Part shown: positions 1 to 62,135 of the stretch, piece by piece
Numbering within the stretch: the stretch's first letter is position 1
How the letters are laid out: each line of letters starts with the position of its first letter
Assembly (NCBI GenBank): GCA_017934595.1
Contig: JAGBJG010000004.1
Coordinates: forward strand, 1-62,135
Direction of reading: 5' to 3'
DNA: 62,135 bases
Source of the DNA: Bacilli bacterium
Lineage (GTDB): Bacteria; Bacillota_I; Bacilli_A; RF39; UBA660
Made by a program: the position numbers and the translations under genes
The notes under the pieces: model-generated
Told to the model about the DNA's origin: nothing
The model's input: only the letters and a program-made list of their open reading frames with translations
Databases searched by the model: none

Positions 1-720
1 TGTTGGTTTTGTTATATCTAATGTTGTTCCATATTTATCTATACTTGTTTTACCACGATTACCATTTATTCCTGTTATTACTACTTTATATTCTGTATCA
101 CTTTTTAAATTAGTAAATGTTATATATGGTTCTTCATATTCTTTTTCTTCTACTTTCTTATCATTTAAATATATTGATACATTATATCCTTGAATACCTG
201 TTTCTTCATCATACATTAAATCTATTGGAAACGATACTGTTAATGCATTTGTTGTTGTAGATATTACTATATCATTTATCTTAGATTCATCTATAATTGG
301 ATTTGTATGATCTAGTTCACTACATTTACTATATACTTCTACATTTCCTTTTGTTCCTGATCCACAGTATACTCCATCACTTATTAAATCTGCTCTTACT
401 AGATTTGATGATTCTAATATTACTTTTCCTGAGATTGGTACTTTTCCTTTAAATTCTAGTTTCTTACCATTAGAATCTTCACATTCTGAACCATTACAAT
501 ATATCTCTATTGGATATATTGGATCATCATGATTTATTAATACATATTCTCCTACATAGTTATCTGCTGATTCTATTATTCCGTTTACTGTTTCTCTAAA
601 AGCTGCTTTTCTAGCAGAATCTATCACATTACTTATTATTGGAACTGTTATTAAAGCTATAATGGCAAGTATTACTATTACCGCTAATAATTCTATTAAT
701 GTAAATCCCTTTTTCTTCAT
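1..720 (-). CDS. Prepilin-like protein with FN3-like region, 3' end beyond window
   Basis: Reading from the ATG at 720, all 240 codons to the window edge are open, so the C-terminus is missing. Residues 1-30 are a class III (type IV pilin) signal: KKKG then FTLIE with Glu at +5 and a long hydrophobic helix, the substrate of a prepilin peptidase such as the one at 48416-49180. Residues 30-135 form a pilin head with a C-x4-C pair and an FKGKVPISG motif, closely matching the pilin at 55541-56944. From about residue 140 the sequence looks like a fibronectin type III fold (FTNLKSDTEYKVVITGING). RBS AGGAG lies 7 bases upstream. Its promoter holds an 11-base G tract. Likely an exported pilus subunit or pilus-borne adhesin; the FN3 call is by motif only. 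Confidence 0.8.
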   Translation of the reverse strand, partial: MKKKGFTLIELLAVIVILAIIALITVPIISNVIDSARKAAFRETVNGIIESADNYVGEYVLINHDDPIYPIEIYCNGSECEDSNGKKLEFKGKVPISGKVILESSNLVRADLISDGVYCGSGTKGNVEVYSKCSELDHTNPIIDESKINDIVISTTTNALTVSFPIDLMYDEETGIQGYNVSIYLNDKKVEEKEYEEPYITFTNLKSDTEYKVVITGINGNRGKTSIDKYGTTLDITKPT

Positions 721-744
721 ATATAGTCTCCTATTCTATAAAAC

Positions 745-775
745 ATTATACCCCCCCCCCCGAAATTTTAGTCAA
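745..775 (-). promoter_or_regulatory. Pilin promoter with G11 tract in the spacer
   Basis: On the minus strand TTGACT (770-775) is followed by a 19-base spacer and TATAAT (745-750). The last 11 bases of the spacer are all G (751-761, C on the plus strand), ending next to the -10 box. Slippage by one or two bases would move the spacer towards or away from the optimal 17. The divergent promoter of the next gene starts six bases away. Confidence 0.75.
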
Positions 776-781
776 TGGTAG

Positions 782-810
782 TTACATTATTTAAAACTAT
801 ATGATATAAT
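782..810 (+). promoter_or_regulatory. Promoter of femABX-like gene
   Basis: TTACAT (782-787), 17-base spacer, TATAAT (805-810). It sits back to back with the pilin promoter, whose -35 box is only six bases away, so the two may compete for RNA polymerase. Confidence 0.7.
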
Positions 811-836
811 TTTATTAAGAAAAGGTGGTTGCTTAT

Positions 837-2066
837 ATGACATTCAAGGAACTTACGAAAGAAGAATTTGATCGATTTTCATATAGTTTTATCCCTAGTA
901 CACCATTCCAAACTAGTGAATATGGTGATACTATGGCATCACAAGGATATACTATATATTACCTAGGATTAGTAGATTATGATAAGATTTTAGCTGCTAC
1001 TATGGTAATGGTTAAAACAGAAGGAACATTTAAATATGGTTACTGCCCTAGAGGATATTTAATTGATTATAAAAATAAAGAATTACTAACTGAATTTACT
1101 ACTAATTTAAGAAAATTTTTAAATGGTAAAAGTGTTACTGCTATTAAGATTAATCCATGCGTAGTTAAAAATATATATGATTCAAAATATAACTTAATCG
1201 CATCTAACCCAGATTATGAGATGATATTTAATAATCTAAAAGAATTAAATTATACACATTTAGGATATAATGCTTTCTTTGAAGCAGTAAGACCTAGATT
1301 TGAAGCAATGATAGAATTAAACACTGATTATTTCGTTGCGTTTGAAAATATGAGAAAAGAATTTAAAACTAAAGTTAGATCTGCAGAAAACTCAGGTGTA
1401 AGAATACATAAAGGTACATTTGATGATTTAAAAACAGTATATGAACAAGCTAAAGGAAAATATCCTAGAAACTTTAAATATTATGAAGATTTATATAATA
1501 ATTTTGGTAAAATGGTTGAAATTTATTATGCCAAAGTTGATTTTAATATTTATTTAAAGAAGAATCAAGCTGAATTTGTTGAAATAGAAAAAAATTCAAA
1601 TAAAATTAATGAAGAAGTAATTAAAAATCAAGGTAATCAAAAATTAATTAATAGGAAAATAACTGCAGATAAAGCTTTAAATATGGCTAAAGCAAAATTA
1701 TCCAGTGCTATTGAATTAATGACACAATATCCAGATGGATTAATAATCGCTTCATTAATTGTCATTAAAACAACTAATACTATTACATTAATGATAGATG
1801 CTCATGATAAGAAATATACAAGTTTCAATGCTAAACATCTAATTATTTGGAAATTGATTGAAAAATATTCTAAAGAAGGATATAGATTGTTTAATTTAGG
1901 TGGTATTACATGGAAAGTTGATAATACTAATAAATACTATGGATTAAATAATTATAAATTAGGATTTGGTTCTAAAGTATATGAATATATTGGAGATTTA
2001 GAATTCGTAACTAATAAACCATTATATTTAATGTATAGAAATACAGGAAATTTATTCAAAAAATAA
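837..2066 (+). CDS. FemABX-type aminoacyltransferase (peptidoglycan interpeptide bridge)
   Basis: The protein of about 409 residues has the FemA/FemX/MurM layout: two GNAT-like halves (residues about 1-160 and 170-409) and, at about 225-300, a lysine/asparagine-rich helical insertion like the coiled-coil arm of FemA. Family members move amino acids from aminoacyl-tRNA to the stem peptide of lipid II on the cytoplasmic face. The late motif LFNLGGITWKVD fits the family's conserved C-terminal core. I chose ATG at 837, not the in-frame GTG at 825, because AAAGGTGG at 822-828 is then a normally spaced RBS. The added amino acid cannot be told from sequence. It ends in a bidirectional terminator shared with the convergent glycosyltransferase. 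Confidence 0.8.
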   Translation: MTFKELTKEEFDRFSYSFIPSTPFQTSEYGDTMASQGYTIYYLGLVDYDKILAATMVMVKTEGTFKYGYCPRGYLIDYKNKELLTEFTTNLRKFLNGKSVTAIKINPCVVKNIYDSKYNLIASNPDYEMIFNNLKELNYTHLGYNAFFEAVRPRFEAMIELNTDYFVAFENMRKEFKTKVRSAENSGVRIHKGTFDDLKTVYEQAKGKYPRNFKYYEDLYNNFGKMVEIYYAKVDFNIYLKKNQAEFVEIEKNSNKINEEVIKNQGNQKLINRKITADKALNMAKAKLSSAIELMTQYPDGLIIASLIVIKTTNTITLMIDAHDKKYTSFNAKHLIIWKLIEKYSKEGYRLFNLGGITWKVDNTNKYYGLNNYKLGFGSKVYEYIGDLEFVTNKPLYLMYRNTGNLFKK

Positions 2067-2087
2067 CAGATATATAATCTGTTATTT
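2061..2087. terminator. Bidirectional terminator between convergent genes
   Basis: Perfect 11-base arms (AAATAACAGAT and its complement) around a 5-base loop. The hairpin overlaps the stop of the FemABX-type gene and abuts the stop of the GT2 gene. Confidence 0.8.
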
Positions 2088-3089
2088 TTAATTGAATTTA
2101 AATATTTTTCTAGCTACTTTATACCCTATTTTTGTTGTATGCTTATTAATAGTAGTAGTACCAGATAAATTGCGTTTTAATCTTTTATATAATTTAGGAT
2201 TCTTATTTTTTAGATAATCCCATAATTCTTTAGCTTTACCTTTATCATCTGGATTTTTAGATAGAGCTAAAAATGTTGTAGATATCGTCATCATTATATC
2301 TAGGTAATGTACCATATATTTATATAAGCTATAATTTGTATCCCTATATTCATATGGATCATAATAATTAATCATTTCTTTAGTAACGAATAATTGTTGA
2401 TCAATTCTCTTAATCATATTATTTTCATTTACAGATTGATCATCTCTACCTATAAAGTATCTATAGAAATCAACATCTAAATAATACATAGTTCTTACAT
2501 GAGGTAATGGATAATATACAAATATATTATCTACATAGAATGTATGATGAGGTAATTTTAAACCTATTTTTTTGATTAATTCTGTCTTATAAAGTATTGA
2601 ATGCATTAATAAGTATTCACCTGTTTTAAATCTACCTACTTCATTCCAACCAAAGATTTTATTAGTAGGTAATACCTTTTTATAGTCAACTACTTTATGT
2701 TCATTACCTTTTTCATAAACATAGTTAACAATAAACATATCTACTAATTTATTTCTTTTTTTAAGCTTTTTAAGTGTTTTAATAGTTTCTTTTAATGCAT
2801 CATGATTAATCCAATCATCACTATCTAATACTTTATAATATAGACCTTTAGCGACTTTTAATCCGGCATTAACTCCACTACCATGACCACCGTTTTCTTT
2901 ATCAATAACTACTATATCTTTAGGATATTTAGCTTTATATTCATTAGCGATTTTAATAGTATTATCCTTGCTTCCATCATTAACTATAACTATTTCAACA
3001 TCTTCAATAAAAGGTAGTAAACATTCTATAGCTTTACTCATATACGCTTCACTATTATAACAAGGTATAGTAACCGTAATTAATTTCAT
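2088..3089 (-). CDS. Family 2 glycosyltransferase
   Basis: A GT-A fold enzyme of 333 residues. It opens with VTIPCYNSEAYM, continues with the nucleotide-sugar motif VNDGSKDNT, then ENGGHGSGVNAGL, and has the metal-binding DxD as LDSDDW near residue 100. Such enzymes add sugars from UDP- or CDP-sugars to surface polysaccharide or lipid acceptors. No membrane segment is seen, so it probably acts at the inner face of the membrane. The ATG at 3089 is preceded by AGGTGAT; the longer frame to 3134 lacks an RBS. No polysaccharide operon adjoins, so the acceptor is unknown. Confidence 0.85.
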   Translation of the reverse strand: MKLITVTIPCYNSEAYMSKAIECLLPFIEDVEIVIVNDGSKDNTIKIANEYKAKYPKDIVVIDKENGGHGSGVNAGLKVAKGLYYKVLDSDDWINHDALKETIKTLKKLKKRNKLVDMFIVNYVYEKGNEHKVVDYKKVLPTNKIFGWNEVGRFKTGEYLLMHSILYKTELIKKIGLKLPHHTFYVDNIFVYYPLPHVRTMYYLDVDFYRYFIGRDDQSVNENNMIKRIDQQLFVTKEMINYYDPYEYRDTNYSLYKYMVHYLDIMMTISTTFLALSKNPDDKGKAKELWDYLKNKNPKLYKRLKRNLSGTTTINKHTTKIGYKVARKIFKFN

Positions 3090-3137
3090 ATTATCACCTA
3101 TTTCATTATACCCTTTTTTAGTTATAAAAAGCAAGTA

Positions 3138-4028
3138 TTAAACTAATTCATAAGTTCTAGCTATTATTCGATTATCAGAGCAATATTTAATCACATAACG
3201 ATTATCCTCCCTACAAATAATTATTCCGATTGTCCTATTTTGATTTATAGTCTTAATATTTTTATCTATATAATTCATATACGTCATAATTTGACCTGTA
3301 TGTTCTTTTTTTAATTCTGTTACTTTTAATTCTATAACTACATAACAGTTATATTCAACATTAAATAAAAGTAAATCAATATAATTAAATGTATCACCAA
3401 TTTTAATTTTATATTCACTACCTATAAAAGAAAAATTATTCCCAAGTTCTTTCATAAACGATTCAATATCTTCTAATATGAGTTTCTGTAATATCTTTTC
3501 TGAAAATATATTATAATTCTTTTCATTTTTAATTCTAATTGGATTCTTTACAAAATCTACTACGTTTGATTCAGTTTGTTTTAATAAATTATCTTTAGTT
3601 GTTTTTGGAAGTCTTTCATATTCATTTGATTTAATTCTACCACGAATCTGTCTAACTGATAAATTTTGTTCTACACTAATTTTTATATAATAAATAATTT
3701 TATTAATATCATTAAACTTTAATATTTCATCATAATGACTCCACGACAATTTTGCCGACACCGTCGGCAATTTCCCCTCCGATACAAAATTATAATATTT
3801 CAACATTCTATACAGTAATCTAACACTATACTCTTTATTTAAATCATGCTTTAATTTCTGCGAATATTCTTTTATAATTCCTTCGCCATAATGCTTACCA
3901 GCTTCTTTTAATATTTTTCCAACACGATAATATGTATCTAAATCACTACGATTAATTGAATACTGTTTTACTTTTTTATTTACTTCGTTATTTATAAATT
4001 CATTTTTTATCTCATTATAATAATTCAT
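3138..4028 (-). CDS. YhcG/DUF1016-type PDDEXK nuclease protein
   Basis: The 296-residue protein has the YhcG two-part layout: an N-terminal helical, DNA-binding-like region with the diagnostic stretch TVSAKLSWSHYDEIL (about residues 90-104), and a C-terminal PDDEXK nuclease domain with YIDLLLF followed by VVIELK, giving the D...ExK catalytic set. This family is common in mobile and defence-associated gene sets; its cellular role is poorly established. The coding sequence contains a perfect 8-base-arm palindrome (3752-3770) exactly where TVSA is encoded. It sits alone between a glycosyltransferase gene and tuf, which suggests insertion. Confidence 0.85.
   Translation of the reverse strand: MNYYNEIKNEFINNEVNKKVKQYSINRSDLDTYYRVGKILKEAGKHYGEGIIKEYSQKLKHDLNKEYSVRLLYRMLKYYNFVSEGKLPTVSAKLSWSHYDEILKFNDINKIIYYIKISVEQNLSVRQIRGRIKSNEYERLPKTTKDNLLKQTESNVVDFVKNPIRIKNEKNYNIFSEKILQKLILEDIESFMKELGNNFSFIGSEYKIKIGDTFNYIDLLLFNVEYNCYVVIELKVTELKKEHTGQIMTYMNYIDKNIKTINQNRTIGIIICREDNRYVIKYCSDNRIIARTYELV
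3752..3770. repeat. Palindrome inside the DUF1016 gene
   Basis: TTGCCGAC, a 3-base loop, then GTCGGCAA: perfect arms, unusually GC-rich for this genome, encoding part of the LPTVSAK segment. Confidence 0.9.
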
Positions 4029-4050
4029 ATTTTCCCTTTCTATATAAACA

Positions 4051-4078
4051 AAAAAAGTAGTTCAAATGAACTACTTTT
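4051..4078 (-). terminator. Terminator of the str operon
   Basis: Perfect 12-base arms (4053-4064 and 4067-4078) with a 2-base loop and a minus-strand T tract, just after the tuf stop. Confidence 0.9.
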
Positions 4079-4091
4079 AGTTATTTCATAA

Positions 4092-5270
4092 TTACTTAAT
4101 GATTTCTGAAACGTTACCAGCACCAACTGTTCTACCACCTTCACGGATAGAGAATTTAGTACCGTTTTCAATAGCGATTGGAGCTATTAATTCAACAGTC
4201 ATTTCAACGTTATCACCAGGCATTACCATTTCAACACCAGCAGGTAACTCGATTACACCAGTTACGTCTGTAGTTCTGAAATAGAATTGTGGACGATAAT
4301 TTGTGAAGAATGGAGTATGACGTCCACCTTCTTCTTTGCTTAAGATATAAACTTGAGCTTTGAATTTAGTGTGTGGAGTAACTGTACCAGGTTTAGCTAA
4401 TACTTGACCACGTTCAACTTCATCACGAGTAATACCACGTAATAAGATACCAGCATTATCTCCTGCTTCAGCGTCATCTAATTGTTTATGGAACATTTCA
4501 ATTCCTGTAACTACTGATTTCTTAGTAGGTTTAATACCAACGATTTCAACTTCATCGTTAAGTTTTAACATACCTCTTTCAACTCTACCAGTAACAACTG
4601 TACCACGACCAGTGATTGTGAATACATCTTCAATTGGCATTAAGAATGGTTTTTCAGTATCTCTAGCTGGAGTTTCGATCCATGTATCAACTGCATCCAT
4701 TAATTCCATAATTGATTCTTCATATTTAGGATCTCCTTCAAGAGCTTTTAATGCAGAACCTCTGATGATTGGAGTGTTATCTCCATCAAAACCATATTCA
4801 CTTAATAATTCTCTGATTTCAACTTCTACTAAATCTAATAATTCAGTATCGTCAACCATATCACATTTATTCATGAATACTACCATACGAGGTACACCAA
4901 CTTGTCTAGCAAGTAAGATGTGTTCTCTTGTTTGAGCCATAGGTCCATCTGTAGCTGCGATAACTAAGATAGCACCATCCATTTGAGCAGCACCAGTGAT
5001 CATGTTTTTAACGTAATCAGCATGTCCTGGGCAGTCAACGTGAGCGTAATGTCTCTTTTCAGTTTCATATTCAACGTGTGAAGTATTAATAGTAATACCA
5101 CGTTGTCTTTCTTCTGGAGCTTTATCGATATTTGCATAATCTACAAATTCAGAAAGTCCTTTCTTGTGTAGAACGTTAGTAATAGCAGCTGTTAAAGTTG
5201 TTTTACCATGGTCTACGTGTCCAATTGTACCAATGTTAACATGGGCTTTTGAACGATCATATTTTGCCAT
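4092..5270 (-). CDS. tuf: Elongation factor Tu
   Basis: EF-Tu delivers aminoacyl-tRNA to the ribosomal A site as a GTP complex. The 392-residue protein is full length, with G1 GHVDHGKTT, the switch region [14 protein letters not shown]3 DCPGHADY, G4 NKCD and the two beta-barrel domains ([20 protein letters not shown]). RBS AAGGAGGAA precedes the ATG. It is the last gene of the rpsL-rpsG-fusA-tuf operon, 65 bases after fusA, and is followed by a strong terminator. Confidence 0.98.
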
Positions 5271-5335
5271 AATTTATTCCTCCTTATATATACATTATTA
5301 ATTTTATAGCATTTTAACTAATTTTTCAAGTGGTT

Positions 5336-7411
5336 TTAGTTATTTCCACCATTTTTTTTGATAATTTCCTCTTGAATATTCTTAGGAACTTCTTCATAAT
5401 GATCAAATGTCATAGTAAATGCACCTCTACCTTGAGTGTTACTTCTTAGAGAAGTTGCATAACCAAACATTTCAGCTAATGGAACCATTGCATCAATCTT
5501 GATAGCGTTGTTTCTTGATTCTTGACCAAGAGGTCTACCACGACGTGATGTAATATCACCCATAACTGTTCCTAAATATTCATCTGGAACTACTACTTCA
5601 ACCTTCATTATAGGTTCAAGTATAACTGGTCTACATTTATTCTTAGCTTCTTTTAACGCTAATGAAGCAGCAACTTTATAAGCCATTTCACTAGAGTCAA
5701 CTTCATGGTAAGAACCATCATGTAATGTAGCTTTAATATCAACCATTGGATATCCAGCTAAAATACCTGTTTTTAAAGCATCTTGTAAACCTTTATCTGT
5801 TACTGGGATATATTCTCTTGGAACTACACCACCAACAACAGCGTCAACGAATTCATATCCTTTACCAGGATTTGGTTCGAAGTTAATCCATACGTGACCG
5901 TATTGTCCACGACCACCAGATTGTTTAATATATTTACCTTCACAATCACCAGCTTGTGTAATTGTTTCACGGTAAGAAACTTGTGGTGCACCGATATTTG
6001 CTTCTACACCAAATTCTCTTTTCATTCTATCAACGATGATATCTAAGTGTAATTCACCCATACCAGCGATAATAGTTTGACCTGTTTCAGTATCAGTCTT
6101 AGCTCTAAATGTTGGATCTTCTTCAGATAATTTTTGTAAAGCTAAAGCCATCTTATCTTGGTCACCTTTTGATTTTGGTTCTACAGCAAGTTCGATAACT
6201 GGTTCTGGGAATACCATTGATTCAAGAATACATGGTTTCTTTTCATCACATAATGTATTACCAGTTGTAGTGTTCTTTAAACCTACTGCTGCAGCAATAT
6301 CACCTGCATAAACTTCAGTGATTTCAGTTCTGTTATTAGCGTGCATTTGTAGAATACGTCCAATTCTTTCTTTAGTATCTTTAGAAGAGTTAAGAACATA
6401 ACTACCGCTTTCTAATTTACCTGAATAAACACGGAAGAATGTTAATTTACCAACGAATGGATCTGTCATAACCTTAAATGCTAATGCAGCAAATGGTTCT
6501 GAATCAGATGGATGTCTAACAACTTCATTACCATCTAAATCTGTACCTTTAATAGATTCAACATCTAATGGTGATGGCATGTAATCAATTACTGCATCAA
6601 GTGCTAATTTAACACCCTTGTTACCTAAAGCAGTACCACATAATACTGGGAAGAATTCAACAGCAAGTGTACCTTTTCTGATACATGCTTTAATTTCATC
6701 AACAGTTGGTTCAACACCATCTAAGTACTTAGTCATGATGTCATCATCAAATTCAACAACTGTTTCAATTAATTCAGTTCTCTTCTTCTCTGCGATATCT
6801 TTTAAATCAGCAGGAATTTCAATTTCTTTGTAATCTTCTTCAGGTTTACCATCGAATTCATAAGCTTTCATAGTAACTAAGTCGATTACACCTCTAAATT
6901 GATCTTCAGCACCAATTGGCCATTCAATAGGTTTAGCATTAACACCGAATCTAGAATCTATTGTAGATAAACTATATTCGAATGAAGCTCCCATTTTATC
7001 CATTTTGTTACAGAAAATCATTCTTGGAACTTTGAACTCATTAGCTTGTCTCCAAACTGTTTCAGTTTGTGGTTCAACACCAGCTTGAGCATCTAGTAAA
7101 GCGATAGCACCATCTAATACACGAAGTGAACGAGAAACTTCTACAGTGAAGTCTACGTGACCTGGAGTATCGATAATGTTTAATCTATGTTTTTTCCAGA
7201 ATGCAGTTGTAGCTGCTGAAGTGATTGTAATACCACGTTCTTGTTCTTGTTCCATCCAGTCCATTTGTGCATTACCTTCATGTGTTTCACCCATTTTATG
7301 GATTTTTTTAGTATGGAATAAAACTCTTTCAGTGAATGTTGTTTTACCAGCATCAATGTGAGCCATGATTCCAATATTTCTATAATCTTTTAAATCATAT
7401 TCACGTGCCAT
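5336..7411 (-). CDS. fusA: Elongation factor G
   Basis: EF-G catalyses GTP-driven translocation of tRNA and mRNA on the ribosome. At 691 residues it is standard length, with G1 AHIDAGKTT, the switch motif [12 protein letters not shown]3 DTPGHVDF, G4 NKMD and the domain IV-V region ([17 protein letters not shown]). It lies between rpsG and tuf in the usual str operon order. Long open frames on the opposite strand are composition artefacts. Confidence 0.98.
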
Positions 7412-7425
7412 ATACTAATCCTCTC

Positions 7426-7893
7426 TTACCATCTATAATGAGCAAATGCTTTATTTGCTTCTGCCATACGATGCATGTCTTCACGTTTTTTAACTGAAGC
7501 ACCAGTACCTGCTGCTGCATCAACTATTTCGTTAGCTAGATTTTCAGCCATAGAATGACCTCCTCTTAATCTAGCATAATTTATTAACCAACGTAATGCT
7601 AAAGCTTGAGCACGTTCAGGTTTAACTTCAACTGGAACTTGATAGTTAGCTCCACCTACACGTCTAGATTTAACTTCTAATGCTGGTTTAATGTTTTCCA
7701 TAGCTGCTTCTAAAACTTCCATTGGATCTTTACCTGTTTTTTCTTTAACAGTATCCATAGCAGCATAGAAAATCTTTTGTGATGTACCTTTTTTACCATC
7801 AATCATCATATTATTTACTAATTTAGTAACTAATTTAGAATTATATATAGGATCTGCTAGTACATCTCTTTTTGCGGCTTGTCTCTTACGCAT
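7426..7893 (-). CDS. rpsG: 30S ribosomal protein S7
   Basis: S7 nucleates assembly of the 30S head and contacts E-site tRNA. The 155-residue sequence has the family start [18 protein letters not shown], the GRKGT-like DGKKGTSQK and [12 protein letters not shown], and ends AFAHYRW. RBS AAAGGAGGA precedes the ATG. It sits 16 bases after rpsL and 14 bases before fusA. Confidence 0.98.
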
Positions 7894-7909
7894 AATAATC
7901 CTCCTTTAA

Positions 7910-8329
7910 TTATTTATTATCTTTTGGTTTTTTAGCACCGTATTTAGAACGGCCTTGTCTTCTTGCTTCAACTCCGGCAGTATCTAGAGTACCACGGATA
8001 ATGTGATATCTAACACCGATTAAGTCTGGAACACGTCCACCTCTTACTAAAACAACACTATGCTCTTGTAAGTTATGTCCTTCACCAGGAATGTAGCATG
8101 TTACTTCCATACCATTTGAAAGTCTAACTCTGGCATACTTTCTTAAAGCTGAGTTCGGTTTCTTTGGAGCTGTTGTACCAACTCTTGTACAAACACCACG
8201 TTTTTGAGGAGAATTTAATTTAGTTCTCTTCTTATCTTTACTGTTGTAACCAACACCTAATACTGGCGCTTTACTTTTTCTAACCTTATCAGTTCTGTTC
8301 TTTCTAACAAGTTGATTTATAGTAGGCAT
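7910..8329 (-). CDS. rpsL: 30S ribosomal protein S12
   Basis: S12 sits in the decoding centre. The 139-residue protein starts [12 protein letters not shown] and has the hallmark segments [13 protein letters not shown] and [14 protein letters not shown]. The residues at the two classic streptomycin-resistance positions are Lys (in PKKPNSA and GGRVPDL contexts), the sensitive type. First gene of the str operon, with RBS GAAGGAGGG and its own strong promoter. Confidence 0.98.
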
Positions 8330-8447
8330 ATTTACCCTCCTTCTCTACACATACCCAGGTGTTTCAAAACCCGGTTTTAATAAAGATTTACATATGTAAA
8401 TCTCTAATTACGATATCAATTTTAACACCCATTTAATTATATGTCAA
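8330..8447 (-). promoter_or_regulatory. Promoter and structured leader of the str operon
   Basis: TTGACA (8442-8447), 17-base spacer and TAAAAT (8419-8424) place the transcript start near 8412. The leader of about 80 bases contains a perfect 20-base palindrome (8384-8403) and a second hairpin pairing CCGGGT with ACCTGG (about 8354-8374), just before the RBS of rpsL. It may be an autoregulatory leader or simply a stable 5' end; it matches no leader family I can name. Confidence 0.7.
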
Positions 8448-8469
8448 TAGTTTTTTTATTATTTTACAT

Positions 8470-9132
8470 TTAATATATATTGATATCTTTTATATCATCC
8501 TTAAACCTATATAATTTAGCTGGTCTACCATTACCAGATGGTTCATATTCACCAGTCTCCTCTATTATATTTAATTTAAGTAATCTTTTTCTAAAATTCC
8601 TTCTATCTATATTTAAATTTAATATAGAAGTAATAACCTTTTCTATCTCAGGTAATGTAAAATCAGCTGGGAAAAGGTTTTTGATATAGTTTATATTTAA
8701 TAATTTACTACCTAATAATGTTTTAGTCTTTTCAATTATGTCTAAATGATCATATCCTAACTTAGGTAAATCATTTATAGGAAACCATTCCATTTCAATT
8801 TCCCTATCTTCTTTTTTAAGTAATAACGTAACTGGATCTATTAATCCTAAATAATTAACAGCTACTACTCTACTATCTGGATTTCTATCAATTGTACTAT
8901 ATGTATGTATTTGTTCTACATATAAACTTTTAATACCTAATTTATCATATATTATATTAGATATATTATCTTCTATAGTTTCATCTACTTTAACCATATC
9001 ACCAGGTAATACCCAATATCCTTTATATGGATCTGTTGTTTTTCTAACAAGTAATACTTTTAATTGAGATTTATCTGCTGTAAAGATAGATAGTAATCCT
9101 TCTAATTGCATATTATATTCCTTTAGTGCCAT
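8470..9132 (-). CDS. NrtR-like Nudix-domain transcriptional regulator
   Basis: Residues 1-140 are a Nudix fold and about 150-220 a winged helix containing the NrtR-type segment NIDRRNFRKRLLKL. In known NrtR proteins the Nudix domain senses ADP-ribose or related NAD metabolites and the wing binds promoters of NAD genes. The Nudix box is degenerate: the catalytic REUxEE positions read NISNIIYDKLG, so hydrolysis is unlikely and a sensor role fits. No NAD gene adjoins. RBS AAGGTGA fixes the start. It has its own promoter (9158-9186). Confidence 0.75.
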   Translation of the reverse strand: MALKEYNMQLEGLLSIFTADKSQLKVLLVRKTTDPYKGYWVLPGDMVKVDETIEDNISNIIYDKLGIKSLYVEQIHTYSTIDRNPDSRVVAVNYLGLIDPVTLLLKKEDREIEMEWFPINDLPKLGYDHLDIIEKTKTLLGSKLLNINYIKNLFPADFTLPEIEKVITSILNLNIDRRNFRKRLLKLNIIEETGEYEPSGNGRPAKLYRFKDDIKDINIY

Positions 9133-9157
9133 ACTTCACCTTCTTAATGCATTATCA

Positions 9158-9186
9158 ATATTAGCACATATTATACTTTTTGTCAA
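9158..9186 (-). promoter_or_regulatory. Promoter of the NrtR-like gene
   Basis: TTGACA (9181-9186), 17-base spacer, TAATAT (9158-9163): near-consensus sigma-A promoter. Confidence 0.75.
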
Positions 9187-9204
9187 AAATACACAAGAAA
9201 GCCA

Positions 9205-9238
9205 AGAAAAAAGTGTTTATTCAGCTGGATAAACACTT
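9205..9238 (-). terminator. Terminator overlapping the end of rpmA
   Basis: Ten-base arms (9211-9220 and 9229-9238) with a minus-strand T tract at 9205-9212. The upstream arm lies in the last codons of rpmA. Confidence 0.8.
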
Positions 9239-9504
9239 GCTTGTTTCTTATCTTTACCTTTTCTTTCGAACTTAACTACACCAGATACTTTAGCATAGAT
9301 AGTATCATCTTTACCAATACCAACATTTACACCTGGATAAATTTTAGTTCCTCTTTGTCTATATATAATAGAACCACCAGTAACATATTCGCCATCAGCA
9401 GCCTTAGCTCCTAATCTTTTAGAGATAGAATCTCTACCGTTCTTAGTAGAACCTTGACCTTTTTTATGGGCAAATAATTGTATATTTAACTCCATTCTAA
9501 ACAT
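9217..9504 (-). CDS. rpmA: 50S ribosomal protein L27 with cleavable N-terminal extension
   Basis: The mature L27 body ([26 protein letters not shown]) is preceded by a short leader ending NIQLFA. In Firmicutes this leader is removed by the cysteine protease Prp, whose gene is immediately upstream. The ATG at 9504 has AGGAGGTG six bases before it; the longer frame to 9513 would start inside that RBS. Third gene of the rplU-prp-rpmA operon. Confidence 0.96.
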
Positions 9505-9517
9505 GGAATACACCTCC

Positions 9518-9805
9518 TTAGTTTATTTTTATATTTTTAGGATACTTTAATTCTAATTCTTCAAATAATTTATTCATATTAGAAATTAATGTATCAGTTT
9601 CTTTTGTATGTTTTAAGATATTTATTTTTAAATATCCAACACTCTCTTCTACATTTATACTATCTTTATCAAATTCTATAATAGCATTTATTGTAGTTAT
9701 GGCAATAGTAGATACGCTTGCGCATACAATATCTTTACCATAATCATCATAATTAGCATGACCACTAATTATTATTTCATCATCTTTAATACTAATCTTT
9801 ACCAT
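9518..9805 (-). CDS. prp: Ribosomal-processing cysteine protease Prp
   Basis: The small 95-residue protein has the Prp hallmarks [18 protein letters not shown], supplying the catalytic His and Cys. Prp cleaves the N-terminal leader of L27, an essential step in staphylococci. Its start overlaps the rplU stop by one base (TAATG), implying coupled translation, and it lies directly before its substrate gene. Confidence 0.93.
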
Positions 9806-10107
9806 TAAATATTTTCAATCTTTGTAATTTCTAATTTAGTATATGGTTGACGATGACCTTGTGTCTTATGGTAATTATTCTTTTGAACATACTTAAATAC
9901 TTTAACTTTTTTACCTTTGCCTTGTTTTAAAACTTTAGCACTAACTTTAACACTAGTTAAGTATGGTCTACCAGATACACCATTTGCCATTAATACGTTA
10001 GGAAGTGTAACGATACTACCTTCTGGAGCATCTATTTTTTCAACGAAAATTATAGATCCTTCTTCAACATAATATTGTTTTCCTCCAGTTTCTAAAACTA
10101 CTTTCAT
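9805..10107 (-). CDS. rplU: 50S ribosomal protein L21
   Basis: L21 binds 23S rRNA in the large subunit. The 100-residue protein starts [15 protein letters not shown] and ends with the basic [11 protein letters not shown] segment. It heads the rplU-prp-rpmA operon and is preceded by an L21-type leader and RBS AAGGAGGTT. Confidence 0.97.
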
Positions 10108-10196
10108 AAACTAACCTCCTTATAATCTCAGACTCGCCATTGAGGTACTTACGTTTCTAACCTTTTCTGTGCGGTTGTAGAGAGGTCTCTACACAA
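10108..10196 (-). promoter_or_regulatory. L21 leader RNA
   Basis: The transcribed region before rplU folds into a GTAGAGACCTCTCTAC-type hairpin followed by conserved-looking unpaired segments (AACCGCACAG, GTACCTCAATGGCGAGTC) up to the RBS. Position and layout match the L21 leader of Bacilli, thought to be an autoregulatory site for the operon. Confidence 0.75.
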
Positions 10197-10202
10197 TTTA
10201 GA

Positions 10203-10231
10203 ATTTTATCATAAAATACGAATTAAGTCAA
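10203..10231 (-). promoter_or_regulatory. Promoter of rplU-prp-rpmA
   Basis: TTGACT (10226-10231), 17-base spacer, TAAAAT (10203-10208), right after the end of the sigma factor gene. Confidence 0.8.
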
Positions 10232-10234
10232 CGT

Positions 10235-10819
10235 TTATTTATGTTTTTTAAGTTTATTCCTAATTCTATATAATGTATTATCTATTTCTTTAGATGATTT
10301 ATTTAATATCTTAGCTATTTCTTTATAATTAAAACCATCTAATTTATATTTAAATACTTCATATTCATAAGTAGATAATATATCTTTAGCTAATTTATAT
10401 ATTTCAGTAATAGATTCTTTATCTACAATTATATTAAAAGGATTAATACTATTATCTTTAAACATATTTATCGTATCATCTGTATCATATGATATTGATT
10501 CAGTTAAACATCTATTTTTTAATCTTGTTCCTTTTCTTATTAACATTAACATATAATTCTCAATACACTTTTTTGCATATGTATGAAACTTAATATCAGT
10601 AACTTCATCATATGTATCAATCGCGTTAGCTAAGCCTAACATTCCTTCACCTATTAAATCAGTTATATCAAAACCTACATTAGATGATGATATTATTAGT
10701 TTTTTAGCCATGCTAACAATCAAAGGTTTATATTTCTCGTATATTATTTCATTTGCTTCTTCATTTTGTTCTTTAATATAACTTAACAACTCATAATCAT
10801 TAAAGTCTTTATATTTCAT
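10235..10819 (-). CDS. sigH: SigH-like sigma-70 family factor
   Basis: The protein has sigma region 2 (DLIGEGMLGLANAIDTYD, then FHTYAKKCIENYM) and a C-terminal region 4 helix-turn-helix (FNYKEIAKILNKSSKEIDN), a length and layout typical of SigH. In Bacillus, sigH lies in the mrnC-rlmB-yacP-sigH cluster; the same neighbours occur here without yacP. SigH drives sporulation onset in Bacillus and competence genes in Staphylococcus. The latter is relevant because a pilus locus lies at 43443-51029, though I saw no SigH-type promoter there. The start overlaps rlmB; ATG 10819 is preferred over 10840, both with weak RBSs. Confidence 0.7.
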   Translation of the reverse strand: MKYKDFNDYELLSYIKEQNEEANEIIYEKYKPLIVSMAKKLIISSSNVGFDITDLIGEGMLGLANAIDTYDEVTDIKFHTYAKKCIENYMLMLIRKGTRLKNRCLTESISYDTDDTINMFKDNSINPFNIIVDKESITEIYKLAKDILSTYEYEVFKYKLDGFNYKEIAKILNKSSKEIDNTLYRIRNKLKKHK

Positions 10820-11498
10820 TTCTTTGTCTAGCAGCTTCAAATATAACTATACCAGCTGCTACTGAAGCATTTAAACTATTTACTTTACCTTTCATAGGTA
10901 TAGAAGCAACGAAATCAGAGTTTTCTTTAACTAACCTACTTACTCCATTACCCTCACTACCTATAACAATACAACATGAACCTTTATAATCAATCTTATT
11001 ATAATCAGTTCCTTCCATATCTGTAGAAGTTATCCAGTACCCTTTTTTCTTTAGATATTCCATTGTATTAACTAAATTAGTTACTGATACAATTTTCATA
11101 TTATCTAAAGTGCCAACTGATGTTTTCATAACAGTACCATTAACATCTACACTTCTATCTTTAGGAATAATTATTCCATCTACACCTGCAGCTTCCGCAG
11201 TTCTTATAATAGCTCCAAAGTTATGTGGATCTTCTAAATGATCTAGCATTACAATAAATCCATTATCTTTGATAATATCATCTATATCATAATATTCATA
11301 ATCATCTATTTCTACTACTATTCCTTGATGAAGTCCATCTACTAATTTATCTAAATAATCTTTATCTACATATTTAATAGGACAATTTAAACTATTAGTG
11401 ATTTCTCTATCTTTAAAATCCTTATAAATATATGCTTTTTTAATTTTAGTTCCATCATCAAGAAGACTACATACTACATTTTTACCAAATACTAACAT
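10809..11498 (-). CDS. rlmB: 23S rRNA 2'-O-methyltransferase, TrmH/RlmB family
   Basis: SPOUT-class methyltransferase. It has the family motifs DPHNFGAIIRTAEAAGV, IGSEGNGVS and IPMKGKVNSLNASVAAG, which form the knotted SAM site, after an N-terminal substrate-binding domain. RlmB modifies G2251 in E. coli; the exact target here is inferred. RBS AGGAGGAAAC precedes the ATG, which overlaps the mrnC stop. Confidence 0.92.
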   Translation of the reverse strand: MLVFGKNVVCSLLDDGTKIKKAYIYKDFKDREITNSLNCPIKYVDKDYLDKLVDGLHQGIVVEIDDYEYYDIDDIIKDNGFIVMLDHLEDPHNFGAIIRTAEAAGVDGIIIPKDRSVDVNGTVMKTSVGTLDNMKIVSVTNLVNTMEYLKKKGYWITSTDMEGTDYNKIDYKGSCCIVIGSEGNGVSRLVKENSDFVASIPMKGKVNSLNASVAAGIVIFEAARQRNEI

Positions 11499-11863
11499 GT
11501 TTCCTCCTTTAAAATATATTCCATTATTTCATCTATTCTTTTATTATTACCTTCTAAATATAAATATCCAATTAATGTTTCTAATCCAGTAGCATTATGA
11601 TATGTAGCTACGTCAACATGTTTTGGATTCCTACTTTTATGATTTCTTCCTCTTTTAATAATATCTAATTCATCATCTGTAAAGAAACCGTTTTCCATCA
11701 TATCAAGTAAAAATTTACCTTGACTTCTAGCAGATACATAATTAGTAGCTTCTTTTTGTAAGTCATTTACTTTTTCAATATTTTTATCAAGTAAATATTT
11801 TCTTACATATACTTCATATATTGAATCACCTAAATAGGCTAATGCTAAAACATTTTTATTCAT
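11492..11863 (-). CDS. mrnC: Mini-ribonuclease III
   Basis: A 123-residue RNase III catalytic domain without a dsRNA-binding domain, as in MrnC, which matures 23S rRNA ends. Visible motifs are ALAYLGDSIYEVYVR, with the catalytic acidic pair, and the RGRNHKSR basic patch. The ATG at 11863 overlaps the end of rbgA, with RBS GATAGGTG. It is followed by rlmB as in Bacillus. Confidence 0.93.
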   Translation of the reverse strand: MNKNVLALAYLGDSIYEVYVRKYLLDKNIEKVNDLQKEATNYVSARSQGKFLLDMMENGFFTDDELDIIKRGRNHKSRNPKHVDVATYHNATGLETLIGYLYLEGNNKRIDEIMEYILKEETC

Positions 11864-12722
11864 TTTCACACCTATCAAATGTAATACCACTTATATAACC
11901 ATTTTTAATATCATTAATGATTATTGATATTACTTTATCATAATCTATTTCTCCGCCTTTAATTAGGCAGCCTCTTTTCTTACCTATCATATCTAAGTTT
12001 AATACAATATCTTCATCTAAACTATTAAATCCATATCTTTCTTCTAATTTATTAGGATAATATTTTTCTAATGTTTCTAGTATATATATGGCTACTCTAT
12101 TTAAAGGTAATACTTCTTCTTTAATAGCTGTAAAACTAGCTAGATTATAAGCAGTATTTCCAACATCAATTTTAGGCCATAATATTCCTGGCGTATCTAA
12201 AAGTTCTAAATCATCATCTATTCTAATCCATGATACATCTTTAGTAACACCTGGCATATTACCTACATTAGTAGCTTTTCTTCCTACCAATCTATTTATT
12301 AATGTTGATTTACCTACATTAGGTATACCAATTATACATACTCTATATTTTCTTTTTGATAAACCTTTTTCTGCTCTTTTAAGATCTTTTTCTTTCAAAA
12401 TTTCTTTAGTTAATTTAATGAATACTTTTTTATCAAATTCATGTTCAATATCCATTTTTATAACTTTATATCCTAAAGATTCATAATATTTAACCCATTT
12501 AGTAGTTTCAACCTTATCACATAAATCATATTTAGTCATAACTAATACTTTAGGTTTATCTTTTATAATATCATCTATTTCTTGTATCTTAGAAGATGCA
12601 GGTATTCTACTATCTACTAATTCATATATTATATCTATATCAGATAAGTTTTCCTTTATTAATCTTTTAGTCTTAGCCATATGGCCAGGATACCAGTTAA
12701 TGTTCGTTTTATTTTCATTCAT
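11856..12722 (-). CDS. rbgA: Ribosome biogenesis GTPase RbgA/YlqF
   Basis: A circularly permuted GTPase: the G4-type motif TKYDLCD comes first, then G1 GIPNVGKST and G3 DTPGILWP. It begins with the family's NWYPGHMAK motif. RbgA acts late in 50S subunit assembly. ATG 12722 has AGGAG upstream. It opens the rbgA-mrnC-rlmB-sigH cluster, and its promoter is an extended -10 element fused to the previous gene's terminator. Confidence 0.95.
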   Translation of the reverse strand: MNENKTNINWYPGHMAKTKRLIKENLSDIDIIYELVDSRIPASSKIQEIDDIIKDKPKVLVMTKYDLCDKVETTKWVKYYESLGYKVIKMDIEHEFDKKVFIKLTKEILKEKDLKRAEKGLSKRKYRVCIIGIPNVGKSTLINRLVGRKATNVGNMPGVTKDVSWIRIDDDLELLDTPGILWPKIDVGNTAYNLASFTAIKEEVLPLNRVAIYILETLEKYYPNKLEERYGFNSLDEDIVLNLDMIGKKRGCLIKGGEIDYDKVISIIINDIKNGYISGITFDRCENE

Positions 12723-12750
12723 TTGGATCAACTCCTTTTTTCTACAATTT

Positions 12751-12783
12751 ATTATAACATAAAAAGCAGGATTTTACTCCTGC
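12751..12783 (-). promoter_or_regulatory. Fused terminator and extended -10 promoter (before rbgA)
   Basis: The hairpin GGCAGGA/TCCTGC plus T tract (12761-12783) ends the 12789-13391 gene and runs directly into TATGTTATAAT (12751-12761, minus strand), an extended -10 promoter for rbgA. Confidence 0.7.
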
Positions 12784-12788
12784 CAATA

Positions 12789-13391
12789 TTATTTATTATG
12801 ATTACCATTTTTTTTGCCCCAATTAAACCCGATTTTCTTTGCACTTTTTATGTCTCCTGGTAAAGGTTTATTTAAACTTTCTTCAACATATCGTTCCCAT
12901 TCTTCATCACTATAAAAGTTACCCATTCTAATTCTTGGAGGACAATTCGCGTATTTTTCAGGATGTTCTAAAACATACATTCTCATTTGCTCAGTTATAT
13001 GCATTGGTTCAAAATCTTCAAACAATATATCTTTATTTACTTTCATATCAAATCCAATAATATCTTCACAGTCCATAACATATTCTGGATATACATTATC
13101 TGGTTGGTCAAGAACATATACTATATCATCATAATACATCCCTATTTCAATTACTTTATTTTTAAATCTAATCCAATAGCAAAATCTATCATCTAAACCA
13201 TATCCATCCGTCTTATGCACTTCAGATATATTTTTTTTATCAGCACAATCACAAACTAAATCAAGAAATGGCCCTAATTTTTCTTGTAACTCAAATTGAC
13301 ATTTCTCTTGTTTATATGAAGCTGTCAGCTCTTCGGCCTCTTCCATCCAATTAAATAATTTTTCAACATAATCTAAATCAATCTTTCCCAT
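12789..13391 (-). CDS. Conserved-looking protein of unknown function
   Basis: A 200-residue soluble, acidic protein with no signal peptide or membrane segment. It has scattered Cys (CQFE, CDCADK, CEDI), many aromatic residues, and a lysine/asparagine-rich tail (KKIGFNWGKKNGNHNK). I recognise no family. It has a good RBS (CAGGAGG), its own terminator, and a promoter formed by the last codons of the preceding serine hydrolase gene, so it is a genuine gene. Confidence 0.6.
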   Translation of the reverse strand: MGKIDLDYVEKLFNWMEEAEELTASYKQEKCQFELQEKLGPFLDLVCDCADKKNISEVHKTDGYGLDDRFCYWIRFKNKVIEIGMYYDDIVYVLDQPDNVYPEYVMDCEDIIGFDMKVNKDILFEDFEPMHITEQMRMYVLEHPEKYANCPPRIRMGNFYSDEEWERYVEESLNKPLPGDIKSAKKIGFNWGKKNGNHNK

Positions 13392-13411
13392 AAAAACCTC
13401 CTGTTTAATTT

Positions 13412-13422
13412 ATTATAACATA
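13412..13422 (-). promoter_or_regulatory. Extended -10 promoter overlapping a stop codon
   Basis: TATGTTATAAT on the minus strand spans the final Met-Leu-stop codons of the serine hydrolase gene and precedes the 12789-13391 gene. Confidence 0.55.
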
Positions 13423-14345
13423 TTTCTAAATATTTCAGTCACTTTACTTGTATCACTTTCTGATGACATGACACTTATTACTAATCCTTTATCCTTGTTA
13501 ATTATAATATACTGCCCGTTTGTTCCATCCCTAAATATATAACCATCTCTTGATATAAAAGTAAAATATCCAGCGCCATATTTAGGAAACAACCTATCAG
13601 CTTTTACTAAATCAGGTGTTTCTATTTGTAATTTTATCATTTCATTAATCCAACAATTTGGAATAATTGAAATATCATTATATACTCCATCATTTAAAAT
13701 TAGCATACCTAATTTATGAAAATCTTTTGGTAACAAATATAAACCTGTACATCCAGGACAATATTCACCATACTTTTCCCATTTATAATCTAATATATCT
13801 ATCTTATCAAATATATTAGATTTTATATATTGTTCTAAATCAATATTATGTTTTTCTTTAAATAATATCGATATTATAAATGGTTCTACATTATTATATG
13901 TATACATAGTATTAACTTCATTAACGATATCATAATTTAAAACATATTCATGTAATTTAGATTTATCTAAGTTCTTTTCTATTATCTCTTTATTAGTCAT
14001 TAACATATGATCATAACCTGTAGTATGAGTTAATAAAGTCCTAATTGTCCATTTCTTTATTTTATTTCTATTACTATCATTAGTAATATATTTCTCCAAG
14101 TACCTGTATACATTTTCTTCAAGTGAAAATAATTTGTTTTCAATAGCGATTCCCATTGCCATAGAAACGACTATTTTAGTGCAACTCCTAAGTTCATGTA
14201 ATTTTGAATAATCAATTACTTTATTTAAAACAGTACCATTTTGAATATATAAACTATCAATTGACACGTTTAAATCATTGATACGTTTTATTATATCTTC
14301 GTTTTTAAAATTACATTGCTCATGTTTCACTAAATGTGTTCCCAT
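13413..14345 (-). CDS. Serine hydrolase of the beta-lactamase/class C-like family
   Basis: The 310-residue protein has the SxxK motif as SCTKIVVSMAMG (about residue 55), a YxN-like YTYNN near 148, and a late GTNGQYI where family members have HTGxxG-type residues. These proteins include esterases and peptidases as well as class C beta-lactamases. No signal peptide is seen, which argues against a periplasmic beta-lactamase and for a cytoplasmic esterase or peptidase. RBS AAAGGAG. Substrate unknown. Confidence 0.75.
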   Translation of the reverse strand: MGTHLVKHEQCNFKNEDIIKRINDLNVSIDSLYIQNGTVLNKVIDYSKLHELRSCTKIVVSMAMGIAIENKLFSLEENVYRYLEKYITNDSNRNKIKKWTIRTLLTHTTGYDHMLMTNKEIIEKNLDKSKLHEYVLNYDIVNEVNTMYTYNNVEPFIISILFKEKHNIDLEQYIKSNIFDKIDILDYKWEKYGEYCPGCTGLYLLPKDFHKLGMLILNDGVYNDISIIPNCWINEMIKLQIETPDLVKADRLFPKYGAGYFTFISRDGYIFRDGTNGQYIIINKDKGLVISVMSSESDTSKVTEIFRNML

Positions 14346-14357
14346 ATTTAACTCCTT

Positions 14358-15275
14358 TTATAAATATTTTTCTTTTTTTGATGCTAATGCTTTTCTCATT
14401 ATTTCTTTTCTTAACATCGCTGGAGTTTTAATTAAAATATCATTTCCATCACAATTTAATAATTCTTTTAATCTGTTTTTTATGTCATCATTTGAATACA
14501 TTATATAACTAGAATTATCTTTAAGTGAAATAATATTTAACATCCATTCGTTACTATAACTATTCATTATTTGATTAATCAAATCTCTTTTTTCTAATAA
14601 TTTTTCTACATTCCATATAGTTAATTGCCCAAATACTTTAGGAAGAATTTCACTTACTTCTTGAAATTTTATATCATTACCAATTGATTCTTTTAAATTA
14701 TCTTCTATATATTTTTGACATTCACTAAAATATTCAGATGTATAATCATATTCATTTATTAATGCTTCTAATTTATTATAAGCTACTCTATCACGATCAG
14801 TAGTAATATTTGCAGTAAAGTTTAATGTATTATCTAGTATAGCAGCCATTAATAATTTAGCAACATCCTTATCCATTTTATCTAATAGTAAAGCTTGTTC
14901 ATATTTTTCTACAATAATAGTAGCTACTGAACCAATTAATTCAATTATAGAATTATTACCTAATTTATTATTCCAGTATTCTTCAAATCCAGGATGATGA
15001 TCAATTATTTCTACAATACTATTTTCATCTACAAATTCTGGAAAATATGATTTATCAGATAAATCTAAAATTATATATTTATCATTAGAGTTTACTGCAT
15101 AGTTATCTATAGTATATGAAATATTTTTTAAGCTATCTGTAATACTATAATTTAAGGTAGCATTACTTACAAATTTAGCTTCAATGCCTTTCATCTTAAG
15201 TAATTCTCTATAGGCAATACTACTTGCATATCCATCTATATCTATATAACTTTTTCCTACTGTTATAACTATCAT
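14358..15275 (-). CDS. DHH family phosphoesterase (family II pyrophosphatase-like)
   Basis: The metal-binding motifs DIDGYASS, ILDLSD, IDHHPG and AILDNTLNF are in the order seen in DHH/DHHA2 enzymes such as Mn-dependent inorganic pyrophosphatase. A C-terminal PAMLRKEIMRKAL resembles the RKK substrate-binding loop. At 305 residues it fits family II PPase length. It may hydrolyse pyrophosphate or a small phosphoester; the divergent C-terminus leaves this open. RBS GAGGTGA. Confidence 0.75.
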   Translation of the reverse strand: MIVITVGKSYIDIDGYASSIAYRELLKMKGIEAKFVSNATLNYSITDSLKNISYTIDNYAVNSNDKYIILDLSDKSYFPEFVDENSIVEIIDHHPGFEEYWNNKLGNNSIIELIGSVATIIVEKYEQALLLDKMDKDVAKLLMAAILDNTLNFTANITTDRDRVAYNKLEALINEYDYTSEYFSECQKYIEDNLKESIGNDIKFQEVSEILPKVFGQLTIWNVEKLLEKRDLINQIMNSYSNEWMLNIISLKDNSSYIMYSNDDIKNRLKELLNCDGNDILIKTPAMLRKEIMRKALASKKEKYL

Positions 15276-15311
15276 ATTGTCACCTCATCTAAAACAATTT
15301 AATATATATTA

Positions 15312-15345
15312 ATTATAACATAAAAAGTAGGATTAACCTACTTTT
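15312..15345 (-). promoter_or_regulatory. Fused terminator and extended -10 promoter (before DHH gene)
   Basis: The hairpin AAAAGTAGG/CCTACTTTT (15323-15345) ends the ABC operon and continues into TATGTTATAAT (15312-15322), which probably drives the DHH gene. A 28-base stretch (15322-15349) recurs exactly at 26031-26058. Confidence 0.7.
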
Positions 15346-15359
15346 ACTTATCAATAATT

Positions 15360-16499
15360 TTATGCTATTTTTTGCTTTTTCTTATTAATTATATTAGTTA
15401 AAATAACGAATACTAATGAAAATACTACTATAATTAATAAATTAGTTATAATCGGTAATATAGAATTAAAATCTATCTTATCCAATGTTTTAATTATTTC
15501 ATTAGTTGAAACAAAATAATGTGTTGGTAATATCTTAGATAAACTAACCACAGATTCAGGCATATATTCTATTGGAACAAAGCAACCACATAGGAATGAT
15601 GTACCTAACGCGACTACATTTATAATACCTGAAATAGCCGCCCTATTTTGTGTTATAGTACCTATCAAAAATCCTATAGTTACTGTACATATAACATATA
15701 CAAATGAATTTAACACATATAAAAGTCCATTAGGTGTAAATATTAAATTCTTAAATAAAACATAACCAAATATCATATAGATTATATATAATCCAAAAAG
15801 TACTATAGAATTAGCAAGTAATACTTCCTTATTATGTTTTTTATAATCATAACTACTAATTATAGTTCTTTTATATACTTTTTCTTCCTTTATACTAGAT
15901 AAAACCATACTTATTACATATAAAGATCCAGCTAAAAATGAATAATTAAGAAAATTAAAATATGAAGTCGCATAACTCAATGTATCAACATCTAGTTTAG
16001 TACTTAAGTTTACTTTAATCTCTTTTGAAACTGTATCTTCTATGTTTTTAGTTAACTCTTCTCCACTATAGTAATCTTTATATATAGACGCTACTTTAAC
16101 ATATTTATTTACTAACATCTCAGTATAACTAGAATTATAATCTCCAGTAGATTTATAATCTAAACTAATTTGATTACCATTTAATATATTAGATGAAAAG
16201 TTAGAATCTATAAATAATGCATAACTAACATCACGATAGAATAATGCATCATCTAATTTATCTTCCTTAATATCTTTAATATTAGTATGTTTACTCATAT
16301 AATTTACAAATTCTTTAGCTAATAAGCTATCATCTTTATTATATATAACAATATCCGGTTTAGTTTCTTGATAAGTAATAACATTACCTTTCGCGTTGAA
16401 CTGATTCATTAAAGAAATCGCAACTAATACTACTGTATATAAAATAAGCATTCCTTTTAATCTATTAATTACTTTAAGAACAGTTTTAAATACTATCAT
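15360..16499 (-). CDS. ABC-2 type transporter permease (second)
   Basis: A 379-residue permease with one N-terminal membrane segment, an extracytoplasmic domain of about 150 residues, then five or six membrane segments in the C-terminal half, ending in a lysine-rich tail. It includes the ABC-2 type segment FLCGCFVPIEYMPESV before the final helices. It is co-transcribed with a paralogous permease and an ATPase, start overlapping the upstream stop, so the exporter is probably a heterodimeric permease. Substrate unknown; relatives export drugs, lipids or peptides. Confidence 0.85.
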   Translation of the reverse strand: MIVFKTVLKVINRLKGMLILYTVVLVAISLMNQFNAKGNVITYQETKPDIVIYNKDDSLLAKEFVNYMSKHTNIKDIKEDKLDDALFYRDVSYALFIDSNFSSNILNGNQISLDYKSTGDYNSSYTEMLVNKYVKVASIYKDYYSGEELTKNIEDTVSKEIKVNLSTKLDVDTLSYATSYFNFLNYSFLAGSLYVISMVLSSIKEEKVYKRTIISSYDYKKHNKEVLLANSIVLFGLYIIYMIFGYVLFKNLIFTPNGLLYVLNSFVYVICTVTIGFLIGTITQNRAAISGIINVVALGTSFLCGCFVPIEYMPESVVSLSKILPTHYFVSTNEIIKTLDKIDFNSILPIITNLLIIVVFSLVFVILTNIINKKKQKIA

Positions 16500-17619
16500 A
16501 TTTTTCCCTCCTTATTGAAATTGAAGAGATTGTTAAACACAACATAGTAAATAAAAGTAAACTTACTATATCAAACCAGAATCTATTTAATGTTGTGTAA
16601 TAATATAAAGCATAAAATCCATCAGTAATCATATTACAAGGATTTATCATATTAACAAATGGTAAATTAGTATCAACAACGTATTTTAATGTTATACCCA
16701 TCATACCAGATAATACAGATAAAAACATTGTAATCGCTATTATAATTCCTATCTTTGCATCATATGAACATTTAAATAGTGATGCTACTAAAATACCTAA
16801 AGCATTACCCGCTAAAGTACCCACCATAGCCAATAATATCACATATAATATCTTATCACCAAAATCAACATGCAACACAAAGTATAAGAATAACATTAAT
16901 ATTGCTATACCACATAAAGCAACTATATATGAAGCCAAAGTCTTACTAATTACCATAACACTTTTCTTAGTTGGTGTGATAGATGATCTTTTACCTACTT
17001 CACCCATATTAGCTAAACTTGTAGTTATTGCACTCAAACCTATAGTACCGCCATACATTGCTGCCATTGCAATTAAAGTATAAAATTCTATAACAGTATA
17101 ACTTAAATTAGAATTTGATTTATTATTTAAAGATAATACATCACTATCTAATTTAGCCATAATATCTGCCGCAACATTATTAAAATTATACCCTTCTTTT
17201 AAAGCTACATTACTAAATATACTTTTTCTTTGTTCTACTTCTTCTACAATAAATTTTAATATTGTTTGATATATTCCTGATTTCCTAACATATATTTCTG
17301 GAGTATCATCTTCAAAATATAAATATCCATAAATTTGTCTTTCCTCTAATAGATTTTTAGCTTCTTCTTCACTTACATATTTAGCGTCAAATACTTCACC
17401 ATTTAAATTATCTAAAACATTTTTATATATTATGTTTTCTCTATATTCTTGATTATCTACAATCGCAATTTCAAAAATTTTCATTTGTTCATCACTTTCG
17501 ATATTTGAAAATGCCATATTAAAGAATAATCCTAATATAATTGGAAACGCAAAAGTCCAAAATATTAATGCCCTAGTTCTAAATAACGTCTTAAGTGTAT
17601 ACTTTAAATTATGTAACAT
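16486..17619 (-). CDS. ABC-2 type transporter permease (first)
   Basis: A 377-residue permease with the same plan as its downstream neighbour: one N-terminal helix, a large external domain, and a block of five or six helices (residues about 175-370). It overlaps the ATPase gene by one base (TAATG), so translation is coupled. Sequence similarity to the next gene is modest, consistent with an old duplication. Confidence 0.85.
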   Translation of the reverse strand: MLHNLKYTLKTLFRTRALIFWTFAFPIILGLFFNMAFSNIESDEQMKIFEIAIVDNQEYRENIIYKNVLDNLNGEVFDAKYVSEEEAKNLLEERQIYGYLYFEDDTPEIYVRKSGIYQTILKFIVEEVEQRKSIFSNVALKEGYNFNNVAADIMAKLDSDVLSLNNKSNSNLSYTVIEFYTLIAMAAMYGGTIGLSAITTSLANMGEVGKRSSITPTKKSVMVISKTLASYIVALCGIAILMLFLYFVLHVDFGDKILYVILLAMVGTLAGNALGILVASLFKCSYDAKIGIIIAITMFLSVLSGMMGITLKYVVDTNLPFVNMINPCNMITDGFYALYYYTTLNRFWFDIVSLLLFTMLCLTISSISIRREKYDSI

Positions 17620-18557
17620 TAATCCCTTAACTCCTTTCCAGTAAGTTCTAGGAATACATCATTTAAAGTAGGTCTTTCAGAAAATATCTTATCGTATTTA
17701 ACTTTTTTACTATTTAAATAATCAACAATTTCAGTTAAATTATTTTTACCCTTTTTATAAGTAATTACTAAAGCAGAACCATTATAAGATATAGTATCTA
17801 CATTCTTAAATTCAACAATTTCAGATACAATTTTATCAGATAAATTATCTACTTCAATAGTTACTTTTTCTTCAATATTAGTTAATTGTTTTAATTCATC
17901 AATTGTACCACTAGCTAAAATTTTACCTTTATCCAGAATAATTACCCTATCACAAAGTATTTCAACTTCCTCCATATAATGAGTTGTATAACATATAGTC
18001 GCACCATTATCTCTTAATTTTTTTATACCCTCTAAAATATTATTTCTACTTTGTGGATCAACCGCTACAGTAGGTTCATCTAAAAATATTAATTCAGGTT
18101 TATGTGCAATACCACATGCTATATTAAGTCTTCTAAGTAATCCTCCTGATAATTGTTTAGGATAAAATTTCTTAAAGTTTTCTAATCCTACTAACGCAAT
18201 TGCATCATCTATATATTTACTTCTCAATTTTTTATCTTCAATATAAAGACCACAAAAATAATCTATGTTTTCATATACCGTAAGTTCATTAAATACAGCA
18301 ACTTCTTGAAATACAACACCTATCTTTTTCTTTATATCATAAGAAGATGGTGTCATTTCACTACCAAATATTTTAATAGAACCACTACTTGTTTTAAGTA
18401 ATGATAATATTGAATTAATAGTAGTAGATTTACCTGATCCATTAGGACCTAATAATCCTAATATCTCACCTTTTCTAATTTCAAAAGACAAATTATCAAT
18501 TGCTTTTAAATTTTTGTATTCTTTTGTTAAATTCTTAACTTCAACAATATTTTTCAT
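17619..18557 (-). CDS. ABC transporter ATP-binding protein
   Basis: A 312-residue ATPase of the DrrA/NatA type with Walker A LGPNGSGKST, the signature LSGGLLRRLNIA, Walker B LIFLDEP and the H-loop TTHYMEE, followed by the C-terminal extension typical of ABC-2 exporters. It powers the two permeases encoded next in the operon. RBS GAGGAGG; consensus promoter at 18597-18625. Confidence 0.93.
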   Translation of the reverse strand: MKNIVEVKNLTKEYKNLKAIDNLSFEIRKGEILGLLGPNGSGKSTTINSILSLLKTSSGSIKIFGSEMTPSSYDIKKKIGVVFQEVAVFNELTVYENIDYFCGLYIEDKKLRSKYIDDAIALVGLENFKKFYPKQLSGGLLRRLNIACGIAHKPELIFLDEPTVAVDPQSRNNILEGIKKLRDNGATICYTTHYMEEVEILCDRVIILDKGKILASGTIDELKQLTNIEEKVTIEVDNLSDKIVSEIVEFKNVDTISYNGSALVITYKKGKNNLTEIVDYLNSKKVKYDKIFSERPTLNDVFLELTGKELRD

Positions 18558-18596
18558 AATACCTCCTCATATAATCTATATTACATAACCTTTATA

Positions 18597-18625
18597 ATTA
18601 TATAATTAATATTTTTTTTAGTCAA
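18597..18625 (-). promoter_or_regulatory. Promoter of the ABC exporter operon
   Basis: TTGACT (18620-18625), 17-base spacer, TATAAT (18597-18602). Confidence 0.8.
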
Positions 18626-18629
18626 TAAA

Positions 18630-18656
18630 ACACATAATTCAAAATTATGTGTTTTT
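18630..18656. terminator. Orphan hairpin between divergent promoters
   Basis: Ten-base arms ACACATAATT/AATTATGTGT with T tracts on both sides. It lies between two divergent genes, where no transcript needs ending; it may insulate the promoters or be left from a lost gene. Confidence 0.6.
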
Positions 18657-18713
18657 AAATTTGAAGTGCAACAAGTTTGAGTAAAGAATTTTCGGAAATT
18701 TTTAAAAGTTCTA

Positions 18714-18742
18714 TTGAAAAAAGCACATAAATTCTTTATAAT
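18714..18742 (+). promoter_or_regulatory. Promoter of the GT8 gene
   Basis: TTGAAA (18714-18719), 17-base spacer, TATAAT (18737-18742), with RBS AAAGGAG following. Confidence 0.8.
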
Positions 18743-18765
18743 ATGTGAAAAAAAGGAGTTAATCT

Positions 18766-19719
18766 ATGAAAGAACTTAATGTCTTATATACATTGGATAG
18801 TGCATACTTAAAATATATGTTAGTATCACTTTACTCATTAATTGAAAACAATCAAGATTTAGACATAAAAGTCCATATTATATATGATGATTTTACTATT
18901 AATGATTTTAAGTTAATTGAAACATCAATCAAGTCTTTTAATAATATAAATATATTTTTTTATGATTTCAATAATATTAAAAATATAATTAATGAATATA
19001 ATATATCTAATTGGAGAGGAAAATCCATCCCTAACGCAAGATTATTTTTTAATGAAATAATCAAAGATACAGATAAACTTTTATATTTAGATTCAGATAC
19101 AATTGTTATTGATTCAGTTAATAAATTAAATAACTATGATGGTACAGTTAATATGGTTGTTGATGCCATGCCAAAATATTATTGGAAAGAATTAGACCCA
19201 TCATTAAAAAATTATTACAATTCAGGTGTTATGTATATAGATGTTGATAAATGGAGAAAAAATAATTGTGATTCAAAAATAGTTGAGACAATTATTGATA
19301 ATCAAAATTATACATATCCTGATCAAGATATAATTAATATGGCATTAAAAAACGATATAAGTTCATTACCTCCTGAATATAACCTATTTTCAACCGATGC
19401 TTATTATAATCCATTCATATTATCAAGACATTATAGTCAAAATGAAATAGAAAGATATGATTATGATACTATGAAAAAAGCCAAAAAAAATCCTATCATA
19501 TTACATAGTACTCCATTCTATTCATATCATGGATGGGATAATAATCCAATTCATCCATATCATATTTACTATATGGAATACTTTAATAAAATAGGAATAA
19601 AACCAGATAGTATTAATAATCTAAAAATAAATCCAACTTTCTATAAATTATATTTAAATACAAAATTATTATTTCCTAAAGAATTTAGAGATAAAGTAAA
19701 AAAATTAATAAGAAAATGA
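18766..19719 (+). CDS. Family 8 glycosyltransferase
   Basis: A retaining GT-A enzyme of 317 residues. It starts LNVLYTLDSAYLKYMLVSL, has the DxD metal site as YLDSDTIV (about 105-112), then YYNSGVMYIDVDKW and the late HSTPFYSYHGWD motif, all typical of GT8 (LgtC/RfaJ-like). It transfers a hexose, often galactose or glucose, to a surface glycan. It stands alone with its own promoter and ends with TGA, showing that UGA is a stop here. Confidence 0.88.
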   Translation: MKELNVLYTLDSAYLKYMLVSLYSLIENNQDLDIKVHIIYDDFTINDFKLIETSIKSFNNINIFFYDFNNIKNIINEYNISNWRGKSIPNARLFFNEIIKDTDKLLYLDSDTIVIDSVNKLNNYDGTVNMVVDAMPKYYWKELDPSLKNYYNSGVMYIDVDKWRKNNCDSKIVETIIDNQNYTYPDQDIINMALKNDISSLPPEYNLFSTDAYYNPFILSRHYSQNEIERYDYDTMKKAKKNPIILHSTPFYSYHGWDNNPIHPYHIYYMEYFNKIGIKPDSINNLKINPTFYKLYLNTKLLFPKEFRDKVKKLIRK

Positions 19720-19740
19720 TGTTAATATACATCATTTTTT
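19713..19740. terminator. Bidirectional terminator
   Basis: AAAATGATGT and its complement around a 6-base loop, overlapping the 3' ends of the convergent genes on both sides. Confidence 0.75.
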
Positions 19741-20078
19741 GTTTGATTTATACTACTATTTTTATAACTTTTGAATAGTGTTTTCTTACGAAAATCTTCT
19801 GTTCTAGCAAATATTGGAAATTTATCAATTTTGAATTCTCGTATATAATTTTGTATTTCATTATGATTTGCTACATTTGAAGGATTAAGATCAGAATCTA
19901 AAATATAATAGTCACAACAAGAACCTTGTTCTTTACTAGCGCATATTGGTATACTTAACTTTGAAGCTATTTCTCGTGCGCATCCAAATTCTTTTCTTAC
20001 TATAACTCCATAATTATATTTTCCCTTTTTTAAATCTTCATATTCTGTACGAATATTAACTTTATAATATGTTTCCAT
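19722..20078 (-). CDS. Small cysteine-containing protein, unknown
   Basis: A 118-residue soluble protein with five Cys (GCAREIA, ICASKEQ, SCCDYY and one more context) and no membrane segment. I recognise no family. The start is close to an AAATGG/GGTGAT-type RBS, and an extended -10 promoter at 20100-20110 precedes it. Real by position and signals, function unknown. Confidence 0.5.
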   Translation of the reverse strand: METYYKVNIRTEYEDLKKGKYNYGVIVRKEFGCAREIASKLSIPICASKEQGSCCDYYILDSDLNPSNVANHNEIQNYIREFKIDKFPIFARTEDFRKKTLFKSYKNSSINQTKNDVY

Positions 20079-20099
20079 TTTATCACCAACCGAAAATAT

Positions 20100-20135
20100 A
20101 TTATAACATAAAAAGTGGGATATTCCTACTTTTTG
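20100..20135 (-). promoter_or_regulatory. Fused terminator and extended -10 promoter
   Basis: The hairpin at about 20109-20135, with one G-U pair, ends the HipA-like gene and runs into TATGTTATAAT (20100-20110) ahead of the 118-residue gene. Confidence 0.65.
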
Positions 20136-21070
20136 ATTCTTCCGTTTTCTACTATTGGTACTTCAATATGTTTATTTAATACTTCAATTAATTTTTTCCT
20201 ATAGTCATTAAACATAGTCATAAATCTATTTTTAATATCAGGTGGTACAGGAGTTGGTACAAATTGTTTTTCTATTATACTTCCTGTTTTTCTTTCAATA
20301 ACACCAAATTTTGCCTCTAAATTATTTTCACCTATAATCCACATTTTATCGACTACTTTTTTAATAAATACATCATTAGAAATACTTAAAAATCTATCAA
20401 ATGCGATTAACGCACGATCCTTATCCTTAGAATCAAGTTTTTCATCAACGCCAAAATGAAAACCAGTTTTTCTATCTTTCCATTGCATATATTCATTATC
20501 AAATATTGGTGCCATACTAACTTTTCCATTATCTTCCATAATCATCAAATTGAATGGGTCAAATTGTGCGACCAACACATCAAAGATAAATATATCAATT
20601 ATTTGAGAATACAAAGTAGCAAGAATTTCTTCTCTATTTTCACGATTTTTATAATAATTATTCAAATCTTTACTTATAGTTAATAAATCAAAATTATTAA
20701 TTACTTCACCATGATACATTTTAATAATATCTTTCAAATTAATATAAGTCGCATTTTCTTTTCTTATATCTTTAGATATAACTCCAGTATGACCACATAT
20801 TTTAGCTAAGTCATATGAAGCACATGGAATACCATAATCTTTAGCTAATTCTTCAGCTAATAATTCAGCATAATAGAATTCTTCGCCTCCGATTAAATTA
20901 GTCTTAAAAAACAGATTATTACCATCATGTTTAAATGAAAAAACGTTAGATCTACTACCTTTAATTACTGTTACTTTATCACTTCCCATTACAGTATCTA
21001 AACTAGTTGTATCAATACCCAATTTTTTTAAAGTATCATCCCAATTAACATAACCATTTTCTCTAACCAT
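20126..21070 (-). CDS. HipA-like protein kinase homologue
   Basis: The 314-residue protein has a kinase-like core: KVTVIKGSRSNVF as a glycine-poor P-loop candidate, a Lys in LFFKTNL, a catalytic-loop-like FDVLVAQFDPFNLMI, and a metal-binding APIFDNEY. This order matches HipA-type Ser/Thr kinases, but the catalytic loop is two residues shorter than the usual DxHxxN spacing. No HipB-like antitoxin gene adjoins. Either a divergent kinase of the HipA clan or a related atypical kinase. Its upstream neighbour (21141-22115), same strand, is a possible partner. Confidence 0.5.
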   Translation of the reverse strand: MVRENGYVNWDDTLKKLGIDTTSLDTVMGSDKVTVIKGSRSNVFSFKHDGNNLFFKTNLIGGEEFYYAELLAEELAKDYGIPCASYDLAKICGHTGVISKDIRKENATYINLKDIIKMYHGEVINNFDLLTISKDLNNYYKNRENREEILATLYSQIIDIFIFDVLVAQFDPFNLMIMEDNGKVSMAPIFDNEYMQWKDRKTGFHFGVDEKLDSKDKDRALIAFDRFLSISNDVFIKKVVDKMWIIGENNLEAKFGVIERKTGSIIEKQFVPTPVPPDIKNRFMTMFNDYRKKLIEVLNKHIEVPIVENGRIKK

Positions 21071-21115
21071 TTTTTCACCTCTAATCCAATAAAATTATAG
21101 CATAATTTATAAATA

Positions 21116-21142
21116 AAAAAAATGTATATAAAATACATTTTT
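21116..21142 (-). terminator. Terminator of the 21141-22115 gene
   Basis: AAAATGTAT and its complement around a short loop with a minus-strand T tract at the gene's stop. Confidence 0.65.
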
Positions 21143-22115
21143 AATGATTGCTTAAGTGTCCTTTTCTTAAACTGTCATTGTTATATTGTTTTCTCTTTGC
21201 TTTTTCCTTAGCTATTTCATTTTTTCTAGTAGATTCTTCTAAAACTGCTTTTCTTTCTTCAGCTTCTTCCTCTTCCCTTTTAATGATTGTATCTAATTTT
21301 TCTTTTGTTATGCTATTAATCATAAAAATAATTGATATTTTATTTTTTAAACTTCTAGGACCAAAACTTTTTTTAACGTATGAAGGCATATAAGATAAGA
21401 TAAAATCAATTGTATTATCCATTATATTTTTAAATTCTATTACTAATGGACTAGCATATCTATTTAATAATTTATTTTCATCTTTTTCACCAAATAAATA
21501 TGGATTAACATTATTTAGTGCAGCTTCTGCATATCTAACTTTAAAAACATTAAGTATAGGTTCAGGGCATATATATTCATCAGCTAATTCACTATTTAAA
21601 CGGTTTTCATCTAAAGTAAATGTAGCATCATTAGTTTTACCTTCATATTTCATATTTAGCATTTTATAGATTAAACCTGCATCATAAGCTTCATCATATG
21701 GAGAAAATAACGAATATCCAAGATGAATTTGCTCACGTATAATTCTTTGTTCTTTACTATTTAAACTATTATAGAAATTAGGGAATTCTCTTGCTTTTAA
21801 CATATTTTCTAATAAGAAATTTATATATTTAAATGTATAACTATGTGAATAACAATACTCTTTATTATCGCGATAAAATTTTTCAAGTATCTCATTTACT
21901 TTAATTCTATCTTCTAAACTCATATTATTATAGTTATCTAATACTTCTTTTACATAACCATCAATACGTTGCTCACCTTTTATTTCAGGCATAGATAATT
22001 CTGATTGAACAACTAAATTATATTCATGTCTTTGTCTTTTAAGTTCTAATGCTCTGGATTTTTCTATTTGTGCATTTAGATTATTACTATAAATTTTGTA
22101 TCTACTACTTTCCAT
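21141..22115 (-). CDS. Helical cytoplasmic protein of unknown function
   Basis: A 324-residue, charged, mostly helical protein with no signal or membrane helix. The C-terminal 60 residues are a strongly charged coiled-coil-like segment (KREEEEAEERKAVLEE, EIAKEKAKRKQ). I recognise no domain. It has its own terminator and lies 70 bases upstream of the HipA-like kinase gene on the same strand. Confidence 0.55.
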   Translation of the reverse strand: MESSRYKIYSNNLNAQIEKSRALELKRQRHEYNLVVQSELSMPEIKGEQRIDGYVKEVLDNYNNMSLEDRIKVNEILEKFYRDNKEYCYSHSYTFKYINFLLENMLKAREFPNFYNSLNSKEQRIIREQIHLGYSLFSPYDEAYDAGLIYKMLNMKYEGKTNDATFTLDENRLNSELADEYICPEPILNVFKVRYAEAALNNVNPYLFGEKDENKLLNRYASPLVIEFKNIMDNTIDFILSYMPSYVKKSFGPRSLKNKISIIFMINSITKEKLDTIIKREEEEAEERKAVLEESTRKNEIAKEKAKRKQYNNDSLRKGHLSNH

Positions 22116-22154
22116 AATCCACCTCTGTTAGTTATGTATTATAACAAAATAAAC

Positions 22155-22184
22155 AAAAAGATACAAGGATTAATGCCTTGTACC
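22155..22184 (-). terminator. Terminator of the PHP phosphatase gene
   Basis: TACAAGG/CCTTGTA arms followed on the minus strand by a T-rich tract; overlaps the stop codon. Confidence 0.65.
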
Positions 22185-23000
22185 TTTAACTTTAACAAAA
22201 TCAGGTTTTCTACCATGATATACTGCTATTTCGTTAAATCCTGCTTCTTCTAACATACTATAAGCTATGTTAAAATCATTTATTAACTGAGTTGCTTTGT
22301 GTGCATCTGAACCTATAGTAATAATCTTACCACCTAGTTCATGATATCTTTTTAAAATACCAATATTTGGATGTGGTGTACCTAATCCATATCTAACACC
22401 TGATGTATTTATTTCTATACCTTTATCTTTTTTTATAATAGATAATAATATTTCATCTAATATTTCTCTAAATTCATTATAATCTATTTTTGTCATTGCC
22501 TTACCATAATTTCCAATTACATATCTTATAACATAATCAATATGGCCATATACATCAAATTCATCTTTATATATTTTGACATTTTCTAATACTTCATTTA
22601 GATATCTTAAAACAGCATCATGTGGCGTTAAACCTTCAAAAAATGTTTCATCACGTGACATGTCTTTACCACATGTTATATGTGATGATCCAATAATAAA
22701 ATCAAATTTATTTTCTTTAACTAAAGTACTAATTTTATTATATGATTCAGGTCTTAAACCTATTTCTATACCAAAGTTAGTCTTAACAAAAGAATCATCT
22801 TTATTTTTTAAATATTCTTCTCTATATCTATTTATATCTAATTCTTTTATATCAGTATTAACTCCTGTATAATCATCATAATGTTCAGTAAAAGTAAATT
22901 CACTGATACCATAATTTCTTGCATGTACCATATGTTCACGCATATTTGATATACCATCATGACTTAAACTACTATGAACATGTTGATCTATTCTTAACAT
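22170..23000 (-). CDS. PHP-domain phosphatase, HisJ/histidinol-phosphatase-like
   Basis: Metal-binding motifs DQHVHSSLSHDG, FTEHYDD, IGSSHI, YGHIDY and GSDAHKA match PHP-fold phosphatases of the HisJ/HisK type. No histidine biosynthesis gene is nearby, so the physiological substrate may be another phosphomonoester. RBS AGGGGAT. It starts two bases after the upstream gene's end, so they form an operon. Confidence 0.85.
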   Translation of the reverse strand: MLRIDQHVHSSLSHDGISNMREHMVHARNYGISEFTFTEHYDDYTGVNTDIKELDINRYREEYLKNKDDSFVKTNFGIEIGLRPESYNKISTLVKENKFDFIIGSSHITCGKDMSRDETFFEGLTPHDAVLRYLNEVLENVKIYKDEFDVYGHIDYVIRYVIGNYGKAMTKIDYNEFREILDEILLSIIKKDKGIEINTSGVRYGLGTPHPNIGILKRYHELGGKIITIGSDAHKATQLINDFNIAYSMLEEAGFNEIAVYHGRKPDFVKVKGTRH

Positions 23001-23002
23001 AA

Positions 23003-23605
23003 CTATCCCCTAACACTATTAGAAATAAATTCAACAACATCAGTTTCATCTTCTGCTACTGATGCCTTATCTTCATCAGTCATATCAGTAAAATACTTAT
23101 TTAATTTTTTATTAACTGATATTGAATTTAATGGGTAACCTGGATCTACTTTATCTGATGGTGTATCTACCATATAAAAGTCTTCTTTATTCCAAGTATA
23201 TGTATACTCCTTACCATCTGCTATAACAGCCATTCCATATACCCATCTACATGTTAATTTACCATTATCGCCAAATTTTTTAACTAAATTGATATAATGT
23301 TCAGTCATTTCTTCATCATTAAGTCTTTTACCATTTACTCTTCTTACATACATACCTGGTTGAAATTCATCTGGTACATTTTCTAAGTATAGATTATCAT
23401 CCATAGCCATAACAGGCATATCAACAGCATCAGCATAAGCCCTAGCTTTAATTAATGCATTTTCAATGGCATTACTACCATTCTCTTCTACATCGATTTC
23501 TTTATCAATATCTTTTAATGTAACTACTTCTATTCCTCTTTCTAGTAAACCTTTAGAAAATCTTTTAGCTTTAGTTTCATTACCTGTCGCGAATAAAATT
23601 TTCAT
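23003..23605 (-). CDS. Ham1/RdgB-like nucleoside triphosphate pyrophosphatase
   Basis: The 200-residue protein starts ILFATGNETKAKRF and has ENALIKARAYAD and a late DPGYPLNSIS-type region, as in the RdgB/HAM1 family that removes ITP and XTP from the nucleotide pool. The central MDDNLYLENVP replaces the usual ADDSGL motif, so specificity may differ. RBS AGGAAGTGAT. Its promoter is an extended -10 element overlapping the stop of the Nudix gene. Confidence 0.8.
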   Translation of the reverse strand: MKILFATGNETKAKRFSKGLLERGIEVVTLKDIDKEIDVEENGSNAIENALIKARAYADAVDMPVMAMDDNLYLENVPDEFQPGMYVRRVNGKRLNDEEMTEHYINLVKKFGDNGKLTCRWVYGMAVIADGKEYTYTWNKEDFYMVDTPSDKVDPGYPLNSISVNKKLNKYFTDMTDEDKASVAEDETDVVEFISNSVRG

Positions 23606-23630
23606 ATAATCACTTCCTATAACTTATATT

Positions 23631-23641
23631 ATTATAACATA
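23631..23641 (-). promoter_or_regulatory. Extended -10 promoter overlapping a stop codon
   Basis: TATGTTATAAT spans the Met-Leu-stop codons of the Nudix gene and precedes the Ham1-like gene. Confidence 0.5.
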
Positions 23642-24174
23642 CTCATTTCAAAATATTTAACTAAATAGTCCCAACATCCTGTTTTTTCAGTTAAATCCTT
23701 ATAATTATTGTTAATTCTATCTATAATTTCTTCTTTAGTAAACCATTTTATATCTTGTACTTCTTCCTCTTGTAATACAATATCTTCTACTTTAACATCT
23801 TTATGTACTATATAGTATTCATTAAAATGTCTATTAATTATATCACCAGATATAGTTTCTGAAGTAGTGCAACCAATAAATTCTAATTCGTTTTTATCTA
23901 TATCTATTCCTATTTCTTCTTTAGTTTCTCTTATTACTGTATGATATCCTAATTCACCAGATAAGACATGTCCACCTGCCGTTATATCCCATAAATTAGG
24001 CCATAATTTTTTAGAAGCTGCTCTTTGTTGTAATAATATTTTCTTATTATCATTACTAATGATAAATACAACTACAGCTTTATGCCATAATCCTTTTTTA
24101 TGGCATTCATCTCTAGAAACAACTTCATTAGTATATTCTCCGCGTTCATTTAATACATCAAAAAGTTCATTCAT
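23632..24174 (-). CDS. Nudix hydrolase, IPP-isomerase-like subgroup
   Basis: It has a complete Nudix box, GHVLSGE then RETKEEIGI, so catalysis is expected. The N-terminal FDVLNERGEYT and CHKKGLWHKAVVVFI resemble the subgroup related to isopentenyl-diphosphate isomerase and YfcD. Substrate not predictable. RBS AAAGGTGAT; the start overlaps the stop of the YgjV-like gene by four bases. Confidence 0.85.
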   Translation of the reverse strand: MNELFDVLNERGEYTNEVVSRDECHKKGLWHKAVVVFIISNDNKKILLQQRAASKKLWPNLWDITAGGHVLSGELGYHTVIRETKEEIGIDIDKNELEFIGCTTSETISGDIINRHFNEYYIVHKDVKVEDIVLQEEEVQDIKWFTKEEIIDRINNNYKDLTEKTGCWDYLVKYFEMSML

Positions 24175-24671
24175 TTTATCACCTTTTTCTTAATTGATAT
24201 AATCGCGATTATATTACTTACTATAGTAAATATATCAAATAAAGTAGCTGTATAAGATTTAACAGTAAAATCATATATTACCCATAATACTAAAGTAAAA
24301 ATAATTAATATTTTAAATTTAACTACATCTTTAATATTAATTAACCATGTATATACTGCGACAGCTATGAAAGGTAGATATCCTATTATACCTAAATTAT
24401 TAAACATAATAGTAAGTACAAAAGAAGCTATAGTGACAACTATCTTTGCTAAAAGATTAAATTTATTATAATAGCAAAGTGTATTTCTTATAACTCCTAT
24501 AATATTAATAATGAATCCTGTAATACCACCTAAAATTAAATTACTTAATGCGAGTAATCCCATTTGAAAATTTTGAACAATTAATATTTCTTTTTTCTTC
24601 TTAACTATTCCAGAATATACCATTAATAATGATGCGATTAACGCCACTATATTACCAATAATTAATACCAT
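24171..24671 (-). CDS. YgjV family membrane protein
   Basis: A 166-residue protein with about five membrane helices, a short KKKKE loop after the first, and RNTLCYY mid-protein, typical of the Imp-YgjV family. Function unknown in the family. Stop overlaps the Nudix gene; start lies two bases after the previous gene's end, so these genes share an operon. Confidence 0.7.
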   Translation of the reverse strand: MVLIIGNIVALIASLLMVYSGIVKKKKEILIVQNFQMGLLALSNLILGGITGFIINIIGVIRNTLCYYNKFNLLAKIVVTIASFVLTIMFNNLGIIGYLPFIAVAVYTWLINIKDVVKFKILIIFTLVLWVIYDFTVKSYTATLFDIFTIVSNIIAIISIKKKVIK

Positions 24672-24673
24672 AA

Positions 24674-25339
24674 TTACTCCTTAACATCATTTAATTTATA
24701 TATGCCAAAGCTTATACCATATGTAATAATAAACATTACAATATATACTATATACATAGATGATATTCCACCTCTTACAAAGCCATACCAATCGAATTCT
24801 ACTGGCACTACACCATTTATTTGATGTACATATGCATTAATTGCATAATAAATTCCATATATTAACATTGTTGATACACCATAAAAAGTATATTTAAAAC
24901 TTAATTGTACCTTTTCAAAGAACGCAAATGATATGAAACTTAATAAAGGTACTATTAAATGAAAAAATAAATTAGAATTTAAATATAAAAGTATAAATTT
25001 ATCTCCAAACATAGGAGCTAGATAAAGTAATGTTACTAAGAATGTTAATGATACCGCTACTGTACCAATATATTTAATAACATATACATATTTAGGTATA
25101 TCTTTTATTTTACCTCTTAAATATAAACATTCATATACAATTAATATTAATGATGCAATTCCTACAAATATATTTGAATCAACCGTATAAAACCTAAATG
25201 GTGATAAACCAGTAGACGCTAATACTTCATGATTACCCATAAATCTAAATCCAGTCATCATAAATATAGTTCCTAATATAACTAAAATTGATATTAATAT
25301 ATTTATAATAAATGATATTATTAAACTACTTCTTTTCAT
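24674..25339 (-). CDS. Multi-pass membrane protein (Pr6Pr/FAR-17a-like)
   Basis: A 221-residue protein with six hydrophobic helices. The segment FRFYTVDSNIFVGI after the first helix and FDWYGFVRGG near the end resemble the Pr6Pr/FAR-17a-AIG1-like membrane family. No catalytic motif is certain. First or second gene of the run 24674-22170. Confidence 0.5.
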   Translation of the reverse strand: MKRSSLIISFIINILISILVILGTIFMMTGFRFMGNHEVLASTGLSPFRFYTVDSNIFVGIASLILIVYECLYLRGKIKDIPKYVYVIKYIGTVAVSLTFLVTLLYLAPMFGDKFILLYLNSNLFFHLIVPLLSFISFAFFEKVQLSFKYTFYGVSTMLIYGIYYAINAYVHQINGVVPVEFDWYGFVRGGISSMYIVYIVMFIITYGISFGIYKLNDVKE

Positions 25340-25347
25340 AACTACCC

Positions 25348-26004
25348 CTATCTATTAATCTTCTTAGCGCGTAAATTAGTGATTGCATAAAGCAAAGATT
25401 CACCTTCTGCTAAATCAACTCTACCTAATTTCATATTATCAGATATACCATTAAATACGTTATATTCATGTAGATCACATACACCATTATCATGCTTTTT
25501 TAATTCAACTACATTTTCAATTTTATTTAAATCTAATCTATCATATCCACGATTTATTAAGAATAATTCTTCTGTTACATTTTCTTCCAAATACTTTCTA
25601 TATAACTTATTTTCAGAGTCATTTATAGTACTATAAATAAATTTAGAATTAACATAATCCTTATTAGGCTGATAATCATTAGTTGAAAATAAATAATAAT
25701 AATTTTCAATTATACCGTTTTTCTTACTTGTAATAGTAAATAAAAGTCCTTCTTTCGAACCATGATATTCATATATAGAATCAAAATCACCTTTAAATAA
25801 ATCATCCATTTTAGGTATCAACAACATACCACCTAATTCATATTTATAGCAGACATATAACTTATTACCAAATAAAACATCACATACACTTGCTGGTCTT
25901 CTAGAAACCTTAGTTGAAGCTGTTAAATGTTCAATATTACTAAAATATTCTTTAGTAACATAATCATATTCTACACACCATTGTTTTTTTCTACATTCCT
26001 TCAT
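25348..26004 (-). CDS. Protein of unknown function
   Basis: A 218-residue soluble protein without membrane helices, with several Cys near the N-terminus (ECRKKQWC, SVCDVLF, YVCYKYE). I recognise no domain. RBS AGGTGATAAT and an extended -10 promoter (26021-26031) precede it, and it ends eight bases before the Pr6Pr-like gene. Confidence 0.55.
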   Translation of the reverse strand: MKECRKKQWCVEYDYVTKEYFSNIEHLTASTKVSRRPASVCDVLFGNKLYVCYKYELGGMLLIPKMDDLFKGDFDSIYEYHGSKEGLLFTITSKKNGIIENYYYLFSTNDYQPNKDYVNSKFIYSTINDSENKLYRKYLEENVTEELFLINRGYDRLDLNKIENVVELKKHDNGVCDLHEYNVFNGISDNMKLGRVDLAEGESLLYAITNLRAKKINR

Positions 26005-26020
26005 ATTATCACCTAAATAG

Positions 26021-26058
26021 ATTATAACACAAAAAGTAGGATTAACCTACTTTTACTT
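26021..26058 (-). promoter_or_regulatory. Fused terminator and extended -10 promoter (after murE-like gene)
   Basis: The hairpin AAAAGTAGG/CCTACTTTT overlaps the last murE-like codons and leads into TGTGTTATAAT (26021-26031). 26031-26058 is an exact copy of 15322-15349. Confidence 0.7.
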
Positions 26059-27484
26059 TTTCATTTTCTAATCTTTCATCTAACCATTTAGATGCTTCTT
26101 CAATATCATTAAAATATATTGTTTTATCTTTTAGTTTTTGATATGTTTCATTACCTTTACCAAGTATCATAACCATATCGCCAGTTTTAGCTACATTAAT
26201 TGCTCTTTTAATAGCTTCACTTCTATCTATAATTATTTCATAATTATTTTTATCTATTTTTTCTATCATTTGATTAATGATATCAGCTGGATCTTCACTT
26301 CTTGGATCTTCATATGTAAATATCGCTAAATCTGAATTATCAGATACTATCTTACCTACATCTTTTCTTTTGTATGGATCTCTTTCACCTGCTTGACCAA
26401 TTACAACAATACTTCTTTTAATAGGTAGTAATTTAACATATTCTAATAATTTAGTAATACCATTTGGTGTATGAGCATAATCTACCATAACATAGAAATC
26501 TTGGCCTTTATTTATTAATTCTAATCTACCACTTACATGTAGTTTCTTAATATTTTCTTTAAAATCATCAAATGAATATCCTAATGCAAATAAAGTTAAT
26601 ATAGCTGCACATAAATTATAGATATTAAAATATCCTGCCATAGGACTATCAATTAAGTATTCTTGGTTTTTATATACAATGGTAAATATATTTTTACCAG
26701 GTAATAATTTAACATCTTTAAAATATAAATCATTATCTGAATCTTTACCATATGTTAATACTTTACCTTTAGATGCTTTAAAAGCCCTATCAAAATGTTC
26801 ATCATCTTTATTTAAAATACAATATCCATCTTCTTTAGTTTGACTAAATAATTTACATTTATCATTAATATAGTTTTCTAGACTACCATGAATATTTAAA
26901 TGTTCACTTGTGATATTAGTTAAAATTGATACGTTATAGCAGATATTCTTAACTCTACCACGCATTAAAGCTTCACTACAAACTTCCATAGAAGTATAAG
27001 TACAACCTGCTTCTACAAATTCAGATAGGTAACCATATAATTTATCTGAATCAGGTGTAGTATTATTAGTATCTTTATTAAATTTAGAACAACTATATCC
27101 ATTAGTACCAATATAACCACATTTATCACTACCTAATAGTGTTTGGACCATTGTTGATACAGAAGTTTTTCCATCTGTACCAGTAACACCTATCATTGTC
27201 ATTTTACTTTCTGGTTCATCATAAAATTTAGAACACATAATTGGTAATACATCATTAGGATTATCTACTTTAATAATAGGTACTGTTTTTTCTCCTACAT
27301 CTTTTCTGACGATAACCGCGACTGCACCTTTAGAAATCGCATCATCAATAAATTCATGTCTATCCATAGTACCCATATCTGTACATACAAATACATCTCC
27401 TGGTACTATTTCTCTTGAATTTATTTTTATTCCACCTACTAATACATCTATATTAGTATCTATTAATTCATTTAACTTCTTCAT
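26042..27484 (-). CDS. murE: UDP-MurNAc-tripeptide synthetase (MurE-like)
   Basis: Mur ligase of 480 residues. It has the N-terminal UDP-binding region with INSREIVPGD, the ATP site GVTGTDGKTS, NNTTPDS, NITSEHLNIHG, and the amino-acid-binding loop YEDPRSEDP. MurE adds the third residue of the peptidoglycan stem. The Arg in the loop is the diaminopimelate-type residue, but the canonical Asn of DNPR is Asp here, so the amino acid added is uncertain. ATG 27484 has GGTGAT upstream. Confidence 0.88.
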   Translation of the reverse strand: MKKLNELIDTNIDVLVGGIKINSREIVPGDVFVCTDMGTMDRHEFIDDAISKGAVAVIVRKDVGEKTVPIIKVDNPNDVLPIMCSKFYDEPESKMTMIGVTGTDGKTSVSTMVQTLLGSDKCGYIGTNGYSCSKFNKDTNNTTPDSDKLYGYLSEFVEAGCTYTSMEVCSEALMRGRVKNICYNVSILTNITSEHLNIHGSLENYINDKCKLFSQTKEDGYCILNKDDEHFDRAFKASKGKVLTYGKDSDNDLYFKDVKLLPGKNIFTIVYKNQEYLIDSPMAGYFNIYNLCAAILTLFALGYSFDDFKENIKKLHVSGRLELINKGQDFYVMVDYAHTPNGITKLLEYVKLLPIKRSIVVIGQAGERDPYKRKDVGKIVSDNSDLAIFTYEDPRSEDPADIINQMIEKIDKNNYEIIIDRSEAIKRAINVAKTGDMVMILGKGNETYQKLKDKTIYFNDIEEASKWLDERLENEKVKVG

Positions 27485-27536
27485 ACAATCACCATATATA
27501 TTATATAACAAATAAATAACAATTTAAAGTGTTTGC

Positions 27537-27566
27537 TTGACTTTATATTCTGATTTAAGTTATTAT
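27537..27566 (+). promoter_or_regulatory. Promoter of the arginase-like gene
   Basis: TTGACT (27537-27542), 18-base spacer, TATTAT (27561-27566). Confidence 0.65.
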
Positions 27567-27581
27567 TAGTATGGTGGTAAA

Positions 27582-28436
27582 ATGAAAAACATAAGAATAA
27601 TTGGTGCGGCTACTGATTTAGGTGTTGATGTTGATGGTGCATCTAAAGGGCCTGCCAAGATAATAGAAAACTTAAATTATGATAATACTACTATCATTAA
27701 TATGCCAAAGTGTATTAAAAGTTTAGATAAAGATGATTTAAAAAAGAATCTTAAAGAAGTAAATGAATTTAATAACGAATTATTTAATGAAGTATTAAAT
27801 ACTTTAAATAATAATGAATTACCTATTACTATTGGTGGTGACCATAGCCTAGCTATAGCTACTGTTCTAGCTAGTAGAAAAAAAGAAAATATTGGTGTTA
27901 TATGGGTAGATGCTCATCTAGACTATAATACTTTTGATACAACTATTACAGGTAATTTACATGGTCTACCTCTAGCAGCTATTAATGGTATAGCTACTCC
28001 TCTAACAGAATTTACTGATACTTTTGTAAATCCTTTAAATACTGTTGTTGTAGGTTACAGAGCTAAGGAAGAAAATAAAGAAGCTGAATTAGGAAATATT
28101 AAAAAAATGGGTGTAACTGTATTCACTAATGAAGATATATTAAATAATGGTATTGAAGCTATTATGAACAAAGCTATCAAGATCGCATCTAATAATACAA
28201 ATGGTATTCATGTAAGTTATGATTTAGATGTTATAGATCCTACTTATGCACCTGGTGTATCTGTTCCTGAATATGAGGGAATTACACTAGAAGATGCATA
28301 TAAAGTAAAAGATATAATTAAAAATAATATAGATAAAGTAAAATCATTTGATTTAGTTGAATATAACCCAAATATGGATATAGATAACAAAACACTTAAT
28401 ATCGCATTAAAAATTATAAATGACATAAAAAAATAG
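27582..28436 (+). CDS. Arginase/ureohydrolase family enzyme
   Basis: All manganese-binding motifs of the ureohydrolase fold are present: GGDHS, DAHLDYNT and SYDLDVIDP, plus GNLHG and the PG of YAPGVSVPE. DAHLDYNT followed by a G-N-x-H-G fits arginase more than agmatinase, so hydrolysis of arginine to ornithine and urea is likely. No urease, ornithine or arginine-deiminase gene adjoins. RBS GGTGGTAAA; own promoter and a terminator shared with the convergent gene. Confidence 0.85.
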   Translation: MKNIRIIGAATDLGVDVDGASKGPAKIIENLNYDNTTIINMPKCIKSLDKDDLKKNLKEVNEFNNELFNEVLNTLNNNELPITIGGDHSLAIATVLASRKKENIGVIWVDAHLDYNTFDTTITGNLHGLPLAAINGIATPLTEFTDTFVNPLNTVVVGYRAKEENKEAELGNIKKMGVTVFTNEDILNNGIEAIMNKAIKIASNNTNGIHVSYDLDVIDPTYAPGVSVPEYEGITLEDAYKVKDIIKNNIDKVKSFDLVEYNPNMDIDNKTLNIALKIINDIKK

Positions 28437-28456
28437 GAATAAATCCTATTTTTTGT
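28428..28456. terminator. Bidirectional terminator
   Basis: AAAAAATAGGA and its complement around a 5-base loop, overlapping the stops of the convergent arginase and coiled-coil genes. Confidence 0.8.
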
Positions 28457-29951
28457 TTCTAGTCATTTTTTTAACTTTACCAATAGATTCAGTTATTTCA
28501 TTTAATCTTTCTATCTCACTAGTAATATATTCTTCTAATTCATCTAATTTATTATACATTTTCATAACTTCATCATTTTTTAAATATCCATAATGCATAA
28601 TAAATTCTTCTTTTAATACACTAACTTGATACAAAGAATCCCTACAAATTCTTTCATAGTTATGAGTTAACTCTTCTTCTGTTTTAAGATATCTATTAAT
28701 AACTACATAATCACATATAACATCTTTCGATAACGTCTTTCTCATAGTTCTTATATTATTATTAATCATAAATCCTCTTAATAACATATTTACTTTTCTA
28801 TTTCTTATAAATCTAAATGGTAGTAATGTCATAGTAAATTTTAAAGTACTTGAAAGTATATTACCAAAAAATCCTAATCTTTTTTTCTTTCTTTCAAATG
28901 GAGGTAAATTATTAATACTTGCCTCTAGTTTATCTATCAATGCTTCTTGCCTTTTTATATCTCGATAAATGACATTATAAGCTTCTTCTAATTCAATACT
29001 TAATTTTGATCTAACCTCTTTTTTAGGTTCTTCTTTTTTCTTTTCTTCTTTTACTTCTTCTTTTTCTTTTGGTTCAACTTTTTTTGTATCATCATATTTT
29101 TTATATTCTTCTATTTTATATAACATTGCATTACATTTTTTTAGATACAAATCAATATTATTACTATTTATCAATATTTCATATTCATCTAATTCTTTTA
29201 AATCGAAATCATTTTCTAATTCATAAATATATCTATTATGTTTAAATTCATAATAACTATTTTTAAGTTTCTTAATTTTTTCTTTAAGATCCATTATCTT
29301 ATATTTATTATTATCAAAATATCTATTTTTCTTAGTATCTTCTTCTACTTCTTTTAAGACTTTTTTTGCTTCTTTTAAAGTGTTATTAGCGGCAACTACA
29401 TAAAGTGAATATATCGCTTTTAAATTATCTTTATTATCACCCAAATTAATGACATCACTCATACTTATTTCTTTAACTTGTTTATCTGTTTTTTTAGGTT
29501 TAACTTTTTCTGTTTTATTTTTTTCTTCTTTTGGTTTAATATCAATTTTATTTTGATATGCATATTCTTTTATTTCTTTTTTATTCTTACTTATTACTTT
29601 AGAAGCTTCAAAATTAGTGGCTTTCATAACATTATTCTTTGGAACAATATTTTTTCTTTTTGTATCTAACATAATTAATTTATCATTTAATTTAATTAAT
29701 TCCTTTTTAACCTCTTTTTTATCCATAGATAAATTATTTTCTAAATTAATTATTTCTTTAGTTATTTTCTTAGCTTCATAATATATATAATCAATATTAT
29801 TATCTTTATTTTCTATTTTTTTAATAAATGGTCTTTTCTTTTCTGATGAAGTATCTGAATCATCAGTAAATAAAGACATAAAAAGATATCTAATACCTAC
29901 AAGGCTTATTAGAAAAGTTTTATATAATTTAGAAATTATTTTCTTAAACAT
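28446..29951 (-). CDS. Large coiled-coil protein with N-terminal hydrophobic helix, unknown
   Basis: About 501 residues. It has a hydrophobic stretch near residues 8-28, long Lys/Glu-rich helical regions (KEKEEVKEEKKKEEPKKE around 290-315), and a later hydrophobic patch near 375-400 (GFFGNILSSTLKF). No catalytic motif is seen. Probably a membrane-associated structural protein. ATG 29951 is preceded by GGTGAT; an in-frame GTG lies within that RBS. Confidence 0.5.
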   Translation of the reverse strand: MFKKIISKLYKTFLISLVGIRYLFMSLFTDDSDTSSEKKRPFIKKIENKDNNIDYIYYEAKKITKEIINLENNLSMDKKEVKKELIKLNDKLIMLDTKRKNIVPKNNVMKATNFEASKVISKNKKEIKEYAYQNKIDIKPKEEKNKTEKVKPKKTDKQVKEISMSDVINLGDNKDNLKAIYSLYVVAANNTLKEAKKVLKEVEEDTKKNRYFDNNKYKIMDLKEKIKKLKNSYYEFKHNRYIYELENDFDLKELDEYEILINSNNIDLYLKKCNAMLYKIEEYKKYDDTKKVEPKEKEEVKEEKKKEEPKKEVRSKLSIELEEAYNVIYRDIKRQEALIDKLEASINNLPPFERKKKRLGFFGNILSSTLKFTMTLLPFRFIRNRKVNMLLRGFMINNNIRTMRKTLSKDVICDYVVINRYLKTEEELTHNYERICRDSLYQVSVLKEEFIMHYGYLKNDEVMKMYNKLDELEEYITSEIERLNEITESIGKVKKMTRNKK

Positions 29952-29981
29952 ATATATCACCATATATATTTTACCATATAT

Positions 29982-30008
29982 AAAAAAAATCCACTATATT
30001 AATGGATT
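29982..30008 (-). terminator. Terminator of the HD-domain gene
   Basis: AATCCA/TGGATT arms with a long minus-strand T tract, overlapping the stop codon. Confidence 0.7.
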
Positions 30009-30580
30009 ATTTTTTTCTTTATCTTAGATGAACATAAATCTTTCATTTCATTAAATATCTTATATGATACATCATCATATTTTGGATTTTGACCTTTTAT
30101 ATCTGCCTCTTTTAATTGAAATAATAAATCAATATCATCACCAAATATATTAACTAAATTATTTATATCATTTTCATTTGTTGATCTTAAATCATGGTAT
30201 TCTATTAAATTTCTAATTAAATTAACTTCTTCTTTAGATAAGTTGAAATCCCTATAATGTTCATTAAATATTCTAAGTGATTCATCCCAATGCTTTGGAA
30301 AATGACCAACACCATTTTCTTCCTTAAAAGTAAAAGGTTTACCCATATCATGAAATAAAGCAGCTAATCTAATAGATAAATTATTTGGTACATTATCAAC
30401 AACTTTTAGAGTATGATTATAAACATCGTATAAATGCCAATCTGTTTTTTGATTGAAGCCATAACTATTCCTAAATTCAGGAATAACACTAAAAAGCATT
30501 TCTCTTGCTTCATCTAATCTTATAGATGGTTTTTTATCCATAAGTATATCTTTAATATTTTCACATGCAATTACACTCAT
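29999..30580 (-). CDS. HD-domain phosphohydrolase related to the CCA-enzyme HD region
   Basis: The 193-residue protein has a full HD set: NHTLKVV, AALFHDMGKP, HWDES and a late Asp. The order and the phrase SYGFNQKTDWHLYDVYNHTLKVVDN closely resemble the HD region of CCA tRNA nucleotidyltransferases, but the nucleotidyltransferase half is absent. Likely a metal-dependent phosphohydrolase acting on nucleotides or RNA ends. RBS TAGGTGA. Confidence 0.75.
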   Translation of the reverse strand: MSVIACENIKDILMDKKPSIRLDEAREMLFSVIPEFRNSYGFNQKTDWHLYDVYNHTLKVVDNVPNNLSIRLAALFHDMGKPFTFKEENGVGHFPKHWDESLRIFNEHYRDFNLSKEEVNLIRNLIEYHDLRSTNENDINNLVNIFGDDIDLLFQLKEADIKGQNPKYDDVSYKIFNEMKDLCSSKIKKKIIH

Positions 30581-30588
30581 AAATTCAC

Positions 30589-30882
30589 CTATTTTTCTTC
30601 TTCTTTTAAATATCTGATTTTTTCTTTTATTAATAAAGATAATTCTAATGACTCATTAAGTCTTTTAAGTATAATCAAACTATCTTGTAGATCAGTTATC
30701 AATGATTGTTTCTTAGCTTCAGCCAATACTTCATCATGATAATACATATTATTTTTATCAATAAACTTATTTATTTCATCTTCGATATTTTTAACTACAT
30801 ATTCTTTAGTCTTATAGTTATCCATACTAGATACACCTAAATAAGCACCATATAACATTTTAAGTTCATTATAAGTATTCAT
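30589..30882 (-). CDS. Small helical protein, unknown
   Basis: A 97-residue protein, entirely helical and charged, with no recognised domain. RBS TTGGTGAT before the ATG; eight bases before the HD-domain gene, so probably in one transcript with it. Confidence 0.45.
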   Translation of the reverse strand: MNTYNELKMLYGAYLGVSSMDNYKTKEYVVKNIEDEINKFIDKNNMYYHDEVLAEAKKQSLITDLQDSLIILKRLNESLELSLLIKEKIRYLKEEEK

Positions 30883-30918
30883 AATATCACCAATTCAATT
30901 ATATCAAAAAGAAAGTAT

Positions 30919-31758
30919 TTATTCCATACTCTCTTTTATTTCTGATTTTTCAATATTACTTTTAATAATAATTAATCCTATACCAAGTAATATTTCTACA
31001 ACACCTATTATGATAGCTTGTGTCACATCAATACGTGTTATATATTCTGCAATATCACTTTCACTAGCTAATGCTTCCTTTGCTAATTCAAGTAAACTAT
31101 ATATACCAGTCATAAATGTTCCAGATATAATAGAGGCGATACCTACTTCTAACATCCATTTACTTATAGACCAGTTAACAAACATAAGAAGTAATATTAC
31201 TAACGCGATTCCAGATATTATATAATATCTTACTTGATCAGATACAACATATGCATATGTATTAATAGCTTTGATATTATCTTCAGATAGTTCAATACCA
31301 CCTTCACTATCGATATAGCTAAATCCTTCTTTAACTAATTTATTTGCCTCATCATAAGTGAAATGTTCTTTAATATAATTTATATCAATTTCTTCTTCAC
31401 TTAATTTATTAATATCAGTTACATGATTTTCTATAAAACCAAATAACTTATCATAGTCTTTTTTAGATAAATTATAATCTTCAAATAAAGTATATTCTAA
31501 ATAATTATCAATTACAATATTTAATACTTCTTTAGTTTCTTTTTTATTCAATGTATCTTTAATAATATTTTTTTGTTCTTCAGTTAATTCTACTTTATCA
31601 GAATCAAGATAATTTTTCGTAATTTCTTCTTTAGCTACATCAATAATAATTTCTTCTTGTACTACTTTCTTAAGTACAAAAGTCATTGATAAACCAAATA
31701 ATAAAATTATTAAAATCAGTGTTAATATTACATTTAAAAATCCTCTTAAAGCCTTCAT
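30919..31758 (-). CDS. Membrane protein with large external domain, unknown
   Basis: A 279-residue protein: an N-terminal membrane helix (residues 8-30), a mostly charged, probably extracytoplasmic segment (35-170) rich in Asp/Glu/Lys, then three more helices (180-268). No family recognised. RBS TAGGAGG. Confidence 0.5.
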   Translation of the reverse strand: MKALRGFLNVILTLILIILLFGLSMTFVLKKVVQEEIIIDVAKEEITKNYLDSDKVELTEEQKNIIKDTLNKKETKEVLNIVIDNYLEYTLFEDYNLSKKDYDKLFGFIENHVTDINKLSEEEIDINYIKEHFTYDEANKLVKEGFSYIDSEGGIELSEDNIKAINTYAYVVSDQVRYYIISGIALVILLLMFVNWSISKWMLEVGIASIISGTFMTGIYSLLELAKEALASESDIAEYITRIDVTQAIIIGVVEILLGIGLIIIKSNIEKSEIKESME

Positions 31759-31773
31759 ACTAACCTCCTATTA

Positions 31774-33084
31774 CTATTTTATACTATTAATTCCATAATA
31801 ATTAGCTATCGAAGTATTAGGCCATAAATCAGGATCTGATTGTAAATCACCTAATCCATAGATAGGACTTCTTTTATTTGTAGTATAATAACTTCCAAAT
31901 TCAAAATCATAAATACCCTTTTGTTTAGATGTATTTATAATTTCTATTCTAGTTTTCCATACATTTTTGTATTCTAATATATCATGTGATAATCTAGCAT
32001 AACCTTTAACAAAATATATTGATGCAATGATAAGTGCTGTAACAATAACGTATTTAATTAATCTATCATCAATAATCAAATTAATTAATGATATACATGA
32101 TGTAATCATAAAGATTGATGCACCAAAACATGCTCTTTCAGGGAAATATGGTGACGCAATCATAACATATATAGTAATCATACTAGCTATAAAGAATATA
32201 TAATAATAATTATTCTTAAGTTTCATTTCCTTATATAGTATTATAGCTAATGCAACAATTACTATTATAATTAATGGCATTACATAATTATATAAAACTG
32301 ATGTACAACTCATAAAATGTTTTAAATAACGTACAATAAAGCTACTTCCATCATAGAAATATTCATTTCTTACATAATTACCTGGCGCAACTAACATAAC
32401 TACATATCCAAGTATTGTTCCTAATAAAGATGATATTTGATGTCCATGTATTTTTTCTTTTTTAAATTTTTTAACAATCAAGAACATAACAAGAACACTT
32501 ATGCAACCAAATCCTGTATTCTCATTAGACCATCCAGCTAAAACACCAAGTAAGAACATAAGAATTATATTAATTGTATTGTTCTTTATTTTTTCGTTTC
32601 TGAATAAATAAATATTTAGCATAACAAATGTAGCTGTCCATAAATAATTACATGAACCAATTAACCAAATGCTAGTTTGTCCAAATACAGGAACAAAATA
32701 CCACATAAGTAATCCTATAATAGGTATTAAAATAGGTCTTTGTTCATTTGCGCCTATACTATTTTTATAAATTAAACCTACTAGTGCAGTAAACACAAAT
32801 GCATTTATTACATTAAATATATTTTTATTTAATAGTATTAAAAATATTTGTGCGATAGTGTGTGCTACACTTCTACCACCCCAAGTCATATAATGATCAA
32901 ATTGATTTTTGATTATATCAAAGAAACTACTTATTACACCACCATCTATACTAGCAGAATATGAATAATCATCAGCTATTAATGGTGTTAAAAAATTAAG
33001 TATAATCATCAATACAAATATACCGAATAAAAATATTCTTTCAAGTAATTTTTTGTTTTCTAATATCTTATTTATTGTTTTCAT
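31774..33084 (-). CDS. DUF6056-like multi-pass membrane protein
   Basis: A 436-residue protein with about ten membrane helices. The external motif DDYSYSASIDGG, then HYMTWGGRSVAHTIAQ, and later PERACFG are the conserved hallmarks of a polytopic family related to glucosyltransferases that modify surface polymers with lipid-linked sugars. Specific function unknown. RBS GGGAGG. Confidence 0.65.
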   Translation of the reverse strand: MKTINKILENKKLLERIFLFGIFVLMIILNFLTPLIADDYSYSASIDGGVISSFFDIIKNQFDHYMTWGGRSVAHTIAQIFLILLNKNIFNVINAFVFTALVGLIYKNSIGANEQRPILIPIIGLLMWYFVPVFGQTSIWLIGSCNYLWTATFVMLNIYLFRNEKIKNNTINIILMFLLGVLAGWSNENTGFGCISVLVMFLIVKKFKKEKIHGHQISSLLGTILGYVVMLVAPGNYVRNEYFYDGSSFIVRYLKHFMSCTSVLYNYVMPLIIIVIVALAIILYKEMKLKNNYYYIFFIASMITIYVMIASPYFPERACFGASIFMITSCISLINLIIDDRLIKYVIVTALIIASIYFVKGYARLSHDILEYKNVWKTRIEIINTSKQKGIYDFEFGSYYTTNKRSPIYGLGDLQSDPDLWPNTSIANYYGINSIK

Positions 33085-33124
33085 ATAAAACCTCCCAATA
33101 CACGCAATATATCTATTACTAATA

Positions 33125-33598
33125 CTAACCTTCTATTTTAGTTGGTGGTACTAATCTAAATAAAATACTACCTTTTATTTCATCAATACTGATCATACCA
33201 ATTATTCTACTATCAGCAGATCCACCTCTATTATCACCTAAAACAAAATATGAATTAGCTGGTACTTTAACTCTTTTATAATCAGCTGTTATAACTGAAT
33301 CACTATAATCTTTTATTTCTTCATCATTTATATATATCTTATTATCTTTAATATATACTTCTTCTCCAGGTAATCCAATTACTCTTTTAATTAATCTTTC
33401 ACCTTTATAATCAAATACTACTATTTCCATTCTTTCATATTCTTTATCTAATTTATTTAATATTAATATTTGACCATTTTTTAAAGTTGGATTCATACTA
33501 TCACCATCTACTCTAACAGGAGTAGCTATATACCCTCTAAATAATACTACCACTACTACAATTATTATATATGGCATTAACTCTTTTATATATCTCAT
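33125..33598 (-). CDS. lepB: Signal peptidase I
   Basis: Type I signal peptidase of 157 residues with one N-terminal membrane anchor, the catalytic Ser in DGDSMNPTLK (Ser34), the general base Lys in KGERLIKRVIG (Lys71), and the late GDNRGGSADSR box. It cleaves secretory signal peptides outside the membrane. RBS AGGTGAT. The rplS gene lies just upstream, as is common in Firmicutes. Confidence 0.93.
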   Translation of the reverse strand: MRYIKELMPYIIIVVVVVLFRGYIATPVRVDGDSMNPTLKNGQILILNKLDKEYERMEIVVFDYKGERLIKRVIGLPGEEVYIKDNKIYINDEEIKDYSDSVITADYKRVKVPANSYFVLGDNRGGSADSRIIGMISIDEIKGSILFRLVPPTKIEG

Positions 33599-33628
33599 AT
33601 TATCACCTATTTAATTATACCATAATAC

Positions 33629-33654
33629 AAAAAAAATAGTTATAAAACTATTTT
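33629..33654 (-). terminator. Terminator after rplS
   Basis: AAAATAGTT/AACTATTTT arms with an 8-base minus-strand T tract, overlapping the end of rplS. Confidence 0.75.
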
Positions 33655-33989
33655 CTTTCTTTTAATTTTGGTTGTTTAGAAGAACTTCTTAACCAATTTC
33701 CGATCTTAGCTCTTCTAGCTACTTGTTTACGTACCATTGTAATACTATCGATAGTTGGTGAATTGAATGGAATTGTTCTTTCAACACCAATACCACCAGA
33801 TACTTTTCTAACAGTGAAAGTTTTACTAACTCCACTACCTTGGATAGCTGTAACAGTACCTTCAAATGCTTGAACTCTTTCTTTATTACCTTCAACGATT
33901 TTTAGACCAACAGAAATTTGATCTCCAACTCTGAATTCAGGTAAATCAGTTCTAATTTGTTTTGCAGTAATCTTATCAATTACGTTCAT
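33648..33989 (-). CDS. rplS: 50S ribosomal protein L19
   Basis: L19 lies at the subunit interface. The 114-residue protein has PEFRVGDQISV, RVQAFEGTV and VERTIPFNSPTI, with a basic C-terminus. ATG 33989 has AAAGGAGAG upstream at normal spacing; the in-frame GTG at 33998 would overlap the RBS. It is preceded by an L19-type leader. Confidence 0.96.
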   Translation of the reverse strand: MNVIDKITAKQIRTDLPEFRVGDQISVGLKIVEGNKERVQAFEGTVTAIQGSGVSKTFTVRKVSGGIGVERTIPFNSPTIDSITMVRKQVARRAKIGNWLRSSSKQPKLKERK

Positions 33990-34049
33990 CAATGTCACTC
34001 TCCTTTTACTTGTGTTTACTGGATCATATACCTAGATAGCGGATCCACA
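33990..34049 (-). promoter_or_regulatory. L19 leader RNA
   Basis: Between the transcript start (about 34049) and the RBS, the leader pairs GGATC with GATCC around the GCTATCTAGGTATAT loop region. Position and size match the L19 leader of Bacilli, proposed to autoregulate rplS. Confidence 0.65.
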
Positions 34050-34055
34050 GGTATA

Positions 34056-34084
34056 ATAATACCATAAAACTTAAGATAATGCAA
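34056..34084 (-). promoter_or_regulatory. Promoter of rplS
   Basis: TTGCAT (34079-34084), 17-base spacer, TATTAT (34056-34061). Confidence 0.65.
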
Positions 34085-34089
34085 TAGTT

Positions 34090-34611
34090 TTAACTAACTA
34101 ATAAATTTCCTATTACTTCAACTATATTTTTAAATAAATCACCTATTTTATTTATAAATAATTTAGTTACTTTTATCTTACTAGTATTAACCTCTAATAT
34201 AAATCCATCTTTATATATTTCTTTTTTACAAGTACAACCATATCTTTTATACATTGAAGCTACTCTATCTACATCATATTCATCATATATACCATAAAAT
34301 ATAATCTTTTTACCAATTATATTATATGTATTATATATAACTCTATTTAAATCTATATTAATACCATTAACATCACATAACATATAGTCTAATTTATTTT
34401 TAAATTTCTTTTTTAGTTTTCTTAGTTTAACATTTTTAGTTTTATCTTTTTTCTTTTTAAATCCATTAAATAATTTAGATCTATCTAGATAATATACTTC
34501 ATATAATTCTTTATTTTTATTAACTATATCAAGTATATATTGGTTTTCTATAGATACCATCAAAAGTGTACCTTTTAAATCTTTTAGTAATTTTTTTATA
34601 TCTTGAATCAT
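34090..34611 (-). CDS. Lysine-rich protein of unknown function
   Basis: A 173-residue basic protein with a KKKDKTKNVKLRKLKKK stretch near 53-70, followed by a Rossmann-like DYMLCDVNGI and IIFYGIYDEYDVDRV. It vaguely resembles a SAM-dependent methyltransferase core but lacks the glycine-rich SAM motif. RBS TGGTGAT. Function not assigned. Confidence 0.5.
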   Translation of the reverse strand: MIQDIKKLLKDLKGTLLMVSIENQYILDIVNKNKELYEVYYLDRSKLFNGFKKKKDKTKNVKLRKLKKKFKNKLDYMLCDVNGINIDLNRVIYNTYNIIGKKIIFYGIYDEYDVDRVASMYKRYGCTCKKEIYKDGFILEVNTSKIKVTKLFINKIGDLFKNIVEVIGNLLVS

Positions 34612-34656
34612 ACTATCACCATATTAATTATATATTAAATAAGCATTTTAAGCAAC

Positions 34657-34816
34657 AAAAAACCAAGTGGGACACTTAGATAATAAACCTGGTCTACCAG
34701 GGGGGGAACACATGAACTGCTTTAGGATCCTCTATAAAAGAGTATTCAACACCACAACCCAATTAGTTCTCCAATATTATCAACTGTAGGCTTATATAAT
34801 GTGTCTTTCACTTGGT
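34657..34816 (-). ncRNA. ssrS: Structured small RNA, probably 6S RNA
   Basis: A consensus promoter on the minus strand predicts a transcript start near 34816. The RNA begins ACCAAGTG and ends CACTTGGT followed by six T (34662-34657), so an 8-base closing stem doubles as a terminator. Inward, GACAC/GTGTC and ATAAGCC/GGTTTAT also pair, then come an open central region and an apical hairpin: a long, bubbled rod of about 160 bases, the 6S RNA plan. 6S binds sigma-A RNA polymerase. There is no SRP, RNase P or tmRNA signature. I cannot test the fold numerically. Confidence 0.55.
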
Positions 34817-34822
34817 ATAATA

Positions 34823-34852
34823 ATTATACCATATTAGATTTATAATTAGCAA
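34823..34852 (-). promoter_or_regulatory. Promoter of the 6S-like RNA
   Basis: TTGCTA (34847-34852), 18-base spacer, TATAAT (34823-34828). The -10 lies in a 17-base palindrome (34814-34830), so a second TATAAT is present on the plus strand. Confidence 0.7.
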
Positions 34853-34860
34853 GTAATTAA

Positions 34861-34889
34861 TTGACTAATTATAAATATGATTATAAAAT
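34861..34889 (+). promoter_or_regulatory. Promoter of the coiled-coil/deacetylase pair
   Basis: TTGACT (34861-34866), 17-base spacer, TAAAAT (34884-34889), diverging from the small RNA promoter. Confidence 0.65.
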
Positions 34890-34905
34890 TGTATTAGGTG
34901 ATAAT

Positions 34906-35181
34906 ATGAAGTATGTAGTAATTAGTTTGTCAACTTTATTATGTATATCATTATGTTTCTTAGGATTTAATTTATATAATTTTAATAAAGAATATTCTAA
35001 GGCAAAAAATATTACTAATGAAATTGATGTAGCTAACAAAAGAATAACTGAAATAAATAATTATTTAGACGAAAATAATAATACTTATAATGAATTTGTA
35101 GAAAAAAACAAAACTAAAATTGAGGTATATGAAAAATGGCTAAGATATCAAAAAGAAGTAACAGAAGCCTTAGAAAAATAA
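34906..35181 (+). CDS. Small membrane-anchored coiled-coil protein
   Basis: A 91-residue protein: a membrane helix at residues 3-24, then a charged coiled-coil (NKRITEINNYLDENNN). It resembles the topology, not clearly the sequence, of DivIC/FtsL-like proteins. ATG 34906 has AGGTGAT; the frame from 34861 starts upstream of the promoter -10. Its last 46 bases overlap the deacetylase gene, which shares the same plan. Confidence 0.6.
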   Translation: MKYVVISLSTLLCISLCFLGFNLYNFNKEYSKAKNITNEIDVANKRITEINNYLDENNNTYNEFVEKNKTKIEVYEKWLRYQKEVTEALEK

Positions 35182-36074
35182 TTATAATTATATCAATTCT
35201 ATTTTTCATTAGTATCACCATAAATATAATTATCTATTTGAAAACAAATTCTTATAAAAATAATTATAATAATATGATAGAACAATTAAATAGCATTACT
35301 TCTTCTAAAGAAGAAAAAGAAAAAGAATATCAAAAAGTATCTGAAAGATTAGATTTAGTAAATAATATTGACGAAAGAACAAATGAAGTTAAAAAAGATT
35401 TTTTCACTAAAGCAAAACAATTAGAAGATAAAATAATAGCCGGTGAATCAAATGAAAAAATTGTATACATTACATTTGATGATGGTCCATATTATTTAAC
35501 ATATCAATTTTTAGAAATATTAGATGAATACGATGTATTCGCGACATTCTTTACTATTGGAGATAATAAAGATGTTTGTTATGACAATAGAAGTGAAGAT
35601 TGTTCAGGTATGTATGCTTTAGAAGCATCAAAAGGACATACAATGGCAAACCATACATATTCACATGGTATATGGAAAGGTTTATATGATAGTCCTGAAA
35701 GTTTTATGTATCAAGTTAAATTGCAAGAAAATTTAATAAAGGATAGAACTGGAATTAAAACAAATATCGTAAGATTCCCAGGTGGAGCTGCTACTGCTGG
35801 TGGATATAAAAATAGAATCATAGAATTACTAAGAGAAAATGGTTATGGATGGATTAACTGGACTGCTTCTATTGGAGATGGCGGTAATTTAAGAGATCAT
35901 AATGTTGGTTGGAGTAACTTTGTTAATAATATAAGTGCCAATATAGAAGTGTTACTTCAACATGATTATAACCGAGTAACATTAAGAATATTACCAGATG
36001 AAATAAAATACTTAAAAGAACATGGTTATCATATATTCCCATTATTCTACGAAAGTAATATGGTAAACAAATAA
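35136..36074 (+). CDS. Membrane-anchored polysaccharide deacetylase (PgdA-like)
   Basis: The 312-residue protein has a membrane helix (residues 14-34), a coiled-coil (40-100), then a NodB deacetylase domain with TFDDGP, the HTYSH zinc motif, RFPGG and LLQHD. Such enzymes remove acetyl groups from peptidoglycan GlcNAc outside the membrane and raise lysozyme resistance. RBS GAGGT lies inside the preceding gene, so translation is coupled. The coiled-coil pairing suggests a complex with that small protein. Confidence 0.88.
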   Translation: MAKISKRSNRSLRKIIIIISILFFISITINIIIYLKTNSYKNNYNNMIEQLNSITSSKEEKEKEYQKVSERLDLVNNIDERTNEVKKDFFTKAKQLEDKIIAGESNEKIVYITFDDGPYYLTYQFLEILDEYDVFATFFTIGDNKDVCYDNRSEDCSGMYALEASKGHTMANHTYSHGIWKGLYDSPESFMYQVKLQENLIKDRTGIKTNIVRFPGGAATAGGYKNRIIELLRENGYGWINWTASIGDGGNLRDHNVGWSNFVNNISANIEVLLQHDYNRVTLRILPDEIKYLKEHGYHIFPLFYESNMVNK

Positions 36075-36100
36075 AAGAGATTCAATTGAATCTCTTTTTT
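36073..36100. terminator. Bidirectional terminator
   Basis: A perfect 26-base palindrome (36073-36098) with flanking T tracts between the convergent deacetylase and xseB genes. Confidence 0.85.
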
Positions 36101-36317
36101 ATTCATTTATTTCAAAATCTTTAGTTTCACCATTATCTAAAACAAGTTTACTTATTTTATCTTCAACTGCTTTTAATTCTTCATCACATTCTTTAGCTAA
36201 TTTCATAGCTTTAGTATATTTATCAATAGAATCTTCTAGTGATGCATTACCACTTTCTAATTCAGATATGATACTTTCTAATTCAGTTATTTTATCTTCA
36301 AATTTTACCTTTGCCAT
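36099..36317 (-). CDS. xseB: Exodeoxyribonuclease VII small subunit
   Basis: A 72-residue helical protein with the XseB signature KFEDKITELESIISELESG and SLEDSIDKYTKAMKL. It binds XseA, encoded two bases upstream, to form ExoVII, which degrades single-stranded DNA. Confidence 0.95.
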   Translation of the reverse strand: MAKVKFEDKITELESIISELESGNASLEDSIDKYTKAMKLAKECDEELKAVEDKISKLVLDNGETKDFEINE

Positions 36318-36319
36318 AA

Positions 36320-37507
36320 CTACTCCTTATCTATTACTTTAGTACTAACTATACCATCACTAAACTTAATTTTAAGTGTATCATCTTTTTTAATAGTTTT
36401 AGTACTATTAACTATTTTATCATCCATATATGTTAGAGTATATCCTCTTTTTAATACTCCAAGTGGATTAATAAGTTCTAGCTTTTCTATCATATGATTT
36501 AATACTATACCTTTTTCTTTAACATTATAATTTATTAAATCATTAATTTTATCAATCATCATTATTAATTGTTGTTCTTTATTTTGATACATCATAGCTG
36601 GATTATTTAATACATATGATGATATTAATTTATCTAAATTTAATCTCTTAAACTTAATTAATTTGTTAATACTTTCATGTAATCTAATTTTATAATTATT
36701 AATTAAATCTTTAACATCATTAATATTTGGTACAGCCATTTCAGCAGCTCCTGTTGGAGTTGGGGCACGTAGATCAGCTACAAAATCGGCTATTGTAAAG
36801 TCTACTTCATGACCTACAGCTGATATGATAGGTACTTCAGAATTATAAATTGCATAAGCAACATCTTCCTCATTGAATGGCCATAGATCTTCTATAGATC
36901 CACCACCTCTACCTACAATTAAGACATCTAAATCAAATTCATTAGCTCTTTTAATATTTCTTACAATATCATCTTTAGCCCCTTCACCTTGTACTAATGA
37001 AGAAAATAAATATATTTTAGCGATAGGATATCTTCTTTCTATAGTAGATATAATATCTCTTATAGCTGCTCCTGTTGATGCAGTTACAACGCCAATTCTT
37101 TTAGGAAATTTAGGAATTGGTTTTTTATGTGATTCATCAAATAAACCTAGATTAGCTAATTTCTTTTTTAATTTTTCAAACTCGATATATAAATTACCTA
37201 ATCCATCTTCTTCCATTTCACTTACATATATTTGATAATTCCCTGTAGCTTCATATATTGATACTCTACCATGAACTAATACTTTCATTCCTTCAACTGG
37301 TACAAAATTTAAATTCTTAGCTGAAGATGAAAACATCATCGCGTTTATCTTGCTAGTCTCATCTTTAAGTGAAAAATATATATGCCCTGTTGTATGTATT
37401 TTTAAATTAGATATTTCACCTTTTAAATATACATTCCTCATCTTAGTAGATGTATCAAACATTAATTTCAAATATCTTGTAAATTCACCTATTGTTTGAT
37501 ATTCCAT
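36320..37507 (-). CDS. xseA: Exodeoxyribonuclease VII large subunit
   Basis: The protein has an N-terminal OB fold (VYLKGEISNLKIHTTGHIYF) and the catalytic domain with IGVVTASTGAAIRD, IIVGRGGGSIEDLWPFNEE and GHEVDFTIAD, then a helical tail. The length of 395 residues is slightly short for the family. Operon with xseB and, upstream, nusB. Confidence 0.95.
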   Translation of the reverse strand: MEYQTIGEFTRYLKLMFDTSTKMRNVYLKGEISNLKIHTTGHIYFSLKDETSKINAMMFSSSAKNLNFVPVEGMKVLVHGRVSIYEATGNYQIYVSEMEEDGLGNLYIEFEKLKKKLANLGLFDESHKKPIPKFPKRIGVVTASTGAAIRDIISTIERRYPIAKIYLFSSLVQGEGAKDDIVRNIKRANEFDLDVLIVGRGGGSIEDLWPFNEEDVAYAIYNSEVPIISAVGHEVDFTIADFVADLRAPTPTGAAEMAVPNINDVKDLINNYKIRLHESINKLIKFKRLNLDKLISSYVLNNPAMMYQNKEQQLIMMIDKINDLINYNVKEKGIVLNHMIEKLELINPLGVLKRGYTLTYMDDKIVNSTKTIKKDDTLKIKFSDGIVSTKVIDKE

Positions 37508-37514
37508 ATTTCAC

Positions 37515-37910
37515 CTACTTATTATGATATATTTTATCTAAACATGCATTTATCATTTTTCTAACATCATCATCACTATATTCTTTAGCTAACTCTACTG
37601 CTTCATTGATACATACAATATCTGGAGTATCTGTATACATAAGTTCATAGATACCCATTCTTAAAATAGCAATATCAGTATTACCTAATCTATCTATAGT
37701 CCAATTATTTAAATATTTATTAGCAAGCTTATCAATATCATTTTTATATGTAATAACACCATATACAACTTCTTTTATAAACTCACTATCTATTTCTGAT
37801 ACTTCTTTTATTACATCTTCTATTTCATATTTCATTTTATTTTTATCATAAACACTCATTTGATATAAAATAGTCATTATTTTTTTTCTAGATTCACTTC
37901 TATTTTCCAT
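37515..37910 (-). CDS. nusB: Transcription antitermination factor NusB
   Basis: The 131-residue all-helical protein has the NusB pattern, with ILRMGIYELMY and the C-terminal INEAVELAKEYSDDD followed by MINACLDKI. NusB binds BoxA RNA with S10 in rRNA antitermination. RBS AGGTGGTT; first gene of the nusB-xseA-xseB operon. Confidence 0.92.
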   Translation of the reverse strand: MENRSESRKKIMTILYQMSVYDKNKMKYEIEDVIKEVSEIDSEFIKEVVYGVITYKNDIDKLANKYLNNWTIDRLGNTDIAILRMGIYELMYTDTPDIVCINEAVELAKEYSDDDVRKMINACLDKIYHNK

Positions 37911-37947
37911 ACAACCACCTAATTCATTTTATCATATTTTTAATTAA

Positions 37948-37980
37948 AATAATAGGAAATAAATAGTATTTCCTATTTTT
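37948..37980 (-). terminator. Terminator of the Bro-N gene
   Basis: AATAGGAAAT/ATTTCCTATT arms with a minus-strand T tract, near the gene's stop. Confidence 0.75.
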
Positions 37981-38809
37981 TATCAAGATATTTATAGTTT
38001 AAATTATTTTTATTAGTTATCACCGATTTATTAAGTTTTCTTTCTATATCATCTTTTGCCACTTTAGCAGTGCCACCACCGGCTTTCGCGATCAATTTAT
38101 TTTGTTCTAATCCGTATGGTCTATATTCTTTAGCCAATTCTTTTGTAACTTCCTCGCCTAAATCAGTAAGTATTTCTTCTATACGAGTCATATTATCTCT
38201 TAATGATTCTTTTTTAAGATTTTTATATTCTTTATACTCTTTTGCGTTCATACCTGACCATTCTTTATATATTTCGTTAGTTAAAATAGCATATTCCTTA
38301 TCATCTGTTATACCGCCATCTTTCCATATATCAGTAAGTTCTTTTCTATCTTGAATTCCTTTAATTCTCCTTGAAATCCAAGCTTCATCATAACCTTTCA
38401 TTCTATATAAATCAATAGATCTTTGAGTAGCTATCGATGGATCAAAAACTTCATCGATTCGTTCACTACCTAATTTAGCTAACCACTGTTTTATAGGTTC
38501 TGCATTCTTACTTGGTATAGATTCTATTATTCTAAACATTCCTTCGATATCGACAACATCTGTATTATAGTATTTACCATCTGAAGCTTTTAATTTCAGT
38601 TGGTGACAATTTGTCACCGACTCATTTCCCTCTTCTCTAAGACGTTGTTTTAGCTTATTCCAATATTTTCTACCATCTTTACTTTCTGATATAACACCAA
38701 CAATATCCACAACACTAATAAAATATTTTTCATTTTCTTTATCCCATACAGTTCTTACAGTGTCATTATTAAATAATTTACTAATTAGATACATCTTATC
38801 CTGATTCAT
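37973..38809 (-). CDS. Bro-N domain protein, phage antirepressor-like
   Basis: The N-terminal 110 residues are a Bro-N domain (VRTVWDKENEKYFISVVDIVG, GRKYWNKLKQRL, DVVDIEGMFRIIESIPS), followed by RSIDLYRMKGYDEAWISRR and a helical C-terminus with GGGTAKVAK. Bro-N proteins are phage antirepressors and related DNA-binding regulators, often found as orphans. The VTNCHQL segment is encoded across a perfect palindrome (38602-38618). RBS AAGGAGGAT. The core promoter contains a LexA-like box. An accessory gene inserted between nusB and mutS. Confidence 0.85.
   Translation of the reverse strand: MNQDKMYLISKLFNNDTVRTVWDKENEKYFISVVDIVGVISESKDGRKYWNKLKQRLREEGNESVTNCHQLKLKASDGKYYNTDVVDIEGMFRIIESIPSKNAEPIKQWLAKLGSERIDEVFDPSIATQRSIDLYRMKGYDEAWISRRIKGIQDRKELTDIWKDGGITDDKEYAILTNEIYKEWSGMNAKEYKEYKNLKKESLRDNMTRIEEILTDLGEEVTKELAKEYRPYGLEQNKLIAKAGGGTAKVAKDDIERKLNKSVITNKNNLNYKYLDKK
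38602..38618. repeat. Palindrome inside the Bro-N gene
   Basis: GGTGACAA, one base, TTGTCACC: perfect 8-base arms within the codons for SVTNCHQ. Confidence 0.9.
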
Positions 38810-38846
38810 AATATCCTCCTTTCTATTTACAACATACTACTCCTTC

Positions 38847-38875
38847 ATTATAACGAACATTTATTCGTATGTCAA
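38847..38875 (-). promoter_or_regulatory. Bro-N promoter with LexA-like SOS box in the spacer
   Basis: TTGACA (38870-38875), 17-base spacer, TATAAT (38847-38852). The spacer holds CGAATAAATGTTCG (38854-38867), which matches the Gram-positive LexA/DinR box CGAACRNRYGTTYG at 13 of 14 positions. A repressor here would block polymerase directly. Confidence 0.75.
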
Positions 38876-38888
38876 TATGATTTCATAC

Positions 38889-38914
38889 AAAAAAACTAGA
38901 TATTAATCTAGTTT
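38889..38914 (-). terminator. Terminator of mutS
   Basis: AAACTAGAT/ATCTAGTTT arms with a minus-strand T tract at the mutS stop. Confidence 0.75.
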
Positions 38915-41450
38915 ATTTTATCTTATCTTTTAAATCATACAATATATTTAAAGCTTCAATTGGAGTTATACGAAGTACATCTATATCTTTTAAAGTATCT
39001 ACTATAACATCATCTTTATTATCATGTATAAGTTCATCAATCGGTAATGCTTCTTGTACTTTTAAAGATTTTTTCTCACTGCTTTCATATACAGTTAATA
39101 TTTCATTAGCTCTTTTAATAACTTTATCTGGTAAGTTAGCTAATTTAGCAACATGTATACCATAACTTTTATCAATGGCACCTTCTTTAATTTTATGTAA
39201 GAAAGTAATATTACCATTTTCTTCATAAGCTGATACATGAACATTTTTTAAATGTTTTAATTTAGATTCTAAATCAGTTAATTCATGATAATGTGTTGAG
39301 AATAACACTTTACAACCTATATCATGCACATATTCAATTATCGCATAAGCTAGGCTCATACCATCATATGTAGCAGTACCTCTACCTAACTCATCAAAGA
39401 TAATTAAGCTATCTTTAGTTGCATTTGAAATAGCATAATTAGCTTCACTCATTTCTACCATAAATGTAGATTCACCAGCTACTAAATCATCAGATGCTCC
39501 TATTCTTGTATATATAGCATCAAATACTTTTAATGTTGCTTCACTAGCTGGTACAAAACATCCTATTTGAGCCATTATAACTGTAATAGCAAGTTCCCTC
39601 ATATATGTAGATTTACCTGCCATATTAGGACCAGTAATTAATAAGATATTAGTATCATCACCCATTTCAATATCATTAGATACAAATGGACTATCTAATA
39701 CTTTTTCTACAACTGGATGTCTATTTTCTTTAATAGAAATTATATTATCATTAGTTAATGTAGGTCTAATATAATTATTATCTTCTGATACTTTAGCAAA
39801 ACTAGAAAGTACATCTATACTAGCTATTACTTTAGCTATTCTTTGTAATGTTGGAATATATTTTTTAACTGTGTCTCTTACTTCACAGAATAAATTATAT
39901 TCTAACTCTATAATTTCTTCTTCGGCATTTAATATTAATGCTTCTTTTTCTTTTAAGATTGGTGAAATATATCTTTCACAGTTCGCTAGGGTTTGTCTTC
40001 TTTCATATCCATACTCTTCTTTTATATCTTTGATATTACCCTTAGATACTTCAATATAGTAACCAAATACCCTATTAAATCCAACCTTTAAATTTTTAAT
40101 ACCCGTTCTTTCTCTTTCTTCATTTTCAAATCTGGCAACAAAATCTTTACCACCTTTTCTTAAATCTTTCAATTCATCTAATGTTTCATTATATCCTTTT
40201 TTAATTAGATATCCTTCTTTAACACTGACAGGTGGTTCTTCATATATAGCATTATCAATCAAACTATACAAATCATCTAATGTTTCGATAGTTTCACTAT
40301 AATTAATTTTATCTAATATATCTTTAATATTAGGAAGTACACTTAAAGATGATTTAAGTTGTAATAAGTCTCTTGCGTTGGCATTACCAAAAGCAATTCT
40401 ACCAGATAATCTTTCTAGGTCATATACACTATCTAAGTAATTATCTAAATCACTTTTTAAGATAAATTCATTTAATAGAGTTTCAACTATATCATATCTT
40501 TTATTAATATCATTTATGTTGATTAATGGATTTTCAATATAGTTTTTAAGCATTCTACTACCCATAGCTGTCTTAGTTTTATCAAGTAACCAAAGTAGAC
40601 TATATTGTCTTTCTTTTAATCTTAATGTTTCAGTTAATTCTAAGTTTCTTTTAGTATGAATATCCATCTTTAAATATTCATTATCTTTTTTAATTATTAC
40701 TTTTTCAAAATGCGATAATACTTTTTTAGAAGTATTAGTTACATAAGAAAGTAATAACTTAATAGAATCAATATATCTAACGTCTTCCACTTCTTCATAG
40801 ATATATTTATATTCTGGATAAGTATTTATTTCATCTAAATAAGATATAACCATACTAAATTCTTTATTAAGTAAATTAGTAATAGATCTATCAAATGATG
40901 GTGACACTACAATTTCTTTTAATCCAATACTTACTATTTCACTTACTAATTTAGTATTATTATGTTCAATTAAAGTTGAGTATATAGAACCAGTTGTTAT
41001 ATCAGAATAAGTTACTACATATGCATGCGATAAATCTACTATTGATCCTATATAGTTATTTTCTTTTTCATTTAAACTTTCATTAGCTACAATAGTACCT
41101 TTAGATACAATTTGTACAACATCTCTTTTAACAATACCTTTAGCTTTTTTAGGATCTTCCACTTGTTCTACTATTGCAACTTTATATCCTTTTTCTACTA
41201 ATTTATCAATATATATAGATGCAGCATGAAAAGGAACACCACACATAGGTACACGTTCTTCTAAACCAGCATTCTTACTAGTTAAAGTAAGTTCTAGTTC
41301 ACGTGATGCCAGTATAGCGTCTTCAAAAAACATCTCATAAAAATCACCTAATCTAAAGAATACAATGACATCCATATTCTTTTCTTTGAAATCAACATAT
41401 TGTCTCATTCCAGGGCTTAATTTTGTTTTGTCTATACTATCTAAAGTCAT
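38913..41450 (-). CDS. mutS: DNA mismatch repair protein MutS
   Basis: MutS of 845 residues. The mismatch-binding N-terminus has FFRLGDFYEMFFEDA, with the Phe-x-Glu wedge. The ATPase has TGPNMAGKSTYMR and IIFDELGRGT, and the C-terminal helical region follows. It finds mispaired bases and recruits MutL. No mutL lies in the window. RBS TTGGTGGT. Confidence 0.97.
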   Translation of the reverse strand: MTLDSIDKTKLSPGMRQYVDFKEKNMDVIVFFRLGDFYEMFFEDAILASRELELTLTSKNAGLEERVPMCGVPFHAASIYIDKLVEKGYKVAIVEQVEDPKKAKGIVKRDVVQIVSKGTIVANESLNEKENNYIGSIVDLSHAYVVTYSDITTGSIYSTLIEHNNTKLVSEIVSIGLKEIVVSPSFDRSITNLLNKEFSMVISYLDEINTYPEYKYIYEEVEDVRYIDSIKLLLSYVTNTSKKVLSHFEKVIIKKDNEYLKMDIHTKRNLELTETLRLKERQYSLLWLLDKTKTAMGSRMLKNYIENPLININDINKRYDIVETLLNEFILKSDLDNYLDSVYDLERLSGRIAFGNANARDLLQLKSSLSVLPNIKDILDKINYSETIETLDDLYSLIDNAIYEEPPVSVKEGYLIKKGYNETLDELKDLRKGGKDFVARFENEERERTGIKNLKVGFNRVFGYYIEVSKGNIKDIKEEYGYERRQTLANCERYISPILKEKEALILNAEEEIIELEYNLFCEVRDTVKKYIPTLQRIAKVIASIDVLSSFAKVSEDNNYIRPTLTNDNIISIKENRHPVVEKVLDSPFVSNDIEMGDDTNILLITGPNMAGKSTYMRELAITVIMAQIGCFVPASEATLKVFDAIYTRIGASDDLVAGESTFMVEMSEANYAISNATKDSLIIFDELGRGTATYDGMSLAYAIIEYVHDIGCKVLFSTHYHELTDLESKLKHLKNVHVSAYEENGNITFLHKIKEGAIDKSYGIHVAKLANLPDKVIKRANEILTVYESSEKKSLKVQEALPIDELIHDNKDDVIVDTLKDIDVLRITPIEALNILYDLKDKIK

Positions 41451-41472
41451 ACTACCACCAATTCTTATTTTA

Positions 41473-42465
41473 TCACAAATTATTTAAATATTCTATTGCA
41501 TCATTAAAATTACTTACTGATACAATATCTATTTTATACCCTTTTTTATTCTTTAAATTAATCGCTTCTTCATAATTATCCACTGGTACAAAGAATATAT
41601 CGGCATGGCGTTTTACCGCACCTTTAAGTTTATATTCTACTCCAGCTATAGGTCCTACAGCACCATCTATATTAATAGTACCTGTACCAACTATCTTCTT
41701 ACCTTTAGTTATATCTTCACTTATTAAACTATTATATATTTCCAAAGTTAACATAAGTCCTCCAGAAGGGCCTGATTCATTTTTATTAAATTTAACCTTT
41801 ATATCTTTTGGTACTTTATATTCCATATCTAAAGTTGTATAAATACCTATTAATTTATATCCTTCAACTTCTATTACATATGCATATCTTTCATATTCTT
41901 TATTATCATTAATAACTTTAACATTTAATTTATCACCTACATCATAACCATCTATTATAGATTTTAAACTAGATCTATCAGTTACAGTTTTATCATCAAT
42001 ACTAATTATCTTATCTCCTACTTTTATATCTGTATTAGCCTCACTATAAATATATGTAACATAAATATCCGTTTTTAATATTTCTGCAGGCATATTAGCG
42101 TAGTTATATGCATATATAATAGAACTATCAATACTTTCATCTAACTCTAAATTTTCCCTATAACTCATAGATTCATATGTATCATTAGTAGCTAAATATT
42201 CACTTTTCTTAATAATATCAAAATTAGGATTTAGATACGCATATAAAAGAGTATAAATATTAGCTTTATATTCAGATACATAAGCTATATTAAAACTACC
42301 TTTGCTTTTATATTCATCTTCTATAATGATTTTTTTATCTAAATTAACTATACCACCAGGAGCATTTATATAATATGGAAATTCTATAAATACTAATAGA
42401 ATCATAAATACCATTAATATTAGTGATATATTTTTTCTTATTTCTTTATATAATTTATTAGTCAT
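41473..42465 (-). CDS. ylbL: PDZ-Lon protease, YlbL/SepM family
   Basis: An N-terminal membrane anchor, a PDZ domain (ADTKIGD-type IKVGDKIISIDD) and a Lon-type protease domain with the Ser in NESGPSGGLML and the Lys in GVEYKLKGAVKR. In Bacillus and streptococci this class processes extracellular substrates such as competence peptide. RBS CGGAGG. It diverges from ylbJ with only 13 bases between starts. Confidence 0.9.
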   Translation of the reverse strand: MTNKLYKEIRKNISLILMVFMILLVFIEFPYYINAPGGIVNLDKKIIIEDEYKSKGSFNIAYVSEYKANIYTLLYAYLNPNFDIIKKSEYLATNDTYESMSYRENLELDESIDSSIIYAYNYANMPAEILKTDIYVTYIYSEANTDIKVGDKIISIDDKTVTDRSSLKSIIDGYDVGDKLNVKVINDNKEYERYAYVIEVEGYKLIGIYTTLDMEYKVPKDIKVKFNKNESGPSGGLMLTLEIYNSLISEDITKGKKIVGTGTINIDGAVGPIAGVEYKLKGAVKRHADIFFVPVDNYEEAINLKNKKGYKIDIVSVSNFNDAIEYLNNL

Positions 42466-42469
42466 ATAT

Positions 42470-42480
42470 ACCTCCGAGGT
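42470..42480. promoter_or_regulatory. Overlapping Shine-Dalgarno palindrome
   Basis: ACCTCCGAGGT is palindromic and supplies an RBS on each strand: GGAGGT for ylbL (minus) and GAGGT for ylbJ (plus). Confidence 0.75.
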
Positions 42481-43411
42481 GATTATTATTAAAACATTTA
42501 AAAATCTATTTATAATGTTTCTCCTATTAATTATAACATATCAAATACTAAATAATAGTACTGAAGTTATGAATAGTGTAAAATTTTCATTTGATATATG
42601 GAAAAATAATATCTTCCCATCTATATTACCATTCTTTATAATATCATCATTACTAATTAATTATGGATTTGTAGAACTAGCAGCATATATATTTAAACCA
42701 CTAATGTTTTTATTTGGTATTAATCCAAATGTTTCAATCGCGTTTGTTATGAGTATATTATCTGGATTTCCTAGTAGTTCAAAATATATAAAAGAATTAT
42801 TAGATAAAAAACTCATTAATGAACAAGAAGCATCTAAAGCTTTGATGTTTACCCATTTTTCTAATCCATTATTTATATTGGGTACAATATCATCTTTATT
42901 AAATAAAAAGATAGCTATTTTTATTTTAATAATTCATTATAGTACCAATATTATTATTGGTATATTATTTAGAAATTATCATAATACATATACCAAATCT
43001 AAAATGAATTTTAAATCACCTGATTCTAAAGATATAGGTTCTATATTAATTATATCAATTAAAACTTCTATAGAGATTCTTCTATTAATATTAGGTTCTA
43101 TTAGTGTATGTTCATTTATATGTACTATTATAAATCATACATTTAATTTTAATAATATCGTATCGACATTAATAAATGGATTATTTGAAATAACACAAGG
43201 ATTAAAATATGTATCTTTATTAAATATACCGATTAAACTTAAAACAACTATATCAGTGATGTTTTTATCTTTTGGTGGATTATCTATCCATATACAAGTT
43301 AAATCTATTTTAGATATTCATATTAAGTATATTCCCTATTTTATATCTAGAATAATTCATACAGTTATATCTGGAATATTATCATTTATCTTATTTGATA
43401 TTTTTATATAA
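42479..43411 (+). CDS. ylbJ: YlbJ family membrane protein
   Basis: A 310-residue polytopic protein with the YlbJ/spore-maturation-type motifs SILPFFIISSLLINYG, LSGFPSSSKYIKELLD and MFTHFSNPLFILGT. It sits next to ylbL as in Bacillus. In sporeformers it is needed for sporulation, but no other sporulation gene is present here, so another transport role is likely. The start is ambiguous: GTG 42479 overlaps the RBS, while ATT at 42488 has normal spacing (see findings). Confidence 0.8.
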   Translation: MIIIKTFKNLFIMFLLLIITYQILNNSTEVMNSVKFSFDIWKNNIFPSILPFFIISSLLINYGFVELAAYIFKPLMFLFGINPNVSIAFVMSILSGFPSSSKYIKELLDKKLINEQEASKALMFTHFSNPLFILGTISSLLNKKIAIFILIIHYSTNIIIGILFRNYHNTYTKSKMNFKSPDSKDIGSILIISIKTSIEILLLILGSISVCSFICTIINHTFNFNNIVSTLINGLFEITQGLKYVSLLNIPIKLKTTISVMFLSFGGLSIHIQVKSILDIHIKYIPYFISRIIHTVISGILSFILFDIFI

Positions 43412-43440
43412 AAAACTTAAGTTTTAACTTAAGTTTTATT
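43412..43440. terminator. Bidirectional terminator
   Basis: AAAACTTAAG/CTTAAGTTTT arms with flanking T tracts between the convergent ylbJ and TSP1-pilin genes. Confidence 0.8.
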
Positions 43441-43442
43441 TT

Positions 43443-44756
43443 CTATGGATAACATGTTGTACCTTGTAATGTACCACCTTGTGGGCAAGTATAATGATAG
43501 CATGTAGAACCACTTACTGTATCACCAGCATTACAAGTATAATATCTATAATCATTTTCTGTTTTAGTACATGACTTAGGACAAGTATCACAAGATGAAC
43601 TTGAACAAGCATTTATATTACACCATTCAGCATCCCAGTCTATGCATTGGCCATTACCATTTGGATTATAAGCATGACACTTGCCTTTATCTATACAATG
43701 CCATGAACTACATGTACAATTACAATCTTCTGTACCACATTGACTAGCATTTCCCGAATAATAATATGTACATTCACCATTTGATAATGTTCTTCCTCCT
43801 GAACACGCAAGTGTACCAGCATACGTTGTAACAGTAGCATGATAAGAACAGCTTTGTGTATTACAGCTTTGTGATAATTCAGTTGTTACTAAAGCACATG
43901 TATTTGTTCTTGTTTGAGTTCCTCCACCGCATGATTTATTACATGCACCCCAGGCACTATATTGATTAACTCCATCTGATGTAGAACCCATATTGTATAC
44001 TTCACTTCTATTACCTGAAGGATCTTCTGCAATAGCCCAACCATAATAAATAGTTCCACAACTTCTAGTAAAGTTTCTTGAAGTTGTAAATCTTTCATCT
44101 TTTTTATCTGGCATTGTACTAATATTCGTTACTAAATATTTATATACTACAACACCACTATCATCAGTTGCACCAGAAGCTTCTGTTTGAATTGTTCCAG
44201 TTGGATCAGATCCTGATACATTACCTATCGCACCACTTGTTGGAGGTTTTGGAGGTATTATATCCAAACCATATCCATATGGTATAGCAGCATAATATCC
44301 ATCATTAAATTCTGCTACTAATAAAGCTCCATAATTAGGTGTTGAATCATCAAGTGTTTTAACAAAATCATACATTCTTAAATTATATGGATTATTTTTA
44401 GCTAACGAATTATTTATAAAATATTTATCATTATATGTAAATATTAAATGTTTAATATTAGCTCCATCAACAAGTAACTTACAATATTTAGTATCAGTTG
44501 CATATGTACAATTAGTAATATCAACATAACCATTTATGGCTTCTACCATAGAGTCTATTCCATCTTCTTCCAAGAAAGTAGCAACTTGATTTAATGCATA
44601 TATACCATTAACATTGTTAAAATAATAATTCTCATTAGAATTTTTATTTATTCTAGCAAAATTAGCATATATCAAAATTAAGGCAGCTAAAACTATGCCA
44701 GATATTATTAATGCTTCTGTCATTATATAACCTTTATTATCTAAACATTTTTTCAT
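43443..44756 (-). CDS. Prepilin-like protein with TSP1-like repeat and Cys-rich tail
   Basis: A 437-residue protein. Residues 1-34 form a type III signal: DNKG then YIMTE, with Glu at +5 and a hydrophobic helix. After a pilin-like head (40-165) and an FN3/Ig-like segment (about 175-255), residues 265-303 read like a thrombospondin type 1 repeat: Trp269, then CNKSCGGGTQTRTNTC and SQSCNTQSC. The last 130 residues are Cys-rich (27 Cys in all), needing oxidative folding outside the cell. Probably a pilus-tip or minor pilin adhesin. RBS GAGGTGG; 18 bases after the Gly-rich pilin gene. Confidence 0.8.
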   Translation of the reverse strand: MKKCLDNKGYIMTEALIISGIVLAALILIYANFARINKNSNENYYFNNVNGIYALNQVATFLEEDGIDSMVEAINGYVDITNCTYATDTKYCKLLVDGANIKHLIFTYNDKYFINNSLAKNNPYNLRMYDFVKTLDDSTPNYGALLVAEFNDGYYAAIPYGYGLDIIPPKPPTSGAIGNVSGSDPTGTIQTEASGATDDSGVVVYKYLVTNISTMPDKKDERFTTSRNFTRSCGTIYYGWAIAEDPSGNRSEVYNMGSTSDGVNQYSAWGACNKSCGGGTQTRTNTCALVTTELSQSCNTQSCSYHATVTTYAGTLACSGGRTLSNGECTYYYSGNASQCGTEDCNCTCSSWHCIDKGKCHAYNPNGNGQCIDWDAEWCNINACSSSSCDTCPKSCTKTENDYRYYTCNAGDTVSGSTCYHYTCPQGGTLQGTTCYP

Positions 44757-44774
44757 TTAACCACCTCTTTTATC

Positions 44775-46109
44775 TTAATTATAACTTACTAAAGTTATTT
44801 TTGCATATCCATTACCAGTATTACCAGTCATAGTAGATATTCCATCATGCGTTGGCATCAATTCATTACCGGCGATAGTAGTTCCATTAGTAATACCACC
44901 TATATATCCAGAACCACCACCAGCACCATTTAAACCAGAACTTTTGCCGCCATAGTAACCACCGCCGCCACCAACACAGCCAGTACTACATGAACCACCT
45001 TGACCAAAAGTTAATCCAGACTGAGTTCCACCAATTGCATTAGCCCCACCATTAGCAGAAAAATGTGGTGCTCCTAAATCAACTGCATTACCACCAGCAA
45101 CACCGCCGCCATATCCACCTGCAGCATAGTTACTTGAATTACAATAATTTCCACCACCGCCGCCACCAGCGACTATAATTACTGAACTAACATTGCTACT
45201 TAAGGTAGATAATAGACCCGCGATTGTTGCTATATGTGTAGCTCCACCACCAGAAGCAACTGACAATTCCCCACCACAAGCGTTGTAAGCAGTTCCAGAA
45301 CCGCCACCATTATAGCCGCCAGCTATTTTACAATCCAAGCCAGAACAAAACGCACCGGAACCACCCACATATATGTATAACTTTTGATCTTTTTGTGATT
45401 GTAAATGACCGCTTGAATATCCGCCTTTACCACCATAATATGTTGCACTAACATTTCCACCTTGTGCTCCCCATGCTTCTATTTTATATGTTCCATCACA
45501 TGGTACGGTAAAGTCTTGTACATCTCCTGTATAATCAAAATTCCAAGATTTACCTAAATCATATGAACACTTATTAGAACTTCCTGGTGTTATAGTTATA
45601 TCACCATTTATTCTAGTCTTACTACTGTCATATCTATATGTTATAACAACACCAAAATCATTTTTATAATCATCATGTGTAATAGGTATTTTAATATAAC
45701 ATATACCATTCTTTTCTGTATCAACAGTTTCATAATTATAATATAATTCTATATTACCTATTTTAGCTACATCTAATATAGATACAGTATAGTTGCCATA
45801 TGTAATAGTATGATTATTTCTATCAATAACTATATTATTTTTTGTCCCGTCACTATAAGTTATATACATTTCATCATTTGATACCTTATTAATTGTTTTA
45901 ATATATATACCGTTTTTATCTTTATTAAATATATCTTTATTTATAACATTTGATATATTAGAACTTTCAATATAAATTTCACTTTTAATATTTTTTTCAG
46001 CATAAATATCCCTTATGATAAATATTATTTGAAATAAAAATATAGCTATTGTCGATACCAACGCTAGTGAAACTAATACTTCAACTAATGTAAATCCCTT
46101 CTTATTCAT
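44775..46109 (-). CDS. Prepilin-like protein with ALK-like glycine-rich domain
   Basis: A 444-residue protein. The prepilin signal is NKKG then FTLVEVLVSLAL, followed by a pseudopilin body (35-190) and a glycine-rich domain (about 195-444) containing AWGAQGG, GGKGGYSSGH, LYIYVGGSG, GGGATHIA and IIVAGGGGGG, the pattern of the glycine-rich (ALK/LTK-type) family. The terminal 50 residues nearly match the pilin at 55541-56944. Likely a large minor pilin or adhesin. RBS TAGGTGG; extended -10 promoter at 46127-46137. Confidence 0.8.
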   Translation of the reverse strand: MNKKGFTLVEVLVSLALVSTIAIFLFQIIFIIRDIYAEKNIKSEIYIESSNISNVINKDIFNKDKNGIYIKTINKVSNDEMYITYSDGTKNNIVIDRNNHTITYGNYTVSILDVAKIGNIELYYNYETVDTEKNGICYIKIPITHDDYKNDFGVVITYRYDSSKTRINGDITITPGSSNKCSYDLGKSWNFDYTGDVQDFTVPCDGTYKIEAWGAQGGNVSATYYGGKGGYSSGHLQSQKDQKLYIYVGGSGAFCSGLDCKIAGGYNGGGSGTAYNACGGELSVASGGGATHIATIAGLLSTLSSNVSSVIIVAGGGGGGNYCNSSNYAAGGYGGGVAGGNAVDLGAPHFSANGGANAIGGTQSGLTFGQGGSCSTGCVGGGGGYYGGKSSGLNGAGGGSGYIGGITNGTTIAGNELMPTHDGISTMTGNTGNGYAKITLVSYN

Positions 46110-46126
46110 GCTACCACCTATTATTA

Positions 46127-46137
46127 ATTATAACATA
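46127..46137 (-). promoter_or_regulatory. Extended -10 promoter of the pilin operon
   Basis: TATGTTATAAT on the minus strand, 18 bases before the first pilin gene; no strong -35. Confidence 0.6.
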
Positions 46138-46181
46138 AATATGTAATTATTAAAATAACATTATATAGTTTTTAATGAAAG

Positions 46182-46192
46182 TATGGTAAAAT
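46182..46192 (+). promoter_or_regulatory. Extended -10 promoter of the toxin-like gene
   Basis: TATGGTAAAAT fits the TRTGN extended -10 form. It predicts a transcript start near 46199, before a foldable leader. Confidence 0.55.
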
Positions 46193-46217
46193 AAATGTAG
46201 AAGTATGTTTTATGTTG

Positions 46218-46268
46218 TTTGCTTTACTCGTGTTTTTCACGAGTTTTATTATTGGAAGGAGAAGCAAA
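46218..46268 (+). promoter_or_regulatory. Foldable 5' leader of the toxin-like gene
   Basis: An inner hairpin ACTCGTG/CACGAGT (46226-46244) sits inside an outer pairing TTTGCTT (46218-46224) with AAGCAAA (46262-46268), which covers the region just before and including the A of the start codon. The RBS GGAAGGAGA lies within the loop. Could control translation. Confidence 0.6.
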
Positions 46269-46876
46269 TGATTAAAACAGGTAGCAAATTAGAAGAAACA
46301 ATCAATTTCATTCTAATAAATGGCCCAGTCAGAGGCCTAGTTTTACTTAGAAATAATACGCCTAAAATATTGCAAAATTATGGTATCGAAAATTTACCTA
46401 TGGCAATGCAATCAACCCATATAATAGAAAACATATTAAGCGAAGAAGAGGCAATAAAACACGGCAAGCAAATAAAAAAAGATTCACATTATCATGGTAT
46501 AGGAAAAGAAAATTTCATTAAAGCAATTGAGTCTTTAGATAATCCTATGGCAATATATGTATGGAAAAAGAATTTATATAATAAATATAATAGTGATAAT
46601 TATATAGTTATAACTAATATATTAATAAATAATAATGAGACCATAATAGTCCCACTGTTATTAAAAAAAGATAACATAAAAAACATATATAAACTAGAAA
46701 CTGGGGAATTAACAAAAATATATATAAATGAAATAAAAACAATATATGGAAAGAAACAAATTAATAATTACTTAAAAAAGCATATTAAAAACGGTAATTT
46801 AATTAAATTGTGGCAAAATAAAGACAGAGATGGTGGTGGAATCCAATCTTCCACGGACATCTCTGTCAATATATAG
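46268..46876 (+). CDS. MuF-C/PBECR-like nuclease toxin domain protein
   Basis: The 202-residue protein matches, by motif, the MuF C-terminal/PBECR toxin fold found at phage MuF C-termini: LPMAMQSTHIIENIL, then ESLDNPMAIYVWKKN, YIVITNI with IIVPLLLKK, EIKTIYGK, and a final basic GNLIKLWQNKD. It has no signal peptide and no portal or MuF domain, so it is an orphan toxin domain or a captured immunity-like copy. No antitoxin-like gene adjoins. ATG 46268 has GGAAGGAG; the longer frame from 46205 would be translated through the leader hairpin and is rejected. Confidence 0.6.
   Translation: MIKTGSKLEETINFILINGPVRGLVLLRNNTPKILQNYGIENLPMAMQSTHIIENILSEEEAIKHGKQIKKDSHYHGIGKENFIKAIESLDNPMAIYVWKKNLYNKYNSDNYIVITNILINNNETIIVPLLLKKDNIKNIYKLETGELTKIYINEIKTIYGKKQINNYLKKHIKNGNLIKLWQNKDRDGGGIQSSTDISVNI
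46823..46867. repeat. Nested hairpin at the toxin-like gene's 3' end
   Basis: GACAGAGATG (46823-46832) pairs perfectly with CATCTCTGTC (46858-46867), enclosing GTGGAA/TTCCAC. It lies in the last coding codons. Confidence 0.85.
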
Positions 46877-46949
46877 AATATATCATAATATCATATTATT
46901 GTCAATTATGATACATCACTATCATATGAAATATCTTATTAATTATACC

Positions 46950-46978
46950 TTGTATTTACGCCCCATTTAGTATATAAT
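46950..46978 (+). promoter_or_regulatory. Promoter of pilB
   Basis: TTGTAT (46950-46955), 17-base spacer, TATAAT (46973-46978), followed by RBS GAGAGGAAG. Confidence 0.65.
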
Positions 46979-47010
46979 ATAAATAGTATAAGAATAGAGA
47001 GGAAGATTTT

Positions 47011-48375
47011 ATGCTTAAAGTATTTGATTTTAACAAAATGCCTGTTGTTGAAGTTGTTAATGAAATATTAGTAGATTCAAGTAAACGCGGTGCATCAGAT
47101 ATTCACTTCGATCCATGGGACGAAATGATGAAAGTAAGAATTCGTATTGATGGTGCATTAGTCGATTACTGTGAAGTTCCTAATACAATAAAGAAAAATT
47201 TAGTTACAAGAATTAAAATTATATCTGGAATGAATATTACAGAATCAAGATTACCACAAGATGGTGCGATTAAGGCAACCCTACAAGATATTCCACTTGA
47301 TCTCCGTGTTTCTTGCTTACCTACTTCTAATGGAGAAAAGATAGTTGTCCGTATCTTAGACTATTCAATGAGTTTAGCCGGACTTGAAACATTAGGCTTC
47401 ACAGAAGCTAATTATAAAAAAGTATTACAAATGATTAGTGTTCCAAATGGTATTATCTTAGTTACTGGTGCTACTGGTACAGGTAAATCAACAACAGTTT
47501 ACTCTATACTACAAAAATTAAATAAAGAAGATACAAATATTATTACTGTTGAAGATCCAATAGAAATGGAAATTGAAGGTGTTAACCAAGTTCAAGTTAG
47601 TTCAGAAATAGGTTTAACATTCGCTTCTGCTTTGCGTTCTATCTTACGTCAAGACCCTAACGTTATAATGGTCGGAGAAATTCGTGATAACGAAACTGCT
47701 AAAATAGCCGTAAGAGCTTCTATCACAGGTCATATCGTATTATCAACAATCCACACCAACAACTCATTAAACACAATTGAGCGTTTACTTGATATGGAAG
47801 TTGAAAGATACTTACTTGCCTCTTCTCTAGAAGGAATTATATCTCAAAAATTAGCTAGAAGATTATGTCCTCATTGTAGAACAAAAAGACCTACTACACA
47901 TTATGAAAAAGAATTATTCCAAAAAGTATTACATAAGGAAGTTAATGAAATCTATAGTGCTGAAGGTTGTGAACAATGTGGTACAGGATATAAAGGAAGA
48001 ATTGCTCTTCACGAAGTATTATTAATTAACCAAGAAATAAGAGATGCCTTATCTGAAGGAATGCCTAAAGAAAAATTAAGAGAATTAGTATATAAAGCAG
48101 ATGTTGCAACATTATTACAAGATGGTCTTATGAAAGTTGAAGCTGGATATACTACATTTGAAGAAGTATTAAAATTAATTGAATTAGATGATGATGACTT
48201 AGCTGGTGAAAATGATTTAAGAAGTGCGATTGATACAGCTAGAATTGCTTTATCAGAAAAAGAAGATGCACAAAAACCTAATGTTGCACCTCAAGCACAA
48301 ACAACTGGTCCTACACCTAATGTATCCGCACCAAGTCGTATTGAAAATAGACAAATAGAAAATGCAGTTGAATAA
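47011..48375 (+). CDS. pilB: Type IV pilus/type II secretion assembly ATPase PilB
   Basis: GspE/PilB ATPase of 454 residues. It begins almost directly with the GASDIHFDP domain, so the N-terminal domain of long PilB proteins is missing. Walker A GATGTGKST is at about 153-160, then IIVEDPIE-type TVEDPIEM, VGEIRDNETA, and the zinc pair CPHC (286-289) with CEQC (320-323). A Pro/Gln/Asn-rich tail of about 45 residues ends it. It powers pilus extension from the cytoplasm. It is transcribed opposite to pilC-pilD and away from the pilin genes. Confidence 0.95.
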   Translation: MLKVFDFNKMPVVEVVNEILVDSSKRGASDIHFDPWDEMMKVRIRIDGALVDYCEVPNTIKKNLVTRIKIISGMNITESRLPQDGAIKATLQDIPLDLRVSCLPTSNGEKIVVRILDYSMSLAGLETLGFTEANYKKVLQMISVPNGIILVTGATGTGKSTTVYSILQKLNKEDTNIITVEDPIEMEIEGVNQVQVSSEIGLTFASALRSILRQDPNVIMVGEIRDNETAKIAVRASITGHIVLSTIHTNNSLNTIERLLDMEVERYLLASSLEGIISQKLARRLCPHCRTKRPTTHYEKELFQKVLHKEVNEIYSAEGCEQCGTGYKGRIALHEVLLINQEIRDALSEGMPKEKLRELVYKADVATLLQDGLMKVEAGYTTFEEVLKLIELDDDDLAGENDLRSAIDTARIALSEKEDAQKPNVAPQAQTTGPTPNVSAPSRIENRQIENAVE

Positions 48376-48393
48376 CTGTGTTTTTTTATGCAT

Positions 48394-48417
48394 CAAAAAA
48401 AGCATCATAAGATGCTT
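48394..48417 (-). terminator. Terminator at the end of pilD
   Basis: AAGCATC/GATGCTT arms (48400-48417) with a 7-base minus-strand T tract, overlapping the pilD stop. Confidence 0.7.
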
Positions 48418-49180
48418 ACCATGTTAAAAAATTTAATATTGCATTTATATCTAGATGTGTTAATAAGACTACTATTGCTCCTAAACTTAAGAATGGTCCA
48501 AATGGAACGATATGAGTCTTTTTTAAATTAACCGCGATAAGTGATATTGGTAGTCCTATAAATGAAGCTACCACAATAGACATCAAAGCATTAGGTACAC
48601 CTAGCATAATACCAAATATACCAAGTAGCTTTATATCTCCCCCACCCATTGATTCTTGTCTAAATATTAAATCGCCAAATTTTTTTAATATAAACATTAC
48701 TACAAAGCTTATTAATCCATATAATAATGTCATAGGTATTGTTTTAATTCCATAGATTAAAGCCTTCTCAATTAAGATAGCTAATCCAAAGAATATCAAT
48801 ACTTCATCTGATATAATCATATAATGATAATCAGATACCATTACTATTATTAACATTGATACAAAAGTTAATACAATTATAAGTTCATAAGTAAATCCAA
48901 AGCTTATATATGAAAGTACAAACAGTAATCCACAAAAAGCTTCAAACACTGGATAAAACCATGATATTTTTTGTTTACAATTCTTACATTTACCACCTTG
49001 AATGATAAATGATAAAATTGGAATTAATTCTAATGCACCTAATCTATGATTACAATTAGGACAATGTGAAGGTGGAGTTACAATTGATTCTCCTTTAGGT
49101 AATCTATATCCTACTACATTATAAAACGATCCTAACAGTGTGCCTAGAATAAATAGACCTAAACAAATACTTAACTCCAT
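48416..49180 (-). CDS. pilD: Prepilin peptidase (PilD-type)
   Basis: A polytopic aspartic protease of 254 residues. It has a zinc site CPNCNHR...CKNCKQ in the cytoplasmic loop and the two catalytic Asp, in VSDYHYMIISDE and in GGGDIKLLG. It cleaves after the Gly of KKKG-type leaders and N-methylates the new end; the pilins in this window are its expected substrates. ATG 49180 is preferred over the in-frame GTG at 49189. It lies 13 bases after pilC. Confidence 0.93.
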   Translation of the reverse strand: MELSICLGLFILGTLLGSFYNVVGYRLPKGESIVTPPSHCPNCNHRLGALELIPILSFIIQGGKCKNCKQKISWFYPVFEAFCGLLFVLSYISFGFTYELIIVLTFVSMLIIVMVSDYHYMIISDEVLIFFGLAILIEKALIYGIKTIPMTLLYGLISFVVMFILKKFGDLIFRQESMGGGDIKLLGIFGIMLGVPNALMSIVVASFIGLPISLIAVNLKKTHIVPFGPFLSLGAIVVLLTHLDINAILNFLTW

Positions 49181-49193
49181 CCTAATCACTTCC

Positions 49194-51029
49194 TTAATAT
49201 GTTGCTTGTAAACCGATTTGTTGATAAATGTTAAACATTGGGATTACAACAGCAAGTACAATTACACCTACACCAAATGTCAAGAACACAATTAAAAGTG
49301 GTTCAATGAATGCTTTTAATCTTGTTACTTCATTTCTATGTAATTCTTGATAGTATTCAGAAACTTTTTGCATCATTTCAGCAAGTTGACCTGTTTTTTC
49401 TCCTGTTACTATCATTTCATAAGCTGGTACTGGGAATGCCCAGCTATTTTCAAATGCTTTAGATATTTTTTCACCTCTAGCTAAGTTAGTAATTGTATCT
49501 AAAAGCATACTCTTATATATTTCATTATTTGTCATCTTATTTAAGATTTCCATACTATCAGTAATAAATACTGTATGTTTTAATAATGAAGCAAATGTCT
49601 TAGTGAACATTGTTACTTCATTATAAATAATAATTTTACTTATTGGAGGAATATGCATCAATAACCATTGCATACCAATTCTAATAACCTTAACATTCAT
49701 ATATAGATATCTTATTATCAATAAAACACCTATAATAGCCAAGAATAACCAAATAATATTTTTCTTTAAGAATTCACTAAAGTTAATGATTCCCTGAGTG
49801 AACGCTGGTATTTGAGCATTATCAAATGTTGAATATAATGAAACAAATTTAGGTATAACAAATAACATAATAAATGTCATAACGCCTATAGCTACTACTA
49901 AGACTATCATTGGATATGTCATAGCTGAAATCATTTGTTTTCTCGTAGCTTCAGTTTCAGTATAATAATTAGCCATATCATCTAATGCCTCTGGTAATTC
50001 ACCAGTAAGTTCTGATGCTTTAACCATGTTAATTAATAATCTAGGGAAAGCTTCATTTTGTTTAAATAATGCATCTGAGAAACTATCACCCATAGATAAG
50101 TCGTAAATCAAAGCAGCAAATAACTTTTGATACTTCTTTTGTTTATATTGCTTAGATAATATTTTTAATGAATCAACTAATGGAATACCAGCTTTAATAT
50201 ATGTAGATAACTGAGTTAGCATAAAGATTAAATCTTTTGTCTTAACTTTAACATTAGCTACTTTACCAGATGAACCATGTAATAATTGAATCCATTTATT
50301 AGTTCTAATACTATATACTTCAAATCCTTCAGAAAGTAAATATGAGTGAACTTCAACTTTAGAGAACGCATCAAAATAACCTTTAACAGTCTTACCATTT
50401 GCATCTCTCGCGATATACTCATAAACAATCTTAACTTCACTCTTTTCAGCATCTTCACCTTCAAAGTTAAGCAATAATGCTTGTCTATTGATATCATCTC
50501 TATTACGTGCATTCTTATATAATGTTGTATTTTGATAAGCTTTGATAACTGCTTCTTTAATTTTGGATGGTATATGAGCAATTGCGCCAAAGAATTTATT
50601 TAATGCCCAGTTAAGATCATGTTTTTCTAACTTAACATTTTCATTAATATATCCTTCTTCTTCAAGTTTTTGTTGACGCTTCATCTTAGCTTCTTGCTTT
50701 TTAATGAATTCTTGTTCTTTTCTTTCTTGTTTTTCTAGTAATCTTCTTTGCTTTTCTATTGCTCGCTCTTCTTTAGATTTTCTTAATTCTTCAGCATGTT
50801 CTGCTCTACTGCTTAATAATTTTTCTTTTGACTTAGAATTCTTGAATGGGAAAGCAATTATAGAATATAAATAATATGAAAAAGTAATATATCCCCATGT
50901 TACATATTTAAGTATATGTTTTACTAAACTAAAGAAAAGATATGAAAAGACACAAAAACCTTTCCATATATATTTAGGTATCGCGAAAAAAACGTTACTA
51001 CTTAAAGAACCTTGTCTTGCTTTTTTCAT
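49194..51029 (-). CDS. pilC: Pilus inner-membrane platform protein PilC with N-terminal extension
   Basis: The C-terminal 410 residues are a GspF/PilC protein with two repeated domains (LIFMLTQLSTYIKAGIPL; FTKTFASLLKHT) and three membrane helices. The first 200 residues are unusual: hydrophobic stretches at about 15-60, then a Lys/Glu-rich coiled-coil (65-125) and a linker. Standard PilC is about 400 residues, this one 611. PilC organises pilin assembly with PilB. First gene of the pilC-pilD operon. Confidence 0.93.
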   Translation of the reverse strand: MKKARQGSLSSNVFFAIPKYIWKGFCVFSYLFFSLVKHILKYVTWGYITFSYYLYSIIAFPFKNSKSKEKLLSSRAEHAEELRKSKEERAIEKQRRLLEKQERKEQEFIKKQEAKMKRQQKLEEEGYINENVKLEKHDLNWALNKFFGAIAHIPSKIKEAVIKAYQNTTLYKNARNRDDINRQALLLNFEGEDAEKSEVKIVYEYIARDANGKTVKGYFDAFSKVEVHSYLLSEGFEVYSIRTNKWIQLLHGSSGKVANVKVKTKDLIFMLTQLSTYIKAGIPLVDSLKILSKQYKQKKYQKLFAALIYDLSMGDSFSDALFKQNEAFPRLLINMVKASELTGELPEALDDMANYYTETEATRKQMISAMTYPMIVLVVAIGVMTFIMLFVIPKFVSLYSTFDNAQIPAFTQGIINFSEFLKKNIIWLFLAIIGVLLIIRYLYMNVKVIRIGMQWLLMHIPPISKIIIYNEVTMFTKTFASLLKHTVFITDSMEILNKMTNNEIYKSMLLDTITNLARGEKISKAFENSWAFPVPAYEMIVTGEKTGQLAEMMQKVSEYYQELHRNEVTRLKAFIEPLLIVFLTFGVGVIVLAVVIPMFNIYQQIGLQATY

Positions 51030-51144
51030 ATGACCCCACCATTCTTTTCCTATTCTTTTACACTATATCAATTATATCATATTTTTAATAATTGTAAAAC
51101 TTTTTTATAGTAAAAACATACAATATTATAGAAAGGATGATTAT

Positions 51145-51435
51145 ATGAATTTTTATAATCCATATTATATGCCATACACATATGCGAGGACTGGGTTATT
51201 CTCTAATTTATTCAAAGGAATTAACTTCTCTTCTATCTTAAATGGTGCTTCTAAAACTTTAAATGTCGTTAATCAAGCTATCCCAGTGTTCAAAGAAATA
51301 TCACCTATAGTTAAAAATGCCAAAACGATGTTTAGAGTAGCTTCCGAATTAAATAAACCAGATATTTCTAAAACTAATGTTTCTACTATAAAAGATGAAT
51401 ATATCTATCAAGATGGACCAACTTTCTTTAAATAA
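51145..51435 (+). CDS. Small YqfQ-like protein
   Basis: A 96-residue protein starting with a Tyr/Pro-rich segment (YNPYYMPYTYARTGLF), then NLFKGINFSSILNGASKTL and VVNQAIPVFKEI. It resembles Bacillus YqfQ in layout, and in Bacillus yqfQ lies near the dnaG-sigA-yqfN region, as it does here. No signal peptide or membrane helix. Function unknown. Confidence 0.5.
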   Translation: MNFYNPYYMPYTYARTGLFSNLFKGINFSSILNGASKTLNVVNQAIPVFKEISPIVKNAKTMFRVASELNKPDISKTNVSTIKDEYIYQDGPTFFK

Positions 51436-51464
51436 AAAATGAAAGACTACATATCTTTCATTTT
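51436..51464. terminator. Bidirectional terminator
   Basis: AAAATGAAAGA/TCTTTCATTTT arms between the convergent small gene and trmK. Confidence 0.75.
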
Positions 51465-52061
51465 CTTTAATTGTTTAATTATCCTTTTAATATTATATCT
51501 TTTTATAAAATATTTATAAGGTATTTTATCTAATGCTTTAACATATAAACCTAAATTAAAGTTTAAATATTCTTTACTAGGATTAGGGCCAACTAAGTAA
51601 TCTATTTTAGAATACTTTTTATATCCTTTTTTAAACCTAATTATTGTATACCATCTATTTTGATATAGTGTTTCTTCTCTATCAATATAATATCCTAATT
51701 TAGTTATTTCTTTTCTTAATATATCATGATTATTATTAGCTTGAATAATTAATGTATTTGGTACCTTATCTATATTATTTTTAAGTATCTTAAGTATAGT
51801 ATAAGTACCCATGCCAGCTATAATAACTGTATCCTTTTTAGTTATATCTAAATTATCTAATCCATCACTAAGTACTACTTTAACATTAGCTTTAGCCTTT
51901 GATACATTTTCTTCCATTTTTTTTATAGAAGACTTAGATATATCAGATGCGACTACTTCATGATTCTTAGATAAAGATATAGCAAGTAGTCCATGATCAC
52001 TTCCTACATCAAAGACTTTTTTAGTATCTACTAAACTTTCTAATAATTCTAATCTTTCCAT
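51447..52061 (-). CDS. trmK: tRNA (adenine-N1)-methyltransferase TrmK
   Basis: Rossmann methyltransferase with KVFDVGSDHGLLAI as the SAM motif, ASDISKSS, and IAGMGTYTILKIL, then a coiled-coil C-terminus, as in TrmK (YqfN), which methylates A22 of tRNA. One-base overlap with sigA (TAATG). Confidence 0.88.
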   Translation of the reverse strand: MERLELLESLVDTKKVFDVGSDHGLLAISLSKNHEVVASDISKSSIKKMEENVSKAKANVKVVLSDGLDNLDITKKDTVIIAGMGTYTILKILKNNIDKVPNTLIIQANNNHDILRKEITKLGYYIDREETLYQNRWYTIIRFKKGYKKYSKIDYLVGPNPSKEYLNFNLGLYVKALDKIPYKYFIKRYNIKRIIKQLKKMKDM

Positions 52062-53149
52062 TAGTTTTCCATATAGTCTTTTAATTTTCTAGAACGAGAT
52101 GGATGTCTTAATTTACGTAGTGCTTTTGCTTCAATTTGTCTAATACGTTCTCTTGTTACACCAAACATTTGACCAACTTCTTCTAGAGTTCTAGATTTAC
52201 CATCTTCAAGACCAAAACGAAGTCTAATAACTTTTTCTTCTCTTTCAGTTAATGTAAGAAGTACATCAGCTATTTCATCTTTTAACATTTCATTAGTCGC
52301 GAAATCTTCTGGTGACATATTATGTTCATCTGGTACGAAATCACCTAAATGTGAATCATCTTCTTCACCAATTGGAGTTTCTAAACTTACTGGTTCTTGA
52401 CTAATCTTATAAATTTCATGAATCTTTTCAATAGACATATTCATCTTCTTAGCAAGTTCATCTTCCGTTGGTTCACGGTTTAACTCTAGCGTTAATTGTC
52501 TTTGTACTCTTGCTAATTTATTAATAGTTTCAACCATATGAACTGGAACACGGATTGTTCTAGCTTGATCTGCTATTGCTCTTGTTATAGCTTGTCTAAT
52601 CCACCAAGTCGCGTATGTAGAAAATTTATATCCTTTTGAAACATCAAATTTTTCTACCGCTTTCATTAAACCGATATTACCTTCTTGGATTAAGTCTAAG
52701 AAAAGCATTCCTCTACCTACATATCTTTTAGCTATTGATACAACTAGACGTAAGTTAGCTTCTGCTAATATTGATTTAGCTTCTTCATCACCTTCAGCTA
52801 CTCTATCAGCAAGTTTTGATTCTTCTTCTAATGTTAATAATTTAATTTGACCTATTTCTTTTAAATACATCCTAACTGGGTCATTAATAGTTAAATCTTT
52901 AGTTAGTGAATCATCATCTAACATGATTTTATCTATAGCTTCACCACCAGCAGATGCATCTTCATCTTCTGATACGATTGCTATATTATTTTCATTGAAT
53001 GTGTTATATAAATCATCTAAAGCATCTGAATCAAGATCAAGTCCTTTTAATGCATTAGCTAATTCTTCATAAGTAACGAAACCTTTTTCTTTACCTACTT
53101 TAACTAATTCTTTTTTTCTTTCTTCAAAACTTTTAATTTCATTTAACAT
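52061..53149 (-). CDS. sigA: Primary sigma factor SigA/RpoD
   Basis: Housekeeping sigma factor of 362 residues. It has region 1.2 ([20 protein letters not shown]), regions 2.1-2.4 ([15 protein letters not shown] to [17 protein letters not shown]), region 3, and region 4.2 ([20 protein letters not shown]). It recognises the TTGACA/TATAAT promoters seen throughout the window. Its start overlaps the dnaG stop. Confidence 0.97.
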
Positions 53150-54882
53150 CTTTTCATTCTCCTAACTTTAAGTTTTCTAATCTTTTCACTTAGACGAACT
53201 TTTTCTTCCAAAATATCTGTTTTAGACATTTCTTCTTCTAACCTTTTAATCTCGTCTTTATAATTTCCTTCCATGATGACGTCGGCATAATCCATTAAAT
53301 CCTTTTTAGTTATATCCTCTTTTAAATCCATTGAGGTAATTTCACCTACTACTTTTAAATCCTCTTCGTCACCTGCAAGACTATCTAAAAACGCCGCAAG
53401 GTCTATTTTACCAAATTCTTTATAAAATTGTAATACTTTTCTAGCTAAAATACGATATTTTACGTTTCTTATATTAGTAACATGCTCATTATATACCAAA
53501 ATAGCCTCACTATTCTTAAGCATGTAATATAATAATTCTTTTTCTGCTATATCATATTTAGTCATTTTAGTAATAACTTTTTTCTCTTCTTTAATTTCTT
53601 TTACTTCTTTTTCTTCTTTAACTAATTTAGATTTTAAAAATTCTATATCTAATCCTGATTCTAAACTTAGTTTTTTAAGTGTTAATTCTATTAATACATC
53701 ATCAGTTATATTTTGTAATTCTTTTAATATATCATTAACATATTTAGCTTTTTCAACATCACTACTTAAGTTTTTATCTTTCTTTAAATAATTTAATTTA
53801 AAATCCATTATATTAATAGGATTATTTATTTTATTTATAAATGCATCTTTACCATATTTATTAATATATTCATCAGGATCTAAATTATCTTCTAATCTTA
53901 CTACTTTAGGTGTTACACCAATACTAAGTAATTCATCGATACTTCTCATTGTAGCTTTAGCACCAGCATCATCACCATCAAATAATAATACTATGTTATT
54001 AGCCATTCTCTTAATTAAATTAGCTTGTATCTTAGTAACAGCAGTACCCATCATAGCTACTGTATTTTTAACTCCAACTTTATAAGATGCGATTACATCC
54101 ATAAATCCTTCCATAACAAATACTGTATCTAATTCTCTTACAATATCTCTTGATTTATGATAGTTATATAATAGTTCACCTTTTTTAAATATTTTAGATT
54201 CCTTACTATTTATGTATTTAGATCCTTCTGTAGTATCATATATTCTTCCACTATATCCTACTATTCTTCCTTCTAAATCCCATAAAGGAAACATTATTCT
54301 ATTTTGATATGAATCAAATATACCTGTTTCATTTTTTATAACTAATCCAGATTCTATTAAATCTTTCATCTCATATTTATTAGATAAACTTTTTACTAAG
54401 ACATCTCTTTTCTTTAAAGATAATCCTATACCAAATTCTTTTATAATATCTTCAGTAATGCCTCTATTAACTAAATATTTTTTAGCGTCACTACCCATAG
54501 CTGTATTAATATTATTTTGATATATCTTACTAGAATCTTCATATATTTTATATAGATTACTATTAATATTTTTCTTAACCGGAACATTTATATCTACTTT
54601 TATATTAGCTTGATCTGCTACTTTTCTAACCGCTTCCATGAATGATACATGTTCAAAGTCCATTATAAAGTTAAATGCATTACCTGTCTTATGACATACG
54701 AAACACGTATAAATTTGTTTATCAGGTGATACACATAAACTAGGATTGGTATCACTATGAAAAGGACAAACACCCCAATAGTTTGAACCTTTATGATTAA
54801 GTGGTATATACTTTGATACAACATCAACAATATTAACACTTGATCTAATATTATTTAATTGTTCCTGAGTAAGTACATTCAT
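53143..54882 (-). CDS. dnaG: DNA primase
   Basis: DnaG of 579 residues: zinc finger ([10 protein letters not shown] and CFVCHKTG), the RNA polymerase core with Toprim ([17 protein letters not shown]), and a C-terminal helical domain that binds DnaB-type helicase. ATG 54882 follows AAAGGGGAT. First gene of the dnaG-sigA-trmK operon. Confidence 0.96.
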
Positions 54883-54996
54883 TAAAGATCCCCTTTGTAA
54901 ATCACTATACGACAATTTTACCACTTTTTGCTTATTTTTCCTATATTTTTTGTATATTTTTTAATATTTTTTTCATATTATTACTAGGTGATTATT

Positions 54997-55521
54997 ATGA
55001 ATTTTAAAAAATGGAAAATAATATCTCCTTTTATCTTATTTGGATTATGTTCATTACTACACTTTGGATATACTATTATGCCTAATCCAATATCCGCGAT
55101 ATTTTTTCCTGTTAATGAAAGCATCTTTGAACATATGAAAATGATTTATACTAGTGTTTTAGTATTTTGTTTAATTGAATACTTTATCATTAAAAAGGAA
55201 AACTGGTTAATAAATAACTTAGGTATTAATCCTTTTCTATCTGGATTAATTAATATATTTTCCTTTCTAATTATGTATTTACCAGCTAAATTAATTATTG
55301 GTGAAAATATGATAATTACATTTATCATCTTATTTATTAGTAACATTATAACAGCTGTAGCAAGTTATTATTTACTTCTTAATAGACAAATAGTTAGTAA
55401 CAAAATAGGTTTAATTTTAACTTTTATGTTATATATACCATTTATATATTTTACTTATAATCCTATACATAATTCATTATTCTATGATACTAAAGATAAA
55501 TTATATGGTATACCAAAATAA
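54997..55521 (+). CDS. DUF6512-like membrane protein
   Basis: A 174-residue protein with five membrane helices and the conserved external segment FPVNESIFEHMKM. Such proteins of gut Firmicutes have unknown function. ATG 54997 has AGGTGAT; the longer frame starts inside the RBS. Confidence 0.65.
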   Translation: MNFKKWKIISPFILFGLCSLLHFGYTIMPNPISAIFFPVNESIFEHMKMIYTSVLVFCLIEYFIIKKENWLINNLGINPFLSGLINIFSFLIMYLPAKLIIGENMIITFIILFISNIITAVASYYLLLNRQIVSNKIGLILTFMLYIPFIYFTYNPIHNSLFYDTKDKLYGIPK

Positions 55522-55542
55522 AAAGGCTTATAGCCTTTTTTT
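55520..55542. terminator. Bidirectional terminator
   Basis: AAAAAGGCT/AGCCTTTTT arms with T tracts between convergent genes. Confidence 0.8.
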
Positions 55543-56944
55543 AATTTAAACTTATGAATGTTATTTTAGCATAACCATTACCAGCATTGCCTGTCATAGT
55601 AGATGTTCCATCATGTGTTGGCATAGAAGCATCTCCAGCTATAGTTTGACCATCTGTTACACCACCAATGTATCCAGAACCACCGGCTCCACCGCCAGCT
55701 ACGATATAACCATTTGATAAAATACCATTAGCGCCTTTATGATATCCGCCTCCAGCTCCACCAAATACAACACTATAACCACCACCATTATTATTAGTTC
55801 TTGTACCATCGGCATCTTGTGTTCCACCTTGTGCTCCACCTGCTCCAGCTCCACCTGTTAAACCACCACCAACGCCACCAGCACCAGCTGATGAACCATC
55901 TCTATTTTCTGAAGCAGTAGCTCTTCCGCCGCCGCCACCAGCTACAATGACTACTGTATCTCCTAATAACATTGAAGTACCAGGTCCACCTGCACCTACA
56001 TAGCCACTTCCTGTATGATTATTTCCACCAGCATCATTTCTATTCCATGATGAACGAGCTTCACCAGTATTATTTGAATTTACACCTATATTTATTGTAA
56101 GTATATCTGAACTTGTAAGAACAATATTACCAGATGAATATCCACCTTTTCCACCTGAATTACCGCCTTGAGCTCCCCATACTTCCAATTTATATGTACC
56201 TGTACAACCAGATGATATTGTATATGTATCTGTTCCAATAGTACCACTATCATATACTATAGTATTAGACGATAATTGACAGTAATCAGCTGATGTTGTT
56301 GTAAAGTTTATACTATCTGATATATTGCCTTTTTTGTCTTTAGCAAAGAAATACCATGTCCCTGCTTCTGCTATTTCATAGTTCACACTATTACCAGTAA
56401 CACTTACCCATGAACAACCACTTGGATCTGCTACATTAGTAACACAATAACTATCTACTCCTGATTCATTATCTGTCATAGTTAAAGTTATATTTTTACC
56501 ATTTTGTGTACCTGTAATTGTTGGATTAGTTACATCTACTTCTCCACAGTTATCTTCTATCACTAAATTCCATTTATAGCCATATGTACAATATTTACCA
56601 TCTGTGATATATTCAGCTAATACGCCATCTCTTTGTATTATGATATTACCACTTTTTGGTACATTTCCTTTAAATGTTAATACATCATTATCAGTTGTTT
56701 TACATGATGTACCATCACATGTAAATACTACTGGATAATCATTTAATTCATTATTATATTTTAAAATATAATCATGTAAATAATTATTTGTTGAATCTAT
56801 TATTCCATTTACTGATTCTCTAAATGATGTTTTTCTTGCCGATTCAATTATGTCACTTACTATTGGTACTAATATTAACGCTATGATAGCTAGTATTACT
56901 ATTACCGCAAGTAATTCTATTAATGTAAATCCCTTTTTCTTCAT
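55541..56944 (-). CDS. Prepilin-like protein with Ig-like and ALK-like glycine-rich domains
   Basis: A 467-residue protein. Residues 1-135 (KKKG, FTLIELLAVIVIL, then SARKTSFRESVNGIIDS and FKGNVPKSG) match the head of the pilin at 1-720. Residues about 137-217 are Ig/FN3-like (TMTDNESGVDSYCVT, GTWYFFAKDKKGN). Residues about 228-467 form a glycine-rich domain (EVWGAQGG, GGKGGYSSGN, IIVAGGGGG-type VVIVAGGGGG), whose last 50 residues nearly match the pilin at 44775-46109. It lies away from the pilus genes, by argS. Likely exported pilus-linked adhesin. Confidence 0.8.
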   Translation of the reverse strand: MKKKGFTLIELLAVIVILAIIALILVPIVSDIIESARKTSFRESVNGIIDSTNNYLHDYILKYNNELNDYPVVFTCDGTSCKTTDNDVLTFKGNVPKSGNIIIQRDGVLAEYITDGKYCTYGYKWNLVIEDNCGEVDVTNPTITGTQNGKNITLTMTDNESGVDSYCVTNVADPSGCSWVSVTGNSVNYEIAEAGTWYFFAKDKKGNISDSINFTTTSADYCQLSSNTIVYDSGTIGTDTYTISSGCTGTYKLEVWGAQGGNSGGKGGYSSGNIVLTSSDILTINIGVNSNNTGEARSSWNRNDAGGNNHTGSGYVGAGGPGTSMLLGDTVVIVAGGGGGRATASENRDGSSAGAGGVGGGLTGGAGAGGAQGGTQDADGTRTNNNGGGYSVVFGGAGGGYHKGANGILSNGYIVAGGGAGGSGYIGGVTDGQTIAGDASMPTHDGTSTMTGNAGNGYAKITFISLN

Positions 56945-56967
56945 ATATACTCTCCTATTCTATATAT

Positions 56968-56978
56968 AGTATATCATA
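56968..56978 (-). promoter_or_regulatory. Extended -10 promoter of the glycine-rich pilin
   Basis: TATGATATACT, the TRTGN form, 24 bases before the ATG. The leader TATAGAATAGGAGA is shared with the pilin at 1-720, but there is no G tract. Confidence 0.55.
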
Positions 56979-56987
56979 ATAAGTAGA

Positions 56988-57012
56988 AAAAAACCACATT
57001 TTATGTGGTTAA
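56988..57012 (-). terminator. Terminator of argS
   Basis: AACCACAT/ATGTGGTT arms (56992-56999, 57003-57010) with a 7-base minus-strand T tract, after the argS stop. Confidence 0.75.
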
Positions 57013-57017
57013 TTCAA

Positions 57018-58694
57018 TTACATCTTACTGGGTACATCTATAGCTAGTAAAGATAACATTTCTTTAATAATCTTAGTTGATAATTCAATTATATATAACC
57101 AATCATTTTTAACATTATCATCAGAACCTTTAACATGATTTACTTGATAAAAGTTATTTAATGCTGTACATAAGTTATATAAATATTCAGCTATATAATT
57201 TGGTTTTCTTAATGTATATGCAGATTCAAAACTATTATTTAAATCTAATATACTCATTCTTAAATCTCTATCAGTTTTATTATAAATAGTATCACTTAAA
57301 ATAGTAGATTTACCTTCTTCTTTTAATATCTTATTAAATCTTAAATAAGTATATAAAATATAAGGTCCTGTCTTACCTACTACAGATGAGAATTTATCAA
57401 TATCAAAGATATAATCCTTTTCTCTATCATTAGATAAATCAGCGAATTTAATAATGGCATTAGTAATGATATTTAAATCTTCATCACTCATGTTTTTGTT
57501 TTCTTCTTTTTTAGCTATAAATCCATCTTTAGTTTCTTCTAACATATCAGATAAAGATGGTGCATCACCTTTTCTTGTCTTATAAGGTTTACCATCTACA
57601 CCATTAACTGTACCATAAGGTAAATGTTCTAATTTAGAATCAGTTATTTCTGCTTTTAGGGAAGCTCTAAAGACTTGTTTAAAATGCATAGCTTGTCTAT
57701 CATCTGTTACATATAAAATATCATCTGGTTTAAATCTATTTTCACGGTCATATATAGTAGCCATATCAGTTGTACCATATAAATAAGCACCATTAGATTT
57801 TTGGAATATCATAGGTGGTATTTCTTTAGTATCAGAATCTTCTTTAACATCTATTACCATGGCACCTTCAGATTTATATAATATACCTTTCTTATTTAAT
57901 AAATCTTCTAATTCAGGTATATACTTATAAGCTGTTCTTTCTGAATCCCATAAATCAAAAGATACATCTAATGAATCATATATTCTTTTTATATCAGAAA
58001 TAGATACTTTACTTATAATATCACATAATTCATTATACTCTATATTACCTTCTTGCATATCTTTAGTAATTTGTTCACATTCTCTTTTGATATCTTCATC
58101 AACTTTACATAAAGCACTCATTTCTGGATAAGCTTTATTTAAGTATTCTAAAGTAATATCTTCATTTTTAATACCGTCTCTTTTAATAGCATAGATTACT
58201 TCACCTATTTGAAGTCCATAATCACCTAAATGAACATCTGATATAACATTATTACCTTTATATTTTAATATTCTTTTAATTGATTCACCTATTATTGCAG
58301 ATCTTAAATGACCTACATGTAATGGCTTAGCTATATTAGGTCCACCATAATCTATTACATAAGTCTGGTTAGATGGAGTTATATTAAATAATGGTTTATC
58401 CATATTTCTTAATGATTCATTAATAATATAATCTGATACTGTTATATTAATAAATCCTGGCATCGCGAATTCTACTTTATTAAAATACTTAGAAAATTCA
58501 GGATATTCATTTACTAGTTTAACTATTTTATTACCAATATCCATAGGAGCCATATTTAGACTTTTAGCTAATTTAAATACTTCATTACATTGTAAATCAC
58601 ATAAATCTGGTCTATTAGATTTAACTAATCTAAGTTTAGTTATTCCATTTCTTTCTAATATTTCATTAAATATATTTTCTATTACTTCTACCAT
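57018..58694 (-). CDS. argS: Arginyl-tRNA synthetase
   Basis: Class I enzyme of 558 residues. It has an N-terminal tRNA-binding domain, the HIGH box as HVGHLRS after DYGGPNIAKP, and a KMSKS-equivalent KPYKTRKGD, then the helical anticodon domain (YILYTYLRFNKI). It charges tRNA-Arg. RBS TAGGTGA. Confidence 0.95.
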   Translation of the reverse strand: MVEVIENIFNEILERNGITKLRLVKSNRPDLCDLQCNEVFKLAKSLNMAPMDIGNKIVKLVNEYPEFSKYFNKVEFAMPGFINITVSDYIINESLRNMDKPLFNITPSNQTYVIDYGGPNIAKPLHVGHLRSAIIGESIKRILKYKGNNVISDVHLGDYGLQIGEVIYAIKRDGIKNEDITLEYLNKAYPEMSALCKVDEDIKRECEQITKDMQEGNIEYNELCDIISKVSISDIKRIYDSLDVSFDLWDSERTAYKYIPELEDLLNKKGILYKSEGAMVIDVKEDSDTKEIPPMIFQKSNGAYLYGTTDMATIYDRENRFKPDDILYVTDDRQAMHFKQVFRASLKAEITDSKLEHLPYGTVNGVDGKPYKTRKGDAPSLSDMLEETKDGFIAKKEENKNMSDEDLNIITNAIIKFADLSNDREKDYIFDIDKFSSVVGKTGPYILYTYLRFNKILKEEGKSTILSDTIYNKTDRDLRMSILDLNNSFESAYTLRKPNYIAEYLYNLCTALNNFYQVNHVKGSDDNVKNDWLYIIELSTKIIKEMLSLLAIDVPSKM

Positions 58695-58701
58695 AATTCA
58701 C

Positions 58702-59352
58702 CTACTTTTCTATATTTACAAATTCTATATTAATTAAATTGATATCTGTTGTTGGTTTATCGTTATTATCTGTTTTAGTAGTAGCTATTTTATCTACTAC
58801 TTCTAATCCAGCTATAGTTTTTCCAAATGCAGCATATTCTCCATCTAGTGATGGATAAGTTTTATGTACGATAAAGAATTGGCTAGACGCTGAATTCTTA
58901 TCATTAGCTCTTGCCATAGATATAACTCCTCTTTCATGAGCTAAGTTATTTTCTATACCATTTGAAGAAAACTCACCAACTATTTTTCTACTATTTCCAC
59001 CATTACCTGTACCTGTTGGATCCCCTGTTTGAATCATAAAGTTTTTTATAACTCTATGGAATATCATATCTTTATAAAAGCCTGATTTAACTAAGGCCTT
59101 AAAATTAGATACAGTTTTAGGCGCGATATCTGGATATAGTTCTACAAAGATATCTCCCATACTAGTTTCAATTCTAACATAATTAGTTATTTTCTTACTT
59201 TTAGTATAAGTTAATTCTTCTTTATTAATTTCACCATTAGATGTATATACATTATATTCATATGTATATGTTTTACTATCTTTATTAAAAATAAAGAAAC
59301 ATGTAATTCCAATAAAAATCAGAATAGTTATTATAATAATACTTTTTTTCAT
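58702..59352 (-). CDS. Membrane-anchored cyclophilin-type peptidyl-prolyl isomerase
   Basis: A membrane anchor at residues 3-25, then a cyclophilin domain (VELYPDIAPKTVSNF, MIFHRVIKNFMIQTGDPTG, ARANDKNSASSQFFI). The catalytic Arg is in FHRV. It faces outward and may help fold exported proteins such as the Cys- and Gly-rich pilins. ATG 59352 has GGTGACTTTT. It shares a strand and a short gap with argS. Confidence 0.88.
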   Translation of the reverse strand: MKKSIIIITILIFIGITCFFIFNKDSKTYTYEYNVYTSNGEINKEELTYTKSKKITNYVRIETSMGDIFVELYPDIAPKTVSNFKALVKSGFYKDMIFHRVIKNFMIQTGDPTGTGNGGNSRKIVGEFSSNGIENNLAHERGVISMARANDKNSASSQFFIVHKTYPSLDGEYAAFGKTIAGLEVVDKIATTKTDNNDKPTTDINLINIEFVNIEK

Positions 59353-59376
59353 AAAAGTCACCAAATAAATTATATC

Positions 59377-59405
59377 AAAAAACCACTTTTTATTAAAGTG
59401 GTTTT
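59377..59405 (-). terminator. Terminator of parC
   Basis: AAAACCACTTT/AAAGTGGTTTT arms with T tracts after the parC stop. Confidence 0.75.
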
Positions 59406-59407
59406 GC

Positions 59408-61909
59408 TTAACTTTCTATATTATCTAGAAAATCATCTATGGTCATAATTCTCTCATCAATAGTTTTTAAATCAACTTTTTCTGGTATATCTTTTTCTTC
59501 TTCTACTTCAGTACTTTCTAGTCCTACTACGTTAAATACATCTTTAATTCCTTTAACACCTATACTAGAACCTGTTGAATACCTATCTAAGATAGTAGCT
59601 TCAGTTACTTTTATTTCTTTTATACCATCATTAGTTTTAATACCTAAAGTATTCTTATTAGAAATTATGAATGTTTTTATAATTCTATATGGATTAGTTT
59701 TTACTTCTCTTACCATAACTAGTCCACGTCTAGCTCTAGTACTTACTTCGAATTCAGAAAGTCTTACTCTTTTAATTGTATCTTTAGATGTTACTACTGT
59801 TAAATATTCTAAGTTTTCATCAAAGATAGTACCAGATACAACATAGTCATTCTTTAAAGTAATTGATTTAACACCTGAAGCAGTTAAACCTACTACTGGT
59901 ACTTCATCTATTGAGTAACGTAGTCCATATCCATTATAAGTTGAGATGAATACTTCTTTACCATTTTTATAAGTAACAGAAATAACTTCATCATCACCTT
60001 TTAACTTCATTGAATTAATAGCTTTAGTATATCTTGATGCTTTAAAATCTAGTAACTTAACTCTTTTAATCATACCATTCTTAGTAAAGAATGTGATATA
60101 TTTATCTTCATTAAAATCTTTAACAGGCATGCATCCTATAATAGTTTCACTAGGATCTACTTTTATAATATTAGATATATGTTTACCTAATTCTTTCCAT
60201 TTTAAATCAGGCATTTCATACACTGGGACATATAAATAATTACCTAAGTTAGTAAACATTAATACCGTATCTAATGTATTAAGTTCATATTCACCTATTA
60301 CATAATCTCCATCCTTAGTTAATGTAGCTTCATCTTTGTTATAACTACGTTTAGATACACGTTTAACATATCCATCATTAGTTATAACAACTATTACATC
60401 TTCTTTTGGAATAGTTTCAGTTACATCTATTTTAATTTCTTCAATTTCATCTTGAATTACTGTTTTTCTAGGAACAGCATATTCATCTTTAACTTTTCTT
60501 AACTCATGTTTCATTACATCACGAAGTTTAGACTCATCATTCAAAATGATATTTAAAGCAGCTATATATTTCTTTAAATTAGCTTGTTCTTCTTCTAACG
60601 CAACTACATCTGTATTAGTTAATCTATAAAGTTGTAATACAACAATAGCTTCTGCTTGAGCTTCTGAAAATTTAAATTTCGCAACTAAATTATCTTTAGC
60701 GTCAGCCTTATTTTTAGAAGCACGAATAGTTTTAATTACTTCATCTAAAATAGATATCATTTTAAGGAAACCTTCTACGATATGTAGTCTTTTTTCATAA
60801 CTAGCTAAATCAAATCTAGTTCTTCTTAAAATAGTTTCTTTTTGGAACTCAATATAAGCATCCAATATAGGTAATATACCCAATGTCATTGGTCTTCTGT
60901 TTACAATAGCTACCATATTATAGTTATATGATATTTGTAAATCACTATTCTTATATAGATAATTTAATATTAAATCTTTATTTGCATCTTTTTTAAGATC
61001 AATAACAATTCTTACTGGATTAGTTCTATCAGATTCATCTCTAACCTCAGCCATACCATCGATTTTTTTATCAATTCTAATAGAATCTATTTTAGCTACT
61101 AACATAGCTTTATTAACATCAAAAGGTATTTCAGTTATTATAATTTGTTCTTTACCCTTAACACTCACAAATTCAGCCTTAGCCTTTACTATGACACGTC
61201 CTCTACCTTTAGTAAAAGCATCAACGATACCTTGTTTACCACAAGCAATACCACCTGTAGGAAAATCAGGACCCTTTACTATATCTAAAATAGTTTCTAA
61301 TCTACAGTTTGGTGAATCAATTCTTTTAATAGTTGCATCTATTACTTCACCTAAGTTATGTGGTGGAATATTAGTTGCATAACCAGCTGATATACCATTA
61401 GCTCCGTTAACTAATAAGTTAGGGAATTTAGCAGGTAAGACAGTTGGCTCTAATTCTGTATCATCGAAGTTAGGTGCCCACTCTACTGTATCTTTATCGA
61501 TATCTTTAAGTAGTTCATTACTGAATTTAGATAGTCTAGCTTCTGTATAACGCATAGCAGCTGCGCCATCACCATCCATAGAACCATTATTACCTTGCAT
61601 ATCTACATATGGAGTACCTTTCCACCATTGACTCATTCTGACCATGGCATCATAAATTGATGAATCACCATGTGGATGGAAATTACCCATTATATATCCT
61701 ACTGTTTTTGCACTTTTTCTTGTAGGTTTATCATATGTATTATGATCTTTATACATACCATATAAAATACGTCTTTGAACTGGTTTTAGTCCATCTCTTA
61801 CGTCTGGTATAGCTCTATCTTGAATAATAGCTTTCGCATATCTACCAAATCTATCACCCATTATATCTTCTAAAGCATAATCTTGTATCTTTTTAATAAT
61901 ATCTTCCAT
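59408..61909 (-). CDS. parC: DNA topoisomerase IV subunit A
   Basis: ParC/GyrA family protein of 833 residues with RGLKPVQRR-type DGLKPVQRRILYGM, the active Tyr121 in AAMRYTEARLS and a beta-propeller C-terminus. The region HPHGDSSIYDAMVRMSQWW fits ParC rather than GyrA. Residues Ser83 and Asp87 are the quinolone-sensitive type. Topo IV separates daughter chromosomes. Its usual partner gene parE is not found upstream; instead an IS30-type transposase end follows. Own promoter at 61940-61969; RBS GAGGTGA. Confidence 0.9.
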   Translation of the reverse strand: MEDIIKKIQDYALEDIMGDRFGRYAKAIIQDRAIPDVRDGLKPVQRRILYGMYKDHNTYDKPTRKSAKTVGYIMGNFHPHGDSSIYDAMVRMSQWWKGTPYVDMQGNNGSMDGDGAAAMRYTEARLSKFSNELLKDIDKDTVEWAPNFDDTELEPTVLPAKFPNLLVNGANGISAGYATNIPPHNLGEVIDATIKRIDSPNCRLETILDIVKGPDFPTGGIACGKQGIVDAFTKGRGRVIVKAKAEFVSVKGKEQIIITEIPFDVNKAMLVAKIDSIRIDKKIDGMAEVRDESDRTNPVRIVIDLKKDANKDLILNYLYKNSDLQISYNYNMVAIVNRRPMTLGILPILDAYIEFQKETILRRTRFDLASYEKRLHIVEGFLKMISILDEVIKTIRASKNKADAKDNLVAKFKFSEAQAEAIVVLQLYRLTNTDVVALEEEQANLKKYIAALNIILNDESKLRDVMKHELRKVKDEYAVPRKTVIQDEIEEIKIDVTETIPKEDVIVVITNDGYVKRVSKRSYNKDEATLTKDGDYVIGEYELNTLDTVLMFTNLGNYLYVPVYEMPDLKWKELGKHISNIIKVDPSETIIGCMPVKDFNEDKYITFFTKNGMIKRVKLLDFKASRYTKAINSMKLKGDDEVISVTYKNGKEVFISTYNGYGLRYSIDEVPVVGLTASGVKSITLKNDYVVSGTIFDENLEYLTVVTSKDTIKRVRLSEFEVSTRARRGLVMVREVKTNPYRIIKTFIISNKNTLGIKTNDGIKEIKVTEATILDRYSTGSSIGVKGIKDVFNVVGLESTEVEEEKDIPEKVDLKTIDERIMTIDDFLDNIES

Positions 61910-61939
61910 ACTTCACCTCTAGTAGTATCAATCTACCTA

Positions 61940-61969
61940 ATTATACCATATTTTAACTATATAAAACAA
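61940..61969 (-). promoter_or_regulatory. Promoter of parC
   Basis: TTGTTT (61964-61969), 18-base spacer, TATAAT (61940-61945). Confidence 0.6.
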
Positions 61970-61995
61970 GAAAAAGTAACCTTTTTTAGGTTACT
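61970..61995 (-). terminator. Terminator-like hairpin beside the transposase end
   Basis: AGTAACCT/AGGTTACT arms with a minus-strand T tract, between the IS30-type end and parC. Confidence 0.7.
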
Positions 61996-62046
61996 ATAAA
62001 TGGAAATAATAAGTGTCCGCACATTTTGTTACCCGAAATGTAAGTT

Positions 62047-62135
62047 TTATATATTTAATAATACATCATTTGAACTCTTATAGTCAAACATTGCTCTTGG
62101 ATAATTATTTATCCAATCTTCTACTTCTTTTATAA
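62047..62135 (-). mobile_element. IS30-type transposase, C-terminal end only
   Basis: The open minus-strand frame entering from the right edge encodes KEVEDWINNYPRAMFDYKSS and stops at 62047-62049. This is the usual C-terminal form of IS30-family DDE transposases (WINNxPRxxFxYKSS). About 45 bases after the stop (62000-62046) are probably the terminal region, with GTGCGGACAC, but I cannot place the inverted repeat. The rest lies outside the window. Confidence 0.7.

Follow-up and report, generated by a model that had tools for sequence, protein, structure and literature searches.

A G11 tract between the −35 and −10 boxes of a type IV pilin-like gene in a Bacilli bacterium: a candidate phase-variable promoter with counterparts in related genomes

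The pilin-like gene and its promoter

The stretch of DNA analysed here (the window, 62,135 nucleotides) is an entire contig (C12) of a 1.0-Mb genome assembly, which consists of 18 contigs and is 86% complete; the GC content of the window is 26.6%. At one end of the window, the minus strand carries the 5′ part (1-720, 240 codons) of a gene for a type IV pilin-like adhesin, assigned by profile matches to N_methyl and fn3 domains. The prepilin N-terminal motif was detected in this open reading frame with PF07963 (31.6 bits) and TIGR02532. An earlier sequence-only reading of this DNA had placed a pilin at 1-720; the pilin assignment stands, but its extent does not, as these are only the first 240 codons and the contig ends inside the gene.

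Upstream of the ATG start codon (718-720), the minus strand carries a normally spaced Shine-Dalgarno sequence AGGAG (728-732), a −10 box TATAAT lacking a TGn extension (745-750) and a −35 box TTGACT (770-775), of which the TTGAC part belongs to a recurring pattern described below. The variable part of the promoter spacer is a tract of 11 G (751-761, C11 on the plus strand), which directly adjoins TATAAT. On the plus strand, the order is ATTATA (745-750), C11 (751-761), GAAATTTT (762-769) and AGTCAA (770-775), so that the minus-strand promoter reads TTGACT-AAAATTTC-G11-TATAAT-GTTTTATAGAATAGGAGACTATAT-ATG. With a tract length taken from the assembly consensus, the spacer (751-769) measures exactly 19 bp. 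Thereby, the 11 G and the 19-base spacer claimed previously could be read off at exact positions.

The tract is without equal in the window, as had also been proposed: it is the sole C or G run of at least 8 bases. The window's sole other run of seven G lies at 34700-34706 and is the runner-up. In the whole 1.0-Mb genome, just two G runs of at least 9 bases were found, and both directly adjoin a TATAAT with TTGAC upstream. By our own arithmetic, which treats bases as independent, chance predicts about 0.0005 runs of at least 11 bases per Mb when both strands are counted. The second run (C16:2135-2143) forms the promoter TTGACA-AAAATTC-G9-TATAAT with a spacer of 16 (C16:2122-2149, L005). It precedes a gene for a 220-aa protein of unknown family with one N-terminal membrane segment and is a second candidate switch. 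Homology of this gene with a similar-looking gene of another genome (G114) was considered and was not supported.

The motif TGnTATAnT occurs in 12 of the 21 distinct prepilin upstream regions of the genome and is missing from the G-tract promoter, which should therefore rely on its −35 box and, with it, on the spacing. The divergent neighbour, a gene for a FemAB-family aminoacyltransferase (837-2066, plus strand), has a promoter of its own at 782-810 on the plus strand, read by consensus as TTACAT-17-TATAAT with a TG extension. Judged from this reading, the femAB promoter is separate and its spacing is unaffected by the G tract.

Gene context and prepilin repertoire

The first 131 bases of another contig (C14) match window positions 1-131 in reverse complement. 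Its following part (L283:132-1586) extends the pilin frame to a total of 724 codons and adds TSP1-like and glycine-rich ALK/LTK-type domains; topA is the next gene. In the one congeneric genome compared (G001), the femAB orthologue (71% identity) and topA are adjacent and divergent, and no pilin separates them, so that the likely order here is femAB, G11 promoter and pilin, topA. The 131-bp overlap together with this synteny points to a join of C12 and C14. With 724 aa, the protein is longer than usual for a major pilin, and a minor, adhesive pilin appears likelier. From its prepilin motif, fn3 and glycine-rich domains, the product is predicted to be surface-exposed. As judged from the gene order, the pilin and its promoter were probably inserted between femAB and topA specifically in this lineage; with a single outgroup, pilin loss in G001 may be the alternative. 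A tract-bearing pilin gene in G001 was rejected as orthologue, as its match to the window pilin is confined to the N-terminus and its gene context differs.

A paralogue lies at the end of contig C15 (C15:120780-121499, L284), adjoins an aspartyl-tRNA-synthetase-like gene and shows 92% identity across the 240 residues encoded in the window. Its promoter has an extended −10 box (TGATATACT) and no tract. The nucleotide differences between both copies are patchy, with long identical stretches followed by clusters of differences, and the last 141 bp are identical; this patchiness suggests gene conversion. A recombination switch, in which either the C15 or the C12 5′ half is joined to C14, was also considered; the femAB-topA adjacency in G001 favours C12-C14 as the normal join and the C15 copy as a paralogue.

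The window also contains the pilus machinery at 47011-51029, namely a PilB-like ATPase (T2SSE; 47011-48375, plus strand), a prepilin peptidase (A24; 48416-49189, minus strand) and a PilC-like platform protein (T2SSF; 49194-51029, minus strand). In the 1.0-Mb genome, 22 prepilin-like genes were found, and the genome is, as judged from sequence, the carrier of a large type IV pilin/adhesin repertoire. Many of these genes are long and encode fn3, TSP1-like or glycine-rich domains.

Recurrence of the arrangement in related genomes

The pattern TTGACN{4,19}GGGGGGTATAAT was searched in 60 relatives and then across the family, with 386 genomes covered. It was matched in 37 of the 386 family genomes and in 27 of 150 genera, at about 150 sites and with a maximum of 21 sites per genome; the reversed pattern, used as a control in the same 386 genomes, gave one match. 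Relatives recognised by a shared promoter sequence carry the labels uncultured Bacilli, Bacillales or Bacillota, and the sequence flanking the boxes is not conserved between genera. In 36 related pattern-bearing genomes, G runs of at least 9 bases numbered 440, of which 130 are directly followed by TATAAT (both hand sums), and the reversed control was found beside none of the 440. For the remaining runs, a non-random sample of 20 from four genomes showed TTGAC at most 20 nt upstream in 19 and TAnnnT downstream in 17 cases, so that long G runs in these genomes appear to be mostly promoter spacers. One genome (G156) contains 48 G runs of at least 9 bases.

Beyond the family, contigs of GTDB r220 contained at least 118 matching stretches, mainly in metagenome-assembled genomes named Bacilli or Clostridia. 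Among the matches listed were also Saccharibacteria and Spirochaetia as well as records titled as Streptococcus, Streptobacillus, Helicobacter and Blautia strains; chance may account for a few matches in taxa that are distant or of high GC content. A viral origin of the arrangement was rejected, with just five matches in viral contigs. The contigs of relatives (L193-L252) often stop at the tract, just past it or within the gene that follows. Such ends indicate that assemblies break at repeated promoters and N-termini; copy numbers are therefore probably undercounts.

In multi-copy genomes, the genes behind tracts form paralogous families with a common N-terminus and a divergent remainder, and the domains among them include pilins, Gp10_C-like domains and the Listeria-Bacteroides repeat. 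In G156, G261 and G337 (L200-L212, L292-L307), large families of exported proteins share an N-terminus and have a G-tract promoter for each member; some members carry a Gp10_C (phage baseplate C-terminal) domain.

Tract length, spacing and the nature of the promoter element

With 11 G, the tract of the pilin promoter exceeds the length of 8 bases from which homopolymers are known to be unstable, and it is placed between −35 and −10; in meningococcus, homopolymers of at least 8 bases are mostly variable (PMC5084427). We consider it probable, at roughly 85%, that the G11 tract acts as a simple-sequence contingency locus for transcriptional phase variation of the porA/fetA type. The second tract of the same genome, the recurrence in relatives, an excess of exported products, differing G numbers and spacers away from 17 all lend support to the slippage switch proposed in the sequence-only reading.

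Differences in G number bear on whether the tract is instead a fixed structural or regulatory element, such as a regulator site, a stiff spacer or a G-rich structure, which sets promoter strength without its length acting as a switch. The 130 listed family sites gave 19 groups of at least two copies within one genome that are identical from TTGAC to the tract. The G number differs, by whole Gs, in 13 of these 19 groups (e.g. 13/16/16, 11/11/12/12/12 and 10/10/11/11), with G numbers from 6 to 16 across the groups, which is not expected of a fixed element; six groups show no difference, including six copies in G143 that all have G9 and would suit such an element. It would also be compatible with an imperfect dyad, CCCC-TTGACCGAAAGGTC-GGGG, of which the tract is the outer arm in G025 (L029, L033, L036-L042) and G001 (L034). 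One example, CCCC-TTGACC-GAAA-GGTC-GGGG, encloses the −35 box, and a role as operator or another role is possible. However, the missing conservation of flanks beyond the boxes between genera speaks against a fixed element, and no single-strand fold was found at the G11 site (z 0.8). Taken together, we regard a fixed element as unlikely.

Spacer lengths and gene products are likewise relevant to the idea that the tract grew neutrally by slippage in a dispensable or decaying promoter and that switching was never selected. Among all collected sequences, promoters without a tract peak at a spacer of 17 (20 of the 41 with spacers of 15 to 21), whereas only 8 of 183 tract promoters have a spacer of 17 (p=2e-11, which is optimistic because the sites are related). 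Tract promoters cluster on both sides, with 35 at 15-16 and 134 at 18-20, and genome-weighted family counts agree (37 genome equivalents: 1.7 at 17, 9.0 at 18 and 12.4 at 19). We take this to mean that majority alleles lie away from the optimal spacer; alternatively, a G-rich spacer may have an optimum different from 17. Exported-looking products were found behind 90 of 108 tracts, but behind only 7 of 29 tract-free TTGACN-TATAAT promoters of the same loci (p=3.6e-9, likewise optimistic for related sites). Here, export was called for open reading frames of at least 80 residues by a strongly hydrophobic N-terminal segment, using a hydropathy cut-off and not a signal-peptide predictor; among background open reading frames, 169 of 423 have such a segment. 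Both the export bias and the avoidance of spacer 17 point to selection and thereby away from neutral growth. Furthermore, the −35 box, the −10 box, the Shine-Dalgarno sequence and the reading frame of the window pilin are all intact, and a homologous fn3 pilin from a different genus (G177; 32% identity over 233 aa) also has a tract, G16 with a spacer of 23. The apparent lineage-specific insertion next to femAB, which adjoins topA in G001, and the presence of 22 prepilin-like genes, of which one may be dispensable, would allow for neutral growth, which we nevertheless judge less likely still than a fixed element.

A sequencing or assembly artefact, e.g. dark-cycle poly-G of two-colour Illumina machines, might be suspected in an 18-contig draft and with many relatives' tracts near contig ends, but is highly improbable, as read-end errors would ignore promoter position, whereas TTGAC before and an exact TATAAT, a Shine-Dalgarno sequence and ATG after the run occur in hundreds of independent places, including the records titled as Streptococcus, Streptobacillus, Helicobacter and Blautia strains.

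If the tract is a contingency locus, slippage in G11 would alter the distance between −35 and −10 in single-base steps, this spacing would set pilin transcription, and the population would hold cells differing in pilin level. The assembled and thus majority allele with 19 bp would probably give low expression, and lengths closer to 17 would express more; it is plausible that the loss of two G from G11 leads to the optimal 17. Whereas the tract position, its recurrence, the export bias, the differing G numbers and the shift away from 17 are observed, we infer that slippage is the cause, that transcription responds to tract length and which length corresponds to ON. MutS is present and intact in the genome, so that slippage should not be elevated through defective repair, and loss of mismatch repair as the driver of slippage was ruled out.

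On a wider scale, we tentatively suggest, at somewhat below even odds, that uncultured Bacilli of this family, together with scattered Clostridia, Saccharibacteria and Spirochaetia, possess large phasomes built on one promoter design. These would comprise up to about 48 poly-G promoters per genome with mostly exported products and majority alleles one or two bases off the optimum, so that most of these surface genes would be off in most cells and few displayed at any one time. In that case, the porA-type promoter switch would be a standard tool by which small-genome uncultured bacteria, many of them from the gut, vary pilins and adhesins. One assembled genome gives one state per switch; the ON/OFF states of dozens of surface genes would be readable from existing metagenome reads via G counts, which would make surface display testable in lineages that cannot be grown.

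Comparison with known phase-variable systems

Most work on homopolymer phase variation concerns Neisseria, Haemophilus, Campylobacter, Helicobacter and mycoplasmas. In the vlp system of Mycoplasma hyorhinis, several surface-protein genes each have a poly-A tract in the promoter spacer. This resembles the relatives with 5-21 copies in having one homopolymer per surface gene; in contrast, vlp has A instead of G and serves lipoproteins of a wall-less pathogen. For the present family, a description of poly-G promoter switches was not found in the open-licence PMC papers searched, a scope that makes the novelty of scale provisional. The mechanism is already known, and the interesting part is its scale in uncultured, largely gut-derived lineages.

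The repeat unit of the Haemophilus influenzae hif fimbriae is a dinucleotide. It affects both divergent promoters there, whereas the mononucleotide tract described here affects one. Common to both is a promoter-repeat switch of an adhesive pilus between divergent genes (PMC9187656).

Poly-G/C tracts between −35 and −10 had been named in the sequence-only reading as the established switch of several surface proteins, e.g. in Neisseria; for porA and fetA, promoter spacing is reported to set transcription (PMC7864442, PMC5320596). As here, a G or C homopolymer between the −35 and −10 boxes of a surface-protein gene changes the spacer of Neisseria meningitidis porA or fetA in single-base steps (PMC7864442, PMC5320596). 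Unlike these, the present candidate switch, known from sequence alone, belongs to a Gram-positive, AT-rich lineage with a probably reduced genome. The gene that it precedes encodes neither a porin nor a receptor but a type IV pilin-like adhesin, and relatives here have many copies per genome.

The closest case from the gut is the Gram-positive commensal Bifidobacterium breve, in which G-tract slippage also controls a pilus; the authors of that study point to additional tracts located in promoter spacers (PMC9187656). Being placed within the coding sequence, the B. breve tract affects the reading frame of sortase pili, whereas the tract described here lies in the promoter of a type IV pilin.
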